From NCBI RefSeq assembly GCF_008033235.1, contig NZ_CP042432.1, forward strand, positions 1,178,001 through 1,242,000: a stretch of DNA of 64,000 nucleotides, in the 5' to 3' direction. Shown piece by piece: positions 1 to 64,000 of this stretch. The stretch is from Anseongella ginsenosidimutans (GTDB lineage Bacteria > Bacteroidota > Bacteroidia > Sphingobacteriales > Sphingobacteriaceae). The notes under the pieces were generated by a model. The model was not told the origin of the DNA and ran no database searches. It saw nothing but the letters and a program-made list of their open reading frames with translations. The stretch's first letter is position 1; every line of letters begins with the position of its first letter. Made by a program: the position numbers and the translations under genes.

Positions 1-1
1 G

Positions 2-82
2 GTGGGCTGTTTGTTAAAATACGGTTGGGCACCTGCATTTTGGATAATTACCTGGAAACGATTGGCTGAAAAAGAAATTTAA
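2..82 (+). CDS. C-terminal end of a membrane protein (partial)
   Basis: Only the last 26 codons lie in the window, ending with TAA two bases before the GntR gene. The residues are hydrophobic and aromatic (a stretch with Trp-Ala-Pro-Ala-Phe-Trp-Ile-Ile) followed by a short basic tail, as at the end of a last membrane helix. The tight spacing suggests one transcript with the regulator and the ABC exporter downstream. The family cannot be named from so little, and the other frames also stay open for part of this stretch. Confidence 0.45.
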   Translation: MGCLLKYGWAPAFWIITWKRLAEKEI

Positions 83-84
83 TC

Positions 85-465
85 ATGCAGTTTTACGATA
101 ACGGGCAGGCGATTTACCTGCAGATAGCCGGGTATATGTGCGAGAAAGTCTTGCTGAAGACCTTTCAAGCCGGGGCGAAGATACCCAGTGTCCGTGAGCT
201 GGCGGTGCAGCTGGCGGTCAACCCTAATACGGTCATGCGTACTTACGATTTCCTGAAACAGCTTGGCATCATTTACGACAAAAGGGGGATCGGCTATTTT
301 GTGGCGGAGGATGCGGTAACGAAAGCTCGTTCATACATGAAGGAAGATTTTACCAGCCGCGAATTACCCTCCCTGCTCCGTGGAATGTACCTGCTCGGGC
401 TGGAACCCGAAGACCTTAAACCCAATTTTGACGCTTTTAAAAAACAGTATAATGAAGACAAGTGA
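85..465 (+). CDS. GntR family transcriptional regulator, YtrA-type
   Basis: A 126-residue protein with an N-terminal winged helix-turn-helix of the GntR family at about residues 8-78: the segments IPSVRELA and NPNTVMRTY are the usual DNA-binding helices, followed by a wing ending GIGYFV. The C-terminal part is only about 45 residues, too short for a ligand-binding FadR or UTRA domain. This is the mark of the YtrA subfamily, which normally controls neighbouring ABC exporters. The gene overlaps the next one by 14 nt and is two genes upstream of an ABC ATPase/permease pair, so local control of that exporter is a good inference. The effector is unknown. Confidence 0.9.
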   Translation: MQFYDNGQAIYLQIAGYMCEKVLLKTFQAGAKIPSVRELAVQLAVNPNTVMRTYDFLKQLGIIYDKRGIGYFVAEDAVTKARSYMKEDFTSRELPSLLRGMYLLGLEPEDLKPNFDAFKKQYNEDK

Positions 466-1294
466 TAAACTACTCAGTCTCGTGATAATCCTGATATTTG
501 CCATGCCCTTGTTAGCGGTATTTTCATTCCGGAAAAGTATGCGGGAAGGAAAGTATACCATTGAAAATATCGGCAACCAAATAGTAACCAGAGGAACATT
601 TCAACCCTATAAAACAATAAAGATAATTGCTCCGGTACCCGATGCACTGCAATGCTTTCTGTTTCCGGCCACTCCCGACAGCATGCGTTACGCTGCCGTC
701 AGGTACCATGCTACGCCTTACGATAGTATTAATGTATACAATGGCGGTGACACCTTGTATGTTCAATATATGAGTGGTCAAACGCAAGCTGAATACCCTG
801 ATGGCAGGAAAACAACTGCAGGTATTTCCTATAAGCAGTTGCGTGTGAACCTATATCTATCCTCCTTCGATGACATCGTGGTTGACGGAGGCACCGTAAC
901 AGCCGATTCATTGCGGCAGCCGGCAAAATTTAGCCTTGTGAATCTGGGGACGCTTCAACTGGGGAAACACGGGCGGCGGACGGTCCGTCGGGAACGTATA
1001 CAAGCCGGTACCGGGGAATATAAAATGGTCGGGATCGATTCTGTCTATAGCGGGGATTTTAACAAGCTGGATATTGAGGCCCAAAATGGCCGGCTTATCA
1101 TCGGCAGCGTGGCCTGGGTCCGGGATTTGAAACTCGACCTGCGGGGGAAGTCACGCCTGACCATCGACAGCGCAGCCCGGGTAGATCAGATTTCCGGGTC
1201 TATTTCCGCCAGTACATCCATCATTAATCCGCCTCCCGGAATAATGCCGAGATTAAGTCCATTGATTTCGAAAGAGGAACCGCTTCAACAATAA
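452..1294 (+). CDS. Exported beta-rich protein of the GntR/ABC operon (GIN-like)
   Basis: A 280-residue protein. The ATG at 452 is chosen over an open frame beginning at 380 because it gives a clean N-terminal hydrophobic segment (residues 6-24) behind Lys residues, a signal peptide or signal anchor. The rest is beta-rich with short repeated strands (FNKLDIEAQNGRLIIG, DLKLDLRGKSRLTI), resembling the DUF2807/GIN beta-helix proteins common in Bacteroidota, though the match is weak. It overlaps the GntR gene by 14 nt and lies 8 nt before the ABC ATPase, so it belongs to that operon. Its role is unknown; an envelope partner or sensor of the exporter is possible. The C-terminus is proline-rich. 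Confidence 0.75.
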   Translation: MKTSDKLLSLVIILIFAMPLLAVFSFRKSMREGKYTIENIGNQIVTRGTFQPYKTIKIIAPVPDALQCFLFPATPDSMRYAAVRYHATPYDSINVYNGGDTLYVQYMSGQTQAEYPDGRKTTAGISYKQLRVNLYLSSFDDIVVDGGTVTADSLRQPAKFSLVNLGTLQLGKHGRRTVRRERIQAGTGEYKMVGIDSVYSGDFNKLDIEAQNGRLIIGSVAWVRDLKLDLRGKSRLTIDSAARVDQISGSISASTSIINPPPGIMPRLSPLISKEEPLQQ

Positions 1295-1302
1295 CCGGGA
1301 CC

Positions 1303-2247
1303 ATGAATATTTCCAGCAAGCCTCCTTTTTTTATGGAAACATCTAACCTTAGCTACCGGTATTCAGCAAAAGGCCCTGCTGTTGTAGACAACCTGTCCCT
1401 GCAGGTCCCTGAAAAAAGTATCTACGGGTTTCTGGGACATAATGGCGCCGGTAAAACCACCACTATCCGCTTGCTTCTTGGCTTGTTGAATACGGTATAT
1501 CCTGTCAAATTGTTTGGCCAGGAACTGAAACAAAACGCACAGGGTATTCTTAGCCGGGTGGGGGCGCTGATCGAACATCCAAGCCTTTATGGAAACCTCA
1601 CCGCCGCCGAAAACATGCAGGTGATTTGCCGTTACCGCCGGCTGTCTTTCGGAGGCATCCCCGGCATACTGGAAACCGTAGGCCTTGGGAAGCACGCGAA
1701 CAGGAAAACGAAAGATTTTTCTACCGGGATGAAACAGCGTCTGGGCCTGGCCATTGCTCTGCTGGGCGACCCTGAGCTTATCATTCTTGATGAACCCACC
1801 AACGGATTAGACCCGCAGGGAATACTGGAAATGCGGGAACTGATCAAAAAACTAAACCAGGAGAAGGGCAAAACGATCTTCCTTTCCAGCCATTTGCTGG
1901 CCGAAGTGGAAAAAGTTTGTACCCACGTGGGGATCATCCGTCAGGGACGCATGCTTTTCCAGGGCTCCGTAACACAGTTGACGGAACTTTACAAAAGCAG
2001 TCAGGTACCGGTCCTTATAGAAACGGATGATAATGAAGGAACCAGGAAGTTATTGGAACAGCACGGTTTTGAATGCAGAATTGAAGGTCTGCAGCTTTTG
2101 ACATATTTATCGTCGCGTTCAGCTATCCCTGCCCTTATTGATCAGATCCGTAATAGCGGGATCGGTATTTACCAGATAAAGGCCGAAAGCAAAAACCTTG
2201 AGGAGCTTTTCTTTAGCCTTCACAATGATCCAAACAGCGGCACATGA
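1303..2247 (+). CDS. ABC transporter ATP-binding protein (ABC-2/BcrA type)
   Basis: A 314-residue nucleotide-binding subunit. Walker A GHNGAGKT is at residues 45-52, the signature STGMKQR at 140-146, Walker B LIILDEP at 159-165 and the switch histidine at His197 (LSSHLL). The C-terminal 90 residues form the regulatory extension seen in bacitracin-type exporters. It should energise the permease encoded next, whose start overlaps the stop of this gene by four bases (ATGA). An alternative start at 1333 would remove ten residues before the first strand. The substrate cannot be read from the sequence; drug, peptide or lipid export is typical of the family. Confidence 0.92.
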   Translation: MNISSKPPFFMETSNLSYRYSAKGPAVVDNLSLQVPEKSIYGFLGHNGAGKTTTIRLLLGLLNTVYPVKLFGQELKQNAQGILSRVGALIEHPSLYGNLTAAENMQVICRYRRLSFGGIPGILETVGLGKHANRKTKDFSTGMKQRLGLAIALLGDPELIILDEPTNGLDPQGILEMRELIKKLNQEKGKTIFLSSHLLAEVEKVCTHVGIIRQGRMLFQGSVTQLTELYKSSQVPVLIETDDNEGTRKLLEQHGFECRIEGLQLLTYLSSRSAIPALIDQIRNSGIGIYQIKAESKNLEELFFSLHNDPNSGT

Positions 2248-3020
2248 GTACATCAACTTCACATTTCGGCAACGCCCTCCGGGCCGAAGCCCTTAAAAGC
2301 AAACGAAGTTTCGCGCTTTGGCTAACGGCCGGATGCTCCCTCTTCATTCCGTTGATATGGATGCTGGCCCTGCTATTCAAAAGCGAAAACCTGCTGCCCA
2401 ACGTAAGCCCCTCTCCCTGGGACTACCTGTTCAGGCAAGCCTACCAGAATTCGACCCTGCTGCTACCTTTTTTTATCGTACTGATCGTCAACCTCATCGT
2501 TCATATCGAACATCGCGCCGATGCCTGGAAGCAATTATATGTTCAACCGGTCTCCCGGGCACATATTTACTTCTCCAAATTGCTTTTCATCCTTCTCCTG
2601 ACGGCCGCATCGCACCTGCTCTTCATGGCCGGCATTTTCCTGGCGGGGATTTTAAGCGGGCTAATCGTCGGGGAATATAATTTCCTTACCTCCGCACCTG
2701 ATTTTCAAGTTTATTTTGGCCTGCTTTTCAGGTCCTTTATCGCGATAATGGGCATTGCTGCGCTGCAATATTCCTTATCCTATCATATAAAAAATTTCAG
2801 TATTCCCTTTGGAATAGGGCTGGCCGGGGTGATTTTGTCTGTAATGGCCATTCGGGCCGAAGAAATTATTTACCTCCCCTATTCCTATCCCATGCTAAGC
2901 CTGTTCAGGTATGAGAAAGCCGCGGGTCCGTTGCTGGCTGACGTGCATTACTACAGTTTGGCCTGGTTCCTGGCATTTGCGGCGGCCGGCTTTATAATTG
3001 CAAGGAAAAGAACAGTTTAG
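2244..3020 (+). CDS. ABC-2 type transporter permease
   Basis: A 258-residue membrane protein with about six hydrophobic segments (near residues 25-45, 70-90, 110-140, 160-180, 190-210 and 235-255). It has the pattern of ABC-2 permeases of the lantibiotic/bacitracin immunity group, with Lys and Arg near the N-terminus. Translation is coupled to the ATPase gene through an ATGA overlap, so the two form one exporter. It is the last gene of the GntR operon, and 69 nt separate it from the S41 peptidase gene. The substrate is unknown. Confidence 0.85.
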   Translation: MSTSTSHFGNALRAEALKSKRSFALWLTAGCSLFIPLIWMLALLFKSENLLPNVSPSPWDYLFRQAYQNSTLLLPFFIVLIVNLIVHIEHRADAWKQLYVQPVSRAHIYFSKLLFILLLTAASHLLFMAGIFLAGILSGLIVGEYNFLTSAPDFQVYFGLLFRSFIAIMGIAALQYSLSYHIKNFSIPFGIGLAGVILSVMAIRAEEIIYLPYSYPMLSLFRYEKAAGPLLADVHYYSLAWFLAFAAAGFIIARKRTV

Positions 3021-3089
3021 CCCTGCCTTTTTTAGAGAAATCGCTTGAAGATGATATCTTTATTTGATCAACCATTAAACCTGATACTA

Positions 3090-5360
3090 ATGAAACGATT
3101 TTTCCTCTTCCTATTAGTGAATTTTTTCAATCTTGCAGTCTTTGCACAAACCCCCCGGCAAATCGGGAACATAACAACTTTTGCCAAGCTATATGGTTAT
3201 GTCAGGTATTTCCATCCCAGTGATGAGGCGGCGGCAACAGATTGGGAAGGCTTTGCCGTTTATGGCGCTGAGCAGGTAGAAAACGCCTCCAATGCCACGG
3301 ATCTTAAAAAAAAGCTCGCAAAATTATTCCTTCCAATCGCTCCTTCGATAAGGATTTACATGGCGGGTGAGGACGTACGTTTCGACAAAGCGGAAATTAC
3401 ACCTCCTGACACGGCCGGATACAAAGCCATAAGCTGGCAACATCTCGGTATAGGGTTCGGTGACGAAAGAAGTATTTATAAAAGCAGTCGCATTAACAGG
3501 TTAACGATATCCAAAAGTAACCGTGCTACATTCGGGAATGCGGGTGAGATGATCGAAGTGAGCAGTTACCAGGGAAAGGAATTTATTCTTAAAGCAAGAG
3601 TCAAGGTTGTTAAGGGGCCGGGAACCGGGCATCTTTGGGCTCGTGTCGATACTGACCAGGGTACGGGCTTCTTTGATAACATGATGGACAGACCCGTGAT
3701 AAATGGTAAAGAGTGGGCTACATACGAAATCAAGGGAAAGATTGATACGAATGCCTCAAAACTGGCCTTTGGCGCTTTCCTGCTGGGAACGGGGAATGTG
3801 CTGGTTGACGATCTAACGCTACTGATAAAAGAAGGAGAAACCTGGGCCACCCACTATTCTAACAAGTATCCTAAAAATGAAGAAAAGAACCTTGAGAAGA
3901 TAAATGAAGCGCAGCCGGGCTATCATTTCAGTATTAATGAAGACGCGGAGGATAGCAATTTCTACCTGTCTATAAGTGACAGCCCTGCTCGTGCCAGAAA
4001 TGGCGATTCCGCAAGGCTGTTTGAACAGCATTGCCAGGTTGGAGAATATATCAGTAAGGAAATTGGATCAGGACTTCAATGCCTTGTCCCGCTGACCCTG
4101 TATGGGACAGAAAAATCGACTTATCCTGTTGCGGATAAGGACGGTTTGGAAAAACTAAGAAATAATTTGTCCTCAATTGTCACTGCTTCCCTGAGCGGGG
4201 ACAGCCTGTATACCCGCCTGGCTGATCTAGTGATCACCTGGAATATCTTCCAGCATTTTTACCCTTATTTCGAGGAAGCGCAAACCGATTGGGAAAATGA
4301 TTTGAGGATCGCGGTTAAAAGCGCCTATACGGACAAGACAGATTACGATTTCCTGAAGACGTTGCAAAAGTTCACCGCAAAGCTAAAAGACGGGCATGTA
4401 AGGGTTTCTTCGCCGGCCAGCATCCGCGAAAGATTCATGCCTCCTGTTGAGTGGGAATGGGTAGAAAACAAGTTGATAATTACCGGAATTCTGCAGGATT
4501 CCCTTCCATTGCAAGCAGGAGATATTGTGACGGCCATCAACGGGAGTTCCCCGGAAGCCTATTTTGAAGAAATTCAGCAATATATTTCCGCTGCCACCAA
4601 GGGATGGCTGGACAGCAGGGCGCAAGTCAGTTCCCTTGCCGGGATCGAAAATTCCACCTTAAACTTAAAAATCACTAAAGCCAACGGATCAATGGAGGAT
4701 GTTGGCCTTTTGCGCAGCCTTTCCGTTAGGGGATACTACGCTGCGCGCTCCGAAGAAACCGTTAGCCGGGAGATCTCGCAAGGGCTTTATTACCTCAATA
4801 TTGACGCGGCTTCTGATGACGATATAAAAGAACTGATGCCGAAGCTAAAAGACGCTGACGGGATTATTTGTGACCTGCGTGGGTACCCCAAAAGCAGCCC
4901 TGAACTAATCGCTCACCTGCTTTCCGAAAAGGACACTTCGTCCATGTGGATGCGGGTTCCCAGGATTATCTATCCCGATCAGGAAAAAATAGCCGGCTAT
5001 AAGCATTTCGGTTGGGAAATGGCTCCCAAGAAGCCCCATTTAGATGCCCGGATCGTTTTTATCACAGATGGAAGCGCCATCAGTTATGCAGAGAGCTACA
5101 TGAGCTTTATTGAACATTATAAACTGGCCACCATTGTGGGGCAGCCAACTGCCGGCACCAACGGGAATATCAATCCCTTCCGGCTTCCTGGCGGTTACCA
5201 TATTTCATGGACCGGGATGAAAGTATTCAAGCACGATGGCTCCCGGCATCACGGGGTGGGAATTATTCCTGACGTGTACGTTGAAAAAACAATCGCGGGC
5301 GTACGCGAAGGCCGGGATGAATTTCTTGAAAAGGCAATAGAAATCGCCAAAGGAAAATGA
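3090..5360 (+). CDS. S41 family peptidase, secreted
   Basis: A 756-residue exported protein. The start at 3090 is preferred to 3045 because it begins directly with a typical signal peptide (MKRFFLFLLV..., ending near an AQ cleavage site at residue 20). About 370 residues without a recognised fold come first, then a second helical segment with the sequence NIFQHFYPYF, a PDZ-like region (LQAGDIVTAING) and the tricorn/C-terminal-processing core. The likely nucleophile is the Ser of DGSAISYAES, near residue 665, followed by the GQPTAGTNGN loop. It probably cleaves peptides in the periplasm or at the cell surface. The gene stands alone between the ABC operon and the epimerase gene, with no clear promoter match. 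Confidence 0.9.
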   Translation: MKRFFLFLLVNFFNLAVFAQTPRQIGNITTFAKLYGYVRYFHPSDEAAATDWEGFAVYGAEQVENASNATDLKKKLAKLFLPIAPSIRIYMAGEDVRFDKAEITPPDTAGYKAISWQHLGIGFGDERSIYKSSRINRLTISKSNRATFGNAGEMIEVSSYQGKEFILKARVKVVKGPGTGHLWARVDTDQGTGFFDNMMDRPVINGKEWATYEIKGKIDTNASKLAFGAFLLGTGNVLVDDLTLLIKEGETWATHYSNKYPKNEEKNLEKINEAQPGYHFSINEDAEDSNFYLSISDSPARARNGDSARLFEQHCQVGEYISKEIGSGLQCLVPLTLYGTEKSTYPVADKDGLEKLRNNLSSIVTASLSGDSLYTRLADLVITWNIFQHFYPYFEEAQTDWENDLRIAVKSAYTDKTDYDFLKTLQKFTAKLKDGHVRVSSPASIRERFMPPVEWEWVENKLIITGILQDSLPLQAGDIVTAINGSSPEAYFEEIQQYISAATKGWLDSRAQVSSLAGIENSTLNLKITKANGSMEDVGLLRSLSVRGYYAARSEETVSREISQGLYYLNIDAASDDDIKELMPKLKDADGIICDLRGYPKSSPELIAHLLSEKDTSSMWMRVPRIIYPDQEKIAGYKHFGWEMAPKKPHLDARIVFITDGSAISYAESYMSFIEHYKLATIVGQPTAGTNGNINPFRLPGGYHISWTGMKVFKHDGSRHHGVGIIPDVYVEKTIAGVREGRDEFLEKAIEIAKGK

Positions 5361-5425
5361 TCCGGTAAATTTTTTCATACTTTTTATTTCTTCCGTTCGG
5401 ACAAAAATTAAAAACGCGAATTCGC

Positions 5426-5433
5426 TATCTTCG
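5426..5433 (+). promoter_or_regulatory. Possible Bacteroidota -7 element before the epimerase
   Basis: The octamer TATCTTCG matches the Bacteroidota consensus TAnnTTTG in seven of eight positions and ends six bases before the ATG at 5439. That position would give an almost leaderless mRNA. No TTG is found at the proper distance upstream, so this is only a weak candidate. Confidence 0.25.
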
Positions 5434-5438
5434 GGATA

Positions 5439-6482
5439 ATGAAACTTAATTTCCGTCCTTTTAACCTGCAGCTCAGGCACGCCTTCGGCATTTCCGGCCA
5501 TACCCGTACTTCAACTCCCCTGGTGCTAACGCAGATTGAACATGAGGACCATACCGGTTTCGGGGAAGCCTCCATGCCGCCTTACCTGGGGGAAAGCCAG
5601 GAAACAGCGCGGCAGTTCCTTAAAAAGGTAGATCTGGCCCGATTTAGTGCGCCGCAAACCCTGGAAGATGTTTCGCCCATTATGCAATACCTGGACGCTC
5701 TTGCGCCCGGAAATACGGCGGCGAAGGCGGCCGTAGATATTGCCCTGCATGACCTGCTGGGAAAGATCAAGGACGAACCCTGTTACCGGCTATTCGGGGT
5801 AAACCCTGCGGCCATGCCGGCCACTTCTTTTACCATTGGGATTGATACTGCGGAGATGCTGCGCAAAAAAGTGAAGGAAGCGGAAGCTTTCCGGGTCATC
5901 AAGGTAAAGCTGGGGAGTGATCACGATAAGGAGACTATTGAGGTGATCCGCTCGGAAACGGCTGTCCCCCTGAGCGTGGATGCGAACCAGGGCTGGAAAA
6001 ACAGGGAGGAGGCGCTGGAGATGATCCATTGGCTGAGCGAACGAAAAGTCCTCTTTATAGAGCAGCCCATGCCGAAGGAAGATACGGAGGGAAATGCCTG
6101 GCTCAGGGAAAATAGTCCCCTTCCTGTAATCGCTGACGAAGCCTGTCAGCGCCTGGCTGATGTGGAAAAGGCGGCGGGAATATATGACGGGATCAATATT
6201 AAGCTAATGAAATGCACGGGATTGAACGAAGCCGCGAAAATGATCAAACGGGCGCGCGAGCTGGACCTGAAAATACTGATCGGCTGTATGACTGAAACAT
6301 CCTGCGCGGTAATGGCAGCGGCCGCACTTGCTCCTTTATGCGACTGGGCGGACCTGGACGGCCCCTGGCTCGTTGCCAATGATCCCTGGCGTACACCAGC
6401 GCTTCAGGACGGCTCTATCCGGCTGGAAAACCAACCCGGCCTGGGCATCATAACTTGCGACCGCGATCGCAAAAAATCATAA
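5439..6482 (+). CDS. Dipeptide (L-Ala-D/L-Glu type) epimerase
   Basis: A 347-residue enolase-superfamily enzyme of the muconate-lactonising group. The KxK base motif is Lys155-Val-Lys157, the metal ligands are Asp181 (SVDANQ), Glu208 (FIEQP) and Asp233 (IADEA), and the second base is Lys255 (INIKLMK). The GCMTETS motif and the late DLDGPWL segment are typical of dipeptide epimerases, which interconvert L-Ala-D-Glu and L-Ala-L-Glu during reuse of murein peptides. The real dipeptide preference cannot be read from the sequence. A role in peptidoglycan recycling together with the secreted peptidase upstream is possible but unproven. Confidence 0.9.
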   Translation: MKLNFRPFNLQLRHAFGISGHTRTSTPLVLTQIEHEDHTGFGEASMPPYLGESQETARQFLKKVDLARFSAPQTLEDVSPIMQYLDALAPGNTAAKAAVDIALHDLLGKIKDEPCYRLFGVNPAAMPATSFTIGIDTAEMLRKKVKEAEAFRVIKVKLGSDHDKETIEVIRSETAVPLSVDANQGWKNREEALEMIHWLSERKVLFIEQPMPKEDTEGNAWLRENSPLPVIADEACQRLADVEKAAGIYDGINIKLMKCTGLNEAAKMIKRARELDLKILIGCMTETSCAVMAAAALAPLCDWADLDGPWLVANDPWRTPALQDGSIRLENQPGLGIITCDRDRKKS

Positions 6483-6540
6483 CAGGCGTTTATGCAGAAC
6501 GACTGAAAGCGGTATACTACCGGCAATGGAAGCGGGGGAA

Positions 6541-6732
6541 CTATTTTTCTTCTTTCTGCATCCGCCGTACTTTCCTTATATAGACGATCTTCAGTACGAC
6601 GAACATAATAAAGCCCAGGAAGGCAGCAATTAGCTGGGCCGCATTACCGGTATCATAGACTTTCATCAACAGGATAAAGGAAAGAAAGAGCATCACATTG
6701 ATGCCGACATTTGTGATCAGCTTTTTGGTCAT
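6541..6732 (-). CDS. Small two-helix membrane protein
   Basis: A 63-residue protein with two hydrophobic helices (about residues 8-24 and 33-51) joined by a short loop, and a basic C-terminal tail (RKVRRMQKEEK). It begins seven bases after the stop of the rhodanese gene and is very probably cotranscribed with it. No family is recognised. The hydrophobic-basic pattern and the tight spacing argue for a real gene. Confidence 0.65.
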   Translation of the reverse strand: MTKKLITNVGINVMLFLSFILLMKVYDTGNAAQLIAAFLGFIMFVVLKIVYIRKVRRMQKEEK

Positions 6733-6739
6733 GGGCCTT

Positions 6740-7057
6740 TCAGCTTACATGCATGTCAGGGTCAATTTCATCCGCCCAGGCCTTGATGCCGCCCTGCAGG
6801 TTGTACAGGTTGTCGAACTGATGCTGTTGTTCCAGTTGCTGGATAGCGGCTGCGCTGCGCTTGCCGCTCCGGCAATGGATGATTACCGGCTTATCGCGGG
6901 AGATCTTGTCCGTTTCCAGCATAACGTTCCCCAGCGGGATCAGCTCGCCTCCCAGGTTGGCTTCTTCGTATTCAAAATCTTCCCTTACGTCGATCAACTG
7001 GAAATCTTCTCCGTTGTCGATCTTCTGTTTTAATTCCTCTACGGTTATCTCTTTCAT
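6740..7057 (-). CDS. Rhodanese-like domain protein
   Basis: A single-domain rhodanese of 105 residues. The active loop HCRSGKRS carries the catalytic Cys of the CxxGxR signature, and LIDVREDFEYEEANLGG is the usual N-terminal strand and CH2A region. Such proteins move sulfane sulfur or reduce thiosulfate and polysulfide in the cytoplasm. The ATG at 7057 is chosen over one at 7093 because the shorter form starts at the conserved first strand (MKEITVEEL) and because a promoter-like octamer lies at 7091-7098, where the longer form would begin. It is followed by a small membrane protein gene in the same operon. Confidence 0.9.
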   Translation of the reverse strand: MKEITVEELKQKIDNGEDFQLIDVREDFEYEEANLGGELIPLGNVMLETDKISRDKPVIIHCRSGKRSAAAIQQLEQQHQFDNLYNLQGGIKAWADEIDPDMHVS

Positions 7058-7090
7058 ATTGATTGACTTGCCGTGAAAATTGACTCTGGT

Positions 7091-7098
7091 CAAAAATA
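7091..7098 (-). promoter_or_regulatory. Candidate -7 element for the rhodanese operon
   Basis: Read on the minus strand the octamer is TATTTTTG, an exact match to TAnnTTTG. It lies 33 nt upstream of the ATG at 7057. No TTG sits 17-23 nt further upstream, so the -33 part is missing or degenerate. Confidence 0.4.
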
Positions 7099-7247
7099 CA
7101 AAAATTAAGTATCATCCTCCTCATCGGAAAGTGATCGCCCGGAATTTTTGCCAGGTATGACTCCGGGCCGCCGTGGCAGAATCCCCGCCCGTGCAAGCCG
7201 GGGCCGCCGCCGGATACCGGTAATGCTAGCAGGCGCCGGTAAACCTC

Positions 7248-9047
7248 TTATTTGATAAGGCCGGTCTTCTGCATCAGGAAGGTTGCATTCTTATTGCGTG
7301 CAATGCCTTTCCTCAGCGTGTAATCAAAATGAAGCTCATTTTTTTCCAGCGTGCTTTCGAAGCAGTAGTTGCTTACCCGGGCAGGATGCTTTTCTTCCAG
7401 CTTTCCCAGGTCAAGGTCATGAGTGGCGATAATACAGAGGCAATCATGATGAATGAATTCTTCTACCAGGCCCGTGGAGCCGTAAAGCTTGTCCGCGGAA
7501 TTAGTGCCTTTCAATATCTCATCGAGCAGGATGAAGAGTTTTTTGCCAGCCCGCAGCTGGTCCATGACCATCGACAGCCGCTTTAGTTCGGCATAAAAAT
7601 AAGAAGTATCTTCACTCAGGGAATCGCTTACCCGCATGCTGGTATAAATGCCCGCAAGACAGCAGTTGAATTTCCGGGCAAATACCGGCGCGCCTGCGCA
7701 GGCAAGCACCAGGTTCACGCCAATACTTCGCAGAAAAGTGCTTTTCCCGGACATATTTGCTCCTGTCAGGATCACCACTTTTTTGTCCTGGCCAGGGCTG
7801 AAATCGTTGGGAACACAATCATGTCCGGCAATGAGCGGGTGCCCCAGTTCCTCCGCCTCAAAGAAGGATTTCTCATGGAACTGCGGATAACAATACGAGG
7901 GATGATTGAAAGCGAAATTGGCAAAAGAGTTGAGTTCGTCACAACGAAAAATAGTATCTAACCAATGGGGCATACGCTCGCGGTATCTCAGGCGCCAGCT
8001 GTCAAGGGCAATGACGCAATGAATATCCGAGAGGAAAAAACCGTTCAATACTGCCCCGATCATCAGATTCAGCCGCTGATCAAAAAAGTTTAGGAGCTTC
8101 GTTAGTCGCCGGATGGCTTCAAAGGCTTCCAGTCCCTCCTGCCGGAGCGATTTCAGCGTTTGGTTACTGAACTCCTGCTTTCCCATATGTTCCAGCAAGA
8201 AACTGAATTTCTCCAGCAACAGGTGCTTTCGGCTCAAAACAGCATGGATACGGTTAACCTGCTTCAGGAACAAGCCGGTAACAGCCAGGTTGAAGAGGAC
8301 CATCAGTACCCAGTAGGTATGGGCCAGCTGCCCGGCAAGGGCCAGGATGAAAAGAAGCAGGGCTATCGCAGGCAATACATACCGCATAATGCGCAGAAAG
8401 GGAGTATTAAGAGAACTTCGGGAAGCGGAAAGCCAGTCATAAAGCTGCCGGGTTTCCTGCTGCGTCTCGTTGAAACCCTGACCCTTTGCCATGAAATGCT
8501 GACGGAAATCGATCAGCGGCGCCAGCTCGGCAATTGCTTCCTGGCGTTCGCGGATAACCGGAATGCCGGAAGGAACAGACGTAAGCGTCCCTGCCAGCAA
8601 CGCTTCTCCCGAAAGACAGGCGGTGCGGTTTACCAGCTGGAAAATGGAGTTTTTCCCGAAAATATCCAGGTCATATGTATAAGGGTGTGCAGCGTTCGCA
8701 TAAGCATTTCCTTCCGGAAAGACATCCCGCTGCCCGTTCAGGGCTGCTGCTTCCTTTTCATTGATGATTTTCAGCCGCCCGAAGTACCCCTGCTGCTGCC
8801 GGTACCTTGCATGGCGGCGAACCAGGAAAGCGAAAAGAATAATGCCTGTAAATGTCACGAACAGCCATAACCAGTGCGGATCAGCTATTGCCTGCCAGCC
8901 CGCAGCAAGCACGACAATGGCGGTTAGCAGTCGGAGGGCAGCATACCAACGGGCTTTTTTTCCAAAGTTAAATTCCTCTCCGGCGAACTTTTCCCCGCGG
9001 GATTGGTAAACAGAACTGCTTGATTCCGGCTTGCGTGACTCCTGCAT
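7248..9047 (-). CDS. Membrane-anchored MutS-like ATPase
   Basis: A 599-residue protein with the MutS C-terminal ATPase domain: Walker A GANMSGKST is near residue 430, then a Walker B ending ILLDEILKGTNS and the ATHD motif. The DNA-mismatch recognition domain of true MutS is absent. Instead there are two pairs of hydrophobic helices, at about residues 37-78 and 218-262, so the protein is probably anchored in the membrane. Proteins of this build are common in Bacteroidota and are often labelled DNA mismatch repair protein, but there is no evidence here for mismatch repair. The gene begins 25 bases after argH and may be read from the arginine operon. Confidence 0.85.
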   Translation of the reverse strand: MQESRKPESSSSVYQSRGEKFAGEEFNFGKKARWYAALRLLTAIVVLAAGWQAIADPHWLWLFVTFTGIILFAFLVRRHARYRQQQGYFGRLKIINEKEAAALNGQRDVFPEGNAYANAAHPYTYDLDIFGKNSIFQLVNRTACLSGEALLAGTLTSVPSGIPVIRERQEAIAELAPLIDFRQHFMAKGQGFNETQQETRQLYDWLSASRSSLNTPFLRIMRYVLPAIALLLFILALAGQLAHTYWVLMVLFNLAVTGLFLKQVNRIHAVLSRKHLLLEKFSFLLEHMGKQEFSNQTLKSLRQEGLEAFEAIRRLTKLLNFFDQRLNLMIGAVLNGFFLSDIHCVIALDSWRLRYRERMPHWLDTIFRCDELNSFANFAFNHPSYCYPQFHEKSFFEAEELGHPLIAGHDCVPNDFSPGQDKKVVILTGANMSGKSTFLRSIGVNLVLACAGAPVFARKFNCCLAGIYTSMRVSDSLSEDTSYFYAELKRLSMVMDQLRAGKKLFILLDEILKGTNSADKLYGSTGLVEEFIHHDCLCIIATHDLDLGKLEEKHPARVSNYCFESTLEKNELHFDYTLRKGIARNKNATFLMQKTGLIK

Positions 9048-9071
9048 AGCTTATTGAACAGAACGTAGAAG

Positions 9072-10403
9072 CTACTGCAGAAGTTCTTCCAGCGCCCGGT
9101 GGATTTTCGGGAAGCCGAAAGCATGGATGATATTATTCATTTCCTTGCGGATCTGGTCATTGCAAAGGTTGCCGATGCTGCCTTCGTGTGTATGGCTGAT
9201 CTCTCCGGGGGCGCTAAAGCTGTCCGCTTCAATCTCCATTCCTACTTTCCGGTAGGCATCCCGGAAGGGCAGGCCCGCCAGGACCTCTTTATTTACCGCT
9301 TCTACGCTGAAAAGATAGGTGTACCTGGGGTCCTTCAGCAGGTTATCCTTTACGATGATGTGCTGAAGCATGTAATCGCAGATCGTAATGCAGGTTTCCA
9401 GTTCCGTGAATGCAGGGAACAGCACCTCTTTTGTCAGCTGCATTTCCCGGTGGTAGCCCGAAGGCAGGTTATTAATAAGCAGGGTGAATTCATTGGGAAG
9501 GGCCTGAAGGCGATTGCATTTTCCCCGCAGCAATTCAAATACATCCGGGTTCTTCTTATGCGGCATAATGCTGGACCCGGTCGTCAGCTCGTCCGGGAAG
9601 CTGATAAAACCAAAGTTCTGGTTCATATACAGGCAAACGTCGTATGAGAACTTGGAAATGGTGGCCGCAATGGAAGCAATTGCCGTGGCCATCGCCTTTT
9701 CGGTTTTACCGCGGGTCATTTGCGCATATACCGAATTATAATTCATTGTTTCAAAACCCAGGAGGCGCGTGGTCATTTGCCGGTCCAGGGGGAAGGAGGA
9801 GCCGTATCCCGCAGCCGAACCCAGCGGATTTTTATTGGCGATCCGGAAAGCAGCCAGCAGCAGTTCCATATCATCCACCAGGCTCTCTGCATAAGCGCCG
9901 AACCATAAGCCGAAAGAAGACGGCATGGCAATCTGCAAATGGGTATAGCCCGGCAGCAGCTTATCCTTATGCTCTTCACTTAACCGGGTAAAAGTACTGA
10001 AAAGCTGTTCCACCTTCCCGGTGATGTCCTCGGTTTTATGACGGAAATAAAGTTTCAGGTCAAGCAAGGCCTGGTCGTTCCGGGAACGCCCGCTGTGTAT
10101 TTTCTTTCCGATATCGCCGATAAGGCCGGTCAGCAGCATTTCCACCTGCGAATGCACGTCTTCCACGCCTTCTTTAATGTGAAAATTCCCGTTTTTGACC
10201 TCGGAGTAAATATATTTGAGCCCCTTTTCTGCCAGTTCCAGTTCATCTTTTTCCAGCAGGCCAATGTGATGCAGCATTTTTACATGTGCAATGGAACCCC
10301 ATACATCGAATACCGCAAAACAAAGATCAAGTTCCTGGTCGCGCCCGATCGTGAATTTCTCCACCTCGCGGGTATTTTGGGCATTTTTTTGCCAAAGTTT
10401 CAT
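9072..10403 (-). CDS. argH: Argininosuccinate lyase
   Basis: A 443-residue member of the fumarase/aspartase superfamily that splits argininosuccinate into arginine and fumarate, the last step of arginine synthesis. The superfamily signature GSSIMPHKKNPD is present, as are the substrate-loop SGRSRNDQ and the HTHLQ-like segment YTHLQIAMP with its catalytic His. Length is near the family's usual 440-470. It is the last biosynthetic gene of the minus-strand arg operon, 103 bases after argE. That spacer holds a hairpin at 10425-10449. Confidence 0.96.
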   Translation of the reverse strand: MKLWQKNAQNTREVEKFTIGRDQELDLCFAVFDVWGSIAHVKMLHHIGLLEKDELELAEKGLKYIYSEVKNGNFHIKEGVEDVHSQVEMLLTGLIGDIGKKIHSGRSRNDQALLDLKLYFRHKTEDITGKVEQLFSTFTRLSEEHKDKLLPGYTHLQIAMPSSFGLWFGAYAESLVDDMELLLAAFRIANKNPLGSAAGYGSSFPLDRQMTTRLLGFETMNYNSVYAQMTRGKTEKAMATAIASIAATISKFSYDVCLYMNQNFGFISFPDELTTGSSIMPHKKNPDVFELLRGKCNRLQALPNEFTLLINNLPSGYHREMQLTKEVLFPAFTELETCITICDYMLQHIIVKDNLLKDPRYTYLFSVEAVNKEVLAGLPFRDAYRKVGMEIEADSFSAPGEISHTHEGSIGNLCNDQIRKEMNNIIHAFGFPKIHRALEELLQ

Positions 10404-10424
10404 TATCGCTTCTATTTCAGGTTA

Positions 10425-10449
10425 TTGCTGCCGCAAAAAGCGGCGGCAA
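10425..10449 (-). other. Hairpin in the argE-argH spacer
   Basis: Two ten-base arms (TTGCTGCCGC and GCGGCGGCAA) with one G:T pair surround a five-base A loop. There is no run of T after it on the minus strand, so it is not an ordinary terminator. It may affect mRNA stability or the relative expression of argH. Confidence 0.4.
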
Positions 10450-10506
10450 GAGTTAAAATTATCCAAAATTTACTTGAAGGGATGTAAAATTATTGTTAAT
10501 TGTCCA

Positions 10507-11565
10507 TTACAATACACTATCCAGTAGTTTAACGTAAAGCGGGATGCCTTCTTTTATTTCATCAAGAAAAATAAACTCGTCAGCGCTGTGCGAACGTGCG
10601 GAATCGCCCGGCCCCATTTTAAAGGAAGGTACCGGTAGAAGGGCCTGATCCGAAGTAGTAGGTGAGCCATAGGTTTTCCTTCCCAGCTTTTCTCCGGCTT
10701 TGACGATAGGATGCTCTTTTTCGATGGAAGAAGCGCGGAGCCTTACCGACCGGGGCTTTACGCTGCACCGGACGTGCTGCCGGATGATCTTCAGGATCTC
10801 TTCATTGGTATATGCGTCGGTTGTCCGAACGTCTACGGTGAACTCGCATAAATCGGGAACTACGTTATGCTGGCTTCCGGCCTTTATGACCGTTACCGAC
10901 ATTTTCACCGGACCCAGGTATTCCGAAACCTTGGCAAACTGGTATTGCCTGAACCATTCAATGTCCCGGAGGGCATTATAGATCGCATTTTCCCCCTCAT
11001 CCCTGGCGGCGTGTCCGGGACGCCCCTGAACCTGGCAGTCAAGTACCATCAGGCCCTTTTCCGAAATGGCCAGGTGCATTTCCGTAGGTTCTCCCACAAT
11101 GGCAAATGCCACAGGACCAAACTCCGGGTATACGAGTTCTATCCCGTTTTTCCCGGAAATTTCTTCTTCCGCCGTGGCGGCAAGCAAGAGATTATACTTC
11201 AGGTTTTTCTTATCATAAAAATGCAGGAAAGCGGCGATCAGCGAAACCAGGGCGCCTCCCGCATCGTTACTGCCAAGCCCATACAGCTTCCCGTCTTTTT
11301 CCAGCGGCTGGTAGGGGTCAAGCGTATATGCGCCGGCGGGCTTTACCGTATCATGGTGGGAATTCAGCAGGATAGTTGGCTTTTTGGCGCTAAAGTATTT
11401 ATTGCGTACCCATATATTATTAAGTTTTCGTTCAGGCTGGACAACCTTTTCCCGGAAAAACTGTTCAATGGCATCGGCCGTTCCTTCTTCCTGGCGGCTT
11501 TGCGAAGGGATGCCTATGAGGGTTTTGAGTAACCTTATTGCGTCCTGGTATAGTTCCTCAGTCAT
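10507..11565 (-). CDS. argE: M20 family N-acylornithine/N-acylcitrulline deacylase (ArgE-like)
   Basis: A 352-residue zinc hydrolase of the M20 family. Metal-binding and catalytic motifs are visible in order: NSHHDTV (first His and Asp), GSNDAGGA (bridging Asp), AEEEISG (general base Glu), GEPTEMH, and the late His in SHSADEF. In pathways with an N-acyl-ornithine carbamoyltransferase, this enzyme removes the acyl group from N-acylcitrulline before argG acts. The ATG at 11565 is chosen because a start at 11601 would overlap argB and add twelve unconserved residues. The acyl group is probably succinyl if the reading of the carbamoyltransferase (Val90) is right. Confidence 0.9.
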   Translation of the reverse strand: MTEELYQDAIRLLKTLIGIPSQSRQEEGTADAIEQFFREKVVQPERKLNNIWVRNKYFSAKKPTILLNSHHDTVKPAGAYTLDPYQPLEKDGKLYGLGSNDAGGALVSLIAAFLHFYDKKNLKYNLLLAATAEEEISGKNGIELVYPEFGPVAFAIVGEPTEMHLAISEKGLMVLDCQVQGRPGHAARDEGENAIYNALRDIEWFRQYQFAKVSEYLGPVKMSVTVIKAGSQHNVVPDLCEFTVDVRTTDAYTNEEILKIIRQHVRCSVKPRSVRLRASSIEKEHPIVKAGEKLGRKTYGSPTTSDQALLPVPSFKMGPGDSARSHSADEFIFLDEIKEGIPLYVKLLDSVL

Positions 11566-11587
11566 TTTTTTAAGGAATTCGGGCTTA

Positions 11588-12385
11588 TTAGGCCGGTTCA
11601 AGCCGTGTGCTGATATATGCTTCGCCTTCCATTATTTTTTCGAGATCGGCCGCGCGGCAAATATGCACCTGTTTTACGCCGCCTTTTAGAGCCGCGAACG
11701 CATTGTCCAGTTTGGGTATCATTCCTTTGGAAACGATCCCCTTCTCCTTTAATTCCGCGTAGCTTTCGGGATTAATGGCGAAGATGACGGATTCTTCGTC
11801 TTCGGGATCCTTCAGAACGCCTTTTTTCTCAAAGCAATAAACCAGCGTAACAGCGTACCTGCTGCTCAGGGATTCGGCCACGGCGGCTGCGATGGTATCG
11901 GCATTCGTATTCAGCAATTGTCCTTTACCGTCATGGGTAATGGGGGCAATTACCGGGAATAAACCATTCTCAAGCAAGGCGGAAAGAGGGCCACTGCCAA
12001 TCTGACCGGCCTCTATATCACCTGCAAAGCCATAATCAATGGTTTTTACCGGGCGTTTCGCCGCCGGGATAATATTGCCGTCAGCGCCGGTAAGCCCCAG
12101 GGCGTTCACTCCTTCGGCCTGCAGCTTCGAAACGATCCGTTTATTGACCAGTCCGGCATACACCATGGTGACCACGTCCAGGGTTTCTTCGTCCGTGATC
12201 CGCCTGCCTTGGGCCATTTTCGGGGCTATTCCTAGTTTTATTCCAATGGTACTGGCTATTTTTCCGCCGCCGTGTACCAGCACTTTTAAACCGGGGACGC
12301 GGGCATAACTTTGGAGGAATGCTGCCAGTGCTTCCGGATCATCGATAACATTACCCCCTATTTTTATAAGCGTAAGGGCCTGCAT
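11588..12385 (-). CDS. argB: N-acylglutamate kinase (acetylglutamate kinase family)
   Basis: A 265-residue amino acid kinase that phosphorylates N-acetyl- or N-succinylglutamate. The ATP-site motif IKIGGN is at residues 7-12 and the substrate loop LVHGGGK near 37-43. The C-terminal part has the usual nucleotide segment (FAINPESYAEL, KGMIPKLDNAF). The N-terminal helix that mediates arginine inhibition in hexameric kinases is absent, so arginine feedback on this enzyme is doubtful. The start lies one base after the stop of the carbamoyltransferase gene, a coupled arrangement. Confidence 0.94.
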   Translation of the reverse strand: MQALTLIKIGGNVIDDPEALAAFLQSYARVPGLKVLVHGGGKIASTIGIKLGIAPKMAQGRRITDEETLDVVTMVYAGLVNKRIVSKLQAEGVNALGLTGADGNIIPAAKRPVKTIDYGFAGDIEAGQIGSGPLSALLENGLFPVIAPITHDGKGQLLNTNADTIAAAVAESLSSRYAVTLVYCFEKKGVLKDPEDEESVIFAINPESYAELKEKGIVSKGMIPKLDNAFAALKGGVKQVHICRAADLEKIMEGEAYISTRLEPA

Positions 12386-12386
12386 A

Positions 12387-13346
12387 TTAGAGCGCCTCCA
12401 GTATTTTCTTCAATACGGTCTGCGCGCTGACCACCCGGTTCGCAGCCTGCTGCAATACCAGTGAGTTAGGGCCGTCCAGCACTTCAGCAGCAAGTTCCAC
12501 ATCCCGTCGTACGGGCAGGCAGTGCATCACGCGCGCATTGCTGGTAAGTTTCAGCTTCCTGTTATCTATCATCCAATCCTGGCCGTCGGCATGGAATTGC
12601 CCGTAATTCTTATAAGAAGACCAGTTCTTGACATACACGAAATCGGCTCCCCGCAGGGCTTCGTCCAGGTTATGGGTAATGCCGGCGCCCCGGGTGAATT
12701 CAGGGTTGAGTTCCAGCCCTTCCGGCTGCGCGATCACGAAGTCCAGCCCTATTTCCTTTTGCGCCCTGCACATCCACTCCGAAAAAGAGTTAGGCACTGC
12801 CTGGGGTAGGGAGCGTACGTGCGGCGCCCAGGCCAATACGACCTTTGGATGTTTTTTAGTTTTATTTTCTTCGATCGTGATCAGGTCCGCGAAACTTTGC
12901 AGAGGATGGAGGGTCGCGCTTTCCATCGAGATCACGGGAACCCCGCAAAAGCGGATGAACTTATTAAGGATCTCCTCGTGGTAATCTTCGTCCCTGTTCA
13001 CAAGGCCTGGAAAACTGCGGAGGCCCAGCAGATCGCAGTACTGGCCCATCACGCCGGCAGCTTCGCGTATATGTTCCACGGTGCTGCCATTCATGACGCA
13101 GCCGTCCTGGAATTCCAGCGCCCATCCTTCCTTGTCTATATTCATCACAATGACGTTCATCCCCAGGTTAAGGGCCGCCTTTTGGGTGCTTAACCTTGTA
13201 CGCAGGCTGGGATTCATAAAGATCAGGCCCAGCGTTTTATTTGCTCCTTTCGCCTTGTCGGCAAAAGGCTGCTTTTTATTCCTCAGCGCTTCGGCTAAGA
13301 GAGAAGGAAGGTCTTCAATATCGCTGACGGAAGTAAACTTTTTCAT
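12387..13346 (-). CDS. argF': N-acylornithine (probably N-succinylornithine) carbamoyltransferase
   Basis: A 319-residue carbamoyltransferase of the acetyl/succinylornithine branch, not ordinary OTCase. The carbamoyl phosphate loop is MNPSLRTRLS (residues 44-53, in place of STRT), followed by WALEFQDG, MNGSTVEHI and the HPLQSFADL segment; HCLPVRRD replaces the HCLP-ARG loop. Residue 90 is Val. In Xanthomonas the equivalent Glu92 selects acetylornithine, and its replacement by Pro, Ser, Ala or Val is reported to switch to succinylornithine; Bacteroides fragilis has Pro90. Succinylornithine is therefore the likelier substrate. The gene sits between argD and argB in the operon. Confidence 0.92.
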   Translation of the reverse strand: MKKFTSVSDIEDLPSLLAEALRNKKQPFADKAKGANKTLGLIFMNPSLRTRLSTQKAALNLGMNVIVMNIDKEGWALEFQDGCVMNGSTVEHIREAAGVMGQYCDLLGLRSFPGLVNRDEDYHEEILNKFIRFCGVPVISMESATLHPLQSFADLITIEENKTKKHPKVVLAWAPHVRSLPQAVPNSFSEWMCRAQKEIGLDFVIAQPEGLELNPEFTRGAGITHNLDEALRGADFVYVKNWSSYKNYGQFHADGQDWMIDNRKLKLTSNARVMHCLPVRRDVELAAEVLDGPNSLVLQQAANRVVSAQTVLKKILEAL

Positions 13347-13397
13347 CGAACTCGTTTAAATTTTGATCTGTAATGCGGCAGGCGCCGCTTCAAAGTT

Positions 13398-14525
13398 CTA
13401 TTTTTTCAGTACTTTATCAAACGCATCAAAGAAAATGTTTACTTCTTTTTCGCCGATGTTCAAAGCAGGAAGGACACGGATCGTATTTTTATCGGAAGAA
13501 GAACCCGTGAAGATCCCATGTTCCTGCAGGAGGGTTTTCCGTACAGGGGCGCAAGGTTCTTCTAGTTCTATACCGATCATGAGGCCCCGTCCGCGCACTT
13601 CCCGGATGCCTTGCCGGCCTGTAAGTTCTTCGATGAAAAGATCTCCGGTCCGGGCGGCGTTGGCAACCAGGCCTTCCTCCTTCATGACGTCCAGGACCGC
13701 TGCGGCGGCGGCGCAGGCCAGGTGATTTCCGCCGAAGGTCGTTCCCAGCATACCGTGCCGGGCAGCAATGGAAGGATGGATCAGGATGCCTCCTACCGGG
13801 AACCCGTTACCCATGCCTTTAGCCATGCTGATGATATCGGGTTGTACACCAGCCTCCTGGTGAGCGAAGAAATTTCCTGTGCGGCCGTATCCTGATTGTA
13901 CTTCGTCAAGGATCATGATCGCCCCGAAGCGGTTGCAGAGTTCACGTATCTTCCGGAGGAAAGCAGTTGAAGGCACCTGTACGCCGCCTACTCCCTGTAT
14001 CCCTTCAATAATGACTGCTGCTACCTCTTCGTCCATAAGCGTTTCCAGCGCAACTTCGTCGTTAAAGGGGGCGAAAATAAATTGCCCGCTTTCATTAACG
14101 GGTGCGATAATGGAAGGGTTGTCAGTAGCGGCTACCGCGGCCGAAGTGCGTCCGTGAAAGGCTTTGCTGAAGCTAATGATCTTTTTCCTCCTGGTATGGA
14201 AGGATGCCAGCTTAAAGGCATTTTCGTTCGCCTCGGCCCCGGAATTCACGAGGAAGAGCTGGTAATCATCGTAACCGCTTAATGCGGCGAGCTTATCAGC
14301 AACTTCTTGCTGTCCGGGGATTTGTACCGAATTTGAATAGAAGCCTATCCGGCTTAGCTGTTCACTTATTTTCTGCACGTAATGCGGATGGCTGTGCCCG
14401 ATGGAAATGACGGCGTGTCCGCCGTAGAGGTCCAGGTATTTCCTGCCCTTGGTGTCCCAGAGGTAAGATCCGAGCGCTTTTACCGGCTCGATGTCAAATA
14501 AAGGATATACGTCGAATAGTGGCAT
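13398..14525 (-). CDS. argD: N-acylornithine aminotransferase
   Basis: A 375-residue class III PLP-dependent aminotransferase. The PLP loop GAEANENA, the catalytic aspartate region ILDEVQSGYGRTG and the Schiff-base Lys in SMAKGMGNG are all visible. It makes N-acylornithine from the semialdehyde produced by ArgC, using glutamate as amino donor. The ATG at 14525 is chosen because it falls directly after the restored proC stop (TAA at 14527-14529) and gives the conserved start MPLFDVYPLFD; an upstream start at 14573 would overlap proC. The spacing argues strongly for cotranscription with proC. Confidence 0.94.
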   Translation of the reverse strand: MPLFDVYPLFDIEPVKALGSYLWDTKGRKYLDLYGGHAVISIGHSHPHYVQKISEQLSRIGFYSNSVQIPGQQEVADKLAALSGYDDYQLFLVNSGAEANENAFKLASFHTRRKKIISFSKAFHGRTSAAVAATDNPSIIAPVNESGQFIFAPFNDEVALETLMDEEVAAVIIEGIQGVGGVQVPSTAFLRKIRELCNRFGAIMILDEVQSGYGRTGNFFAHQEAGVQPDIISMAKGMGNGFPVGGILIHPSIAARHGMLGTTFGGNHLACAAAAAVLDVMKEEGLVANAARTGDLFIEELTGRQGIREVRGRGLMIGIELEEPCAPVRKTLLQEHGIFTGSSSDKNTIRVLPALNIGEKEVNIFFDAFDKVLKK

Positions 14526-14526
14526 T

Positions 14527-15332
14527 TTAGTCAGTTTTATAAAGGTTTCCGGCTTTTTCGGCCGATGTAACAATACCGCGGATCATGGCGGAACTGAATC
14601 CGTAATGTTCCATCTGGTTCAGCCCGGCAATGGTACAGCCGCGGGAGAAGTAACTTTGTCAATTTCATGCTCCGGGTGGGAGTATTTGTCGGCCAGCAGC
14701 CCTGCGGCGCCCTTGGCCGTCTGTGCGGCCATCATCAAGGCCTCTTCGGCATGGAAGCTGATCTCAATCCCTCCCTGGGAGGCCGCTCTGATGGCTCTGA
14801 GAAAAAAAGCGATCCCGCAGGCGCAAAGTGCTGTTGCGGCAAGCATCTGTTCTTCCTTGATAACCATTGTCTTTCCCACGGCGTCAAAAATGCGCCGGGT
14901 CAGCTCAATTGATCCCGGTGTGGAAATAGCGTCGGAGGCAATACAGGTCATAGATTCTCCAATAGCAATGGCGGTATTGGGCATAGCCCTTACGATGGGT
15001 ACCTCATTGCCAAGTTGCTGGCGAAGGTCATTTACGCTGACACCGGTAACGATGGATATCACGATGTGTTTAGCAGGGTCGATATCCTTTTTAATAGCGC
15101 TCAGTACCTGGTTCAGCTGCTGGGGCAAAACGCTGATGATAATTATCTCCGCGTTCCTGGTTGCTTCCTCATTGTTTGCGGTGATCAGGAAACCTTCCCT
15201 GCTCATTTCCTCCAGCGCTGCGGGGTTCCGGCGGGTAATGGATACTTCCTCTTTTTTATAGAGCCCTTTTTGAGTAATGCCCCTGGCGATGGCGGTTCCC
15301 AGGTTGCCTCCTCCTAAAATTGCTACGTTCAT
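14527..15332 (-). pseudogene. proC: Pyrroline-5-carboxylate reductase, broken by a one-base deletion
   Basis: The N-terminal Rossmann motif ILGGGNLGTAIARG and the body through KVTSP match ProC, which makes proline from pyrroline-5-carboxylate with NAD(P)H. As written, the frame runs off after Pro-Gly and stops at 14619 (237 residues). Adding one C to the run at 14643-14645 restores the conserved RGCTIAGL motif and the C-terminus through YKTD, with a stop at 14527-14529. That gives 268 residues, the normal family length, with the stop immediately before argD. Either a sequencing error or a very recent mutation explains this. The start at 15332 is preferred to 15407, which would lie in the palindromic element. 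Confidence 0.9.
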
Positions 15333-15694
15333 TGTGTTGGGTTTTATTGTTTGTTGGGTCCAAAACAAGGGGTCGCGGTCTCCTGAACCGCGGCTCGCTG
15401 ATTTCAAGGGACCGAAAGCTTCGCTTTCCCCTTAAAATCAAAGGCCGCTCCCAGGAGACCGCGACCCCTTGTTTTGAATCTGTTTAATCTTTACCCTCCT
15501 CTCTCTCTTCGCAGTCGGTTTGTTGCCGGAGAGATTGGGGGATTTAAGGTTGAAAGCTTTGCTTTCTCCTTAACGTTAATTTTTTGCCCTCTTCTCTCGC
15601 AATCGGTTTGTTGCCGGGAGAGAGATTTGGGGGATTTTAAGGTTGAAAGCTTCGCTTTCTCCTTAAAGTTGCGGGGGCGCTTCGGGTCCTGGGC
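15333..15694. repeat. Palindromic noncoding element between argC and proC
   Basis: This 362-base spacer has no convincing ORF. A perfect 25-base inverted repeat (15361-15385 and 15452-15476) encloses 66 bases that carry an inner hairpin GAAAGCTTCGCTTTC, itself flanked by pairing GATTT/AAATC ends. Two further 80-base direct copies follow at 15494-15573 and 15587-15666 (period 93), each with the same inner hairpin and an AAGG/CCTT stem. The other genes of the operon are nearly contiguous, so this looks like an inserted REP- or MITE-like element. An RNA role in the operon (stability, attenuation) is also possible. Confidence 0.7.
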
Positions 15695-16702
15695 CTAGAA
15701 CGCTGAGGGTTTTAGTCTCAGGCCGGTTTGTTCGTCCAGGGCGAAGAGCAGGTTCATGTTTTGTACTGCCTGGCCCGATGCGCCTTTTAGCAAGTTATCT
15801 GTAATACTGATGATCATTAGTTTGTCGCCGTGCCTTTCCAGGTAAAGGAGGCACTTATTTGTGTTTACTACTTGTTTCAGGTCAATATTGACGGGGCTCA
15901 GATGCGTGAAAGCGTGGTTCCTGTAATAGCTTTCGTATAGTTCGCGGGCTGCGGCTTCGTCCAGCGCACACTCCAGGTATGCGGATACAATGATCCCCCG
16001 GCTGAAATCGCCCCGGTAGGGGATCAGGTTCAGGGAGCTGCCGAATCCCGGCTGCAGCTGGTTCAGGCTGCGGGTGATCTCTTTCAGGTGCTGGTGCCCG
16101 AATGGCTTATAAACGGACAGGTTGTTGCTCCTCCAGCTGAAATGCGTGGTGGGTGACGGCGCTTGTCCCGCCCCGGTAGAACCGGTGGTGGCGGTCAGAT
16201 GGACATCATTATTCAGAACGCCTGCTGCGGCAAGTGGCAGCAGGGCAAGCTGGATGCCCGTGGCAAAGCAGCCGGGATTGGCAATATTCCGGGCGGTTTT
16301 GATCGCTTCCCTGTTCAATTCCGGCAATCCGTAAACAAAGTGCCGGGCGCCTCCGGCCTGACCGCCGCCGGCCGGGAATTCCAGGTTCGGGTCATTGCGA
16401 AAATCCTGGCTGAGGTCTATGATGCGGATGTGGTCCGCTACCGGGTTTGCTTCCAGGTACTTCCGGGCATTTCCATGACCTACACAAAGGAAAAGTACAT
16501 CAATATCTTCGCTGGTTTCGGCGGAGAACTTCAGATCAGTATCCCCAAGAAGATCGGTATGTACCTGGTACACATATTTGCCGGCCTGGCTCTGACTGTG
16601 AGCGAACGCAATGTGGGCTGCCGGATGGTTAATAAGCAGGCGGATAAGCTCTCCGCCGGTATAGCCCGCGGAACCAACAATGCCAATATTAATTTTCTTC
16701 AT
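15695..16702 (-). CDS. argC: N-acyl-gamma-glutamyl-phosphate reductase
   Basis: A 335-residue NADP-dependent reductase that turns the N-acylglutamyl phosphate made by ArgB into the semialdehyde. The nucleotide loop GSAGYTGGELIRLL is at residues 10-23, and the catalytic Cys lies in NPGCFATGI. The C-terminal catalytic domain with FSRGIIV is intact. Its start overlaps the 3' end of argG by 14 nt. Downstream of it the operon is interrupted by the palindromic element before proC continues. Confidence 0.94.
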   Translation of the reverse strand: MKKINIGIVGSAGYTGGELIRLLINHPAAHIAFAHSQSQAGKYVYQVHTDLLGDTDLKFSAETSEDIDVLFLCVGHGNARKYLEANPVADHIRIIDLSQDFRNDPNLEFPAGGGQAGGARHFVYGLPELNREAIKTARNIANPGCFATGIQLALLPLAAAGVLNNDVHLTATTGSTGAGQAPSPTTHFSWRSNNLSVYKPFGHQHLKEITRSLNQLQPGFGSSLNLIPYRGDFSRGIIVSAYLECALDEAAARELYESYYRNHAFTHLSPVNIDLKQVVNTNKCLLYLERHGDKLMIISITDNLLKGASGQAVQNMNLLFALDEQTGLRLKPSAF

Positions 16703-17879
16703 TTACGTTATAATAGATGGCCGTTTGGTTGCCGAATATTTTGGTGAATCCCTTAACGTCTTCGGCGGTCCAGCCCTTGTTCATTTCACCGTAGCTGCCA
16801 AAGCGGGCGGACATCAGGTCATGCGCCGATTCAATGCCGTTCACGGTAAAACGGTGGGGGTGAAGCGTCAGGAAAACCTTTCCTGTTACGTTTTGCTGGG
16901 TGTCTTCCAGGAACTTTTCGATGTTCCGCATGGTCGGGTCCAGCAATTGGCCTTCATGCAGCCAGTTGCCATACCACATGGCCAGCTGGTCTTTCCAGTA
17001 AAGCTGCCACTTTGTGAGAACGTGTTTCTCCAAAGTATGGTGCGCTTTTATGATCAGTACCGGGGCGGCAGCCTCAAATCCGACCCTTCCCTTGATTCCG
17101 ATGATCGTATCGCCAACGTGTATATCACGGCCGATACCAAAGGGAGCGGCAATTGCGCTCAGCCTGCGGATAGCTTCCGCGGGTTTTTCAAACTTCTCTT
17201 CGTTAACGCCTTTCAGTTCTCCTTTTTCAAAGTGAAGGGTGAGATCTTCAGGCTGTTCCTTGCTCACAGGAGTAGGAAAGGCTGCGTCCGGAAGCGGCTG
17301 GCCGGAAGTAAGCGTCTCCTTCCCGCCAACCGAAGTGCCCCATATCCCTTTATTAATGGAATACTTCGCCTTTTCAAAATTCATCTCCACTCCGTGACTT
17401 TTCAGGAACTCTATTTCGGCTTCCCTGGAAAGCTGGAGATCACGTATGGGAGTGATGATCTCCGCGCCCGGCAGCAGGATCTGGAAGATCATATCAAAAC
17501 GTACCTGGTCGTTGCCCGCTCCCGTGCTTCCGTGGGCAACTGCATCCGCGCTGATCTTTTTCGCATAAGCGGCAATGGACATTGCCTGGGAAATACGTTC
17601 GGCGCTGACGGAAAGAGGGTAGGTGTTGTTTTTCAGAATATTGCCGAAAACGAGGTACCTGATACAGCTTTCGTAATATTGATCAACGGCGTCCACGCAT
17701 TCGTAGCTGGCCGCTCCGAGTTCCATTGCCCGCTTTTCAATGTCCTTTATCTCTTCCTTGCTGAAGCCGCCGGTATCCACCGTTACGGCATGCACTTCCA
17801 TGTGCTTTATTTTTGATAAATAAAGGAGACAGTAGGTGGTATCGAGGCCTCCGCTGTATGCTAAAACAACTTTTTTCAT
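16689..17879 (-). CDS. argG: Argininosuccinate synthase
   Basis: A 396-residue ligase that joins citrulline and aspartate with ATP hydrolysis to AMP. The N-type ATP pyrophosphatase motif AYSGGLDTT is at residues 7-15, and the citrulline/aspartate segment HGSTGAGNDQVRFD is intact. Length is normal for the family. It is the second gene of the arginine operon, 16 bases after the GNAT gene and overlapping argC by 14 nt. Confidence 0.95.
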   Translation of the reverse strand: MKKVVLAYSGGLDTTYCLLYLSKIKHMEVHAVTVDTGGFSKEEIKDIEKRAMELGAASYECVDAVDQYYESCIRYLVFGNILKNNTYPLSVSAERISQAMSIAAYAKKISADAVAHGSTGAGNDQVRFDMIFQILLPGAEIITPIRDLQLSREAEIEFLKSHGVEMNFEKAKYSINKGIWGTSVGGKETLTSGQPLPDAAFPTPVSKEQPEDLTLHFEKGELKGVNEEKFEKPAEAIRRLSAIAAPFGIGRDIHVGDTIIGIKGRVGFEAAAPVLIIKAHHTLEKHVLTKWQLYWKDQLAMWYGNWLHEGQLLDPTMRNIEKFLEDTQQNVTGKVFLTLHPHRFTVNGIESAHDLMSARFGSYGEMNKGWTAEDVKGFTKIFGNQTAIYYNVNEEN

Positions 17880-17895
17880 TAGATCGGGTTTGAGA

Positions 17896-18603
17896 TCAGA
17901 CTTTTGACAATAATACGAATACCTTCGCCGAACGCTTTAGGCGGGCATTGATCCGCTCGAGTAAAGTGGCTTTATGCGTAATCTGCTCCAGCTTTTCACG
18001 GGCGATTTTTTCCGCATCTTCCTTTTCCTTGCGTTCCTTTTCCCGGCGTTCTTCTTCCTTTTCTTCGGGATCGTAAAGCATGGCTGTACAAAGGCAGTTC
18101 TTACGCTCTTTGCTCATGAGTATGTCATGGTTTACACAGCTCCTGCAGCCCTTCCAGAACTCCTCATCATCAGTAAGTTCCGAATAGGGGACCGGTTCGT
18201 AGCCCAGCTCCGAATTAATTTTCATTACTGCAAAGCCGGTGGTAAGGCCGAAGATCTTTGATTCCGGGTATTTTTCCCGGGAAAGCTCAAAAATACGGTA
18301 TTTGATGGCTTTTGCCAAGCCGTGTTTGCGGTAATCAGGATGCACGATCAGGCCCGAATTGGCTACGAATTTCCCGTGGCCCCAGGTTTCGATATAACAA
18401 AACCCGGCCCAGGAACCGTCCTTATGCAAAGCGATCACTGCTTTCCCTTCCTGCATTTTTTTCCTGATGTACTCAGGGGAACGCTGCGCGATGCCGGTAC
18501 CCCTTGCTTTGGCGCTTTCGGCCATTTCAGTGGTGATGGTTTCGGCATAGTCCAAATGCCGTTCATCCGCAACAGTGATTAAGAAGTCGTTTAATGTTTC
18601 CAC
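17896..18603 (-). CDS. GNAT acetyltransferase heading the arg operon
   Basis: A 235-residue protein. Residues 1-170 form a GNAT fold, with the acyl-CoA loop in DYRKHGLAKAIKYRIF. A Cys cluster follows (CRSC and CLC, about 16 residues apart) that could bind a metal, then a highly charged helical tail of Glu/Lys/Arg. It uses a GTG start at 18603. As the first gene of a complete arg operon in which no ArgA or ArgJ is seen, it is the natural candidate for the N-acylglutamate synthase that begins the pathway, perhaps using succinyl-CoA. That assignment rests on context only. Confidence 0.8.
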   Translation of the reverse strand: METLNDFLITVADERHLDYAETITTEMAESAKARGTGIAQRSPEYIRKKMQEGKAVIALHKDGSWAGFCYIETWGHGKFVANSGLIVHPDYRKHGLAKAIKYRIFELSREKYPESKIFGLTTGFAVMKINSELGYEPVPYSELTDDEEFWKGCRSCVNHDILMSKERKNCLCTAMLYDPEEKEEERREKERKEKEDAEKIAREKLEQITHKATLLERINARLKRSAKVFVLLSKV

Positions 18604-18976
18604 CTGAACTTACGTTGGGCGATTAATAAAATTTCGCTGCCGGCACCAAATTCCGGCTGACCGAACCTGTTTTAAAATAAAAAGAAATATTTGGGGGAGG
18701 TATCGCTGCGTAAGCGACCATATTAATTATAGACGCATCAGCGTCTCGGGAAGGGTCTGATCAGGTACGAAGGGACAAAGGATAACCGGTAAATACCGCT
18801 TATCTTACCCAGGATGTATGATAACAAATTTTTCTTCATCGTCGTACTTCGGATCTTCGTAAATCCTTGTTAAGGAAGCAAAGATCACAAAAAAACATGG
18901 ATAATCACAAATTATTTTTTTATTCCGTTTTTCGCCTTCAAATTTTCGTAATTTCATCTTTTATAGAGTTTATGAT
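18604..18976. promoter_or_regulatory. Divergent intergenic region upstream of the arg operon
   Basis: This 373-base region separates the start of the arg operon (minus strand) from the M28-fold gene (plus strand), so it should hold both promoters, but no exact TTG/TAnnTTTG pair is seen for either. Two small hairpins stand close together in the middle: TCGCT-GCGTA-AGCGA at 18703-18717 and AGACGC-ATCA-GCGTCT at 18731-18746. They could be operator or RNA structures, or remnants of a dispersed palindromic repeat. No ORF is credible here. Confidence 0.45.
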
Positions 18977-20308
18977 ATGAAATCATTATTTACTGCCGGT
19001 ATTTTTTCGGTCGTTTTTCTTTTTAATGCATCCGCGCAGGAGGCAGGAACCGGGAAAGCGGATACGATAAGCGTGAGCGAGGTAAGGAGCATTATTGAAG
19101 TATTATCGGCAGACAGCCTGAAAGGCCGGGGGCTGCTGAACGGAGGAGCGGACATTGCCTCTGACTATATTATCGGGAAATTCAAAGAGATAGGGCTGGT
19201 GCCGGGGCCCGGGCAAACGGATTTCAGGCAGGATTTCAAACTGAAAAGGGTAACGTATACCGGTTATCATGCCCGTCTGGATTCCGAAATGGTCAGGGTG
19301 CCGAATATTATCGTGGCAAGTAAACAGCTAAGCCTCGACTGGAACCAGGATACCCCGGATATCAAAGTAATATTCATAGGGGTAAAAGACGATATCCGCC
19401 GGAAGCTGGAATATGTCAACCGCCTCAAATCGGATAAGCTGGTGGTGATGGACCCCATCCTGCGGCCCATCTTTAACCGCATCGGCGCCGGGGTGCAGCT
19501 TGAAAAATATTTTATTGACTCGGCTTATACGCCCCGCGATCCTTATTCTACCGTGTTCCTGCTGACGGATGTTTACGAATTCAATGAATTTGAGGTAAAG
19601 GCCCAGAGTAAAACGGAAGAAATTGCTGCCCATAACATTATCGGTGTACTTCCGGGCAAAAGCCGGCAGGACGAGTACGTGATATTTTCTTCCCACTATG
19701 ACGGTCTGGGTTATATTCCGGCCGATAAAGGGGATACCATTGCCAACGGAGCAGACGACGGGGGATCCAGTACTACCGCGCTGCTGACGCTGGCCAAACA
19801 TTTCAGGGAAAAGGATGAGAATGAGCGTTCCATTATGTTTGTCGCATTTTCCGCCCAGAAAGCGGGCGGAGTAGGCTCGGAATATTTTTCCGCTACCATT
19901 GATCCGCAAAAAATAGTGGCCGCGGTGAACATGGACGTGATCGGGAAAGCCTCTCAATTCGGGCCGGAAAGCGCCTATATTACCGGTTATAAAAAATCAA
20001 CCCTTCCGGAGATCATACGCGATAATGCTCCACGGAAGTTCAAATTCAGGCCAGATCCCTACCGCGAGGCGGACCTTTTCCGGCAATCGGATAATTTCCC
20101 GCTGGCGCAGCTGGGTATACCCGCGCATACCATTTCCACTTTTCAGTTGGGCGCCGATCCCTATTATAATGGCGCGCGCGACGATATACATACGATCCTG
20201 GCTTATATTGATAACCTGACTTCCATTATTAATGCCATAGCGGTTTCCACGCACCCCATCATAAGCGGCGAAGTCACTCCTACCAGGATTGACCCGGAAG
20301 ATATATAA
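18977..20308 (+). CDS. Secreted M28-fold protein, probably catalytically inactive
   Basis: A 443-residue exported protein with a signal peptide (residues 1-21, ending SAQ) and an M28 aminopeptidase-like domain at about 215-425. The zinc-ligand regions SSHYDG and NGADDGGSS and a late Asp in NMDVIG are kept. The catalytic pair normally written EE is replaced by Gln-Lys in FSAQKAGG, and the final His ligand of the DYHTPSD motif corresponds to Asn in YYNGARDD. With the general base and metal ligands lost, hydrolysis is unlikely. A binding, scaffold or other role may have replaced it. It stands alone on the plus strand. Confidence 0.85.
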   Translation: MKSLFTAGIFSVVFLFNASAQEAGTGKADTISVSEVRSIIEVLSADSLKGRGLLNGGADIASDYIIGKFKEIGLVPGPGQTDFRQDFKLKRVTYTGYHARLDSEMVRVPNIIVASKQLSLDWNQDTPDIKVIFIGVKDDIRRKLEYVNRLKSDKLVVMDPILRPIFNRIGAGVQLEKYFIDSAYTPRDPYSTVFLLTDVYEFNEFEVKAQSKTEEIAAHNIIGVLPGKSRQDEYVIFSSHYDGLGYIPADKGDTIANGADDGGSSTTALLTLAKHFREKDENERSIMFVAFSAQKAGGVGSEYFSATIDPQKIVAAVNMDVIGKASQFGPESAYITGYKKSTLPEIIRDNAPRKFKFRPDPYREADLFRQSDNFPLAQLGIPAHTISTFQLGADPYYNGARDDIHTILAYIDNLTSIINAIAVSTHPIISGEVTPTRIDPEDI

Positions 20309-20316
20309 GCATTTCC

Positions 20317-20810
20317 ATGGAATCCATATACATCCGGGAAGGTGCCGCCGGAGATATTCCCCTTATCCGGGAACTCGCCGGGCGTACCTGGTGGCCGGCG
20401 TATCGTGAAATCCTGGCCGGGGAGCAGATCCGTTACATGCTTGACCGCCTTTACTCCGAAAATGCGCTTCAGGAACAAATGGAAAGAGGCCACTGCTTCC
20501 TCCTGGCCTATAAAAGCGACCGCCCCTGGGCTTTGCTTCCTGGTCCGTCAGCCAGGGATCAGGAACCTGCCGGCTTCATAAGATTTACGTTTTGCCCGAA
20601 ACACAGGGTAAGGGAACAGGACGCTTCCTCATCAACACCGTTGAACTAAAAGCGAAGGAACAGGGTTGCCAGGTCCTTGAACTGAACGTGAACCGCTTCA
20701 ACAAGGCCCGAAGCTTCTATGAAAAGCTGGGCTTCAAAGTCCAGCGGACCGAAGATATTCCCATCGGGCCTTTCTTTATGAACGATTATATTATGCAGAA
20801 AATACTCTGA
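20317..20810 (+). pseudogene. GNAT family N-acetyltransferase, broken by a one-base deletion
   Basis: Two overlapping frames encode halves of one GNAT protein. The first (from ATG 20317) gives the N-terminal strand and helices through LLAYKSDRP. The second, reading through ETQGKGTGRFL (the acetyl-CoA loop), FNKARSFYEKLGF and MNDYIMQKIL, gives the rest. One extra C in the run 20523-20526 joins them into a 164-residue protein with LGFASWSV and LHKIYVLPETQGKG in their proper places. It starts eight bases after the M28-fold gene and is probably in the same operon. The substrate is unknown. A sequencing error is the likeliest cause. Confidence 0.85.
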
Positions 20811-20837
20811 ACATTCCCGAGAGCCGTTTGCAAGCAT

Positions 20838-20860
20838 CTTCATCGTTAAATCCGATGAAG
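20838..20860. terminator. Hairpin between convergent genes
   Basis: Perfect eight-base arms (CTTCATCG and CGATGAAG) enclose a seven-base loop between the GNAT gene and the convergent ThiE-like gene. There is no T-run on either side, so an intrinsic terminator is only a possibility suggested by its position. Confidence 0.3.
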
Positions 20861-20902
20861 CCCCGGATCCCGAATGAAATGAAACCTGGCGGGCCCGGCC
20901 GT

Positions 20903-21541
20903 TCAGGAAAGTTTCTTGTAGAACTCCCGGTAAGCGGCTCCGGGGTTTTCCGAAAGGTTCACGGCGGAAGAAACCGCCACCCCGGCTATACCGGTTTTCA
21001 TGAGTCCGTCCACGTCCCCGATCTTAATGCCTCCGGCGGCGATAACGGGAATATCTACGTTCCGCTTCTGCAGTTCTTCGGCGATGCGCAGGTAATCGGC
21101 CGCGCCAAGGAAGTCATTGGAATGACGGATAGTTTGCGTAGGCTTATGCGGGCCAAGACCCACGTAATCGGCCCCCGCGTCATGAGCCGCCAGTATATCT
21201 TCCAGCGTATGCGCCGATCCGCCGATGGTCTTATCGTCCCCAAGCAGCCTGCGGGCTTCCTTAACCGGCATATCGCCGCGTTCCAGGTGGACCCCCTGGG
21301 CTTCGGCAAGCTCCAGGCAGATCTCCACTGAAGAGCAGATGATCAGGGTGGTACCCCAGTCATCGCAAATCGCTTCCAGGCCGGCGGCTTCTTCCAGCCA
21401 GGCGGTTTTATCTGTTTTGTTTTTACTCCGGTACTGGATCCATTTTGCCCCGGCCTCGCAGGCGGCGGTGGCCAGTTCCAGGTGTGAAAAGCCAGGCACG
21501 TCCTGCGTCAGATAATGAAAACGGGAAATATACTTTTTCAT
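20903..21541 (-). CDS. Thiamine phosphate synthase-like protein (ThiE/TenI family)
   Basis: A 212-residue TIM-barrel protein of the ThiE/TenI family. Family segments are IQYRSK, GVHLERGDMP, GGSAHTLEDI, DYVGLGPHKPTQT and PVIAAGGI. The usual Asn-Asp of the magnesium/pyrophosphate site (motif INDRVD) is Cys-Ser here (LIICSSVEI), so true thiamine phosphate synthase activity is uncertain; a TenI-like or divergent role is possible. The ATG at 21541 is used because a longer frame from 21706 would run into the TonB receptor gene. It lies 37 bases after that gene and so falls under the same TPP riboswitch, which supports a link to thiamine metabolism. Confidence 0.85.
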   Translation of the reverse strand: MKKYISRFHYLTQDVPGFSHLELATAACEAGAKWIQYRSKNKTDKTAWLEEAAGLEAICDDWGTTLIICSSVEICLELAEAQGVHLERGDMPVKEARRLLGDDKTIGGSAHTLEDILAAHDAGADYVGLGPHKPTQTIRHSNDFLGAADYLRIAEELQKRNVDIPVIAAGGIKIGDVDGLMKTGIAGVAVSSAVNLSENPGAAYREFYKKLS

Positions 21542-21578
21542 TTTGATGTCGATTTGTGGTGCAATGTAAGAACAACCA

Positions 21579-24026
21579 TTAAAATTTAAGGGACAAACCT
21601 GCCAGGAAATGAACGCCAGCCTGGGGGAAATAGAAGTTTTCCCGCGTAGTTTCACCTCCGCTGATATACCCGTAGGTATAACCGTTGGACTCGTATTCCG
21701 TGTCAAAAATGTTATTGACGAGCAAGGTTGCTCTGAGTTCTTTAAAACCTTTCACCGGGAAGCTGTAAGCGGCCCGGATGTCATTGACGAACCAGGGGTC
21801 AAGGCGCCTGCTTTCGCTGGAAGTATTATCAAGGTATTGCTTCCCTACGTATTTACTCATGAACGCCGCTGAAAAGCGGGGGAAGGGCTGGTAAACCAGT
21901 TCGCTGCCGGCAATAATGCCCGGTGAAAACGCAATATCCGTTTCTTTATACGTTTCCGCTTCCTGCGCCCCGGAATCGTAATTGTCCAGGTACTCAGTGA
22001 ATTCCCGGATCTTGTTTATGCTGAAGGTTGCATTGGCCGTCCAGCTTACTTTATCATGAATGCGGACGGAGCCGTAGAGTTCCAGGCCGGTCCGGTAGCT
22101 CCTGGGAATATTCACGCGGGTATAAGATCCTACGTCGTTGATCTTTCCCGTCAGGATCAGCTGGTCACGATAACTCATGAGGTAATAATTCAGGCCGAAG
22201 CTTCCGTTTTTGAAACGGCCGTTCCAGCCGGCTTCCAGGTCGTACAGGCGTTCGGGGCTTGGCCGGCTGCCCGGCGTGGATTCGGTATAGTCATCCCGGT
22301 TAGGCTCTTTGTTAGCCATGCTGAAGGAGGCATAGAGCCGCTGCTGCGCGTTCAGCCGGAAGCTCAGCCCCGCTTTCGGGTTAAAAAAGTCCAGGCTTAC
22401 ATCCTGTTGTACATTCTTTCCGTTGCGGTCAAAGCCCAGGAAGGAATAAAAAACCCGCCGGTATTGAATATCGGCAAAAATGCTCAGTTGTTCCGTGAGA
22501 GAATGTTCCAGCTTTCCATATACATTAAAGTCGGTCTTAAATGCATCATTATCATAGTACCGCTCGTCCTTGAAGCTCCCTGATGCGAATTGCGCCCAGG
22601 TGATCTCCCCGAAGTGATTGCCACGGTACTCGTTGTATGCTCCACCCAGCGTAAAAGTGCTTCGCTCAGTGGGCTCATAATTCAGGGAATAGGTAACTCC
22701 GTAAAAGGTGTTATCCAGCCAGCGGCGTCTTACCAGGTCGGTTGTGCGGATGGTATCGCCCCCTGTTATTATATTTTCCAGCCCGTAATCCGCGAAGTCC
22801 TGCCCGGCTTGGAGTTCCTCGTAGTAGCCCTTGCCTTTCGTCAGGTGCAGCCCCAGGTTGGCGTTCAATTCCCTTGCAAACTGATGCGAATAGAGCGCCT
22901 GGTAATGATCCTGCTGGTAATTATCCGTCTGGTCCTTATAGGTGAACTGGTTATAGGTGCGCGACCCGGAGTTTAACAGCAGATCCGCCTCAGAATCATT
23001 CAGGCCGTTGCGGGCGATGAAGTCTTCCATACCCTCGTGGTCACCCCTCAGGCGCGCTTCGGGGATCCCGTTCCAGGCCTGGTAGGTTTCTTCCTTTCCC
23101 GAAAAGACATTGAAACTTAACAGGTCTTTTTTGCCCTGGTATGTGCCGTTCAGAAAGAAAGAATGCAGTTGGGAAGCAGCACGGTCTACAAAACCATCGG
23201 AACTGATACGGGAGAGCCGCCCGTTAAAGCTAAAAGCTTTATTTATCAGTCCGGTGCCCACCGAAACGGTGTTTTTGAGCGTGTTGAAAGAACCGTAGGA
23301 ATTATCTACGCTGGCATAAGGCTCAACCGCTGCTTTTGTTGTTTGTATATTAATGCTTCCGCCGAAGGCGCCCGCTCCGTTGGTGGAAGTTCCCACTCCT
23401 CTCTGTATTTGCAGGTTGTCAACGGAAGACGCAAAATCCGGCAGGTTCACAAGGAAAGTACCCTGGGATTCGGCATCGTTCAGGGGAATGCCGTTAATGG
23501 TAAGGTTAACGCGCGTATTATCGCTTCCCCGGATGCGGATCCCGGTGTACCCTACGCCATTCCCCGCGTCCGAACTGACGACTACCGAGGGGCTCATGTT
23601 GAGCAGGTAGGGCAGATCCTGCCCGAGGTTCTGCTTTTCAAGGTATTCCTTGCTAATGTTGCTAAAGGCAGTAGCCGAGTTGGCGGACGCCCTGGTGGCG
23701 GTAACGATGACTTCTTCTGTTAAATATGTTTTTGGTTCAAGCGCTATTTCCAGGCTTTCGCTTTGCGGAAGGCTTACCGGCAGCTCCGCCGTTGCATAGC
23801 CGATAAAGGTGATTTGCAGAATGTAGCTGCCCTGCTGAAGGTTTGTAAACTGGAAATGCCCTGAGGCATCAGCCTGCGTACTCATGAATGTGTTTTGAAG
23901 GCGGATAGTTGCCCCCGGGAGCGGCGCGCCGCTTATCTTGTCCCGGATTACCCCGTTCAATACATGCTGCCCGAAAGCGCATGCAGAACTGATTAGTGTC
24001 ATTAAGATGACAAAAATAGTCTTCAT
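21579..24026 (-). CDS. TonB-dependent outer membrane receptor (probably for thiamine)
   Basis: An 815-residue receptor. A signal peptide (residues 1-19) precedes a carboxypeptidase-regulatory-like domain (about 22-105), a plug domain beginning near EEVIVTATR with the sequence IRGSDNTRVNLTINGIPLND, and a 22-strand type barrel ending in the aromatic SLKF. The leader carries a TPP riboswitch (24058-24163) with a promoter just upstream. Receptors under TPP control in Bacteroidota are thought to take up thiamine or its precursors, so that is the inferred substrate. The ThiE-like gene follows. Confidence 0.92.
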   Translation of the reverse strand: MKTIFVILMTLISSACAFGQHVLNGVIRDKISGAPLPGATIRLQNTFMSTQADASGHFQFTNLQQGSYILQITFIGYATAELPVSLPQSESLEIALEPKTYLTEEVIVTATRASANSATAFSNISKEYLEKQNLGQDLPYLLNMSPSVVVSSDAGNGVGYTGIRIRGSDNTRVNLTINGIPLNDAESQGTFLVNLPDFASSVDNLQIQRGVGTSTNGAGAFGGSINIQTTKAAVEPYASVDNSYGSFNTLKNTVSVGTGLINKAFSFNGRLSRISSDGFVDRAASQLHSFFLNGTYQGKKDLLSFNVFSGKEETYQAWNGIPEARLRGDHEGMEDFIARNGLNDSEADLLLNSGSRTYNQFTYKDQTDNYQQDHYQALYSHQFARELNANLGLHLTKGKGYYEELQAGQDFADYGLENIITGGDTIRTTDLVRRRWLDNTFYGVTYSLNYEPTERSTFTLGGAYNEYRGNHFGEITWAQFASGSFKDERYYDNDAFKTDFNVYGKLEHSLTEQLSIFADIQYRRVFYSFLGFDRNGKNVQQDVSLDFFNPKAGLSFRLNAQQRLYASFSMANKEPNRDDYTESTPGSRPSPERLYDLEAGWNGRFKNGSFGLNYYLMSYRDQLILTGKINDVGSYTRVNIPRSYRTGLELYGSVRIHDKVSWTANATFSINKIREFTEYLDNYDSGAQEAETYKETDIAFSPGIIAGSELVYQPFPRFSAAFMSKYVGKQYLDNTSSESRRLDPWFVNDIRAAYSFPVKGFKELRATLLVNNIFDTEYESNGYTYGYISGGETTRENFYFPQAGVHFLAGLSLKF

Positions 24027-24057
24027 TTTTTTGAAAATTTAACAGGGTTGATTTATA

Positions 24058-24163
24058 TCCAGTTCCCTACGCCGGCATTATCCGGATCAGGTTTCTGCCG
24101 CAGGTTTGTAATTTACCTGCTGGCAATGGGTATGATCTCAGCCCGGAAGGGCACCCCTTGGTG
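24058..24163 (-). ncRNA. TPP riboswitch (THI box)
   Basis: On the minus strand the conserved THI-box parts occur in order: GGGGTGCCC, GGGCTGAGAT, ACCC, then after a variable stem (AGCAGGTA... paired with CCTGC) ACCTGATC, GGATAATGCCGGCGTAG and GGGAA. Closing bases CCA/TGG form the first helix. The aptamer lies 31 bases upstream of the TonB receptor ATG, so binding of thiamine pyrophosphate should shut expression of the receptor and the ThiE-like gene. No clear terminator hairpin is seen in the short leader, so control of translation is more likely. Confidence 0.95.
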
Positions 24164-24170
24164 AAAGGCT

Positions 24171-24201
24171 CAAATCTACGGCGTATAAAGGGAATTACCA
24201 A
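24171..24201 (-). promoter_or_regulatory. Bacteroidota promoter of the TPP-controlled operon
   Basis: On the minus strand a TTG (24199-24201) is followed after 20 bases by TAGATTTG (24171-24178), an exact TAnnTTTG -7 element. Transcription would begin around 24163-24166, right at the first base of the TPP aptamer. That agreement between two independent signals makes this one of the best promoter calls in the window. Confidence 0.75.
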
Positions 24202-24298
24202 ATTGTAGCGCTTTGCTGACATATTGTAGAGCTGCTACCATCTAAGGGGAAGGCATTTATAGTGTTTTTTAGCCCTAATGGCGCAAAAAAGCGGCAAG

Positions 24299-24318
24299 TA
24301 TAAACTCCAGAGTTTATA
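24299..24318. promoter_or_regulatory. Operator-like palindrome 1
   Basis: A perfect nine-base inverted repeat TATAAACTC/GAGTTTATA with a two-base centre. It lies 134 bases before the small secreted protein gene at 24452 and 98 bases beyond the TPP promoter of the divergent operon. The size and symmetry suit a dimeric repressor or activator, but the binding protein is unknown. Confidence 0.45.
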
Positions 24319-24340
24319 TTCCGATTTCTGGAACAGCTGT

Positions 24341-24356
24341 TGCAATAGCTATTGCA
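24341..24356. promoter_or_regulatory. Operator-like palindrome 2
   Basis: A perfect 16-base palindrome, TGCAATAG/CTATTGCA, 42 bases from the centre of the first palindrome and 95 bases before the ATG at 24452. A shorter palindrome CAGCTG stands just before it. The centre-to-centre distance is close to four helical turns, which would place both sites on one face of the DNA. Confidence 0.45.
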
Positions 24357-24451
24357 CGAACACGAAATGTCAATTAAAAAGAGTATAAAGCATGTAAACC
24401 GTACTTCTACTTCTCAATATGTTAAAAACTAAAATTAATGTCAATTAAGTT

Positions 24452-24868
24452 ATGAGAAAATCAAGTTTGAAGTACTTACTGTTAGCCGGGATGGCTAGTG
24501 GTTTGTTGGCTTTTACAGCTGCCCAGGAAGGTTCAATTTCAGGAACCGTAACGCCGGCAGAATCCGCGGCCGTAGTTTGGACAGTAGCAGGATCCGACAC
24601 CCTGAAAGCAGCAGCTGATGCTACTACAGGTGCGTTTGAAATTACTGGTGTTCCCGCAGGAGATTACACGCTAACAATTGACGGAGCTGATCCCTACGCG
24701 GATACTACCTTAACTGTTACCGTTGAGGACGGCCAGGCTACTGATGTTGGCGAGATCGAATTGTCCGGAGGCGCTGCTGACGCGGGCCTTGAAGGCGATG
24801 CTGGTCTTGAAGGTGACGGAGGTCTTGAAGGTGACGCAGGCGATGCCGGCGACGCCGGAGGATTTTAA
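24452..24868 (+). CDS. Small secreted carboxypeptidase-regulatory-like protein with acidic tail
   Basis: A 138-residue exported protein with a signal peptide (residues 1-25, ending TAAQ). One small beta domain (about 28-105: ISGTVTP, GAFEITGVPAGDYTLTI, VEDGQATDVG) has the pattern of the CarboxypepD_reg/transthyretin-like fold found in TonB receptors. A very acidic tail of short Gly-Leu-Glu-Gly-Asp and Gly-Asp-Ala repeats follows (about 110-138). Low charge variety and Ala/Gly/Asp richness fit a secreted or calcium-binding protein, but no function is known. It has two palindromes upstream and a strong terminator downstream, so it is a single-gene unit. Confidence 0.8.
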   Translation: MRKSSLKYLLLAGMASGLLAFTAAQEGSISGTVTPAESAAVVWTVAGSDTLKAAADATTGAFEITGVPAGDYTLTIDGADPYADTTLTVTVEDGQATDVGEIELSGGAADAGLEGDAGLEGDGGLEGDAGDAGDAGGF

Positions 24869-24887
24869 ATAATTTCCTCAGCATATA

Positions 24888-24928
24888 CAAAAAAAGCACC
24901 CGGCCGGAAGGCGGGGTGCTTTTTTTTG
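24888..24928. terminator. Bidirectional intrinsic terminator
   Basis: A run of A, the stem AGCACC / GGTGCT with a GC-rich upper part (CCGGCCGG region), and a run of eight T form a classic rho-independent terminator. It follows the secreted protein gene by about 20 bases. The A-run on the other side means it can also end the convergent NadR-type gene. Confidence 0.85.
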
Positions 24929-24985
24929 TTGTGCCCTTCCCGGGGCTATCATGCGTTTAGCCGGAACGTACCTGGCCTCCCGTGA

Positions 24986-25513
24986 TCAACTGGTAATTTC
25001 CCCGCCCTTTAACTCCTCAATGATCCTGACGGCGCATTGCAGGCGTTTTTCTCCCAGGCCGGAAACCACCCTGTAGGTGGCGTTCAGCGCTTCCAGTTCT
25101 TTTTTATAGCGTTCAAAGAAGTATTCCCGCCTGTGCGGAAATCCGCGAAGGGGATCGTCCTCCCAGGGCATGTCAATGTCCGTTAACAGGTACAGGTCGT
25201 AAAACCGGTTCTTTACTTCTTCAATGATGAACTCCGGGCATTCGTTGAAAACTTCCTCGCAAAAAACCTTGACATTCAGGATGGTGACATCGCAGATGAG
25301 CAGGCGGTTTGCCAGCGGCTCCAGGCTCTCTTCCAGCGCGATCTGCCCGTAAAACATGTTTACTTCATCCTGGAGGACGGGGTCTTTCCCAAGATAGCTG
25401 CAATAGTAGCGGGCGTACTCGGGAACCCATACCGTTTGGTAATGTTTGGCAAGCTGCAGCGCCAGCGTGGATTTGCCCGTGGACTCCGGGCCGATAACGG
25501 CTACCTTGATCAT
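24986..25513 (-). CDS. NadR-type P-loop kinase (ribosylnicotinamide kinase-like)
   Basis: A 175-residue AAA-type ATPase related to the C-terminal kinase domain of NadR. Walker A GPESTGKST is at residues 8-16, followed by VPEYARYY, a Walker-B-like LLICDVT and LLTDIDMPWEDDPLRGFP, which matches the NadR pattern of Trp, Asp and Arg. The adenylyltransferase domain of NadR is absent. Homologues in Bacteroidota often accompany PnuC-type vitamin transporters, so phosphorylation of nicotinamide riboside or another nucleoside-like vitamin is likely; thiamine is also conceivable given the TPP-controlled operon nearby. It lies nine bases after the phosphoesterase gene. Confidence 0.85.
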   Translation of the reverse strand: MIKVAVIGPESTGKSTLALQLAKHYQTVWVPEYARYYCSYLGKDPVLQDEVNMFYGQIALEESLEPLANRLLICDVTILNVKVFCEEVFNECPEFIIEEVKNRFYDLYLLTDIDMPWEDDPLRGFPHRREYFFERYKKELEALNATYRVVSGLGEKRLQCAVRIIEELKGGEITS

Positions 25514-25522
25514 TATTATTTT

Positions 25523-26635
25523 TTATTCCGAAAGCTCAAAGGAAAACTCATCATAACTTTCGGTTCTCCAGGCCAGGTGGCGTGTAGAAGGGGAAATGGC
25601 AAAAAACGGGGAAAAAGTTTTTACGAGTACCGTTTTTCCATCCGGAAGGAATTCAAGAATGCGCAGCCAGCCATCGCCTCCGTTGCCATGCCATCCCCCG
25701 GCTTCCCGCTGGGCGTTGAACATCATCTGATGCACTTTCTGCCCGGCTGAATTCTTGTCGGTCCGGAAGCCGGTCTGCCCTTCATGGCCCTCGGTATCGG
25801 CTACATGCCCGCTGAAAACAAGCTGGATATTCTCAGACGGTTGAATAAGTTCCCTGAACAAGGCGGCGCCATGCGTCACATCTTTAAGCGGATAGCCTTC
25901 TTTTTCGATATGTATGTTATCCAGTACCCGGGACTTGATATAACTATGGGTAAGTACTACGGCGATATGATCCTTATATTCGGGGCGGGCCGCCACCGCG
26001 GAGGCCCAGTCCACTACTGCTTTACGGGGATTGAATTCCAGCGAGAACACGAGGAACGGCCTTTCATTGTCCTGGCCTGCCCTGAATTCGTAACAGGCAT
26101 TTTCAAGTGTTTTGACGCCTGCGGCATTCGGGGCCATCTCTACAAGCAGGGCTTCGGTAAGCGGGTTGCGGTCCGGCGGAAAATACGTGCCGAACTGGCT
26201 GTACCTGTTTTCGGCGCTCTTATAACCGTAATCGTGATTTCCGGTGGCCAACACGTAAGGAACGATTCCGTCAAGGCGTGAAAAACCGCTGGATACGGCC
26301 TTCCATTGTTCCCGGCTGGTTTGGTTTCCGTTTACGCTATCGGGCTCAAGGATATAATTTTGTTCCACCAGGTCACCCGTGCAGAGGACGAGTTTAACGT
26401 TTAATTCATCGGCATTTTCCCTTATCCAGGCCGTCATCAGCTCAAATATACCCTGGTTACGGCCGAATTTTGAATAGGTTTGCGGATCCGGAAGCAGGAT
26501 CATGCTCCAGGACTTGCTGTCGGAAAGGGCCGGCTCCCGGTAAGTTTCCTGCGGAAAGGCCGGCATTGAAAAAAGAAGAAGCGCTGCAAGCAGGCTCAGA
26601 ACCCTGTTAAAAGGGATACGCGTAGTTTTTTTCAT
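25523..26635 (-). CDS. Secreted calcineurin-like metallophosphoesterase
   Basis: A 370-residue exported protein with a signal peptide of about 28 residues. Metallophosphoesterase motifs appear in order: LPDPQTYS (first Asp), CTGDLVEQN, ATGNHDYGY (with the catalytic His), VVLTHSYIK and FSGHVADTEGH. These provide the two-metal site for cleaving phosphomono- or diesters in the periplasm. Homologues in environmental bacteria are often annotated only as metallophosphoesterases, and the substrate is not evident. The gene shares a divergent spacer with carB and probably forms an operon with the NadR-type kinase. Confidence 0.9.
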   Translation of the reverse strand: MKKTTRIPFNRVLSLLAALLLFSMPAFPQETYREPALSDSKSWSMILLPDPQTYSKFGRNQGIFELMTAWIRENADELNVKLVLCTGDLVEQNYILEPDSVNGNQTSREQWKAVSSGFSRLDGIVPYVLATGNHDYGYKSAENRYSQFGTYFPPDRNPLTEALLVEMAPNAAGVKTLENACYEFRAGQDNERPFLVFSLEFNPRKAVVDWASAVAARPEYKDHIAVVLTHSYIKSRVLDNIHIEKEGYPLKDVTHGAALFRELIQPSENIQLVFSGHVADTEGHEGQTGFRTDKNSAGQKVHQMMFNAQREAGGWHGNGGDGWLRILEFLPDGKTVLVKTFSPFFAISPSTRHLAWRTESYDEFSFELSE

Positions 26636-26685
26636 TTTATCTCAATATGCTTGGATGTAAATATAGATAATCGATTAAAATTTGA

Positions 26686-26693
26686 TATTTTTG
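26686..26693 (+). promoter_or_regulatory. Candidate -7 element for carB
   Basis: TATTTTTG is an exact match to TAnnTTTG and lies 65 bases before the carB ATG. No TTG is found at 17-23 bases upstream, so the -33 element is weak or missing. Confidence 0.35.
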
Positions 26694-26758
26694 CCCAATT
26701 TTTGGAACAAGGGCCACGATGAATTATTTTCATAAAAGCTCTAAAACTCCCACCTCAA

Positions 26759-29623
26759 ATGCCAAGAAACGAAAGTATAAAATCTGTTTTAATTATCGGC
26801 TCCGGTCCCATTATTATCGGGCAGGCTTGTGAGTTTGATTATTCAGGGTCCCAGGCTTCCCTGTCCCTGAAAGAAGAAGGAATTGAAGTAGCCATCATTA
26901 ATTCCAACCCGGCTACCATTATGACAGATAAGGTGATCGCAGACCACGTTTATCTGAAACCGCTGACTACCGATTCTATCGCAGAGATCCTGGAGTTGCA
27001 TTTACACACTCCCGGGATGAAGAAGATAGATGCGGTGCTGCCTACCATGGGCGGCCAGACGGCCCTTAATCTTTGCAAGGAAGCGGAGGAAAGAGGAATA
27101 TGGGAACGGTTTGGCGTGAAGGTCATCGGCGTGGACGTAGATGCCATAGAACGGACCGAAAACCGGGAGGCTTTCCGCCAGCTGATGGTTGACATCGGCG
27201 TAGGCGTTGCCACATCCAAAATTGCCAATTCCTTCCTGGAAGGAAAGGAAGCAGCCCAGAAAATCGGTTTTCCGCTGGTAATCCGCCCTTCCTATACTCT
27301 TGGAGGTTCCGGCGGCGGTTTCGTACACCGGAAGGAAGAGTTTGACGCCGCCCTGAACAGGGGCCTGCAGGCCTCGCCCAGCCATGAAGTGCTGGTTGAG
27401 CAGGCAGTACTCGGCTGGAAGGAATTCGAGCTGGAGCTGCTTCGCGATAATAACGATAACGTGATCATTATCTGCTCCATCGAAAATTTCGACCCGATGG
27501 GCATCCATACCGGCGACTCCATAACGGTGGCCCCGGCCATGACGCTTTCCGACACGGCTTACCAGGAAATGCGTAACCAGGCGATTAAAATGATGCGTGC
27601 CATCGGCAATTTTGCCGGAGGCTGCAACGTGCAGTTTGCCATAGATCCGGAGACGGAGGAAATGATCGCTATTGAGATCAATCCCCGCGTTTCCCGTTCA
27701 TCCGCCCTTGCTTCCAAGGCGACGGGTTATCCAATTGCGAAAATAGCGGCTAAACTGGCCATCGGTTACAACCTGGACGAACTGGAAAACCAAATCACCA
27801 AAACGACTTCGGCTTACTTTGAACCGGCGCTGGATTACGTGATCGTGAAGATCCCCCGCTGGAACTTTGATAAATTCCCAGGGGCAAACCGGCAGCTGGG
27901 CCTGCAGATGAAATCCGTTGGGGAAGTAATGGGCATTGGCCGGAGCTTTAACGAGGCGCTGCAGAAAGCCTGTCAATCCCTGGAGATCAACCGCTGGGGC
28001 CTTGGGGCCGACGGCCGCCAGGAGCGTAACCTGGACAAGATCATGGCGAGCCTGGAAAACCCATCCTGGGACCGGCTGTTCCACATCTGGGATGCACTTT
28101 CTCTTGGCGTACCCATTACCTCTGTTCAGAAAGCCACCCGTATAGACCGCTGGTTCCTTATGCAGATCAACGAACTGGTGTTGCTGGAAGGCCTTATAAA
28201 GCGCTTCGATATTCGCAATCTGCCCAAAGACCTGCTGGTGCAGGCAAAAGAAAAGGGCTTTTCCGATGCCCAAATAGCCTGGCTGCTTAAATGTACCGAA
28301 GATGAGGTGTATGATTACCGTACATCGCTCGGGATACGGCGGGCCTATAAAATGGTGGATACCTGCGCGGCGGAATTCCCGGCACAAACACCTTACTTTT
28401 ACTCTACTTTTGAAGGCGCATCCACTTCCGGCGATAAAAGTAATCCCGCTAATGAATCCATCGTAAGCGACCGGAAAAAAGTAATCGTGCTGGGCTCGGG
28501 CCCTAACCGTATAGGCCAGGGGATCGAATTCGACTATTCCTGTGTACACGGGCTTATTGCCGCCAAGGAATCGGGTTACGAATCCATCATGGTCAACTGC
28601 AACCCGGAAACCGTTTCCACCGATTTCAACATGGCTGACAAGCTCTATTTCGAACCGGTTTTCTGGGAGCATGTGCGGGAGATCATCGACCTTGAAAAGC
28701 CGGAAGGCGTTATTGTTCAGCTTGGCGGGCAAACTGCCCTCAAGATGGCCGAGAAGCTGGATGAAAAGGGTATTCGCATCTTCGGTACGTCCTACCGGGA
28801 TATGGACCTTGCCGAAGACCGGGGGCATTTTTCGGACCTCCTGAAAGAGCTTGATATTCCCTATCCCAGGTATGGTGTGGCTGATAACGCCGAAGAAGCC
28901 CTGGAAGTGGCTGCCCAGGTAGGTTACCCCGTTCTGGTGCGGCCTAGTTATGTGCTTGGCGGCCAGGGAATGAGCATTGTCATTAACGATGAAGAGCTGG
29001 AAAAGGCTGTTGTGAATCTTCTGAAGAATATTCCCGGCGGCCGCATTCTCATTGACCACTTCCTGGACCGCGCCGAAGAGGCTGAGTCGGATGCCATTTG
29101 TGACGGTGAAGATGTATGCATTATTGGTTTAATGGAGCATATTGAGCCTGCAGGCATCCATTCCGGCGATTCAAGCGCCGTGCTGCCTCCTTTCGAGCTT
29201 TCCGAAAATGTGATCCGGCAAATGGAAGAATACACGCGTAAACTGGCATTTGCCCTGAACGTGCGCGGCCTGCTGAATATCCAGTTCGCCATCAAAGATG
29301 AAAAGGTTTACGTGATAGAGGCTAATCCCCGCGCATCGCGAACCGTTCCTTTCATCGCCAAGGCCTATGATGTTCCCTTTATAAATATTGCCACCAAGGT
29401 CATGCTGGGAGCAAACAAGCTAAAGGATTTTAAAATAGAGCGGAAGCTGGAAGGTTACGCGATCAAAGAACCGGTATTCTCATTTGACAAATTCCCGGAA
29501 GTGAACAAGGAGCTGGGCCCCGAAATGAAATCGACCGGCGAAGCCATTCGTTTTATCAAGGACCTGGACGATCCTTTCTTCCGTCATTTGTACAAGGAAA
29601 AATCAATGTACCTCAGCAAGTGA
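26759..29623 (+). CDS. carB: Carbamoyl-phosphate synthase large subunit, lacking the allosteric domain
   Basis: A 954-residue protein with two homologous halves, each an ATP-grasp synthetase. The first begins VLIIGSGPIIIGQACEFDYSG, the second near residue 575 with VLGSGPNRIGQGIEFDY. The halves make carboxyphosphate and then carbamoyl phosphate from bicarbonate, ATP and ammonia, supplying arginine and pyrimidine synthesis. The protein ends near VIRFIKDL...SKSMYLSK, where the E. coli enzyme (1073 residues) continues into its MGS-like domain that binds ornithine, IMP and UMP. That domain is absent, as in other Bacteroidota CarB proteins I recall. carA, which supplies ammonia from glutamine, is not in the window. 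Confidence 0.95.
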   Translation: MPRNESIKSVLIIGSGPIIIGQACEFDYSGSQASLSLKEEGIEVAIINSNPATIMTDKVIADHVYLKPLTTDSIAEILELHLHTPGMKKIDAVLPTMGGQTALNLCKEAEERGIWERFGVKVIGVDVDAIERTENREAFRQLMVDIGVGVATSKIANSFLEGKEAAQKIGFPLVIRPSYTLGGSGGGFVHRKEEFDAALNRGLQASPSHEVLVEQAVLGWKEFELELLRDNNDNVIIICSIENFDPMGIHTGDSITVAPAMTLSDTAYQEMRNQAIKMMRAIGNFAGGCNVQFAIDPETEEMIAIEINPRVSRSSALASKATGYPIAKIAAKLAIGYNLDELENQITKTTSAYFEPALDYVIVKIPRWNFDKFPGANRQLGLQMKSVGEVMGIGRSFNEALQKACQSLEINRWGLGADGRQERNLDKIMASLENPSWDRLFHIWDALSLGVPITSVQKATRIDRWFLMQINELVLLEGLIKRFDIRNLPKDLLVQAKEKGFSDAQIAWLLKCTEDEVYDYRTSLGIRRAYKMVDTCAAEFPAQTPYFYSTFEGASTSGDKSNPANESIVSDRKKVIVLGSGPNRIGQGIEFDYSCVHGLIAAKESGYESIMVNCNPETVSTDFNMADKLYFEPVFWEHVREIIDLEKPEGVIVQLGGQTALKMAEKLDEKGIRIFGTSYRDMDLAEDRGHFSDLLKELDIPYPRYGVADNAEEALEVAAQVGYPVLVRPSYVLGGQGMSIVINDEELEKAVVNLLKNIPGGRILIDHFLDRAEEAESDAICDGEDVCIIGLMEHIEPAGIHSGDSSAVLPPFELSENVIRQMEEYTRKLAFALNVRGLLNIQFAIKDEKVYVIEANPRASRTVPFIAKAYDVPFINIATKVMLGANKLKDFKIERKLEGYAIKEPVFSFDKFPEVNKELGPEMKSTGEAIRFIKDLDDPFFRHLYKEKSMYLSK

Positions 29624-29625
29624 TA

Positions 29626-30003
29626 ATGACCCTCGATATTGATCATAAAGACCTCAGGAGACTGACCGTTGTGGGAGACAAGGTGCTGATTAAGCCCAAG
29701 TCTCCCAATGAAAAGACCAAGTCGGGGCTTTTTTTGCCTCCCGGAGTGCATGAAAAGGAGCCTGTTCACAGCGGTTATGTGCTGAAGGTAGGGCCGGGAT
29801 ACCCTATCCCCAACCTTAGCGAAGACGACCCTTACCTGAATAAAAGCGAAGTCAAATACCTTCCGCTGCAGCCGCATGAAGGCGATCTGGCTATTTACCT
29901 GCCAAAAAGCGGCTTCGAGATCATTTTCAACGATGAAAAATATATCATCGTTCCGCATTCGGCCATTTTATTGCTGATCCGCGACGAGGGCTTATTTGAA
30001 TAG
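29626..30003 (+). CDS. GroES-like co-chaperonin paralogue
   Basis: A 125-residue protein with the GroES beta-barrel signatures: VVGDKVLIKPKSPNEKTKSGLFLPP at the N-terminus, GYVLKVGPG in the middle and KYIIVPHSAILLLI at the end. It differs from ordinary GroES (about 95 residues) by a longer loop rich in Pro and acidic residues near 60-85. The gene starts two bases after the carB stop. The ATG at 29626 is used, since an earlier GTG would overlap that stop. It may be a divergent co-chaperonin or a GroES-fold protein with another job. No groEL is nearby. Confidence 0.85.
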   Translation: MTLDIDHKDLRRLTVVGDKVLIKPKSPNEKTKSGLFLPPGVHEKEPVHSGYVLKVGPGYPIPNLSEDDPYLNKSEVKYLPLQPHEGDLAIYLPKSGFEIIFNDEKYIIVPHSAILLLIRDEGLFE

Positions 30004-30146
30004 GGCAGGTGAACGCGGTGCTGGTACAAAAAGCTTGTCGCTGCTGCGGCAAATAAGGGGCGGGATACCGGGAAAGAGATTTTTCATGCCGGTAAGCGTA
30101 ATATGCCTGGTAAGGTTATTAAGAAAAGAACGCCCGAAATTCCGGA

Positions 30147-30626
30147 TCAGAATAGCAGGGCTTCCACGTAAAACCAGGCAAAGACCAGGCAAAGGACAAT
30201 TTTAAGTCCTGCGCCTACCAGGAAGCCGATGAAGGACCCCCACGCTGCCCGCAAGGCGCGGGCCTGGTTTTGGGGGTCATGAATAAGTTCGCCGATAAAT
30301 GCGCCGATAAACGGTCCGAAAATAATCCCCACCGGGCCGGCGAACAAGCCGGCAAGCATACCTATTATGGCACCATATTGCCCCATTTTGGAGCCGCCGT
30401 ACTTCTTCGTGCCCCATATAGGCACGATATAGTCAAGCGCAGTAACCGCAATGGTAATAATAGCCGTTATGATCAGGAACCGCTGGCTGAAATGCGCATA
30501 CTCCGAATAATGCAGCAACAGCAACCCCGCCCACGCAATTGGCGGACCCGGCAGCACCGGCAGAAAACTACCCAGAATACCTATAATAATGGCCGCTCCC
30601 GCAAGTATAACAAACAAAACATCCAT
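30147..30626 (-). CDS. DUF456 family membrane protein
   Basis: A 159-residue protein of four to five hydrophobic segments with the DUF456 pattern: GSFLPVLPGPPIAWAGLLLL at the N-terminus, YIVPIWGTKKYGGSK in the middle and the glycine-rich GPVGIIFGPFIGAFIGEL. The function of the family is not known. It stands on the minus strand between a GroES-like gene and radA. The 40 bases separating it from radA hold a few copies of the AACNTT heptamer seen at 57990-58269. Confidence 0.85.
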   Translation of the reverse strand: MDVLFVILAGAAIIIGILGSFLPVLPGPPIAWAGLLLLHYSEYAHFSQRFLIITAIITIAVTALDYIVPIWGTKKYGGSKMGQYGAIIGMLAGLFAGPVGIIFGPFIGAFIGELIHDPQNQARALRAAWGSFIGFLVGAGLKIVLCLVFAWFYVEALLF

Positions 30627-30649
30627 CAGCTTCTAACTACCCCCAACCA

Positions 30650-30690
30650 ACAACTATAAACCTTAAACCTTGAACTTTAAACGTAAAAAA
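30650..30690. repeat. Short heptamer repeat cluster
   Basis: About five units of the seven-base form AACNTTR/AACTATA stand in tandem between DUF456 and radA. They belong to the same sequence family as the 40-unit array at 57990-58269, so this heptamer is dispersed in the genome and not unique to one locus. Confidence 0.5.
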
Positions 30691-32127
30691 CTACCCAAAC
30701 AAACTTCCGATAACTTCCTCAATTTTCCCAACAGCAATAACTTCTATTTTATACCGGGAAAGATTTAACTCCTTCCGGTTGTACCGGGATATATAGAGCG
30801 TTTCAAAACCCAGCTTTTCCGCTTCTGCGATGCGTTGTTCCACCCGGTTAACTGCCCTTATTTCCCCTGAAAGCCCCACCTCTCCGGCAAAACAGCAATG
30901 AGGAGGCAGGGGAATGTCCTCATGGGAGGAAATGATCGAGCAAACCAGGCCCAGGTCAATAGCAGGATCGTCTATTCGTATGCCGCCGGTAATATTAAGG
31001 AAGACATCTTTCATGCCAAGGCGGAATCCACAGCGTTTTTCAAGGACTGCCAGCAGCATATTCATCCGCCGGCTATCAAAGCCTGTGGCGGAACGCTGCG
31101 GAGTTCCGTATACGGAGGGGCTTACCAGGGCTTGTGTTTCAATCAACATCGGGCGAATGCCTTCCAGTGTAACCGATACGGCTACTCCGCTCAGGGCTTC
31201 TTCCCGCTGGGAGAGCAGTACTTCGGAGGGGTTGTTAACTCCCCGCATGCCATTTCCCTGCATTTCATATACTCCGAGTTCAGCGGCAGCGCCGAAGCGG
31301 TTCTTAATTGCACGGAGGATCCGGTACGTATGATGCCGGTCACCCTCGAACTGCAGAACGGTATCTACCATATGTTCCAGTATTTTGGGGCCGGCAATAA
31401 GCCCGTCCTTAGTGATATGGCCGATCATGAATACCGGAATATGGCTTTCCTTTGCAAAGCGCAGGAGTTCTGCCGTACATTCCCGGACCTGGGATACGCT
31501 GCCTGGAGTAGATTCTATATGGGCCGAATAAAGAGTTTGAACCGAATCAATAATAACCAGCTGCGGTTCCAGCTGTTCGGCTTGCTTCAGGATATGCTGA
31601 GTGGATGTTTCGGTGAGAATATAGAGCCCGGAAGCTCCCATACCGGATTGCGGGGGCGCTTCATCAGGCTTTGCGCTGGTATCCTCATTTTGATTCAGGT
31701 CCGGTTGGAGCCTGTTGGCTCTGAGGCGTATTTGCTGCTGGCTTTCTTCTCCGGAGACATACAGGATCTTCAGCGGCAGCTGCATAGCTACCTGGAGCAA
31801 GAGCGTGGATTTGCCTATTCCCGGTTCTCCGCCAAGTAATACGAGCGAACCCGGAACAATGCCTCCGCCCAAGACCCGGTCCAGTTCGGCGTCGGCAGTA
31901 CTGATCCTATATTGTGGCGAAAATTCAATCTCGCTGATCTTCACCGGCTGATTAACGCGGTTAACGCCTGTTTTCGCGCCTGCCTGTTTACCGTTTCCCT
32001 TGACGATCACTTCTTCGGCAAAACTATTCCATGACTCGCAGGAAGGGCATTTTCCCAGCCACTTCGCCGATTCATAGCCGCAGCTTTGGCAGAAATAAGC
32101 CGTCCTGGTCTTAACCGCTCTGTTCAT
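30691..32127 (-). CDS. radA: DNA repair protein RadA
   Basis: A 478-residue RecA-like ATPase that processes recombination intermediates. An N-terminal zinc finger (CQSCG...CPSCESW) is followed by Walker A GEPGIGKS, the RadA-specific KNRFG motif and a C-terminal Lon-protease-like domain (near residues 340-478: GGIRIDDPAIDLG, FAGEVGLSGEIRAV). Compared with homologues a short extra insertion rich in Asn/Gln/Pro lies near residues 130-160. The ATG at 32127 is chosen because it begins just before the zinc finger. It overlaps the small coiled-coil membrane protein gene by 17 nt. Confidence 0.95.
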   Translation of the reverse strand: MNRAVKTRTAYFCQSCGYESAKWLGKCPSCESWNSFAEEVIVKGNGKQAGAKTGVNRVNQPVKISEIEFSPQYRISTADAELDRVLGGGIVPGSLVLLGGEPGIGKSTLLLQVAMQLPLKILYVSGEESQQQIRLRANRLQPDLNQNEDTSAKPDEAPPQSGMGASGLYILTETSTQHILKQAEQLEPQLVIIDSVQTLYSAHIESTPGSVSQVRECTAELLRFAKESHIPVFMIGHITKDGLIAGPKILEHMVDTVLQFEGDRHHTYRILRAIKNRFGAAAELGVYEMQGNGMRGVNNPSEVLLSQREEALSGVAVSVTLEGIRPMLIETQALVSPSVYGTPQRSATGFDSRRMNMLLAVLEKRCGFRLGMKDVFLNITGGIRIDDPAIDLGLVCSIISSHEDIPLPPHCCFAGEVGLSGEIRAVNRVEQRIAEAEKLGFETLYISRYNRKELNLSRYKIEVIAVGKIEEVIGSLFG

Positions 32128-32335
32128 TATCTTCCTCCGTATCAGGGTGTTCGCGGGCAGGGAGGCCGTTGAGCCTGCGCAAAAGCTCGTTGTTCTCACG
32201 CTGCAGGTCCAGTTCTTCTTCCTTCAGCTCCATATAATTCCTGACCGACCGCCTGATGAAGGTCCAGATAAAGTACGGGATCAACAGTATGACTACTACC
32301 ATCAGTATCTGGGAAATATTTGTGAGCCAGCTCAT
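32111..32335 (-). CDS. Small membrane protein with coiled-coil tail
   Basis: A 74-residue protein with one N-terminal membrane helix (about residues 7-28), then a charged heptad-like stretch (MELKEEELDLQRENNELLRRL) predicted to form a coiled coil, and an acidic end. It is read in a unit with radA and overlaps it by 17 nt. No family is recognised, but the shape and coupling support a real gene. Confidence 0.65.
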   Translation of the reverse strand: MSWLTNISQILMVVVILLIPYFIWTFIRRSVRNYMELKEEELDLQRENNELLRRLNGLPAREHPDTEEDNEQSG

Positions 32336-32363
32336 ACCTCCCCAAACATAAGAAAAATCAGCC

Positions 32364-33911
32364 TTAAATCTTGATTTCCTCGTCTTTGTCTGAGTAGAAG
32401 TGATATTCAGTGAAATGGTAGGAAGAAACGGGTTTAATGCGGATCCATTTCTTATAACGGAAGTACCATTTTACCTGCCGCGAAACAAGTCCCTTCTTCA
32501 GGAAAGCCTCAATATACGGATGAACGCAAAGAGTAATATGACTTTCGTTCTGTTCCCTGAGGATGTATTCCAGGTTATTCTCAATATCGTCCATAAGAAG
32601 AATGCTCGCCTTTACCTCGCCCGTTCCTCCGCAGGTAGGACATTGCTCAACCGTTACAATGCTCATTTCTGGCCGAACGCGCTGCCGGGTGATCTGTACC
32701 AGGCCGAATTTGCTGGGAGGAAGGATGGTGTGTTTGGCACGGTCGTCCTTCATTTCTTCGCGAAGAGCGTTGTAAAGCTGTTTCCGGTTGACGGCCTTGT
32801 GCATATCAATGAAATCGATCACGATAATGCCGCCCATGTCCCGGAGCCGGAGCTGCCGGGCAATTTCCCTGGCTGCCTCCACGTTTACCTGCAAGGCGTT
32901 GTCTTCCTGGTTGATCTGGCTGTTGGTCCTGTTACCACTGTTCACGTCAATGACGTGCATTGCTTCCGTGTGTTCAATGATCAGGTACGCGCCCCCCTGC
33001 ATATTTACCGTTCGTCCGAAGAGGGCTTTGATCTGCTTATCAATCCCGAAATTTTCGAAAAGAGGCGCCCTGCCTTTATAAAGTTTTACGATCTTCTCCT
33101 GGGTAGGGGCAATGTTACGGATGTAGGCGCCTATTTCAGAATAGGTAATAGGATCGTCTACATAAATGTTCTGGAAATCAGGGTTCAGGATATCCCGTAA
33201 GATGCTGGAAGTCCGGTCAATTTCCCCGACGATCTTCTGAGAGGGCTCCGTAACTTTAAGCCGTACGGCAAATGCCTCCCATTTTTCGATCAGTTCCTTG
33301 AGATCGTTATGAAGCTCCGCCACACTTACGCCTTCCGATACCGTGCGAATGATCACGCCGAAATTCCTGGGCCGGATATTTTCTACCAGTTTCCGCAAAC
33401 GGGTGCGTTCCGCGTTTCCCTTGATCTTCTTTGACAAAGAGATCACGTTGGAAAAGGGTACAAGCACCAGGTACCGTCCGGCCAGCGATATGTCTGAACT
33501 CAGCCGGGGGCCTTTGTTGGAAATAGGCTCTTTGGCAATCTGGACAGGAATCAGCTGATTTTTGCTGAGTACTTCAGTGATCTTGCCGCCCTTATTTATA
33601 TCTTCTTCCGACTTGAAGTTGTTCAGAAGATGATATTTTCTTCCGCTCCTGATGTCTTTGGAGATCTTAAGCAGGGAACGCACCTGCGGACCCAGGTCAA
33701 GGTAATGCAAAAAAGCATCACGCTCATAGCCTACGTCCACAAATGCAGCATTCAGGCCCGGCATAATCTTCTTTATACGGCCCAGATAGATATCTCCTAC
33801 AACGTAGTTGTTGGTGCCTTGCTCCTGATGAAGCTCAATAAGCTGTTTGTCTTTGAGCAAGGCAATGGTAACGCCCGAAGGCGTACCGTTGATAAGTAAT
33901 TCCTTTACCAC
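32364..33911 (-). CDS. rng: Ribonuclease G
   Basis: A 515-residue RNase E/G family endoribonuclease. An S1 RNA-binding domain lies at about residues 36-115 (GDIYLGRIKKIMPGLNAAFVDVG), then the RNase H-like and DNase I-like parts, with catalytic Asp in MHVIDVNSGNR and IIVIDFIDMH, and the zinc-link Cys pair in CPTCGG. It trims 16S rRNA and decays mRNA in other bacteria. The first codons (MVKELLING) are standard, so the start at 33911 is firm. The small basic protein gene lies 60 bases upstream, in the same direction. Confidence 0.95.
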   Translation of the reverse strand: MVKELLINGTPSGVTIALLKDKQLIELHQEQGTNNYVVGDIYLGRIKKIMPGLNAAFVDVGYERDAFLHYLDLGPQVRSLLKISKDIRSGRKYHLLNNFKSEEDINKGGKITEVLSKNQLIPVQIAKEPISNKGPRLSSDISLAGRYLVLVPFSNVISLSKKIKGNAERTRLRKLVENIRPRNFGVIIRTVSEGVSVAELHNDLKELIEKWEAFAVRLKVTEPSQKIVGEIDRTSSILRDILNPDFQNIYVDDPITYSEIGAYIRNIAPTQEKIVKLYKGRAPLFENFGIDKQIKALFGRTVNMQGGAYLIIEHTEAMHVIDVNSGNRTNSQINQEDNALQVNVEAAREIARQLRLRDMGGIIVIDFIDMHKAVNRKQLYNALREEMKDDRAKHTILPPSKFGLVQITRQRVRPEMSIVTVEQCPTCGGTGEVKASILLMDDIENNLEYILREQNESHITLCVHPYIEAFLKKGLVSRQVKWYFRYKKWIRIKPVSSYHFTEYHFYSDKDEEIKI

Positions 33912-33971
33912 CGTTGGAAAATGCCTTCCTCACCTGCATCCGCGCTATTAAAGTTGGATGTTGGTGTCAAT

Positions 33972-34061
33972 TTATTTCTTCTTGTGTCTGTTTTTCCTCA
34001 GGCGTTTTTTTCTCTTGTGGGTGGCCATTTTATGTCTCTTCCTCTTCTTACCACTTGGCAT
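33972..34061 (-). CDS. 29-residue very basic protein, probably ribosomal
   Basis: A complete small ORF with an ATG at 34061 and a TAA at 33972-33974. It encodes 29 residues, of which about 19 are Lys, Arg or His (MPSGKKRKRHK... KKRLRKNRHKKK). The composition is that of a tiny ribosomal protein. Bacteroidota ribosomes have an extra small protein called bL38 in structural work, as I recall, and this ORF beside rng is a candidate, but I cannot confirm identity from memory. It lies between the TPR gene and rng on the same strand, and gene finders with a length cut-off would miss it. Confidence 0.75.
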   Translation of the reverse strand: MPSGKKRKRHKMATHKRKKRLRKNRHKKK

Positions 34062-34090
34062 AACTTAATTTTTTTAATGTTAGATAATAA

Positions 34091-34915
34091 TTACTTCAAT
34101 TCCTCTATGATATTGTCGATCATCGATGTGAACTGAGGATCGACAATATACTTTTTCGTTGTCTCGTAGGCGGCGATGGCATTTTCTTTCTCTCCCAGCT
34201 GCCGGTAAGCTTCGCCGAGATAGAAATAAACTTCTCCCCCGGGCTGGCTCTCTACTACTGTCAAAAAGCGGTCTCTTGCTTTTTCATACTGCCCGGTTTG
34301 CATGGAAAATTTACCGAGCGTAAGATTAGCCCCGGGATTCCCGGGATCCTTTTCCACTACTCCCAGGAGCAATTGTATGCCCTTCATGGGAGCCGGAGTC
34401 CCTTCTACCGTTACCGCGCCTAAACCGGTTTGAGCATCCAGGTTTTCCGGATCCAGTTGCAGGGCATGCTGGTAAGCACTTAATGCTTTATCTACCAGGA
34501 AAGACCGCTGAATGGTGTCACTCATTGTTTTGTATCCTTCCCTGAGCTGGTCGCCGGCCTTAAGCCAGTTCCCGGCGGTAGGTTGCTTTTCTGCAAGCTC
34601 CATATAGTACAGGCCGCTTACATTGCTGATATTCAGTTCCTCCCATTCACCGGCGAGCTTTTTGAGAAGGGCCGTATCGCCTGGTTTTTCTGCCAGTTCC
34701 TTCTCAATTTCTTCAATCTCAACAAGCAGTGAAGGATTTATGTTTTGCTTTTCAGCTTCCGCCAGTTCGGCCGGGCCGAAAGCAGCTTCTGTTCCCGCCG
34801 GTTCTGAGCTGTTTTCCTCTTCAGGATTGACCAGGCCTTTTACCGGGAGCAGGTATAAGGCGGTTATCAGTATTCCTACTGATAAAATAACTCCTATTTG
34901 TTTTCCTGAAAACAA
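34091..34915 (-). CDS. Tetratricopeptide repeat protein, membrane-anchored
   Basis: A 274-residue protein with one N-terminal membrane helix (about residues 6-24) and at least three TPR motifs in the second half (DKALSAYQHALQLDPENLDAQTGLG, NPGANLTLGKFSMQTGQYEKARDRF, EVYFYLGEAYRQLGEKENAIAAYE). TPRs mediate protein-protein contacts, here probably in the periplasm. It starts three bases after the HU stop and is followed by the basic 29-residue gene and rng. The role is unknown. Confidence 0.85.
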   Translation of the reverse strand: MFSGKQIGVILSVGILITALYLLPVKGLVNPEEENSSEPAGTEAAFGPAELAEAEKQNINPSLLVEIEEIEKELAEKPGDTALLKKLAGEWEELNISNVSGLYYMELAEKQPTAGNWLKAGDQLREGYKTMSDTIQRSFLVDKALSAYQHALQLDPENLDAQTGLGAVTVEGTPAPMKGIQLLLGVVEKDPGNPGANLTLGKFSMQTGQYEKARDRFLTVVESQPGGEVYFYLGEAYRQLGEKENAIAAYETTKKYIVDPQFTSMIDNIIEELK

Positions 34916-34918
34916 GAT

Positions 34919-35233
34919 CTATTTGATTAATTCTGCCTGTGAACTTTTCTTCTTGCTGGAATTCTTTACTTTTTCAACAAATACTTTAGCCGGTTTGAAA
35001 CTGGGGATATGATGTTCCGGAATAATGATAGCAGTATTCTTTGAAATGTTCCTTGCAGTTTTCTGGGCCCGTTTTTTTACAACAAAGCTTCCGAAGCCCC
35101 TCACATAAATATTATTACCTTCGATCATCGAGGTTTTTACCACTTTGAAAAAGGCTTCGATGGTCTCGGCAACATCGACTTTTTCGATCCCTGTTTTGTT
35201 TGCAATTTCTGCAATCACTTCTGCTTTCGTCAT
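34919..35233 (-). CDS. HU family DNA-binding protein
   Basis: A 104-residue histone-like protein. The HU/IHF fold is clear: KAEVIAEIANKTGIEKVDV, the saddle GFGSFVVKKRAQKTARN with the HU signature, and the beta-arm ending IPSFKPAKVF. The C-terminal extension VKNSSKKKSSQ adds Lys/Ser, as often in Bacteroidota HU paralogues. The ATG at 35233 is chosen because it begins MTKAEVI, the standard HU start, and because the promoter at 35283-35311 lies at a fitting distance. It probably bends or compacts the chromosome. Confidence 0.93.
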   Translation of the reverse strand: MTKAEVIAEIANKTGIEKVDVAETIEAFFKVVKTSMIEGNNIYVRGFGSFVVKKRAQKTARNISKNTAIIIPEHHIPSFKPAKVFVEKVKNSSKKKSSQAELIK

Positions 35234-35282
35234 ATTATTATACGTTTGTCCATGATGTAAATTCTTCATTATTTAGGGGTTG

Positions 35283-35311
35283 CGAAATTAGCTCTTTTTA
35301 TTGAAAACAAA
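35283..35311 (-). promoter_or_regulatory. Candidate promoter of the HU-TPR operon
   Basis: On the minus strand a TTTG (35308-35311) is followed after 17 bases by TAATTTCG (35283-35290), seven of eight matches to the Bacteroidota -7 element. Transcription would start about 35 to 45 bases before the HU ATG. Confidence 0.5.
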
Positions 35312-35451
35312 AAGAAACTCTCTGGATTTTGTTTCGGGCTTTACTTCCGGCAGCAGTTTTGCCTGCCTGTAAAGCCCCTTTCCAATACATAGCCCGCACC
35401 CGGATTCCAGGGGAGCAGAGTTAAATTATTTTGCTGAAATTTGCCTCCTCT

Positions 35452-36498
35452 ATGGACTTCGCCAAAATAATTGCAAACTGGTACCGGGCAAACAAACGGG
35501 ACCTGCCCTGGAGGGAGACGAAGGACCCCTACCTGATATGGCTGTCGGAAATAATACTGCAGCAGACAAGAGTAGAGCAGGGCCTCCCTTATTATTATCG
35601 TTTTGCCGAAAGGTTTCCTACTGTCGCTGACCTTGCAGATGCGGACGAAGACCAGGTGATGAAACTATGGCAGGGCCTGGGATATTATTCGCGCGCCCGT
35701 AATATGCATGCTACCGCTAAAACGGTATATCAACAGCGGGGCCGGGCCTTCCCCTCTTCTTACTCCGAGCTGATCCGCCTGAAAGGAATCGGGGAGTATA
35801 CCGCTTCTGCCATTTCTTCATTTGCGGCGAATGAGGCCAGGGCAGTAGTTGACGGAAACGTATACCGCCTCCTTTCCCGGTATTCCGGCGCCGGCATCCC
35901 CATTGACACAACTGCAGGGAAAAAATATTTTTCCGCCCTCGCCGCGGATCTCCTGGACAAAGATGATCCGGGCGTACATAACCAGGCCGTTATGGAGTTC
36001 GGCGCCAGGCAATGCCGCCCTGCCAGGCCCTTCTGTTCTGCATGCCCCCTCGCTTCCGGTTGTGCGGCCCTGAAGGAAGGGAAGGTTGGCCTGCTGCCGG
36101 TAAAGTCAAAACGGCCGCGCACCCGGGAAAGATATTTCAATTACCTGATGATCCGGGACAAGGGACAGATCTGGCTGAACAAGCGGGGCAGCGGAGATAT
36201 CTGGCAAAGCTTGTATGACTTTCCACTTGTTGAAACACCGGCCCCGGTGGACGAGGCCGGCTTATTTCAGCTGGAGGATTTCCGGAAAATTTTGAAAGAC
36301 AGGGAATATTTAGTAATATCAGTTTCTCAAACGCTTAAGCATGTGCTGTCGCACCAGGTGATACATGCCCGCTTCTGGGAGCTGGAATTAAAAGGGTACC
36401 TAAAGCCGGAAAGTAAGTATATTACCGTGGAAGAGAAGGAAATGGAAGCCTATGCGTTCCCTAAATTAATTACAAACTATCTGGAAAATAATCTATAA
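35452..36498 (+). CDS. mutY: A/G-specific adenine glycosylase
   Basis: A 348-residue HhH-GPD glycosylase that removes adenine mispaired with 8-oxoguanine. The catalytic Glu is in LSEIILQQTRV, the helix-hairpin-helix is LKGIGEYTASAI, and the catalytic Asp follows in VVDGNVYR. The iron-sulfur cluster Cys set C-x6-C-x2-C-x5-C is intact near residues 190-206. The C-terminal NUDIX-like domain ends HQVIHARFWEL. The ATG at 35452 starts at the usual position; an upstream TTG at 35431 would add seven residues. ssb follows in the same direction 26 bases later. Confidence 0.94.
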   Translation: MDFAKIIANWYRANKRDLPWRETKDPYLIWLSEIILQQTRVEQGLPYYYRFAERFPTVADLADADEDQVMKLWQGLGYYSRARNMHATAKTVYQQRGRAFPSSYSELIRLKGIGEYTASAISSFAANEARAVVDGNVYRLLSRYSGAGIPIDTTAGKKYFSALAADLLDKDDPGVHNQAVMEFGARQCRPARPFCSACPLASGCAALKEGKVGLLPVKSKRPRTRERYFNYLMIRDKGQIWLNKRGSGDIWQSLYDFPLVETPAPVDEAGLFQLEDFRKILKDREYLVISVSQTLKHVLSHQVIHARFWELELKGYLKPESKYITVEEKEMEAYAFPKLITNYLENNL

Positions 36499-36524
36499 AT
36501 TGTATTTCATCTAATCTTTTTTTT

Positions 36525-37001
36525 ATGTCAGGCATCAATAAAGTAATTTTAGTAGGCCACTTGGGCAAGGATCCCGAGATCAGGCACATGGAAGGCGGCG
36601 TTTCAAAAGCATCTTTTCCTCTGGCTACCTCTGAATTTTATACCAAAGACGGACAAAGAGTCGAACAAACCGAATGGCATAATATTGTAGTATGGCGCGG
36701 ACTTGCGGACATTGCCGAAAAATATCTTCACAAAGGCAAGCTGGTTTACGTGGAGGGAAAACTCCGCACACGCTCCTGGGACGATAAGGAAGGAAACAAG
36801 CGTTACATGACCGAAGTAGTAGCCGATAACTTTACCATGCTGGGAAGACGCAGCGACCACGAAAACCAGGGCGGCAACGAAAGCTACGGCGGTGGCAACA
36901 CAAACCGCGGAGGCTCCGGTAATTCCCGGGACGCCGCCGGGGGCTCCGAAGGCCTCAATGTAAGGGCCGACGACAATCCCGAGGACGATCTTCCATTCTA
37001 G
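36525..37001 (+). CDS. ssb: Single-stranded DNA-binding protein
   Basis: A 158-residue SSB. The OB-fold occupies about residues 4-108 (VILVGHLGKDPEIR, TEWHNIVVWRGLADIAEKYLHKG, YVEGKLRTRSW). A Gly/Asn-rich linker leads to the acidic tip DDLPF that recruits partner repair proteins. It follows mutY in the same direction, and cotranscription is likely. The downstream region is a palindromic noncoding element, then the convergent aspS. Confidence 0.94.
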   Translation: MSGINKVILVGHLGKDPEIRHMEGGVSKASFPLATSEFYTKDGQRVEQTEWHNIVVWRGLADIAEKYLHKGKLVYVEGKLRTRSWDDKEGNKRYMTEVVADNFTMLGRRSDHENQGGNESYGGGNTNRGGSGNSRDAAGGSEGLNVRADDNPEDDLPF

Positions 37002-37410
37002 TGTGGGGAATACTAAATTAATTTACTCCAAACCATCGGCTTCCGCATCAAGATGGTTTTCCCCGCGTGCATCGCCGGATTTACTTTGCCCGGTCTCGCT
37101 CAGGCTGATTTTCGGGGCCCCGATTGCTTTCGCAATCGCCCGAAAATCAAAAGTTGCTCGCTGCGGGCAAAGCAAACTCCCGCTGGCCGGCGCACATGGT
37201 GAGCGCTCTTGATACCAATATTAATACCAGATACAGGCGGGTGGGGCTAACAGGCTTTTGGCAGGTGCGCAGCGCCTGGGATCCTAAAAATCAGCCTGAG
37301 CGAGACCGGGCATGCCGAAACCACACGGGCGCGCCGGTCAAAGCAAATCCGGCAATGCGCGAGGTCATCACGGCGCCGCGATGCGTGCGGCCATCATGCG
37401 CCGTGACGCG
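37002..37410. repeat. Nested palindromic element between ssb and aspS
   Basis: This 409-base convergent spacer has no credible ORF and several layers of pairing. A perfect 25-base inverted repeat (37088-37112 and 37287-37311) encloses a strong hairpin at 37107-37148 (GATTTTCGGG/CCCGAAAATC, upper stem CGATTGC/GCAATCG). An imperfect outer pair lies at about 37071-37088 and 37339-37355. A separate nine-base stem TCACGGCGC/GCGCCGTGA stands at 37368-37406, next to the aspS stop. The layout resembles the element between argC and proC, with similar GATTTT...AAAATC hairpins. A REP- or MITE-like mobile sequence or a structured RNA is possible. Confidence 0.7.
37368..37406 (-). terminator. Hairpin after aspS
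   Basis: Perfect nine-base arms (TCACGGCGC and GCGCCGTGA) enclose a 21-base loop. They begin five bases after the aspS stop. There is no T-run on the minus strand, so termination is inferred from position only. It may be part of the adjacent palindromic element. Confidence 0.35.
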
Positions 37411-39171
37411 TTATTTAACGTTGATCTGCAGCTCGTCCAGTTGTTCTTTGGAAATGCGCGAGGGAGAATCAATCATTACGTCGCGGCCGGAATTATTTTT
37501 GGGGAAGGCGATCACGTCGCGGATAGAGTCCAGGCCGGAAAAGATCGCGCAAAGGCGGTCGAATCCGAAGGCAATGCCGCCATGAGGGGGAGCGCCGAAC
37601 TCGAAAGCGTCCATCAGGAAGCCGAATTGGGACTGGGCGTCTTCCGGGCTGAAGCCCAGTACGTTGAACATCTTTTGCTGCAGGGTTTTGTCATGGATCC
37701 TGATAGAACCTCCGCCTACTTCATTGCCGTTAATTACCATATCATAGGCATTGGCGCGGACGCGGCCCGGGTCGCTTTCCAGTAAATGGATGTCCCCGGG
37801 TACAGGCGAGGTAAAGGGATGGTGCATGGCGTGCCAGCGGGCGGTTTCTTCGTCCCATTCCAGCAGGGGGAAGTCTACCACCCAAAGCGCCTGGAAAGTA
37901 TCTTTGGGACGCAGCCCCAGGCGGTTGCCCATTTCAAGGCGGAGTTCAGAAAGCGCTTTCCGGGTTTTGGCGGGCTCGCCGGCAAGCACAAGCATCAGAT
38001 CGCCTTCACGCGCCCCGAAAGCCTGCACCCATTTCTGCAGGTCGTTTTCATCGTAAAACTTATCGACAGACGATTTTACCGTGCCGTCATTATTATAACG
38101 GGCGTAGACAAGGCCTGTAGCTCCTATCTGCGGGCGTTTTACCCATTCGGTAAGCTCGTCCAGCTGTTTGCGGGTATAACCGGCAGCGCCTTCCACGCAA
38201 ATACCAGCTACCAGTCCTGCATCATCGAATACCTTGAACCCTTTTCCGCCGGTAAGGTCTGTTTCGCCCAAAGTGCTTTTCAGCTCTGTGAAAGTCATTC
38301 CGAAGCGGGTATCGGGTTTGTCGTTGCCATATTTCCGCATAGCATCGGCATAAGATATATGAGGCAGATGGCCAATGTCGCGGCCTTTTATTTCCCTGAA
38401 AAGATGGTTGATCAGCCCTTCGAACGTTTGAAGTATGTCATCCCGCGTAACGAAGGACATTTCACAATCAATCTGGGTGAATTCTGGCTGCCTGTCGGCC
38501 CGCAGGTCCTCGTCGCGGAAGCATTTTACAATCTGGAAGTAACGGTCCATGCCCGATACCATGAGCAGCTGCTTGAATGTTTGCGGAGATTGGGGCAAGG
38601 CATAGAACTCGCCCGGATTCATCCGGCTCGGCACGACGAAATCCCTGGCTCCTTCCGGGGTAGATTTGATCAGTACCGGCGTTTCCACTTCAATGAAGTC
38701 CTGGCGGTCCAGGTAACGGCGGGTTTCCGCTGCCAGTTTATGCCTGATCTCCAGGTTTTTACGGACAATTCCCCTCCTCAGGTCAAGATAACGGTATTTT
38801 GCCCTAAGGTCTTCGCCGCCGTCGGTTTCGTCTTCAATTATAAAAGGCGGAACCTTTGAAACGTTCAGTACTTCCAGTTCGCTTGCCTTTATTTCAATAT
38901 CGCCCGTAGGCATTTTCGGGTTCTTATTGCTTCGTTCAACAACCGTTCCGCGGGCCTTAATTACAAACTCCCGGCCTAACTCCCTTGCGCGGGAGCAAAG
39001 TTCCGGGTTGTCTTCCATATTAAATACCAGTTGTGTGAGGCCGTAGCGGTCACGAAGGTCAATGAAAGTCATTCCCCCAAGATCGCGGGAACGCTGCACC
39101 CAGCCACAAAGAGTTACATCCGTATTAAGGTTTTCGAGGTTGAGTTCGCCGCAGGTATGGGTACGTAGCAT
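37411..39171 (-). CDS. aspS: Aspartyl-tRNA synthetase
   Basis: A 586-residue class II synthetase. The N-terminal OB-fold ([23 protein letters not shown]) binds the anticodon. Motif 2 is around [18 protein letters not shown], the bacterial GAD insertion domain lies between, and motif 3 is GGIAFGFDR. Length is normal for bacterial discriminating enzymes, and no asparaginyl-type features are seen. The gene is alone on the minus strand, with a good promoter just upstream. Confidence 0.96.
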
Positions 39172-39196
39172 ATATAAGGGAATTTGAAAATTGTTG

Positions 39197-39230
39197 CAAA
39201 AGTATCAAAAAAAAAATTCATCAGGTGCAA
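39197..39230 (-). promoter_or_regulatory. Candidate promoter of aspS
   Basis: On the minus strand TTG (39228-39230) is followed after 23 bases by TACTTTTG (39197-39204), an exact TAnnTTTG. Transcription would start about 20 bases before the aspS ATG. Confidence 0.6.
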
Positions 39231-39288
39231 CGTTTTCCAGGCTCGCGTTGTCTTTATAACAGTTAACCGATAAAGAAAACAGCGAGCA

Positions 39289-39849
39289 TTGGAAAAAACC
39301 ACGCCCGGGTACTACGATGAACTTGTGGAAGGATGCCTGAAGGGAGACCGGAAGGCACAGCACCGCTTTTACCGGAAATACGCCCGCAGCATGTATAATG
39401 TATGCCTGCGCATCGTAGATCACAGCGGTGAGGCGGAAGATATTCTCCAGGAATCTTTCATTGATGCCTTTGACCGGCTGAAAGAATTCCGGATGGAGGC
39501 AAGCGTGGGATCCTGGCTGAAAAGGATCGTTATCAATAATTCGGTCAACTGGTTAAGAAGAAGGAGGATCAACTGGGTGGATATAGACGGGGAAGAGCTT
39601 GAAATTGAAGAACAGGAACAGGACTGGGATGAGATCGACATGCAGGTGCAGGCTATAAGGGAAGGGATCCGGAAACTGTCGGACGGTTACAGGGTCGTAT
39701 TGTCCCTCTACCTGCTGGAAGGATACGATCATGAAGAGATAGGCAGTATACTGCATATTAATGAAGCAAGCTCCCGGTCGCAGTACCTGAGAGCAAAACG
39801 AAAATTATTGGAAATTCTTAAATGCAGGCAATATGAACGACAGGCTTAG
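39289..39849 (+). CDS. ECF-type RNA polymerase sigma factor
   Basis: A 186-residue sigma-70 family factor of the extracytoplasmic-function type. Region 2 reads YRKYARSMYNVCLRIVDHSGEAEDILQESFIDAFDRL. Region 4 contains DGYRVVLSLYLLEGYDHEEIGSILHINEASSRSQYLRAKRKL. The linker is acidic (WVDIDGEELEIEEQEQDWDE). A TTG start at 39289 is used; no in-frame ATG fits. Its stop overlaps the start of the next gene by 17 nt, and that gene looks like an anti-sigma factor, so the pair is expected to respond to an envelope signal. Confidence 0.9.
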   Translation: MEKTTPGYYDELVEGCLKGDRKAQHRFYRKYARSMYNVCLRIVDHSGEAEDILQESFIDAFDRLKEFRMEASVGSWLKRIVINNSVNWLRRRRINWVDIDGEELEIEEQEQDWDEIDMQVQAIREGIRKLSDGYRVVLSLYLLEGYDHEEIGSILHINEASSRSQYLRAKRKLLEILKCRQYERQA

Positions 39850-40390
39850 GCATTTTATTGATAATCACCGCGGGGAATTTGACGTACATGAACCGCCTCA
39901 GCGGGTTTGGAAAAATATTGAAAAGGAGTTTTTCCCCCGGCAGCGGTTTTTTTCGCCTTTTTTTTCCGTCCTGAAGGTAGCGGCGGTAATCGCGGTATTG
40001 CTGACAGTAAGTTTCCTGGCGGTCCGTCAGCTGATGAGACTGGTGGAGCCTGAGGAACGCATAGTAAATAATATTAACCCCTCCGCCGCGAGGCAGCAGG
40101 CACAGTACATTTCGCTGATAGAAACCAAGCGTTCGGAGTTAAGGCAGCTTCAGCAGAGCGAACCGGAACTATATGCTGAGTTCGCTGAAGAAATTGAAAG
40201 CCTGGAAACAGGTTATGCCAGCCTGAAATCCCAACTCACGGCAGCTCCCGACCAGGCCCTGGTACTGGAAGCGATGATCCAGAACCTGCGGTACCAGATA
40301 GAACTGTTGAACCGGCAGCTGGAAATTATTCAGAAGATAAACGAGGCAAAAAAGGAAAGAGGTTATGAAGAATCTTCCGCGAATATTTAA
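39833..40390 (+). CDS. Probable anti-sigma factor
   Basis: A 185-residue protein with one membrane helix at about residues 43-65 (VLKVAAVIAVLLTVSFLAV). The short N-terminal cytoplasmic part (residues 1-40) could hold the sigma factor. The C-terminal part is largely a Gln/Leu/Glu-rich coiled coil (about residues 85-175). It is coupled to the ECF sigma gene by a 17-nt overlap and overlaps the GIN-type gene by 26 nt. No classical ASD zinc motif is seen. Anti-sigma function is inferred from topology and position. Confidence 0.7.
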   Translation: MNDRLRHFIDNHRGEFDVHEPPQRVWKNIEKEFFPRQRFFSPFFSVLKVAAVIAVLLTVSFLAVRQLMRLVEPEERIVNNINPSAARQQAQYISLIETKRSELRQLQQSEPELYAEFAEEIESLETGYASLKSQLTAAPDQALVLEAMIQNLRYQIELLNRQLEIIQKINEAKKERGYEESSANI

Positions 40391-41282
40391 GGGATCTGTT
40401 TTACTGGCTGCCATCTTGCTTGCCGGAGCGCCTCTTGCGCTTGCCCAGTCCAAGAAGTTCAGTAAAACTTACCCGGCTTCTTCCGGCGCCTCGCTTTCCA
40501 TTAACAACCAGTTCGGAAATGTGATCATACACACCTGGAATAAGAACGAGGTGCAGGCGGATGTCAGTGTGGTGGTGAACCATGGGAACGAGCGAAAAGC
40601 GCAGGAACTCCTGGATGCTATTAATATCAGTTCAGCCATGCAGGGGAATGAGATAAGCTTCAAAACTTCCATTGGAAAGGATAAGCTTAATCTCAAGGGA
40701 AATGCTTCCATGCAGGTGAACTACGAAGTGTACCTGCCTGTTGATATCAGGCTGGATCTTGCGAACAAGTTTGGCAATACCGTCCTTCCCAACCTGAAAG
40801 GCAGTACACAGATAAAACAATCCTTCGGGAACCTGGAAACCGGTAACCTTACCGGTGAGGAAAACGAGCTGTCCGTGGAGTTTAGTGAGGGCTCTATCAA
40901 GATAGGTAACGTAAAGAACCTGGATGCGACATTTAGTTTTTCCAGCATTGCCATTGCCGGCTTAACCGGGCAAGCGGAAATTGACGTCCGGCATTGCGGG
41001 AAATTCGAACTGGGCGCGGGTTCGGGGTTGAACAGCCTGGAACTGGACGCTGAATACTCGGATGTTGATATTGAACTGGCCGAAGATCTGAGTGCGCAAT
41101 TTGATGTTTCTACCAATTTTGGCAACTTCAGGTATGGCAGCAGAATACATATTGACGAACCTGAAGAAAAGGAAGAAAGCCGGGGCCCGAAATTCAATTT
41201 CAATTATACAGGGACTATCGGCAAAGGCGGGAACTGTCTCCTTTCCATCGATTCGGATTTTAGTACCATAAACTTTCGTTGA
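40365..41282 (+). CDS. Secreted GIN/DUF4097-type beta-helix protein
   Basis: A 305-residue exported protein. The signal peptide (about residues 1-27, ending ALAQ) is followed by repeated short beta strands (SINNQFGNVIIHTW, DIRLDLANKFGNTVLPNL, SFGNLETGNL, TNFGNFRYGS) with the periodic NxFGN spacing of a right-handed beta-helix, as in the Bacteroidota DUF4097/GIN family. Such proteins are predicted adhesins or surface sensors. It overlaps the probable anti-sigma gene by 26 nt, so the three genes form a unit in which the sigma factor could control, or be controlled by, this surface protein. Confidence 0.85.
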   Translation: MKNLPRIFKGSVLLAAILLAGAPLALAQSKKFSKTYPASSGASLSINNQFGNVIIHTWNKNEVQADVSVVVNHGNERKAQELLDAINISSAMQGNEISFKTSIGKDKLNLKGNASMQVNYEVYLPVDIRLDLANKFGNTVLPNLKGSTQIKQSFGNLETGNLTGEENELSVEFSEGSIKIGNVKNLDATFSFSSIAIAGLTGQAEIDVRHCGKFELGAGSGLNSLELDAEYSDVDIELAEDLSAQFDVSTNFGNFRYGSRIHIDEPEEKEESRGPKFNFNYTGTIGKGGNCLLSIDSDFSTINFR

Positions 41283-41289
41283 GGATTAA

Positions 41290-41305
41290 TCACACACACA
41301 CACAC
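41290..41305. repeat. CA dinucleotide run
   Basis: About seven CA units just after the GIN-type gene. It lies outside coding sequence and may be length-variable between isolates. Confidence 0.5.
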
Positions 41306-41334
41306 TTTCAGCGGATTTTTTTGATTTCTTTTCC

Positions 41335-41363
41335 AGCCAAGCCTTTGCGGGTTTGGCTTTTTT
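41335..41363 (+). terminator. Intrinsic terminator before the TerC gene
   Basis: AGCCAAGCC pairs with GGTTTGGCT across a short loop, and six T follow. It lies 50 bases after the GIN-type gene and ends 28 bases before the TerC ATG, so it should end the sigma-factor operon. Confidence 0.6.
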
Positions 41364-41391
41364 CATTAGTTTGGAACCAAATTTTTTAAAT

Positions 41392-42147
41392 ATGGAATGG
41401 ATCGCTAACCCCGAGATATGGGTATCCCTGCTGACGCTGACAGTCCTGGAGATAGTGCTGGGAATTGATAATATTGTTTTTATTTCCATTCTGGCCGGGA
41501 AGCTCCCTAAGGACCAGCAAGCTAAGGCAAGGAACTGGGGCCTGGGGCTTGCCATGTTTACCCGCATCCTGCTGCTGTTTTCCATCACCTGGGTAATGAG
41601 CCTTACGGCGCCATTGTTCGGCGTGCTGGGACAGGAAATTTCAGGCCGGGACCTCATCCTTCTGGCTGGCGGCCTGTTCCTGATCTATAAAAGTACCGTG
41701 GAGATTCATGAGAAGCTGGAGGGAGAAGAAGGGGAGAAAGATAAGAAGGTCGCCCATTCCTTTGCAGGAGTTATCTCGCAGATCCTTCTGCTTGACATCG
41801 TCTTTTCCCTCGATTCTGTGATTACCGCCGTAGGTATGGCGGATGAATTATGGGTGATGATCACAGCAGTGGTGATAGCCGTGGGCATCATGATGTTTTC
41901 TGCCGGGCCCATCAGCCGGTTCGTGGAAAAGCATCCGACGGTGAAAATGCTGGCCCTCAGTTTCCTGGTTCTTATCGGTGTTTCACTTATCGCCGAAGGA
42001 TTAGAGCAACATATTCCGAAAGGCTATATTTACTTTGCAATGGCCTTCTCCATTATGGTGGAAGTGCTGAACCTGCGGATGAAGAAAACCACGGTTAAAC
42101 CCGTACAGCTGCGCGATAAATACGACAAGAGCGACCTGAACAGCTAA
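41392..42147 (+). CDS. TerC family integral membrane protein
   Basis: A 251-residue protein with seven to eight membrane helices and the TerC signatures LEIVLGIDNIVFISIL near the N-terminus and LLDIVFSLDSVITAVGM near residue 140. Conserved Asp residues in the helices suit metal-ion movement; family members (Alx, TerC) export manganese or help tellurite resistance and metal loading of exoenzymes. The ATG at 41392 is chosen because the preceding in-frame region is the terminator hairpin. A small DUF2007 gene follows after three bases. Confidence 0.92.
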   Translation: MEWIANPEIWVSLLTLTVLEIVLGIDNIVFISILAGKLPKDQQAKARNWGLGLAMFTRILLLFSITWVMSLTAPLFGVLGQEISGRDLILLAGGLFLIYKSTVEIHEKLEGEEGEKDKKVAHSFAGVISQILLLDIVFSLDSVITAVGMADELWVMITAVVIAVGIMMFSAGPISRFVEKHPTVKMLALSFLVLIGVSLIAEGLEQHIPKGYIYFAMAFSIMVEVLNLRMKKTTVKPVQLRDKYDKSDLNS

Positions 42148-42150
42148 GTC

Positions 42151-42444
42151 ATGGCAGAAAACAAACTCATCGAACTGCGAAAGTTCGATAACGCGGGAAC
42201 TGCTCATATCATAAAAGCGCATCTCGAAAGCGCGGGTATTCATTGCATGCTGGCAGGAGAGGACTCACTTGGTTTTCAGCCAATTCTTACCTCGCCAACA
42301 GGTGGCATCCGCCTGCTTGTCCTGGAACCGGACCTGAAAAGAGCCCTGGCGGTCCTGGCCGGGGAAGACCCGGATGAAGGCGAGGATCGTGATTCCTGGG
42401 ATACTGATCGTTACGAGGATCCCGATGACGCAACAGGAACTTAG
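42151..42444 (+). CDS. DUF2007 domain protein (putative signal transducing protein)
   Basis: A 97-residue cytoplasmic protein. The fold is a short beta-alpha-beta unit with the DUF2007 pattern (FDNAGTAHIIKAHLESAGIHCMLAGED, GGIRLLVLEPDLKRALAVLAGE). The C-terminal tail is very acidic. The family is related to PII/GlnB-like regulators by structure, but no function is established. It is read after TerC, and its stop overlaps the stop of the convergent META-type gene by four bases. Confidence 0.8.
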   Translation: MAENKLIELRKFDNAGTAHIIKAHLESAGIHCMLAGEDSLGFQPILTSPTGGIRLLVLEPDLKRALAVLAGEDPDEGEDRDSWDTDRYEDPDDATGT

Positions 42445-42869
42445 TCAGCCTCCCCTTTCTTAAATTCCAGTACGGGAACGGCATTGCTAAGCAAGGTAAG
42501 CGCGCTTCCGTTTTGAGATACAACGAAATGCGTTACCTCGCTCAGCCGGCCAAGGTATTGACCTTCCAGTTCCTGGGATTGCTCGCAAAACATTTTAGTG
42601 GAACCCAGTCCTGAAAAGGAAAGCGAATCAGCGCTTAATGAATAGGTGCCAAAGAATTGGTTGCATCCAGCAAAACCGTTTGCTTTTGAACCGCTTTCCT
42701 CAAAGAGCAGCGTAGGTTCCTTCAGCGCTGAATCAATCGTTTCCTGGTTAATGGAAACCAGTTCCCAGGGAGTATTCAGCAGTTCTTTATGGCTGTAATC
42801 TTCATTGCGGCTACAGGTTTGCTGCAGTATCAGCAGCAAGCCCAGCATGCTTAATTGTAAAAAGTGCAT
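42441..42869 (-). CDS. META/HslJ-type lipoprotein
   Basis: A 142-residue exported protein with a hydrophobic N-terminus and a Cys near residue 19 (ILQQTCS) that could be lipidated, although the residues before it are not a standard lipobox. The META domain follows (TPWELVSI, GFAGCNQFFGTYSL, CEQSQELEGQYLGRLSEV). Such domains are found in heat- and motility-linked secreted proteins, and the function is unclear. The start at 42869 removes eleven residues of an upstream extension that has no hydrophobic character. It overlaps the convergent DUF2007 gene by four bases at the stop codons. Confidence 0.8.
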   Translation of the reverse strand: MHFLQLSMLGLLLILQQTCSRNEDYSHKELLNTPWELVSINQETIDSALKEPTLLFEESGSKANGFAGCNQFFGTYSLSADSLSFSGLGSTKMFCEQSQELEGQYLGRLSEVTHFVVSQNGSALTLLSNAVPVLEFKKGEAD

Positions 42870-42909
42870 TTGCGTAGTTTTCGAAACACACCGCAAATTC
42901 AATGCCCTT

Positions 42910-43380
42910 TTAGGCCTGCACTGTAACTTGCTTTTGTACCTTGTATTTCCCGGGCTCGGGCCGGAAACATTGGGTGATCCGGTTCCATGAATTGATATGA
43001 GCTATCGCCAGGGTAAGATGGCCGATTTCCTGTTTGCTGAAGTGCTGCCGCAGGCGCTGGTAAAGCTCATCGTCCACATGGGAACCTGAAAGTTCGGTAA
43101 GCCTTTCGGCGAGTTCCAGGCCAAGCGCTTCTTTCTCCGAGAAATACCCTGTTTCCTTCCATGCCGCCAGGGAATAAAGACGAAGTGGTTCTTCCCCGTG
43201 GTGAATAGCCTCTTTGAAATGCATGTCAAGGCAATAAGCGCAATGATTGATAAGTGAGATCCGGTAACGGATAAGTTCCAAAAAACGAAGTTCCAATCCA
43301 CAGTTGTTAATGTACTGTTCAACTTCTGACATGGTCCGGTAAAATCCTTCCGGTAATTCCTGAAATGAGATTCGTTGCAT
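42910..43380 (-). CDS. Carboxymuconolactone decarboxylase family (AhpD-like) protein
   Basis: A 156-residue all-helical protein. The reactive loop HCAYCLDMH holds the CxxC and His of AhpD-like peroxidase/decarboxylase proteins. Length and the internal segment WKETGYFSEKEALGLELAE fit the subfamily that travels with ECF41 sigma factors. It probably reduces peroxides or similar electrophiles through its thiols. The start lies three bases from the stop of the ECF41 sigma gene, and an ECF41-like promoter is found at 43401-43427 directly upstream, suggesting it is that sigma factor's target. Confidence 0.9.
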   Translation of the reverse strand: MQRISFQELPEGFYRTMSEVEQYINNCGLELRFLELIRYRISLINHCAYCLDMHFKEAIHHGEEPLRLYSLAAWKETGYFSEKEALGLELAERLTELSGSHVDDELYQRLRQHFSKQEIGHLTLAIAHINSWNRITQCFRPEPGKYKVQKQVTVQA

Positions 43381-43383
43381 ATG

Positions 43384-44250
43384 TTAATCGTTTCCTGTAA
43401 GACAGGTAAGGCCGGAAATATGTGACAGGTTCTTTAATTTATCCGGGTTCCTGACGAAATAAATTGCCTGGACAACTCCCTCATTCGCATGGAAAATCTG
43501 GCAGGAAACCAATTTTGACCCTTCGAAATGCAATAAGGCAGGCTGATGGTTAATCACGGCAGGAATGACCTGGTTGTTTTTCTGATATTTCTCATAAACG
43601 CCCAGCAGGTATTTGACGGCCTTGGGCTTTCCGGTTACGGGAATGCGGTTCGCAAGTACCTTTCCGCCGCCGTCAGAAGTGATCACGATATCTTCGGAAA
43701 GCAGCGCTTCCAGTTTGTCTACTTCGCGGTTTTGAATGACGGAAAGAAACTGGTCAGGACGAAAGGCAGTGCGGGCTCTTTCTTTTTTTGCGGCCGGGCT
43801 TTTCAAACTGCTTTTGGCCCTCCGCAGCAACTGGCGCGAGCTATCGGTACTGATTTCCAATGCTTCGGCTATTTCATTATGCGTATAGTCAAAAGCTTCC
43901 CTGAGAATGAAAACAGCCCGCTCGCTTGCCGTTAACTTTTCAAGCAAAACCATTACCGAGTAGTTAAGAATATCCTTTTGCAGGAGGTGGTGGTCCGCGG
44001 ACGCAGTCATTACCGGTTCCGGAAGCCAGGAGCCGCGGTAGTTTTTCCGGGCCAGTTCCTGGCGCGTTTTGGCATTAATGGCCCGGTTAATAACTGCCCG
44101 TACCAGGTAGGCTTTTTTATTGTCTATATGATCGATGGGCCTATCCAAAAGGCGGATAAGGACATCCTGGACGATGTCCCTGGCTTCTTCCCGGGAGCCA
44201 AGAATATTGTAGGCGCAGGTTTCAAGTAAAGGCTTCCACTTTTCAATCAT
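43384..44250 (-). CDS. ECF41-family sigma factor with fused SnoaL-like domain
   Basis: A 288-residue sigma factor. Regions 2 and 4 occupy about residues 1-165. They are followed by a SnoaL/NTF2-like C-terminal domain with the three ECF41 hallmarks as I recall them: WLPEP (residues 71-75), DGGGK (residues 195-199, consensus DGGGR) and NPDKL near the C-terminus. In this family the C-terminal domain regulates the sigma factor in place of an anti-sigma. The gene is directly followed by the carboxymuconolactone decarboxylase gene, the classic genomic partner. A candidate autoregulatory promoter lies at 44262-44288. Confidence 0.93.
   Translation of the reverse strand: MIEKWKPLLETCAYNILGSREEARDIVQDVLIRLLDRPIDHIDNKKAYLVRAVINRAINAKTRQELARKNYRGSWLPEPVMTASADHHLLQKDILNYSVMVLLEKLTASERAVFILREAFDYTHNEIAEALEISTDSSRQLLRRAKSSLKSPAAKKERARTAFRPDQFLSVIQNREVDKLEALLSEDIVITSDGGGKVLANRIPVTGKPKAVKYLLGVYEKYQKNNQVIPAVINHQPALLHFEGSKLVSCQIFHANEGVVQAIYFVRNPDKLKNLSHISGLTCLTGND
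43401..43427 (-). promoter_or_regulatory. ECF41-like promoter for the carboxymuconolactone decarboxylase gene
   Basis: On the minus strand TGTCACA (43421-43427) is followed after exactly 16 bases by TGTC (43401-43404). The ECF41 promoter described for other bacteria is, as I recall, TGTCACA, 16 bases, CGTC, so only one position differs. It lies inside the 3' end of the sigma gene and 20 bases before the target ATG. Confidence 0.6.
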
Positions 44251-44261
44251 ACAGCTAAATT

Positions 44262-44288
44262 AACAAGCAGCCGCCTAAAAATGTGACT
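44262..44288 (-). promoter_or_regulatory. ECF41-like promoter of the sigma gene itself
   Basis: On the minus strand AGTCACA (44282-44288) is followed after 16 bases by TGTT (44262-44265), just before the sigma gene start at 44250. The match is weaker than at 43401, but the spacing is identical, which suggests autoregulation. Confidence 0.45.
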
Positions 44289-44344
44289 GGAATAAGCATA
44301 AAAATAATAACTTTGCGTCTTCGTGACGGGACTGGGTTAGCGTA

Positions 44345-44677
44345 TTGAAAAACCATCGAAAATACCTTCATAAGCTGTATGCACTCCTGCTTCTTGCAGC
44401 GATCAGCTTCAGCGTACTGCCTGTAAAACTTATACACGGGCATGAAGGGGAACATGTGCTGCTTTCCCGCGATTTTGCTAAATCGGCGCATTTCGCTCCC
44501 GGTCACCAGGCCTTCTGCCCGGTTTGTTCCTGTATATTTACGCAGCATTACCTGCCTGCGGAAACATGGGAAAGCGTTGTATATTCTTTTCCCTGGTTCC
44601 ATACAGCTCCTTTTCAACAAGTTTATTTACCGGAAACCCTGCTTTCCGTTTCTCTTCGGGGCCCTCCAGCCTGTTAA
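44345..44677 (+). CDS. Small Cys/His-containing exported protein upstream of a TonB receptor
   Basis: A 110-residue protein with an N-terminal hydrophobic segment (about residues 10-28) that may be a signal peptide. Metal-binding residues are dense: HGHEGEH near residue 33 and CPVCSC near residue 60. A TTG start at 44345 is used. Only 61 bases separate it from the TonB receptor gene with its histidine-rich stretch, so both may handle the same metal, such as zinc or copper. No family is recognised. It could be a periplasmic metal chaperone. Confidence 0.6.
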   Translation: MKNHRKYLHKLYALLLLAAISFSVLPVKLIHGHEGEHVLLSRDFAKSAHFAPGHQAFCPVCSCIFTQHYLPAETWESVVYSFPWFHTAPFQQVYLPETLLSVSLRGPPAC

Positions 44678-44738
44678 ATTTCTTTTTTTAAATCCGGCAG
44701 CCTGGCTGCCTTTCCGGTTATTCTAAGAATTTAACAGC

Positions 44739-47063
44739 ATGAAGTATATTATATGGATACTATTAAGTATCACTTGTTTTCCCTTTTCTTCCTATTCGCA
44801 GGCCGTACTCTCCGGCAAGGTATTGGAGGCTGGTTCCGGCAGACCGCTTCCCGGCGCCAGCATATCAATTCCCGATCTTGCCCGGCAAACGCTGTCGGAC
44901 GAGCAAGGCCTTTTCACCCTTAGGAATCTGCCCGAAGGGAAGTTCACTGTGCAGGTGAGTTTCCTTGGGTATAAAACCTATGCTGAACGGGTGATCCTCA
45001 AAGATTTTACAGAAAAAACCTTTTCCCTGCATGTTTCGCTACTTGAAATGAGGGAGGTGGTGGTTACCGCGTCCGCATCTGCCAGCGAAGATAGGACAAA
45101 CAGCGTATCAGTAGAAAGCGTTTCCCGCGAGGAACTGATGAGCCGGCCGTCTGCCAACCTGGTAGATGCCCTTTCAAACCTTCCCGGCGTTTCACAAATT
45201 TCCAGCGGCCCGGCTGTATCGAAACCAGTGATCAGGGGGCTCAGCTATAATCGCGTATTGACGGTAAATAACGGTATTAAACAGGAGGGACAGCAATGGG
45301 GCGACGAACATGGGCTTGAATTCGACTTGTTTTCCGCCGACCGGGTTGAGGTACTCCGCGGTCCGGCCAGCCTGTTATACGGCTCGGATGCCATGGGCGG
45401 CGTGATCAATATCCTTGACCCTATCCCGCTGCCTGATGGCGAGCTAAAGGGAGCTATTACTTCCAGGTATGCAAGTAATAACGGTTTAACGGGGACCTCC
45501 CTGATGCTGGAAGGCAACCAAAAGGGCCTTGTATGGAGGGGAAGAGGGTCCTACCGGAATGCGTTTTCCTATAAAACGCCGGAAGGCTTCGCCCCGAATA
45601 CCTCTTTTAACGAAACGAGTTTTTCGGGTATGCTTGGCCTTAACAAAAAATGGGGATACAGTCATTTGAACGTATCGGCTTACAAGGGGAACCTGGGTTT
45701 CCTTGAACACGAACATGCCGGAGAACACGAACATGCCGGAGAACACGAACATGCTGTGGAACACGATCACGCCGGGGAGGAACACGATCACGCGGAGGAA
45801 CAGGACGGGTATAACCGGAAAGTAGGGCTTCCCCTGCAGGAAGTAGGGCATATAAAAGCTTCCCTCAGCAATAATTTTATCCTTGGGCCTAACCAGCTGC
45901 GCGCCAACCTGGGATTCCAGCAAAACAAGCGGCGGGAGTTCGAACATTCCGCGGACGAGGCGGATATTGCTATGGACCTCGAGACCTGGACAGCCGACCT
46001 GAAGTATTTCATGGGCGGAAAAAACGGCTTTGAGCCGGTCGTCGGGCTGTCCGGATCGCGGCAGGAAAACAGCCCGGGCGGGGAGGAACTTCTTATTCCC
46101 GCCTATCGGTCAACGGAAGCAGGAGCTTTCGTGTATCTTCGAAAAGAACTTGGATCCTTAGCATTAAATGCCGGCGCAAGATTCGACTACCGGAACGTAA
46201 ATGTAAAAACAACGGAGAATGCGGCAGGAGAGCAACAGTTCCAGGGCTTTCAGCGGGATTTTTCAAATTTCAGCGGAAGCATCGGCCTGGCCTGGGATCT
46301 TGGAAGCGGCTTTTTGCTGAAAGCTAATGCAGGGTCGGCCTTTCGCGCTCCCAATATTTCCGAACTTGCTGCTAACGGAGAACATCACGGAGTGGAACGC
46401 TTCGAAACCGGGAACGCTTCCCTTCGCTCTGAGCAAAGTCTTCAGCTGGACGCCAGTATTGGCTATGTTTCCGGGATATTCGGCATGGAACTGAACGGGT
46501 ACAACAATACCATTTACCATTATATTTACCTTCGGGGCCTGGCCGGCGACAGTATTCAGCATGAGGGCGAAGTCCTGCCGGTTTACCGGTATACACAGGC
46601 TAATGCCCGGCTTAGCGGCCTCGAGGCGGTGGTAGATCTGCATCCTTTCCGCTGGCTGCATGTCGGCAGCAGCTTTAGCCTGGTAAGAGGGCAGAACAAG
46701 GAAACGGGAAGCGACCTCCCTTTTATCCCCGCTGCGTCCTGGAACAATGAGATAAAAATTGAGCCCGATCTGGGGGCGGCGATGCTGAGCAGCACTTATT
46801 TTACGCTGGGGCTTTCCAGTACTTTTGATCAGAAACACGTGGATGCGGCGTTTGAAGTGCCCGCCGCTGGTTATCATCTGGTGAATGCCAGTTTTGGCAC
46901 GACGCTGTTAACCGGAAGGTTCCCTATAAACGTTTTTATTTCGGCGAATAACCTGTTTAACGTCAAGTATATCAGCCATATGAGCCGTTACAGGGACCTT
47001 GGTATCCTGAACGCCGGGCGGAATGTGCAGTTTGGTATACATATTCCCTTCGACCTGAATTAA
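44739..47063 (+). CDS. TonB-dependent receptor with a histidine-rich loop (metal uptake)
   Basis: A 774-residue receptor. A signal peptide (about residues 1-21) precedes a carboxypeptidase-regulatory-like domain (about 22-105), the plug (from EVVVTASASAS through GGVINILDP) and a barrel. Between about residues 322 and 350 a run of EHEHAGEH-like repeats carries some fifteen His. Similar His-rich extracellular loops are found in zinc receptors of the ZnuD type, so zinc, or possibly copper or nickel, is the likely cargo. The DNA of this stretch is itself a short tandem repeat and may vary in copy number. The small CPVC protein upstream supports a metal role. Confidence 0.9.
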   Translation: MKYIIWILLSITCFPFSSYSQAVLSGKVLEAGSGRPLPGASISIPDLARQTLSDEQGLFTLRNLPEGKFTVQVSFLGYKTYAERVILKDFTEKTFSLHVSLLEMREVVVTASASASEDRTNSVSVESVSREELMSRPSANLVDALSNLPGVSQISSGPAVSKPVIRGLSYNRVLTVNNGIKQEGQQWGDEHGLEFDLFSADRVEVLRGPASLLYGSDAMGGVINILDPIPLPDGELKGAITSRYASNNGLTGTSLMLEGNQKGLVWRGRGSYRNAFSYKTPEGFAPNTSFNETSFSGMLGLNKKWGYSHLNVSAYKGNLGFLEHEHAGEHEHAGEHEHAVEHDHAGEEHDHAEEQDGYNRKVGLPLQEVGHIKASLSNNFILGPNQLRANLGFQQNKRREFEHSADEADIAMDLETWTADLKYFMGGKNGFEPVVGLSGSRQENSPGGEELLIPAYRSTEAGAFVYLRKELGSLALNAGARFDYRNVNVKTTENAAGEQQFQGFQRDFSNFSGSIGLAWDLGSGFLLKANAGSAFRAPNISELAANGEHHGVERFETGNASLRSEQSLQLDASIGYVSGIFGMELNGYNNTIYHYIYLRGLAGDSIQHEGEVLPVYRYTQANARLSGLEAVVDLHPFRWLHVGSSFSLVRGQNKETGSDLPFIPAASWNNEIKIEPDLGAAMLSSTYFTLGLSSTFDQKHVDAAFEVPAAGYHLVNASFGTTLLTGRFPINVFISANNLFNVKYISHMSRYRDLGILNAGRNVQFGIHIPFDLN

Positions 47064-47105
47064 GGCAGAGCTTGAAAACGGACGGCGCCCCGGAAACGGA
47101 CAGTA

Positions 47106-48485
47106 CTAGCTTTCGTTCGAAAAGACGGCGGGGAGCGCGGCGGCGGTGATCTTTTCCTGTTCGCCGCTTTTCATATTTTTCAGCGTAAGTTCGCCGGTTT
47201 CCATTTCTTCGGGGCCTATAATCAGCACATAAGGAATATTCCGGGCATCGGCATACTTGAATTGCTTTTGCAGTTTAACGGGCGAAGGATAGAGTTCCAC
47301 GGCAACATCCTTGTTCCGTAACTGCTGCAGCAACTCCAGTGCATATAATTCGCCTTCCTTGTCAAAATTGGTGATCAGGAGGCGTGTGCCAAGTGCTGCA
47401 GCGGGAGGAAACAATTTCAATTCTTCCATGACGTCAAAGATCCGGTCGGCGCCGAAAGATATTCCTACGCCGGTAAGGCCGCTCAGGCCGAACATTCCCG
47501 TAAGATCATCGTAACGACCGCCGCCGCCGAGGCTGCCCATTTTCACTTCTTCGGAACGCACTTCCAGGATAGCGCCCGTATAATAGTTGAGCCCTCTTGC
47601 CAGGGTAATGTCCAGGCTTACCAGCGCCTGGCGCATATTGAAGCGGGAAAGATACGTGAATACGGTTTCCAGCTCCTCGATCCCTTTCAGGCCGGTTTCT
47701 GAAGCGGCAAAGCTGCTTTTCAGGTAATCCAGTTTTTCCGGGTTGGTGCCGCCAAGCCCCAGAAATGGGCTGATCTTTTCAATATCCTCCGTAGTGAATC
47801 CTTTTGACAGGAGTTCTTTCTCGACGCCGTCAGCCCCGATCTTGTCCAGTTTGTCAATGGCGATGGTCAGGTCCATCATTTTTTCCGGCTTCCCGGTTAG
47901 CTCCGCAATGCCGCTGAGGATCTTCCGGTTATTGATCCGAATGGTAAATTCCTTCAGGCCAAGCGTTGACAATACCTGGTCGTAGATAAGGATGAATTCC
48001 GCTTCATTCAGGAGGCTTTCGGAACCAACCACGTCGGCATCGCACTGGTAAAACTCCCGGTAGCGCCCCTTCTGCGGCCGGTCTGCCCGCCATACCGGTT
48101 GTACCTGGTACCGTTTAAAAGGAAAGGTGATTTCATGCTGATGCATGACCACGTAGCGGGCAAAAGGTACGGTCAGGTCATAGCGAAGTGCCTTTTCCGC
48201 TATTTCTGGTGTTAATTTCCTGGAATCTCTTGCTTCAAGGGTGTCCTTACCGGCTTTTGAGAGATAATCACCTGAATTCAGAATCTTGAATATCAACTGA
48301 TCGCCTTCATCCCCATATTTACCAGTTAATGTATCCAGGTTTTCCATGGCGGGCGTTTCAATAGGCTGAAACCCGAACTTATAAAAAACCGAGCGGATGG
48401 TATCGAAAATAAAATTGCGTTTCGCGACCACTTCCGGTGAAAAATCGCGGGTACCTTTGGGAATCGAAGGTTTCAACTTTGCCAT
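47106..48485 (-). CDS. hisS: Histidyl-tRNA synthetase
   Basis: A 459-residue class II synthetase. The N-terminal core begins PKGTRDFSPE and carries motif 1 and the QPVWRADRPQKGRYREFYQCDADV motif 2. The histidine-binding segments ARGLNYYTGAI and GGGGRYDDL, and motif 3 (GVGISFGADRI), follow. The C-terminal anticodon-binding domain ends near FSNES. The convergent TonB receptor ends 42 bases away. The upstream gene (minus strand) is the low-molecular-weight phosphatase, 15 bases before the hisS start, so they may share a transcript. Confidence 0.95.
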   Translation of the reverse strand: MAKLKPSIPKGTRDFSPEVVAKRNFIFDTIRSVFYKFGFQPIETPAMENLDTLTGKYGDEGDQLIFKILNSGDYLSKAGKDTLEARDSRKLTPEIAEKALRYDLTVPFARYVVMHQHEITFPFKRYQVQPVWRADRPQKGRYREFYQCDADVVGSESLLNEAEFILIYDQVLSTLGLKEFTIRINNRKILSGIAELTGKPEKMMDLTIAIDKLDKIGADGVEKELLSKGFTTEDIEKISPFLGLGGTNPEKLDYLKSSFAASETGLKGIEELETVFTYLSRFNMRQALVSLDITLARGLNYYTGAILEVRSEEVKMGSLGGGGRYDDLTGMFGLSGLTGVGISFGADRIFDVMEELKLFPPAAALGTRLLITNFDKEGELYALELLQQLRNKDVAVELYPSPVKLQKQFKYADARNIPYVLIIGPEEMETGELTLKNMKSGEQEKITAAALPAVFSNES

Positions 48486-48500
48486 GCGGCAAAAATAGGG

Positions 48501-48959
48501 TTATGATCTTAGCTTTTCAATCAGTTTTTCGCAAGCCTCCCTTATTCCCAGGAAAACGGGTTCGAAAAGCCGGTCTTCAAACCAGGGATCCGTCACGTTT
48601 TTTTCCGGCGAATTGGGATCGGCGGCTTCCAGGAATAATTTCACTTTGTTCCGCTCCTCATCATTTTCCGAGAGGGAGATCACATCGCTGTAATTGGTAC
48701 TGTCCATCACAAAGATATGGTCAAAGCGTCCGAAGTCCCTTTCGCTGAACTTCCGGGCTTTCAAACCGGAAATATCTATCCCATGATTCGCCGCCGTACG
48801 GATGGCTCTTTTATCGGGCGCCTCGCCAAGATGCCACCCGCCCGTGCCCGCCGAGTCAATCTCCCAATCCAGCTCCTTTTTTTCGACAAGATGGCGCATT
48901 ACTCCTTCGGCCATTGGCGAACGGCAGATATTACCCAGGCAAACCATTAATATTTTCAT
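48501..48959 (-). CDS. Low-molecular-weight protein tyrosine phosphatase
   Basis: A 152-residue phosphatase. The P-loop CLGNICRSP (CX5R) lies at the N-terminus with the nucleophilic Cys at residue 7, and the general acid Asp is in VTDPWF. It would remove phosphate from tyrosine residues, often on proteins that control capsule export, or from arginine. The ATG at 48959 overlaps the fumC stop by four bases and begins MKILMVC, the canonical start. Transcription continues toward hisS. Confidence 0.92.
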
Positions 48960-50353
48960 ATTTTCCCTACCATGTCTTCCGGCCGTACCCATTGGTCAAA
49001 TTCCTCGGGGCTTACGTAACCGAGTTCTACGGCGGTTTCTTTCAAGGTTTTATGCTCTTTATGTGCCTTTTGCGCAATCTCGGCCGCTTTATAGTAGCCA
49101 ATTTTTGTGTTGAGGGCTGTTACCAGCATGAGCGAGTTTTCCAGGTGCTTACGAATGTTTTCGTAAATGGGCTCGATGCCGCGGGCGCATTTTTCTTCGA
49201 AGGAAACGCATGCATCCCCGATAAGGCGCGCGGAATGAAGGAAATTATAGATCATTACCGGCTTGAACACATTCAGCTCAAAATGACCCGTGGCTCCGCC
49301 GATATTAATGGCTACGTCATTCCCCATCACCTGGGCGGCCACCATCGTAAGGGCTTCGCACTGGGTAGGGTTTACTTTCCCGGGCATGATAGAAGAGCCA
49401 GGTTCATTGTCCGGGATATGGATCTCCCCGATCCCTGACCGAGGCCCGGATGACAGCATGCGGATATCATTGCCGATCTTCATCAGGCTGACAGCAATGG
49501 TTTTAAGCGCGCCGTGCGCTTCCACGATGGCATCATGCGCAGCCAGGGCTTCAAATTTGTTTTCCGCCGTAATGAAAGGCAGCCCGGTAAGTTCTGCGAT
49601 CGTACGGGCCACATTTTCCGCATAGCCTTCAGGCGTATTTATGCCCGTTCCCACAGCCGTTCCGCCAAGGGCAAGTTCTGAAAGGTGCGGAAGTGTGTTG
49701 GTGAGGGCCCTGAGTCCGTGGTCCAGCTGGGACACATAGCCCGATATTTCCTGGCCCAGGGTGAGCGGAGTGGCATCCATAAAATGCGTACGCCCGTTCT
49801 TGACCACATGTTTAAATTCCTTTGCCTTATGATCAAGGGTATCCCTCAGTTGCCTGATGCCCGGAATTGTTACCTCGGTAAGTATCTTATAGGCGGCAAT
49901 ATGCATGGCCGTAGGGAAGGTATCGTTGGACGACTGGGATTTATTCACGTCATCGTTAGGATGGATCGCCTTTTTTTCGTCGGTGAGCGCGCCTCCGTTC
50001 AGCACATGCGCCCGGTAGGCAACCACCTCGTTTACATTCATGTTAGACTGTGTGCCGGAGCCGGTTTGCCAGACAACCAGCGGGAATTCATCATCCAGCT
50101 TCCCATCCAGGATCTCATCGCAAACACGTGCAATCAGCTCACATTTTTCGGTTGAAAGTACACCGGCGTCCAGGTTCGTAAGCGCCGCCGCCTTTTTCAG
50201 GTAAGCAAAAGCCCTGATAATTTCCCGGGGCATTTTATTAATATCCTGCGCAATCTTGAAATTTCCAATGGAGCGCTGCGTCTGCGCCCCCCAGTACTTG
50301 TCGGCGGGAACTTCAACTTTCCCTAAGGTGTCTTTTTCTATCCGGTATTCCAT
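48956..50353 (-). CDS. fumC: Class II fumarate hydratase
   Basis: A 465-residue fumarase of the iron-independent class that interconverts fumarate and malate. The superfamily signature [13 protein letters not shown] is near residue 317, and the substrate-site segments [11 protein letters not shown] and [10 protein letters not shown] carry the conserved Ser, Thr and His. The ATG at 50353 (MEYRIEKDT) is preferred to 50374, because seven added residues would be unconserved. It opens a minus-strand unit with the phosphatase and hisS. Confidence 0.95.
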
Positions 50354-50487
50354 GGTCTCTGAATTGGGCGGCAATATATCAAATTAAGCTCGGAAAAACC
50401 GGATTTTTTCACTAAAGTGCCTATAATGTAAAAATAGTGGTATATTTATCTCATTATTTTTACGAATATGTGCAAATAAGCTTTTCT

Positions 50488-51933
50488 ATGGAAAATTCAT
50501 ACACTATTCCAACGCCAAAAATACAGGAACGGCTCCGTTTTGAAAATCCCTGGTGGGCTTCCAGTACACCGGCCCCGGAGATGGATTTTCTGCCCCGGCG
50601 TTTATACTTTGATCTGTTCTTTCCTTATGTTATCGATATTTCGGTAAGGCGGGCGGTTATTGTAGTTGGACCGCGCAGGGTAGGTAAAACAGTAATGATG
50701 CATCATGCAATCGGAGCTATTATGGAGAAAGGCGTAAGCGCCCATAAAATTTTTTATATAGGTATTGACAACCCTATTTATATCAATCTTTCCTTAGAAG
50801 ATCTGCTGCAGCAAGCTCTTCAGGCATCAGGCGGGCAGGATGCCGATGGTTGTTTCGTTTTTTTTGACGAAATCCAATACCTCAGGGATTGGGAGCGCCA
50901 TTTGAAAGTATTGGTGGATAGTTACCCCAAAACCAAATTCATTGTTACCGGCTCTGCCGCCGCTGCGCTTCAGGCTAAAAGCGGTGAAAGCGGCGCCGGC
51001 CGGTTTACCGAATTTGTATTACCGCCACTCACTTTCCAGGAGTTTTTGCATTTACAAGAACTTACACACCTGTTAAAACCATCGACTACCAGATGGCTGA
51101 ATAAGGAAATTCCATTCTATACAGCGGTTAATATAAAAGAGCTGAATGCGCAATTTTTTAATTACATCAATTATGGCGGATATCCGGAGGTGATCTTTTC
51201 GGAAGCCATAAAAAGCAATATGGCCCGGTACATTCGCAATGATATTATTGACAAAGTGCTGCTGCGTGATCTTCCGGCTTTGTATGGCATCAAGGACGTC
51301 CAGGAGCTGAACCGATTTTTTGCATATCTTGCCTACAATACGGGGAAGGAATTCTCTCCTGCTAAACTTTGCAAGGAAAGCGGACTCGACAGGCCCCAGA
51401 TAAATAAATATCTCGAATACCTGGAAGCAGCTTTCCTTATAAAGGTACTGCACAAGGTGGACGAAAATGCCCGCCACTTTAAGCGCATAACAGCATTTAA
51501 GGTTTATTTAACAAACCCTTCCCTGCGTACTGCGCTGTTTTCTCCAGTTTCACCAACAGATGATGAAGCTGGAAATTTGGTGGAAACCGCTTTGTTCGGC
51601 CAATGGATGCACCGCGATAATATGAACCTGAAATATGCCCGGTGGAAAATGGGACGGAACGAGGGCGAAGTAGACATGATCAACCTGGATGATACCAGGC
51701 TGAAGCCGAAGTGGTGCGTGGAAATAAAATGGAGTAACCGTTATGTAGAAAAGCCCGTCGAATTAAAAAGCCTAATGGACTTCTGCGGACGGAACAACTT
51801 GAATTCTGCCATTGTTACCACCATTGATAAAGAAACCGCAATAACGTTTAAAGATTTACAGCTTTGCTACTGCCCTGCTTCGGTATATGCCTATACAGTG
51901 GGTGTCAATACGTTAAGTCAAAAACAGATCTGA
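50488..51933 (+). CDS. AAA ATPase with DUF4143 (PD-(D/E)XK-like) C-terminus
   Basis: A 481-residue protein with Walker A GPRRVGKT near residue 60, Walker B CFVFFDEIQYL near 125 and a sensor motif FIVTGSAAAAL. The C-terminal half is the DUF4143 domain and contains NEGEVDMINL and CVEIKWS, spaced like a PD-(D/E)XK nuclease core. These proteins are frequent and mobile in Bacteroidota, but their function is not settled; defence and DNA-transaction roles have been suggested. The ATG at 50488 is taken because it starts MENSYTIPTPKIQ; a start at 50437 is possible. It is an orphan gene between fumC and polA. Confidence 0.88.
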   Translation: MENSYTIPTPKIQERLRFENPWWASSTPAPEMDFLPRRLYFDLFFPYVIDISVRRAVIVVGPRRVGKTVMMHHAIGAIMEKGVSAHKIFYIGIDNPIYINLSLEDLLQQALQASGGQDADGCFVFFDEIQYLRDWERHLKVLVDSYPKTKFIVTGSAAAALQAKSGESGAGRFTEFVLPPLTFQEFLHLQELTHLLKPSTTRWLNKEIPFYTAVNIKELNAQFFNYINYGGYPEVIFSEAIKSNMARYIRNDIIDKVLLRDLPALYGIKDVQELNRFFAYLAYNTGKEFSPAKLCKESGLDRPQINKYLEYLEAAFLIKVLHKVDENARHFKRITAFKVYLTNPSLRTALFSPVSPTDDEAGNLVETALFGQWMHRDNMNLKYARWKMGRNEGEVDMINLDDTRLKPKWCVEIKWSNRYVEKPVELKSLMDFCGRNNLNSAIVTTIDKETAITFKDLQLCYCPASVYAYTVGVNTLSQKQI

Positions 51934-51945
51934 TTGCATTAGAAA

Positions 51946-54795
51946 TTAATGTGCTTCCAGCCAGGTACTTCCCGTGCCTGATTCCACCAGAACAGGTACT
52001 TCCAGCGGCATTGCGTTCTTCATTTGCTCTTCTACGAGCGTTTTTACCTTTTCTTCTTCGCCGCGGGGAACGTCAAATACCAGTTCGTCATGTACCTGGA
52101 GGATCATCTTGGTTCCCAGTTTGCTGGAGTTCAGTTCCCGGTGAATATTGAGCATGGCTATTTTGATCATGTCGGCGGCCGAGCCCTGGATAGGCGCGTT
52201 AATGGCGTTGCGTTCGGCAAAGCCCCTTACTGTGGCATTGGCCGAATTAATATCGCGCAGGTAGCGGCGGCGGCCCATAATTGTCTGCACGTATCCCTTT
52301 GAGCGGGCGAATTCCACGGTATCCGTCATGTATTGCCTGATCCCCGGGTATTGTTTGAAATAGGCGTCGATAACCTCTTTTGCCTCGGTGCGGGAAATCC
52401 CCAGGTTTTGGGAAAGGCCGAACGCCGACTGCCCGTAAATGATCCCGAAGTTCACTGCCTTGGCGTTGCGGCGCTGCGAAGAACTCACTTCTTCGGGTGA
52501 AATGCCATAAACCTTGGCGGCGGTGGCTGTATGAATATCCATGCCGTCAATGAAAGCCTGCATCATATTTTCGTCGCGGCTGATGGCGGCAATGATCCGC
52601 AGTTCAATCTGGGAATAATCCGCGGAAAGCAGCACATGGTCCTTGTCGCGGGGAATGAAGGCCTTACGGACTTCGCGCCCTTTTTCGGTACGGATAGGAA
52701 TATTCTGCAGGTTGGGATTATTGGAACTTAGCCTCCCCGTGGCAGCCACCGCCTGGTTATAGGAGGTGTGAACGCGGCCTGTGCGGGGGTTGATCATTAA
52801 AGGCAATGCATCTACATAGGTGGATTTAAGTTTTTGCAGTTGCCTGAAATCAAGGATGTGCTGTACAATGTCGTGTTTGGTGGCCAAACGCAGGAGAATA
52901 TCCTCGCCCGTTTGATATTGCCCGGTCTTGGTTTTCTTTGGCTTTGGCTCCAGTAAAAGTTTTTCAAAAAGTACGTCGCCCAGCTGCCTCGGGGAAGCAA
53001 TATTGAATTTTACGCCAGCGTATTCGTAAATGGATTCCTCCAGCCGTTTTATATCATTTTCAAGTTCCCGGGAATAAAGCGCGAGGCCTTCTTTATCAAT
53101 GGCTACGCCTTCGCGTTCCATTTCGGCCAGCACGTAAATCAACGGATTTTCAATATCTTCCACCAGGTGGCGCAGGCCCGATTCCTCTAAAAGGGGATCG
53201 AATACTTCTTTTAGCTGCAAAGTGATATCAGCGTCCTCGGCGGCATAATCCTTTATCGTTTCAATCACGACGTCGCGCATATTCCCCTGGGCTTTCCCTT
53301 TTTTACCGATCAGTTCGGTGATGGAAACAGGCTTATAAGCCAGGTAGTTGCCCGCCAGGAGATCCATTCCGTGCCGTCCGTCTGGTTCCAGGATATAGTG
53401 GGCCAGCATGGTATCCGAGAGCTTTCCCGCTACGTTCACCCCGCAGCAGCGCAATACGATTATATCAAATTTAAGGTTCTGGCCAATCTTCCGGATACGT
53501 TCATTTTCCAGCACCGGCTTGAATTCGTTCAGGATACGCCCGGCTTCCTCCATATCGGAAGGTATCGGGACATACCAGGCTTCTCCCTTTTCAATGCAGA
53601 AGGAAAGGCCTACCAGTTCGCAGTTATTAGCATCGGTGCCAGTGGTTTCGGTATCAAAACAAAAAGCCGCTTGTTTTTCCAGGAGACGCACCAGGGCCGC
53701 TCGGGTTTCGGGGCTGTCTGCCAGGTGGTAGCGGTGTTCAGTATCTTCGATGGTTTTAAGCGTGGCAGCTTGGGCAAACGCCGTGGCATCAGCCTCAGCC
53801 GCGAGGGCTTCCTTATTATTAAGGCCCGCGGCGCGTGATTTACCGCCGGGAGGCGCCGGTACGTCATTACCGAACAAGTCGGTTTGCTGCGTCCGCAGGG
53901 CCTGCCCGCCGGCAATGGTAAATTCCTCACCGAATACGCGCTTTCCAAGGGTCCGGAATTCCAGTTCGGCAAATAATTGCTCCAGTTTTTCCCGGTCCGG
54001 CTCTTCTATCAGGAGCTTTTCAATGTCCAGTTCCACGGGAGCGTCCAGCAGGATGGTGGCCAGCCGCTTGGAAAGCAGCCCTTGTTCAGCGTGAGCCTCG
54101 ACATTTTCCTTTTGCTTGCCTTTGAGCTGCGAGGAATTGGCAATCAGGTTTTCAATGCTTCCGTAAGTTTTGATCAGTTGTTTGGCGGTTTTTTCGCCTA
54201 TTCCGGGAATGCCCGGGATATTGTCTACCGCGTCGCCCCAGAGGCCCAGGATATCGATCACCTGTTCCACCCGGTCTATGCTCCATTTTTCCAGGATCTC
54301 CTGCACGCCCATGATCTCCACATCCCCGCCGCGGATCCCGGGTTTATAAATAAAGATCTTGTCTGAAACCAGCTGGCCGAAGTCCTTGTCGGGCGTGACC
54401 ATGTAGGTGATAAAGCTTTCTTTTTCCGCTTTTTTGGCAAGCGTTCCGATAATGTCGTCTGCCTCGAACCCGTCAGAGGTAAGAACAGGAATATTGAAGC
54501 CCTCGATCAGCCGGAAAATATAGGGCATCGCAACGGAAAGATCTTCAGGCATTTCCTGGCGGTTAGCTTTATAGCCCTCAAAGCCGATGTGCCGGTCAGT
54601 AGGCGCCTGGGTGTCGAATACGACAGCCATATGCGTCGGCTGTTCCTTTTTCAGCAGGTCCAGGATGGTGTTGGCGAAGCCAAATACAGCTGAAGTGTTC
54701 ATACCGCCGGAGGTCATCCGGGGAGCCCTTATCAAGGCAAAGTAAGCGCGATAGGCCAGGGCCATACCGTCGAGAAGAAATAATCTTTTATCCAC
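51946..54795 (-). CDS. polA: DNA polymerase I
   Basis: A 949-residue family A polymerase with three domains. The N-terminal 5' nuclease (residues 1-290) starts LFLLDGMALAYRAYFALI. The proofreading 3' exonuclease (about 355-560) keeps its acidic residues: DTETTG, NLKFD and the YAAEDADI motif. The polymerase core has motif A LLSADYSQIELR, the O-helix segment AKAVNFGIIYG, and motif C LQVHDELVFD. It removes RNA primers and fills repair gaps. The gene has its own promoter at 54833-54865 and ends 13 bases from the convergent DUF4143 gene. Confidence 0.96.
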   Translation of the reverse strand: MDKRLFLLDGMALAYRAYFALIRAPRMTSGGMNTSAVFGFANTILDLLKKEQPTHMAVVFDTQAPTDRHIGFEGYKANRQEMPEDLSVAMPYIFRLIEGFNIPVLTSDGFEADDIIGTLAKKAEKESFITYMVTPDKDFGQLVSDKIFIYKPGIRGGDVEIMGVQEILEKWSIDRVEQVIDILGLWGDAVDNIPGIPGIGEKTAKQLIKTYGSIENLIANSSQLKGKQKENVEAHAEQGLLSKRLATILLDAPVELDIEKLLIEEPDREKLEQLFAELEFRTLGKRVFGEEFTIAGGQALRTQQTDLFGNDVPAPPGGKSRAAGLNNKEALAAEADATAFAQAATLKTIEDTEHRYHLADSPETRAALVRLLEKQAAFCFDTETTGTDANNCELVGLSFCIEKGEAWYVPIPSDMEEAGRILNEFKPVLENERIRKIGQNLKFDIIVLRCCGVNVAGKLSDTMLAHYILEPDGRHGMDLLAGNYLAYKPVSITELIGKKGKAQGNMRDVVIETIKDYAAEDADITLQLKEVFDPLLEESGLRHLVEDIENPLIYVLAEMEREGVAIDKEGLALYSRELENDIKRLEESIYEYAGVKFNIASPRQLGDVLFEKLLLEPKPKKTKTGQYQTGEDILLRLATKHDIVQHILDFRQLQKLKSTYVDALPLMINPRTGRVHTSYNQAVAATGRLSSNNPNLQNIPIRTEKGREVRKAFIPRDKDHVLLSADYSQIELRIIAAISRDENMMQAFIDGMDIHTATAAKVYGISPEEVSSSQRRNAKAVNFGIIYGQSAFGLSQNLGISRTEAKEVIDAYFKQYPGIRQYMTDTVEFARSKGYVQTIMGRRRYLRDINSANATVRGFAERNAINAPIQGSAADMIKIAMLNIHRELNSSKLGTKMILQVHDELVFDVPRGEEEKVKTLVEEQMKNAMPLEVPVLVESGTGSTWLEAH

Positions 54796-54832
54796 TGAAG
54801 CCGGGTTTGATCTGAAAAATGGTTTGACTTAA

Positions 54833-54865
54833 CAAAGGTACTATTCCTGCCGGAATTCACCACAA
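54833..54865 (-). promoter_or_regulatory. Candidate promoter of polA
   Basis: On the minus strand TTG (54863-54865) is followed after 22 bases by TACCTTTG (54833-54840), an exact -7 element. The polA ATG lies 38 bases further on. Confidence 0.5.
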
Positions 54866-54943
54866 GCGGATGCGGCGCCCGGGCCTGTTCAGCGGCACTA
54901 TTCAAAGTTGTCCGGAATTCGCCGCCGGCCGGTTTTTACGACA

Positions 54944-55543
54944 TTACGCGGTTAACTTTCGTACCCAGCAGTCCTCTCTATGATCATTGACCATGCCTGT
55001 TGCCTGCATATGCGCATAGCAAATAGTGGAACCAAAGAATTTGAAACCGCGTTTTTTGAGGTCGGCGCTGATACGATCGGAAAGCTCCGTCCGGGCGGGC
55101 GGGCCGCCCTGCTCATTCCAGCTGTTCACAATGGGCTTCCTGTCCGGGAGGTATCCCCAGATAAAATCTGAAAAGCTGCCAAATTCCTTTTGGATGTCCA
55201 GGAATATACGCGCATTGCCAATGGCCGCGACGATCTTTTGCCGGTTGCGGATAATGCCGGGATCCTGCAGGAGCCGCTCCGCGTCCTTTTCCGTAAACCG
55301 CGCCACTTTAACCGGCTCGAAACCCGCAAAAGCTTTGCGGTAACCCTCCCGTTTCCGAAGGATGGTCAGCCAGCTCAGGCCGGCCTGCGCGCTCTCCAGG
55401 ACCAGGAATTCGAAGAGTTTCCGGTCATCATAAACGGGCCTGCCCCATTCTTCGTCATGGTACCTGATATACTCCGGGGCGCCCAGGCACCAGGAGCAGC
55501 GGATAAGATCAGCTCCGGATTCCATATTTTTTTCGTTTATCAT
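54944..55543 (-). CDS. tag: DNA-3-methyladenine glycosylase I
   Basis: A 199-residue glycosylase that removes 3-methyladenine from DNA. The zinc ligands of the Tag fold are visible: the N-terminal CSWC with YHDEEWG (His), and late in the protein the His/Cys pair in DHREDCW. The helix-hairpin-helix-like core FEFLVLESAQAGLSWLTILRKRE carries the base-binding residues. An alternative start at 55525 would drop six residues. The alkyltransferase-like gene upstream is read in the same direction, so the two form a small alkylation-repair unit. Confidence 0.92.
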   Translation of the reverse strand: MINEKNMESGADLIRCSWCLGAPEYIRYHDEEWGRPVYDDRKLFEFLVLESAQAGLSWLTILRKREGYRKAFAGFEPVKVARFTEKDAERLLQDPGIIRNRQKIVAAIGNARIFLDIQKEFGSFSDFIWGYLPDRKPIVNSWNEQGGPPARTELSDRISADLKKRGFKFFGSTICYAHMQATGMVNDHREDCWVRKLTA

Positions 55544-55571
55544 GTTTTGATATGCAGCGCCCGAAAGCGGG

Positions 55572-55910
55572 CTATAAAAGCTCTTTTGCCGGATCCCAGA
55601 AAAGCTTTCCGAAATCCTGCACGCGGTCGTTCTTTATGTGAATGCCTTCGTTTTCCAGCAGCTCCTGCATGAGGTTCTGCGAACCGAAATGGTGCTTCCC
55701 TGAAAGCATGCCCTCCCGGTTCACCACCCGGTGGGCCGGCACCGGAGGGAAGGCAGTTCCCGCCGCGTTCATGGCCCATCCCACCATCCGGGAAGAGCCT
55801 TTAGTACCCAGGAAGGCCGCAATGGCCCCGTAGGAAGTTACCCTTCCCTTAGGAATAAGACGCGCCACTTCGTACACACGCTGGAAAAAATCCTGATTTT
55901 CTTCTTTCAT
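55572..55910 (-). CDS. Alkyltransferase-like protein (ATL) with Ala in place of the active Cys
   Basis: A 112-residue MGMT-family DNA-binding domain (RLIPKGRVTSYGAIAAFLG, SRMVGWAMNAAG). The active site normally PCHRV is PAHRV, so the methyl-accepting Cys is Ala. That defines an ATL: it binds O6-alkylguanine without repairing it and hands the lesion to nucleotide excision repair in the systems studied. The ATG at 55910 is used since the longer frame begins with basic residues not seen in the family. It lies 28 bases before tag. Confidence 0.9.
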   Translation of the reverse strand: MKEENQDFFQRVYEVARLIPKGRVTSYGAIAAFLGTKGSSRMVGWAMNAAGTAFPPVPAHRVVNREGMLSGKHHFGSQNLMQELLENEGIHIKNDRVQDFGKLFWDPAKELL

Positions 55911-55950
55911 CCGGTTTCTTGCCAAAAATGTCACGGGCCTCTCAGGCCAA

Positions 55951-56666
55951 TTATTTCGTGGGTTCGTCTAAGGATCCCCTGGCCTGCTTATGGGCTTCCT
56001 TCCAGTCAATTGGTTGATAATTTTCAGGCAGGCTGAAACAAAGATAATGAATGTTCTTCCCTTCGCGCAGGTAAACCGATTCGTATTTGGTTTGAATGGA
56101 CAACGTATCATCGAGCAGCTGGCTGCCATAGAGATCATGGGTATAATTATGCAGAATGAGTCCGTAGCGTTCAATCATTTCCAGGGTGAATTCATAAAGT
56201 TCCCGGCTGTCTGTTTTCAAATGGATACGGCCTCCGGGACGGAGGATCTGGTGGTAATGATTTAAAAAACGCGGCGAAGTAAGTCTTTTCCTGGCCCTGC
56301 TCACTTGAATCTGGGGATCGGGGAAAGTGATCCATAACTCGCTTACTTCACCAGGTGCAAAGAAATTTTCAATGGTTTCGATCTGTATCCTTAGGAAGGC
56401 AATGTTTTTCATTCCCTCTTCATAAGCTGTTTTGGCCCCCTCCATAGGCGGGCGCCTTTTATATCTATACCGATGAAGTTTTTTTTAGGCATCTTTTGCC
56501 CCATATTCACCGTGTATTCTCCCCTTCCGCATCCCAGTTCCAGTACAATCGGGTTTTCGTTCCGAAAATAGGAGGTATTCCAGTTTCCTTTAAATTCGCA
56601 TTGTTTGTGAAAAACGTTTCCAAACGTTTCTGTTTCCGCAAAGCGCTGCAGCTTTCTCTTAGTCAT
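55951..56666 (-). pseudogene. trmB: tRNA (guanine-N7)-methyltransferase, broken by a one-base deletion
   Basis: Two frames hold the halves of TrmB, which methylates G46 of tRNA with SAM. The first, from ATG 56666, gives VLELGCGRGEYTVNM (SAM motif I) and NFIGIDIKGARLWRG. The second gives AKTAYEEGMKNIAFLR, SELWITFPDPQ (the catalytic DPW-like segment), and the C-terminal helices. One extra G in the run at 56436-56440 joins them in the canonical order at WRGAKTA, giving 238 residues. The stop is at 55951, 40 bases before the ATL gene. Sequencing error is the likeliest cause. Confidence 0.9.
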
Positions 56667-56685
56667 ACGCACCAAGTATACGAAA

Positions 56686-56715
56686 TTGGCCTCTTATGAA
56701 AAACATTTATCTTAG
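56686..56715 (+). promoter_or_regulatory. Candidate promoter of the GDP-fucose synthase gene
   Basis: TTG (56686-56688) is followed after 19 bases by TATCTTAG (56708-56715), seven of eight matches to TAnnTTTG. The ATG follows 18 bases later. Confidence 0.5.
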
Positions 56716-56733
56716 CCGGAAGTTAGGATCATT

Positions 56734-57663
56734 ATGGAAAAGAATGCCCGTATATATATAGCAGGCCACCGGGGAATGGTGGGCTCAGCCATTCTTCGCA
56801 AGCTTCGGGAAAAGGGCTATTCGGAGTTTATTCTCAGAAGTTCAGCGGAACTGGACCTTCGGGACCAGCAGGCGGTAAAAATATTTTTTGAACAGGAAAA
56901 GCCGGAATACGTTTTCCTGGCGGCAGCAAAGGTGGGGGGTATTTTGGCTAATGATACCTACCGGGCGGACTTCCTTCACGATAACCTGCTTATACAAACT
57001 AATGTAATCCACCAGTCTTATGTGCAGGGAGTAAAAAAACTACTTTTCCTGGGATCGTCCTGCATCTATCCCAAGCTGGCTCCCCAGCCTCTTAAAGAAG
57101 AATACCTGCTAACCGGCCCGCTGGAGCCTACCAACGAACCTTACGCTATTGCAAAGATTACGGGAATCAAGATGTGCGATGCCTACCGGGCTCAGTATGG
57201 CTGTAATTTTATTTCGGTGATGCCAACCAACCTCTATGGGCCGAATGACAATTATGATCTTCAGAATTCGCATGTATTGCCGGCGCTTATCCGCAAATTC
57301 CACGAGGCGAAAACCAGGAACGAACCATCCGTTGAAATATGGGGCAGCGGGAGCCCGCTCCGGGAATTTATGCATGCCGACGACCTGGCGGCAGCCTGCT
57401 ACTTCCTCATGTCGAACTACAATGAAGCCGGGTTCATCAATATAGGCACGGGCGAAGACCTTTCCATTAAAGACCTTGCACAGCTTATCAAACAGGTAAC
57501 CGGCTACCAGGGCGAACTGAAATTCGATACGTCCAAACCTGACGGAACTCCCCGAAAATTAATGGATGTCTCCCGCCTCCACGCACTCGGATTCAAACAC
57601 GCCATCTCACTCGAAGACGGCATTCGGAACGTTTATGCGGACTTCAAACAAATAGGCAAATAG
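56734..57663 (+). CDS. fcl: GDP-L-fucose synthase
   Basis: A 309-residue short-chain dehydrogenase of the extended type that makes GDP-L-fucose from GDP-4-keto-6-deoxymannose. The NADP-binding GHRGMVGSA is near residue 11. The catalytic Ser lies in GSSCIYP, and the Tyr-x3-Lys in YAIAKITG (usually YAIAKIAG). The C-terminal substrate region [13 protein letters not shown] is normal. The product feeds surface polysaccharide. gmd, which makes the substrate, is not in the window, so the gene is separated from its usual partner. It has a promoter at 56686-56715 and is followed by the long heptamer array. Confidence 0.94.
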
Positions 57664-58277
57664 GCAAATAGTTTATAGTTTATAGTTTGAAGTTTTTAGT
57701 TCAAGGTTGCGCCGCAACCGTTTCAAGTTCAAGGTTGCTTCGCAACAGTTTAAAGTTTCAAGTTTAACGTTCAAAGTTTAAAGTTGCTTCGCAACAGGTT
57801 CAAGTTTTTAGTTTGAGGTTTATAGTTTATCACGGTGTTTCTGCGGCGACACAACGTTCGCCGTTTCTTCGAAAGAAAGAGGTTGTAGTTTCTAGCTTAA
57901 AGCTGTTCTGTTTCGCAGCCCCAATAAAAAACCTTCGACTAAAAACTAAAAACTAAAAACCGGGAATCGTTACCGAAAGCCCGCAAGTTGAACGTTGAAC
58001 GTTAAACCTTGAACCTTGAACCTTGAACGTTAAACCTTGAACCTTGAACTTTGAACGTTAAACTTTGAACGTTGAACCTTGAACCTTGAACTTTGAACTT
58101 TGAACGTTAAACTTTGAACCTTGAACCTTGAACCTTGAACCTTGAACGTTGAACCTTGAACGTTGAACGTTGAACGTTAAACCTTGAACCTTGAACTTTG
58201 AACTTTGAACTATAAACTTTGAACGTTGAACCTTGAACTTTAAACCTTGAACTTTAAACCTTGAACTATAAAAAAGG
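57664..58277. repeat. Heptamer repeat array with an opposed left half
   Basis: No gene is credible in these 614 bases. From 57990 to 58269 there are 40 tandem units of seven bases of the form (G/A)AAC(C/T/G)TT, with almost all change confined to two positions. The left part (about 57664-57840) carries the complementary form (GTTNNAN units), broken by three small hairpins such as GTTGC-TTC-GCAAC. The two halves could therefore pair into one large hairpin around a central spacer. A few heptamers also stand at 30650-30690. Heptamer arrays of this kind occur in several Bacteroidota genomes; their role is unknown. Confidence 0.85.
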
Positions 58278-58760
58278 TTAGGAATAAATTTCCCGATCCA
58301 GGTTATCGTACCGGTTTTCAAAGGAACGCTTTTCTTTTCTTGCTTTAGTAACCTCTTTGGTGCCGTCCAGGATATTCCGGATAAAACTTACAACAGGGTC
58401 TATGATCCTGGAAGGGTCATTGTTAAGATAATTTTTCGCGCTTTCGCCAAGGGCAATGCCCAGCACCGAACTTATGCCGGCCTTTACAGGGTTGTGGAAG
58501 AATATACGGTTCATCAAATAAGGAAGGCCGTATTCAAGGCCCTTTTTGAGGGCGATCTTGCCGAGCGATTTCTTTGATCCGCCGCCGCCCTTTTGGCCGC
58601 TTTCCACGATGCCGAAAAGGTCAAGAAGGCCCATCACCGGCCTGAACTTATTGGTTACCTCGTCAATATGCTCTTTCAGGCTGATCTCCTGTTGCTTTTT
58701 CTTTTGCTTCAGCCGGAGTATCTCTGCCCGCAATTCATTCACGTTAGATATTTTCTTCAT
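58278..58760 (-). CDS. Hypothetical protein of the holin/YtxH operon
   Basis: A 160-residue protein that I do not recognise. A Lys-rich N-terminal helix (MKKISNVNELRAEILRLKQKKKQQ) is followed by a Gly-rich stretch (GQKGGGGSKKS) and a moderately hydrophobic region around residues 78-115. The C-terminal part is charged. Its start overlaps the holin-like gene by 17 nt, and it is the last gene of that minus-strand unit, directly beside the heptamer array. An envelope or stress role is suggested only by the neighbours. Confidence 0.7.
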   Translation of the reverse strand: MKKISNVNELRAEILRLKQKKKQQEISLKEHIDEVTNKFRPVMGLLDLFGIVESGQKGGGGSKKSLGKIALKKGLEYGLPYLMNRIFFHNPVKAGISSVLGIALGESAKNYLNNDPSRIIDPVVSFIRNILDGTKEVTKARKEKRSFENRYDNLDREIYS

Positions 58761-59118
58761 CTTCTTCTTTTCCTTTAAAAAGGTTCCTGATAAAGATATT
58801 GGTAAGCGGGCGTTCGATATAGTTATCTTTTATCATCCAGATAATGACACCTATCAGCAAGTAAAATGCGGCTACTATGAAGAATCCGCCTGCAGTATTA
58901 CCAACCCATTGAGCGACCAGAAAGGCCAGTCCTATGCTTGCAAAAACAAAGAAAATTATAAAGAAAAGCAGTGCTGCGCCATTCGAGATCAAATTAGACA
59001 CAAGGCTTGCAGCGCTTTCAGCAACCTGCAATGAAAAGATCTTCGAACGTACGGAGATGTACTCCTTTACTTCTTCAAAAAGGGTGCTTTCGGCTTCTTT
59101 TTCTTCTTGCATGCTCAT
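58744..59118 (-). CDS. Phage holin-superfamily-like membrane protein
   Basis: A 124-residue protein with two hydrophobic segments near residues 38-62 and 70-92 (LLFFIIFFVFASIGLAFLVAQWVG, GGFFIVAAFYLLIGVIIWMI), charged ends, and an N-terminal amphipathic helix. The pattern fits the Holin-X/DUF1469 superfamily, which in free-living bacteria are envelope stress proteins, not lysis factors. It lies 12 bases after the YtxH gene and overlaps the hypothetical gene by 17 nt. Confidence 0.8.
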   Translation of the reverse strand: MSMQEEKEAESTLFEEVKEYISVRSKIFSLQVAESAASLVSNLISNGAALLFFIIFFVFASIGLAFLVAQWVGNTAGGFFIVAAFYLLIGVIIWMIKDNYIERPLTNIFIRNLFKGKEEDEENI

Positions 59119-59130
59119 TATACGCAGGGA

Positions 59131-59430
59131 TTAAACGATCTCACTTGCCGAATGCGCGGCCTTTCCTGCTTTGCTGGAAGCTTCATTTACTTTTTCTCTT
59201 GCTTTGCCTGCGTACTCACCTGCTTTACCGGCCAGCTCATCGGCCCTGCCTTTAATGTTCTGGAGGCTGAGGTTTACCTTTTCCCGCAGTTCATTGCCGA
59301 GTTCGTTCAGCGACTCATTGATCTTTGTCCTTGTTTCGGATCCTTTTTCGGGAGCGAGTAAAATGCCCAGGGCGGCGCCTGCTGCCAAACCTGCGAATAA
59401 TGCTAAAATTGCTTTTGAATTGTCGTTCAT
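59131..59430 (-). CDS. YtxH domain protein
   Basis: A 99-residue protein of the YtxH/gas-vesicle-like family. It has one N-terminal membrane helix with the motif AGLAAGAALGILLAPEKGSETR and a long amphipathic Ala/Lys/Glu tail (NIKGRADELAGKAGEYAGKAREKVNE). Such proteins are induced by envelope and general stress. It is the first gene of the minus-strand holin operon and has a near-perfect promoter upstream. Confidence 0.9.
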   Translation of the reverse strand: MNDNSKAILALFAGLAAGAALGILLAPEKGSETRTKINESLNELGNELREKVNLSLQNIKGRADELAGKAGEYAGKAREKVNEASSKAGKAAHSASEIV

Positions 59431-59480
59431 GATGTTAATTTTTGATGGTTTGAATGCCTATTTTAAAGCCAATACTATGC

Positions 59481-59510
59481 CAAAGATAGATCAGTTATGG
59501 TCACCTGCAA
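59481..59510 (-). promoter_or_regulatory. Promoter of the YtxH/holin operon
   Basis: On the minus strand TTG (59508-59510) is followed after 19 bases by TATCTTTG (59481-59488), an exact match in both parts to the Bacteroidota consensus. It overlaps the last codons of the histidine kinase gene that ends at 59491, so the operon is expressed from a promoter embedded in its upstream neighbour. Confidence 0.7.
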
Positions 59511-60945
59511 GGGCAAATCCAATAACGAAAGCCGTACCCTGTCCCGGTTCGCTGCTTACGTCAATGCTTCCCCTGTGATTATGGATAATGTTTTGGGCGC
59601 TGGTCAGACCGAGTCCGCTTCCTCCCGGCTTCCCGCTGTAAAAGGGTTCAAAAAGTTTTTTTACCTCGGATTTCCCGATCCCCTTCCCGTTATCAGTTAC
59701 GATGATATAAGCTTTCCCCCCCGCCTGACTGGTTTCAAGCCTTAAAACTCCCTTTTTAGGCGGCATCGCCTCGACGGCATTAATAATAATATTCAAAAGG
59801 GCAATTTTCATTTTTTCGGCGTCCAGCAGTACGGTGCAGGGGCGATCCGTGTATTCCCGGATGACCGTGATCTCATTCAGCGTGATCCTGTCCTGCGCCA
59901 GGCGGAGGCTTTCGTCCAGGATATAATTTACCGGGTGTTCTTTCAGCTGCAGGAACTCGGGCAGGGTACTGTTCATCAGCTGGCTGATCAGGATGCTGAT
60001 ACGTTCACAGTTCCTTCCTATTACATCAAAATAAAATTCCAGGTTTTCTTCATCAGCGTCCTTATCGTTCCGCAGCTGGTTCAGCGCCAGGTTCACATTT
60101 GTGAGCGGGTTTCGAACCTCGTGGGCGATCATCCTGGCCACCCGTCCGGTGAGATCCAGCTTTTCATTTTTGCGCGAAAGCATTTCCGCTTGTTTCCTGT
60201 CGGTAATGTCGTGCAATATTCCCTGGTAATGGGTAGCATTGCCTTCATTATCATATTGGCTGGATGCAGTAAGCAGGCAATAAATGATTTGCCCGTCTTT
60301 CTTTTTCATCTCCACTTCATTGTCGCTTAATGATCCGTGGCGGGCAATCGTTTCCAGGAATTTTATCCAGACCGAGCGCTTGTAGAATAGCCTGCCCATA
60401 TCCATATTGGTAAACTCTGGCTCCTGGTAACCAAAAAGCTGGATCATGGATTGGTTGACATCGATTATTTCGCCTGATTTTTGAATGATAAAGATTGCGT
60501 CCCTGGATTGCTCGAATAAGCTGCGGAACTTAAGTTCGCTGTTCCGTATGGCTTCAGAAGCTTCCATCCGCTGCACCGCATAACGAATGGAACGTTCCAG
60601 TTTGGAACTATCTATCTCGCCTTTTACCAGGTAATCGGCCGCGCCCAGTCTTCCCGCTTCCATATCAATCTGCACGTCGCCCTTTCCGGTAAGGATGATA
60701 AAAGGCGTGCGGTCTCCAAGCGCCACGATATAATTGATCAGGTCAATACCCGTAATATGGCCCAGACGATAGTCAACCAGGTATACATCATATTTGCTTT
60801 CCTGGATCTTTTCGACCGCCTGGTCATAAGATGAAGCCCACACTACCTGGTAACGCTGCTGCGGGATATCCCTGAGCAGTTCCCCGGTGAGAAAATAATC
60901 ATCTTCGTCATCGTCAACAAGCAATATTTTGATGATATCTTTCAA
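59491..60945 (-). CDS. Hybrid sensor: receiver-PAS-histidine kinase
   Basis: A 484-residue cytoplasmic protein. It starts with a receiver domain (residues 1-120) whose phosphorylation Asp is in VYLVDYRLGH. Next is a PAS domain (about 145-260). The kinase has its His in MIAHEVRNPLTN and an HATPase with NIIINAVEAM, DNGKGIG and GGSGLGLT. A receiver at the N-terminus suggests that the protein takes phosphate from an upstream kinase before signalling. It follows the single-domain response regulator by 11 bases, so both belong to the cluster with the large kinase. Confidence 0.92.
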   Translation of the reverse strand: MKDIIKILLVDDDEDDYFLTGELLRDIPQQRYQVVWASSYDQAVEKIQESKYDVYLVDYRLGHITGIDLINYIVALGDRTPFIILTGKGDVQIDMEAGRLGAADYLVKGEIDSSKLERSIRYAVQRMEASEAIRNSELKFRSLFEQSRDAIFIIQKSGEIIDVNQSMIQLFGYQEPEFTNMDMGRLFYKRSVWIKFLETIARHGSLSDNEVEMKKKDGQIIYCLLTASSQYDNEGNATHYQGILHDITDRKQAEMLSRKNEKLDLTGRVARMIAHEVRNPLTNVNLALNQLRNDKDADEENLEFYFDVIGRNCERISILISQLMNSTLPEFLQLKEHPVNYILDESLRLAQDRITLNEITVIREYTDRPCTVLLDAEKMKIALLNIIINAVEAMPPKKGVLRLETSQAGGKAYIIVTDNGKGIGKSEVKKLFEPFYSGKPGGSGLGLTSAQNIIHNHRGSIDVSSEPGQGTAFVIGFALAGDHN

Positions 60946-60956
60946 TGCATCCTCGT

Positions 60957-61436
60957 TTATTCTATCGCTGGCGGAAGTTCCACAATTTCAAACCAGTATT
61001 TGCCCAGCATCCGCGTAACTTCTACCAGCGAATTAAAAGTAACAGGTTTCGTGATAAAACAGTTTACGCCAAGGTTATAGGAGCGGATCACATCCTCTTC
61101 CGCCTTGGAAGTCGTAAGGACAATCACTGGGATACGCCTCAGTTCCGGGTGCGATTTTATCTCGGCGAGCGCTTCCCGCCCGTCCTTGCGCGGCATGTTC
61201 AGATCAAGAAGGATCATTCCCGGTTGTGGATATATTTCCTTATCGGCATATTTGCCTTCCTTACGTAAGTAGGCCATTAATTCTTCCCCGTCGTTCACAA
61301 AGTGAATGGGATTAATGACGTGGTTTTCCTCGAACGCTTCTTTCGTTAGCATACGGTCATCTGCATCATCGTCAGCTATCAGGATACTAACCTGGCTTTT
61401 GTCCTTTTTGAGTTCTCTGTTAACTATTCCTGTCAT
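60957..61436 (-). CDS. Single-domain response regulator (Rcp1-like)
   Basis: A 159-residue receiver with no output domain. The acidic pocket is near residue 21 (ADDDADD), the phosphorylation Asp is in MILLDLNMPRKDG, and the Thr and Lys switch residues are in VLTTSK and ITKPV. The build matches the Rcp1-type regulators that accompany phytochrome-like kinases. Its start overlaps the restored 3' end of the large kinase gene by 17 nt, showing close coupling. Confidence 0.93.
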   Translation of the reverse strand: MTGIVNRELKKDKSQVSILIADDDADDRMLTKEAFEENHVINPIHFVNDGEELMAYLRKEGKYADKEIYPQPGMILLDLNMPRKDGREALAEIKSHPELRRIPVIVLTTSKAEEDVIRSYNLGVNCFITKPVTFNSLVEVTRMLGKYWFEIVELPPAIE

Positions 61437-63881
61437 GTTTTAAGGGCAAAGTAATTTCAAAAGTGGCCCCCTCGCCCGGGTGGCTGTAAGCTGTAATGCT
61501 CCCATTATGATTTTCAATGATGCGTTTACAGATTGCCAGTCCAATACCTGTACCCTCGTACTCGGTTTTCCCGTGTAACCGCTGGAAGATAACAAAAATT
61601 TTCTCAGCATATTTTTCATCAAATCCTATTCCGTTGTCCCTGATGGTTATTTTTATGCGTTTATCCGATTTTTTTTCAGGGTCCGGGACCTGCGAATTTA
61701 TGTGGATCTCCGGGGGAGATCGTCCCTGCTGAACTTGATCGCGTTGCTGATAAGGTTCTGAAATAACTGTCTTATCTGGCCCGTGCGGGCATTAATTACC
61801 GGCAGCGGGTCTACGTGTACCTGTACTCCCTTGCTTTCTATTGCTATTTCCAGGTCATTAAGTACTTCAAGAACCACTTTATTAAGGTCAACCGGCTCAA
61901 AGGGTTCCTGCGTGCGTGATATCCGGGAAAATGTAAGCAGGTCATCGATCAGTTTCTGCATCCGGGCAGAGGCATTCTGCATGCGCTCGATATAATTACG
62001 CCCGTCTTCTCCGATTGCCTCCATGTATTTGGATATAAGGCGGTCGCCAAATGCCCTGATCTTGCGCAGCGGTTCCTGGAGGTCATGAGACGCTACATAG
62101 GCGAATTGTTCCAGCTCTCTGTTGGAGTTGTTCAGTTCTTCAATATGCTGTTTTAGCTCCTTTTCATAGTTTTTAACGTCGGTAATGTCCTGCGCCACGC
62201 ACATACCTGCAAATATTTCCCCGTCTGTATTCCTGATAGGAACATTATGTACCTTGAAAAGCATGCCGCGCATCTTTACCTCCAGGCTCGATTCTTCCCC
62301 TTCCAGGGTCCTCTCAAAAAGGGGAAGCAGGAGCTTCATGTAATATTTATCAAAGGTGTCGGCAAATTTTCTTCCTACGAAATCTTCCCGCTTCAGCTTC
62401 AGCATGTCAAAGGCAGAGCCATCGGCGAGCGTGCAGTTAAGTTCCTTGTCAAAAAGAAAGATGAGCGAACTGGGCATGTTCTTGGCAAAACTGCGGTAAA
62501 GACTCTCGCTGTGCTGGATCCGTTCCTCTGCCAGCTTACGCTCGGTAATATCGTCAAAGGTGATCACCAGGCCGTCCTGGAACCGGACGCCTGTTATATA
62601 CAGCCATTTTGCAATAGCCGAACTGTTGTGCTGCAGGCGGAAGGAACTATTATTTTCCACCACGTCCACATACTTGTCAAAAAGCCCGTCTTTAAAATTA
62701 TGAGAAAAGATCTCCGACATCCGGCTTCCCTCCACTGTCCGGTTCGGCGCCATATCATAATGCCCTATCACATACCTGCTTGCCGAGGGATTGGCAAGGA
62801 TGATCGCGAAATCAATAATTTTGCCCTCTTCGTTACGAATGCTTCTGAAGGCGATGATCCCGCTGATAGAACTATTCAGTACGCCGTTAACCAAGTCTTC
62901 GGCTTTCTTTCTTTCCGCAGCTTCTTCGTTCAGATTCCGGATCACCAGCCGCTCGGTTCTGTGCATTTGCTGGTAATTGAGGCTAATACCAAGGAAGGGA
63001 ATGAGGTAAGTAACGAATTTTTCGTAGTGGGCGATATTGAAATAATTATCAAAGTTTGCCGCTGACCCGTATACCATGCAGAGCTGGGCAAAAATTGCCG
63101 GAACAAGGCTTAGCAGCAGCATTTGTGAAAAAATAGAAGGATACTTCCGGATGAAGCGCGGCAAAATGAAGGCCGCCGAAACAAGGTAAAGGACCAGGGG
63201 AATGTTGTTCAGCAATTGCGTGATCCTTGGATTCTGGTTATATAATTCTGAAACGCCGTCTATCCGGAAGATAATATTGATCGTCAGGGCAGAAAGCAGG
63301 ACGAAAATCAGGCTGATGTATAAAATATAGGTATTGGCTTTTCGCTCGGTTTCCTGCCTGGTACGGAGCTGGGAGCTGACAAGAAAAATGCCGGTACCCA
63401 TCATCAGGATCAGGGCATGATAGCAGCGACTGATAAGCCAGCTGAAATTATCAATGTTCCCTGACCAGTCGGGCCCAACTGACACGAGCCTTGCGGAAAC
63501 CAATACGTGAAAAACGTCTAGCATTCCGGCGCAGAAAAGGGCAACCCCGATGATTGGGGTGGAAATATCCTTTTTCATTCCGTATTCCACGAAACAAAGG
63601 ATGGCGGTAAGCAGCGCTGTGATGATAGAGATCAGTTCCAGGATCACATGAATGAAATTGCCCCGGAGAAAGCGGTGAACAATAGCTTGCTGGCTCTCAT
63701 AAACCAATTCTCCAACCTGTTCAAAGACCGGGTACAGGTTGACAATTCCGAAATCAACGCCAAGTAAATTCAACAGCAAGGGCAGCAGGCAGGCGAGCAG
63801 GGTAAGCGCCACGAATTGCCAGGGAAGCCTGTATGCCTGTTTTTCCAGAAAACGCGTTAACACCATATTGTGATACGACAC
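61420..63881 (-). pseudogene. Large membrane histidine kinase, broken by a one-base deletion
   Basis: The N-terminal 230 residues carry about seven membrane helices of a MASE-like sensor. They are followed by two PAS-type domains (about 330-460 and 465-585), a coiled coil, and the dimerisation domain with His in VASHDLQEPLRK. As written, the frame ends at 61698 in the first HATPase motif (NLISNAIKFSRDDLP). One extra G in the run 61712-61716 continues the HATPase through RDNGIGFD, GTGIGLAICKRI and a stop at 61420-61422, giving 820 residues. The start is GTG at 63881 (ATG at 63866 is also possible). The output partner is likely the adjacent receiver. Confidence 0.88.
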
Positions 63882-64000
63882 TAAGTCAGATTCATCGCCT
63901 TCATCTTGTTATAAAGAGTTTTCCGGTCAATGTTCAGGATTTTCGCCGCTTTCGTTTTATTATAATTTACCTGCTTCAGCACTTTGAGGATGGTCTCGTA
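63881..64000 (-). CDS. C-terminal Fis-type HTH of a sigma-54 response regulator (partial)
   Basis: The last 39 residues of a protein that continues beyond the window. The sequence (YETILKVLKQ, NKTKAAKILNIDRKTLYNKM) is the Fis-type helix-turn-helix that ends NtrC-family sigma-54 activators. Its stop codon TAG shares one base with the GTG start of the large histidine kinase, so the kinase, the receivers and this activator form one signalling operon. The central AAA domain and any receiver lie outside. Confidence 0.88.
   Translation of the reverse strand, partial: YETILKVLKQVNYNKTKAAKILNIDRKTLYNKMKAMNLT

Follow-up and report, generated by a model that had tools for sequence, protein, structure and literature searches.

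A family of palindromic units with covarying stems and a conserved internal loop in Anseongella ginsenosidimutans, probably a REP/ERIC-like DNA repeat

In the 64,000-nt stretch of the Anseongella ginsenosidimutans genome analysed here (the window), the spacer between ssb (36525-37001, + strand) and aspS (37411-39171, - strand) contains a nested palindrome that an earlier note had likened to a second one, the arg element. This raised the question of whether the two belong to a family of structured elements, and, if so, what keeps their arms complementary and what spreads them.

Anatomy of the ssb-aspS spacer

The spacer holds one complete repeat unit of about 109 nt at 37074..37182 (+ strand), built from an outer stem, an internal loop, an inner stem and an apical hairpin, which scored 112.2 bits with R1, a covariance model made from 20 copies (alignment A1) with the ssb copy in and the arg element out. 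Although this copy is thus a seed member of R1, the other copies in the genome confirm the extent of the unit. The left and right arms of the outer stem lie at 37078..37092 and 37164..37178 (+ strand; helix 1 of alignment A4). They enclose a conserved internal loop, whose 5' strand, GTCTCGCTCAGGC, occupies 37093..37105 on the + strand and changes little in A1 and A4 while the stems vary, and whose 3' strand, AAAGTTGCTCGCTG (consensus A[AC]ATCGCTCGCTG in the same alignments), occupies 37150..37163, also on the + strand. Between the loop strands, at 37106..37149 (+ strand), come helices 2 and 3, supported by a DNA fold: the inner stem with the arms TGATTTTCGGG (37106-37116) and CCCGAAAATCA (37139-37149), a GCCC bulge, and the apical hairpin CGATTGC-TTTC-GCAATCG (37121-37138). 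An inner hairpin had been described before and is present, although its arms are those just given, under the apical hairpin, and not GATTTT...AAAATC. Folded as DNA, the unit reached -28.4 kcal/mol (z = -4.7), and none of 200 shuffles was equally low.

Downstream of the unit, BLAST and the sequence itself revealed an inverted half unit on the - strand (37259..37312), which comprises the left arm, the 5' loop strand, the inner left arm and the apical hairpin without the right half, and which R1 matched weakly over 37251-37325 (E = 0.0251). A further inverted fragment of the outer left arm appears to lie at 37334..37364 (- strand), as judged from its 84% complementarity to 37063-37093; this is the weaker outer pairing that had been noted earlier. 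The perfect inverted repeat of the spacer, previously given as 25 nt, measures 26 nt, pairing 37087-37112 (TGCCCGGTCTCGCTCAGGCTGATTTT) with 37287-37312, and extends to 35 nt at 89%. For comparison, when the window was examined in pieces of 409 nt, the best perfect self-complementary match in a piece was mostly shorter than 12 and rarely longer than 16 nt, and self-complementarity of 25-26 nt occurred only in the two stretches named in the earlier note. The 26-nt repeat pairs the left arm of the complete unit with the left arm of the half copy, in competition with the outer stem of the unit itself; a fold of the whole spacer stretch favoured the long inter-copy pairing. Because it joins the left arms of a unit and a half unit, the repeat is a feature of the dimer, as in REP dimers. 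Hence this long repeat does not represent the common plan for which it had been taken: it connects two copies, while the conserved feature is the two-sided internal loop. The CGGTCTC motif held to be common to both elements proved partly a coincidence: in the ssb unit it is found at the margin of the internal loop, in the arg unit within the outer stem.

A family with covarying stems and a conserved loop

Used as a query against its own genome, the spacer matched some 20 other places. Lining up the copies gave the plan of the unit: 13-15 pairs form the outer stem, and an asymmetric internal loop and then an inner stem follow. The loop changes little; its 5' strand has the consensus CTCGCTCAGGC and its 3' strand A[AC]ATCGCTCGCTG, also ACATCGCTCGCTG. 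The inner stem takes two forms, a short one (GATTCT...AGAATC) and a long one that bears an additional apical hairpin of the GCTTCGC type. R1 returned 54 matches from the genome (4.32 Mb) at E up to 1; once the weakest matches and the double counting of two palindromic copies, matched on either strand, had been removed, about 50 units at about 38 loci were left. Among them was the arg element, the second family member in the window (15366..15471, + strand), recovered at E = 1.6e-8 by a model built without it. The covariance-model search that the earlier note had proposed, with a lack of further copies as the outcome that would speak against it, thus bore out its suggestion of a structured family that includes the arg element. 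A second covariance model was then built from 52 units (alignment A4); model length is 106-109 positions and complete units span about 85-118 nt. Half units occur elsewhere in the family, and all close pairs (9/9) were in the order + then -, two of them in co-directional gaps and two resting on weak half-unit matches.

The stems of these copies covary. In the seed alignment, generated with MAFFT from the 20 copies without reference to structure, 85.6% of the stem cells paired and two-sided changes were seen in 25/33 pairs; sliding the partners by 1-3 columns lowered pairing to 30-50%. In A4, 92.0% of the stem cells of the 52 units paired, as opposed to 62.0% when shuffled and 33-51% when slid, changes on both sides were found at 33/33 pairs, and the covariation score was 0.620 versus 0.169, figures that lean towards the structure, since A4 was aligned by a model that assumes it, and in which pair counts overstate independent events since the copies are related. 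Double changes per pair climbed with the divergence between copies, from 0.047 to 0.441, while single changes per pair reached a plateau of 0.07-0.15. The earlier view that shape is kept more than sequence is thus supported, all 33 stem pairs covarying. Differences in loop columns stayed at 0.10-0.18 until overall identity fell below 60% and then reached 0.31, so the internal loop is conserved, not invariant. At two loci, L079 and L094, the loops have turned largely or fully complementary, and both copies match the model on both strands; this is the outcome that palindrome correction would give.

The gene context of the units was derived from simple codon-score gene calls. Convergent gaps hold 26 units, co-directional gaps 23 (11 sense and 12 antisense) and divergent gaps 4, and convergent gaps made up 15/37 of the occupied but only 6/63 of the unoccupied gaps (p = 6e-4). 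Units mostly start 12-130 nt beyond a stop codon, gene 3' ends being favoured. The neighbouring genes are diverse and ordinary, as judged from the 25 commonest of 136 Pfam families in 73 flanking proteins and from ten flanking proteins scanned singly, and the GC skew of sampled loci revealed no clear strand bias of the units.

Some units have other repeats near them. Next to the arg unit, at 15501-15670 of the window, stand two tandem copies of another hairpin repeat (GAAAGCTT[TC]GCTTTC), which resembles the inner hairpin of that unit. At L082, a tandem array of GCCTTCGCTTCGCTCGGCAGTTGAGGAGTTGAAT-like units lies between the repeat units 2559-2663 and 3459-3566. AT-rich direct and inverted arrays based on AACTTTGAAC occupy 57748-58245 of the window, and motifs like these are found beside units at L082, L077 and L095.

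Occurrence in relatives

Searching 59 sampled relatives with R1, we obtained matches in only one genome, of the same genus (G001, 4 hits). With the second model, a search of 38 genomes of the family returned 5 hits in G001, spread over two loci, and one weak hit (E = 2.8e-5) in G015, from another genus, where the matched sequence is a short hairpin, TTTTTTCGTTTAATG...CATTAAACGAAAAAA, containing TCGCTC. An exact-pattern search of species genomes yielded 5 stray hits, and the two that were read were coding-like and had no palindrome. Viral contigs contained no copy, a DNA search of plasmid and phage collections gave no match, and neither did a literature text search for the core sequences.

Comparison of filled and empty sites, also proposed in the earlier note, covered three sites, both window ones included, and the congeneric genome G001 has no unit at any of them. 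Its ssb-aspS gap measures 138 nt between the matched stretches, its arg gap about 11 nt versus 355, and its gap corresponding to L064 about 60 nt versus 570. With DNA identity to G001 at 70-80%, exact junctions and target duplication are unreadable, and at any single site loss instead of gain could also explain the difference. Both genomes carry units at the site before tsaE (arrays at L099 4050-4460 and L097 2470-2699), but our genome has a + unit with an inverted half unit there and G001 three - units in tandem, a difference that points to turnover at a site common to both. A tandem array of G001 (L100 3863-4106) departs from the consensus in both loop strands (TTCACTAAAGC / GTCGTTCACG), as though its two copies of TCGCTC changed in concert.

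Nature of the family and its possible spread

We conclude that the family is probably a dispersed, non-autonomous palindromic DNA repeat of the REP/ERIC kind, larger than REPs and untagged. It resembles REPs, REPINs and BIMEs in consisting of multi-copy intergenic palindromes of one lineage, with complementary stem changes and inverted dimers; REPs likewise lie mostly in convergent or co-directional gaps and show complementary stem changes within families (PMC3733652). However, the present unit is about 85-118 nt long, whereas a REP has 20-40 nt; it has two stems parted by a conserved two-sided loop, with an outer stem of up to 15 bp where REP stems have 5-13 bp; the family lacks both the GTAG/CGTC tag and a RAYT in the genome, and its pairs have longer spacers. 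For CGTC REPs, too, no dedicated transposase is known (PMC3733652). In that respect the two are alike, but CGTC REPs have 8-9 bp stems, a 4-5 nt loop and the CGTC tag, features that do not characterise the present units. ERIC sequences are imperfect intergenic palindromes of roughly 127 bp from enterobacteria and relatives, for which a mobiliser is not known, and the likeness in size and in this respect is one of description. By description again, the units recall integron attC sites, which also have a folded single-strand hairpin, an unpaired spacer and a variable stem, but attC sites follow cassette genes in one array while the units follow scattered housekeeping genes. We place the family with the REP/ERIC kind as a variant and do not count it among the REPs.

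As a REP/ERIC-like DNA repeat, the unit would fold out into a hairpin when the DNA is single-stranded or forms a cruciform, and its conserved unpaired loop may serve as the recognition site of a recombination or replication factor. The stems would be free to vary, their pairing being restored either through template switching from one arm to the other or through selection that favours hairpins able to extrude, and copies would pile up at gene 3' ends because they presumably do least harm there.

Strong covariation together with a conserved two-sided internal loop is also typical of RNA motifs, and the position of most units shortly past a stop codon would fit an element of 3' untranslated regions that works as structured RNA in stability, processing or termination and binds a protein through its loop. 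If pairing were kept in RNA of one strand, that strand should tolerate G-T far above A-C mismatches. Over both main stems we counted 30 G-T and 24 A-C (p = 0.50), so wobble is not preferred overall, which favours DNA-level pairing over an RNA function. Taken separately, the outer stem had 17 G-T and 22 A-C, and we read it as kept at the DNA level; matters are less clear for the inner stem, with 13 G-T and 2 A-C (p = 0.007, several cells coming from related copies), an excess that could hint at an RNA function for that part. Further points against an RNA element are the near-equal numbers of sense and antisense units in co-directional gaps and the unit at L096, which comes after an apparent intrinsic terminator. 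Moreover, no Rfam family reached its gathering score in the window, the best Rfam match in the spacer being a snoRNA at chance level (E = 0.19), and the intrinsic-terminator pattern, a GC hairpin with a T tract right behind it, gave only two weak matches in the spacer, on the - strand and inside the unit or half unit, with 0.7 expected in shuffles. On balance, an RNA element seems unlikely.

We regard it as equally doubtful that the units have no mobiliser at all, copies being spread by local duplication and homologous recombination and the arms kept complementary by template switching alone. Template switching between arms is a published source of compensatory changes that needs no selection on RNA (PMC8794818), the two loops converted into near-perfect palindromes are what it might leave behind, and tandem arrays with local duplication exist at L087, L088 and L099. 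Yet the flanks of the roughly 38 dispersed loci are unrelated to each other, so some route of dispersal is needed, and template switching would erase the internal loop as well, which most copies keep.

Any mobiliser that the genome itself encodes lies outside the Pfam family searched for Y1 (RAYT) transposases: Y1_Tnp (PF01797) was absent at E 0.001 from both this genome (G000) and G001. A transposase beside the units was sought among the 25 commonest of the 136 Pfam families of the 73 flanking proteins, and none was found. Reverse transcriptases were rejected as candidates as well, since the loci of the five group II introns and of one retron-like enzyme hold no unit. The introns, near-identical and each with a reverse transcriptase, lie at C1:807100, 1488524, 1989696, 3898706 and 3983983 (L121-L125), two of them adjoining tRNA genes; the single reverse transcriptase at C1:1455492-1456013 (L126) is nearest to the PADLOC model RT_VI and of retron or defence type. 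That the units form a class of mobile DNA hairpins of their own, recognised through the conserved unpaired loop by a non-Y1 mobiliser while the stems drift, we consider rather improbable.

Somewhat less probable still is that the units are REPs spread by a RAYT since lost from the genus. Their REP-like anatomy, inverted pairs and 3'-end location, and the presence of Y1_Tnp in 17/41 family genomes searched, would agree with such a loss. But both genomes of the genus are devoid of Y1_Tnp, no family genome that carries Y1_Tnp and was likewise searched with the model has the element, and the tags were not enriched, GTAG and CGTC being found near the 5' end of 2 and 3 of 53 units against 3.8 and 5.7 expected. 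That the units are decayed genes, the explanation that the earlier note had set against its own, or what is left of a larger insertion sequence is very improbable: half units exist and some pairs enclose a few hundred bases, but these interiors are mutually unrelated, the stems covary rather than decay, and plasmids and phages provided no match.

As an orphan without the usual transposase, the family of REP/ERIC-like repeats raises the question of what spreads it. Its roughly 50 paralogous copies, in which the loop is unpaired and two loops have now become complementary, provide a natural test of selection versus template-switch correction. If palindromes keep their pairing by a process at the DNA level, then covariation alone, which in RNA discovery is commonly taken to show an RNA function, would not prove one.
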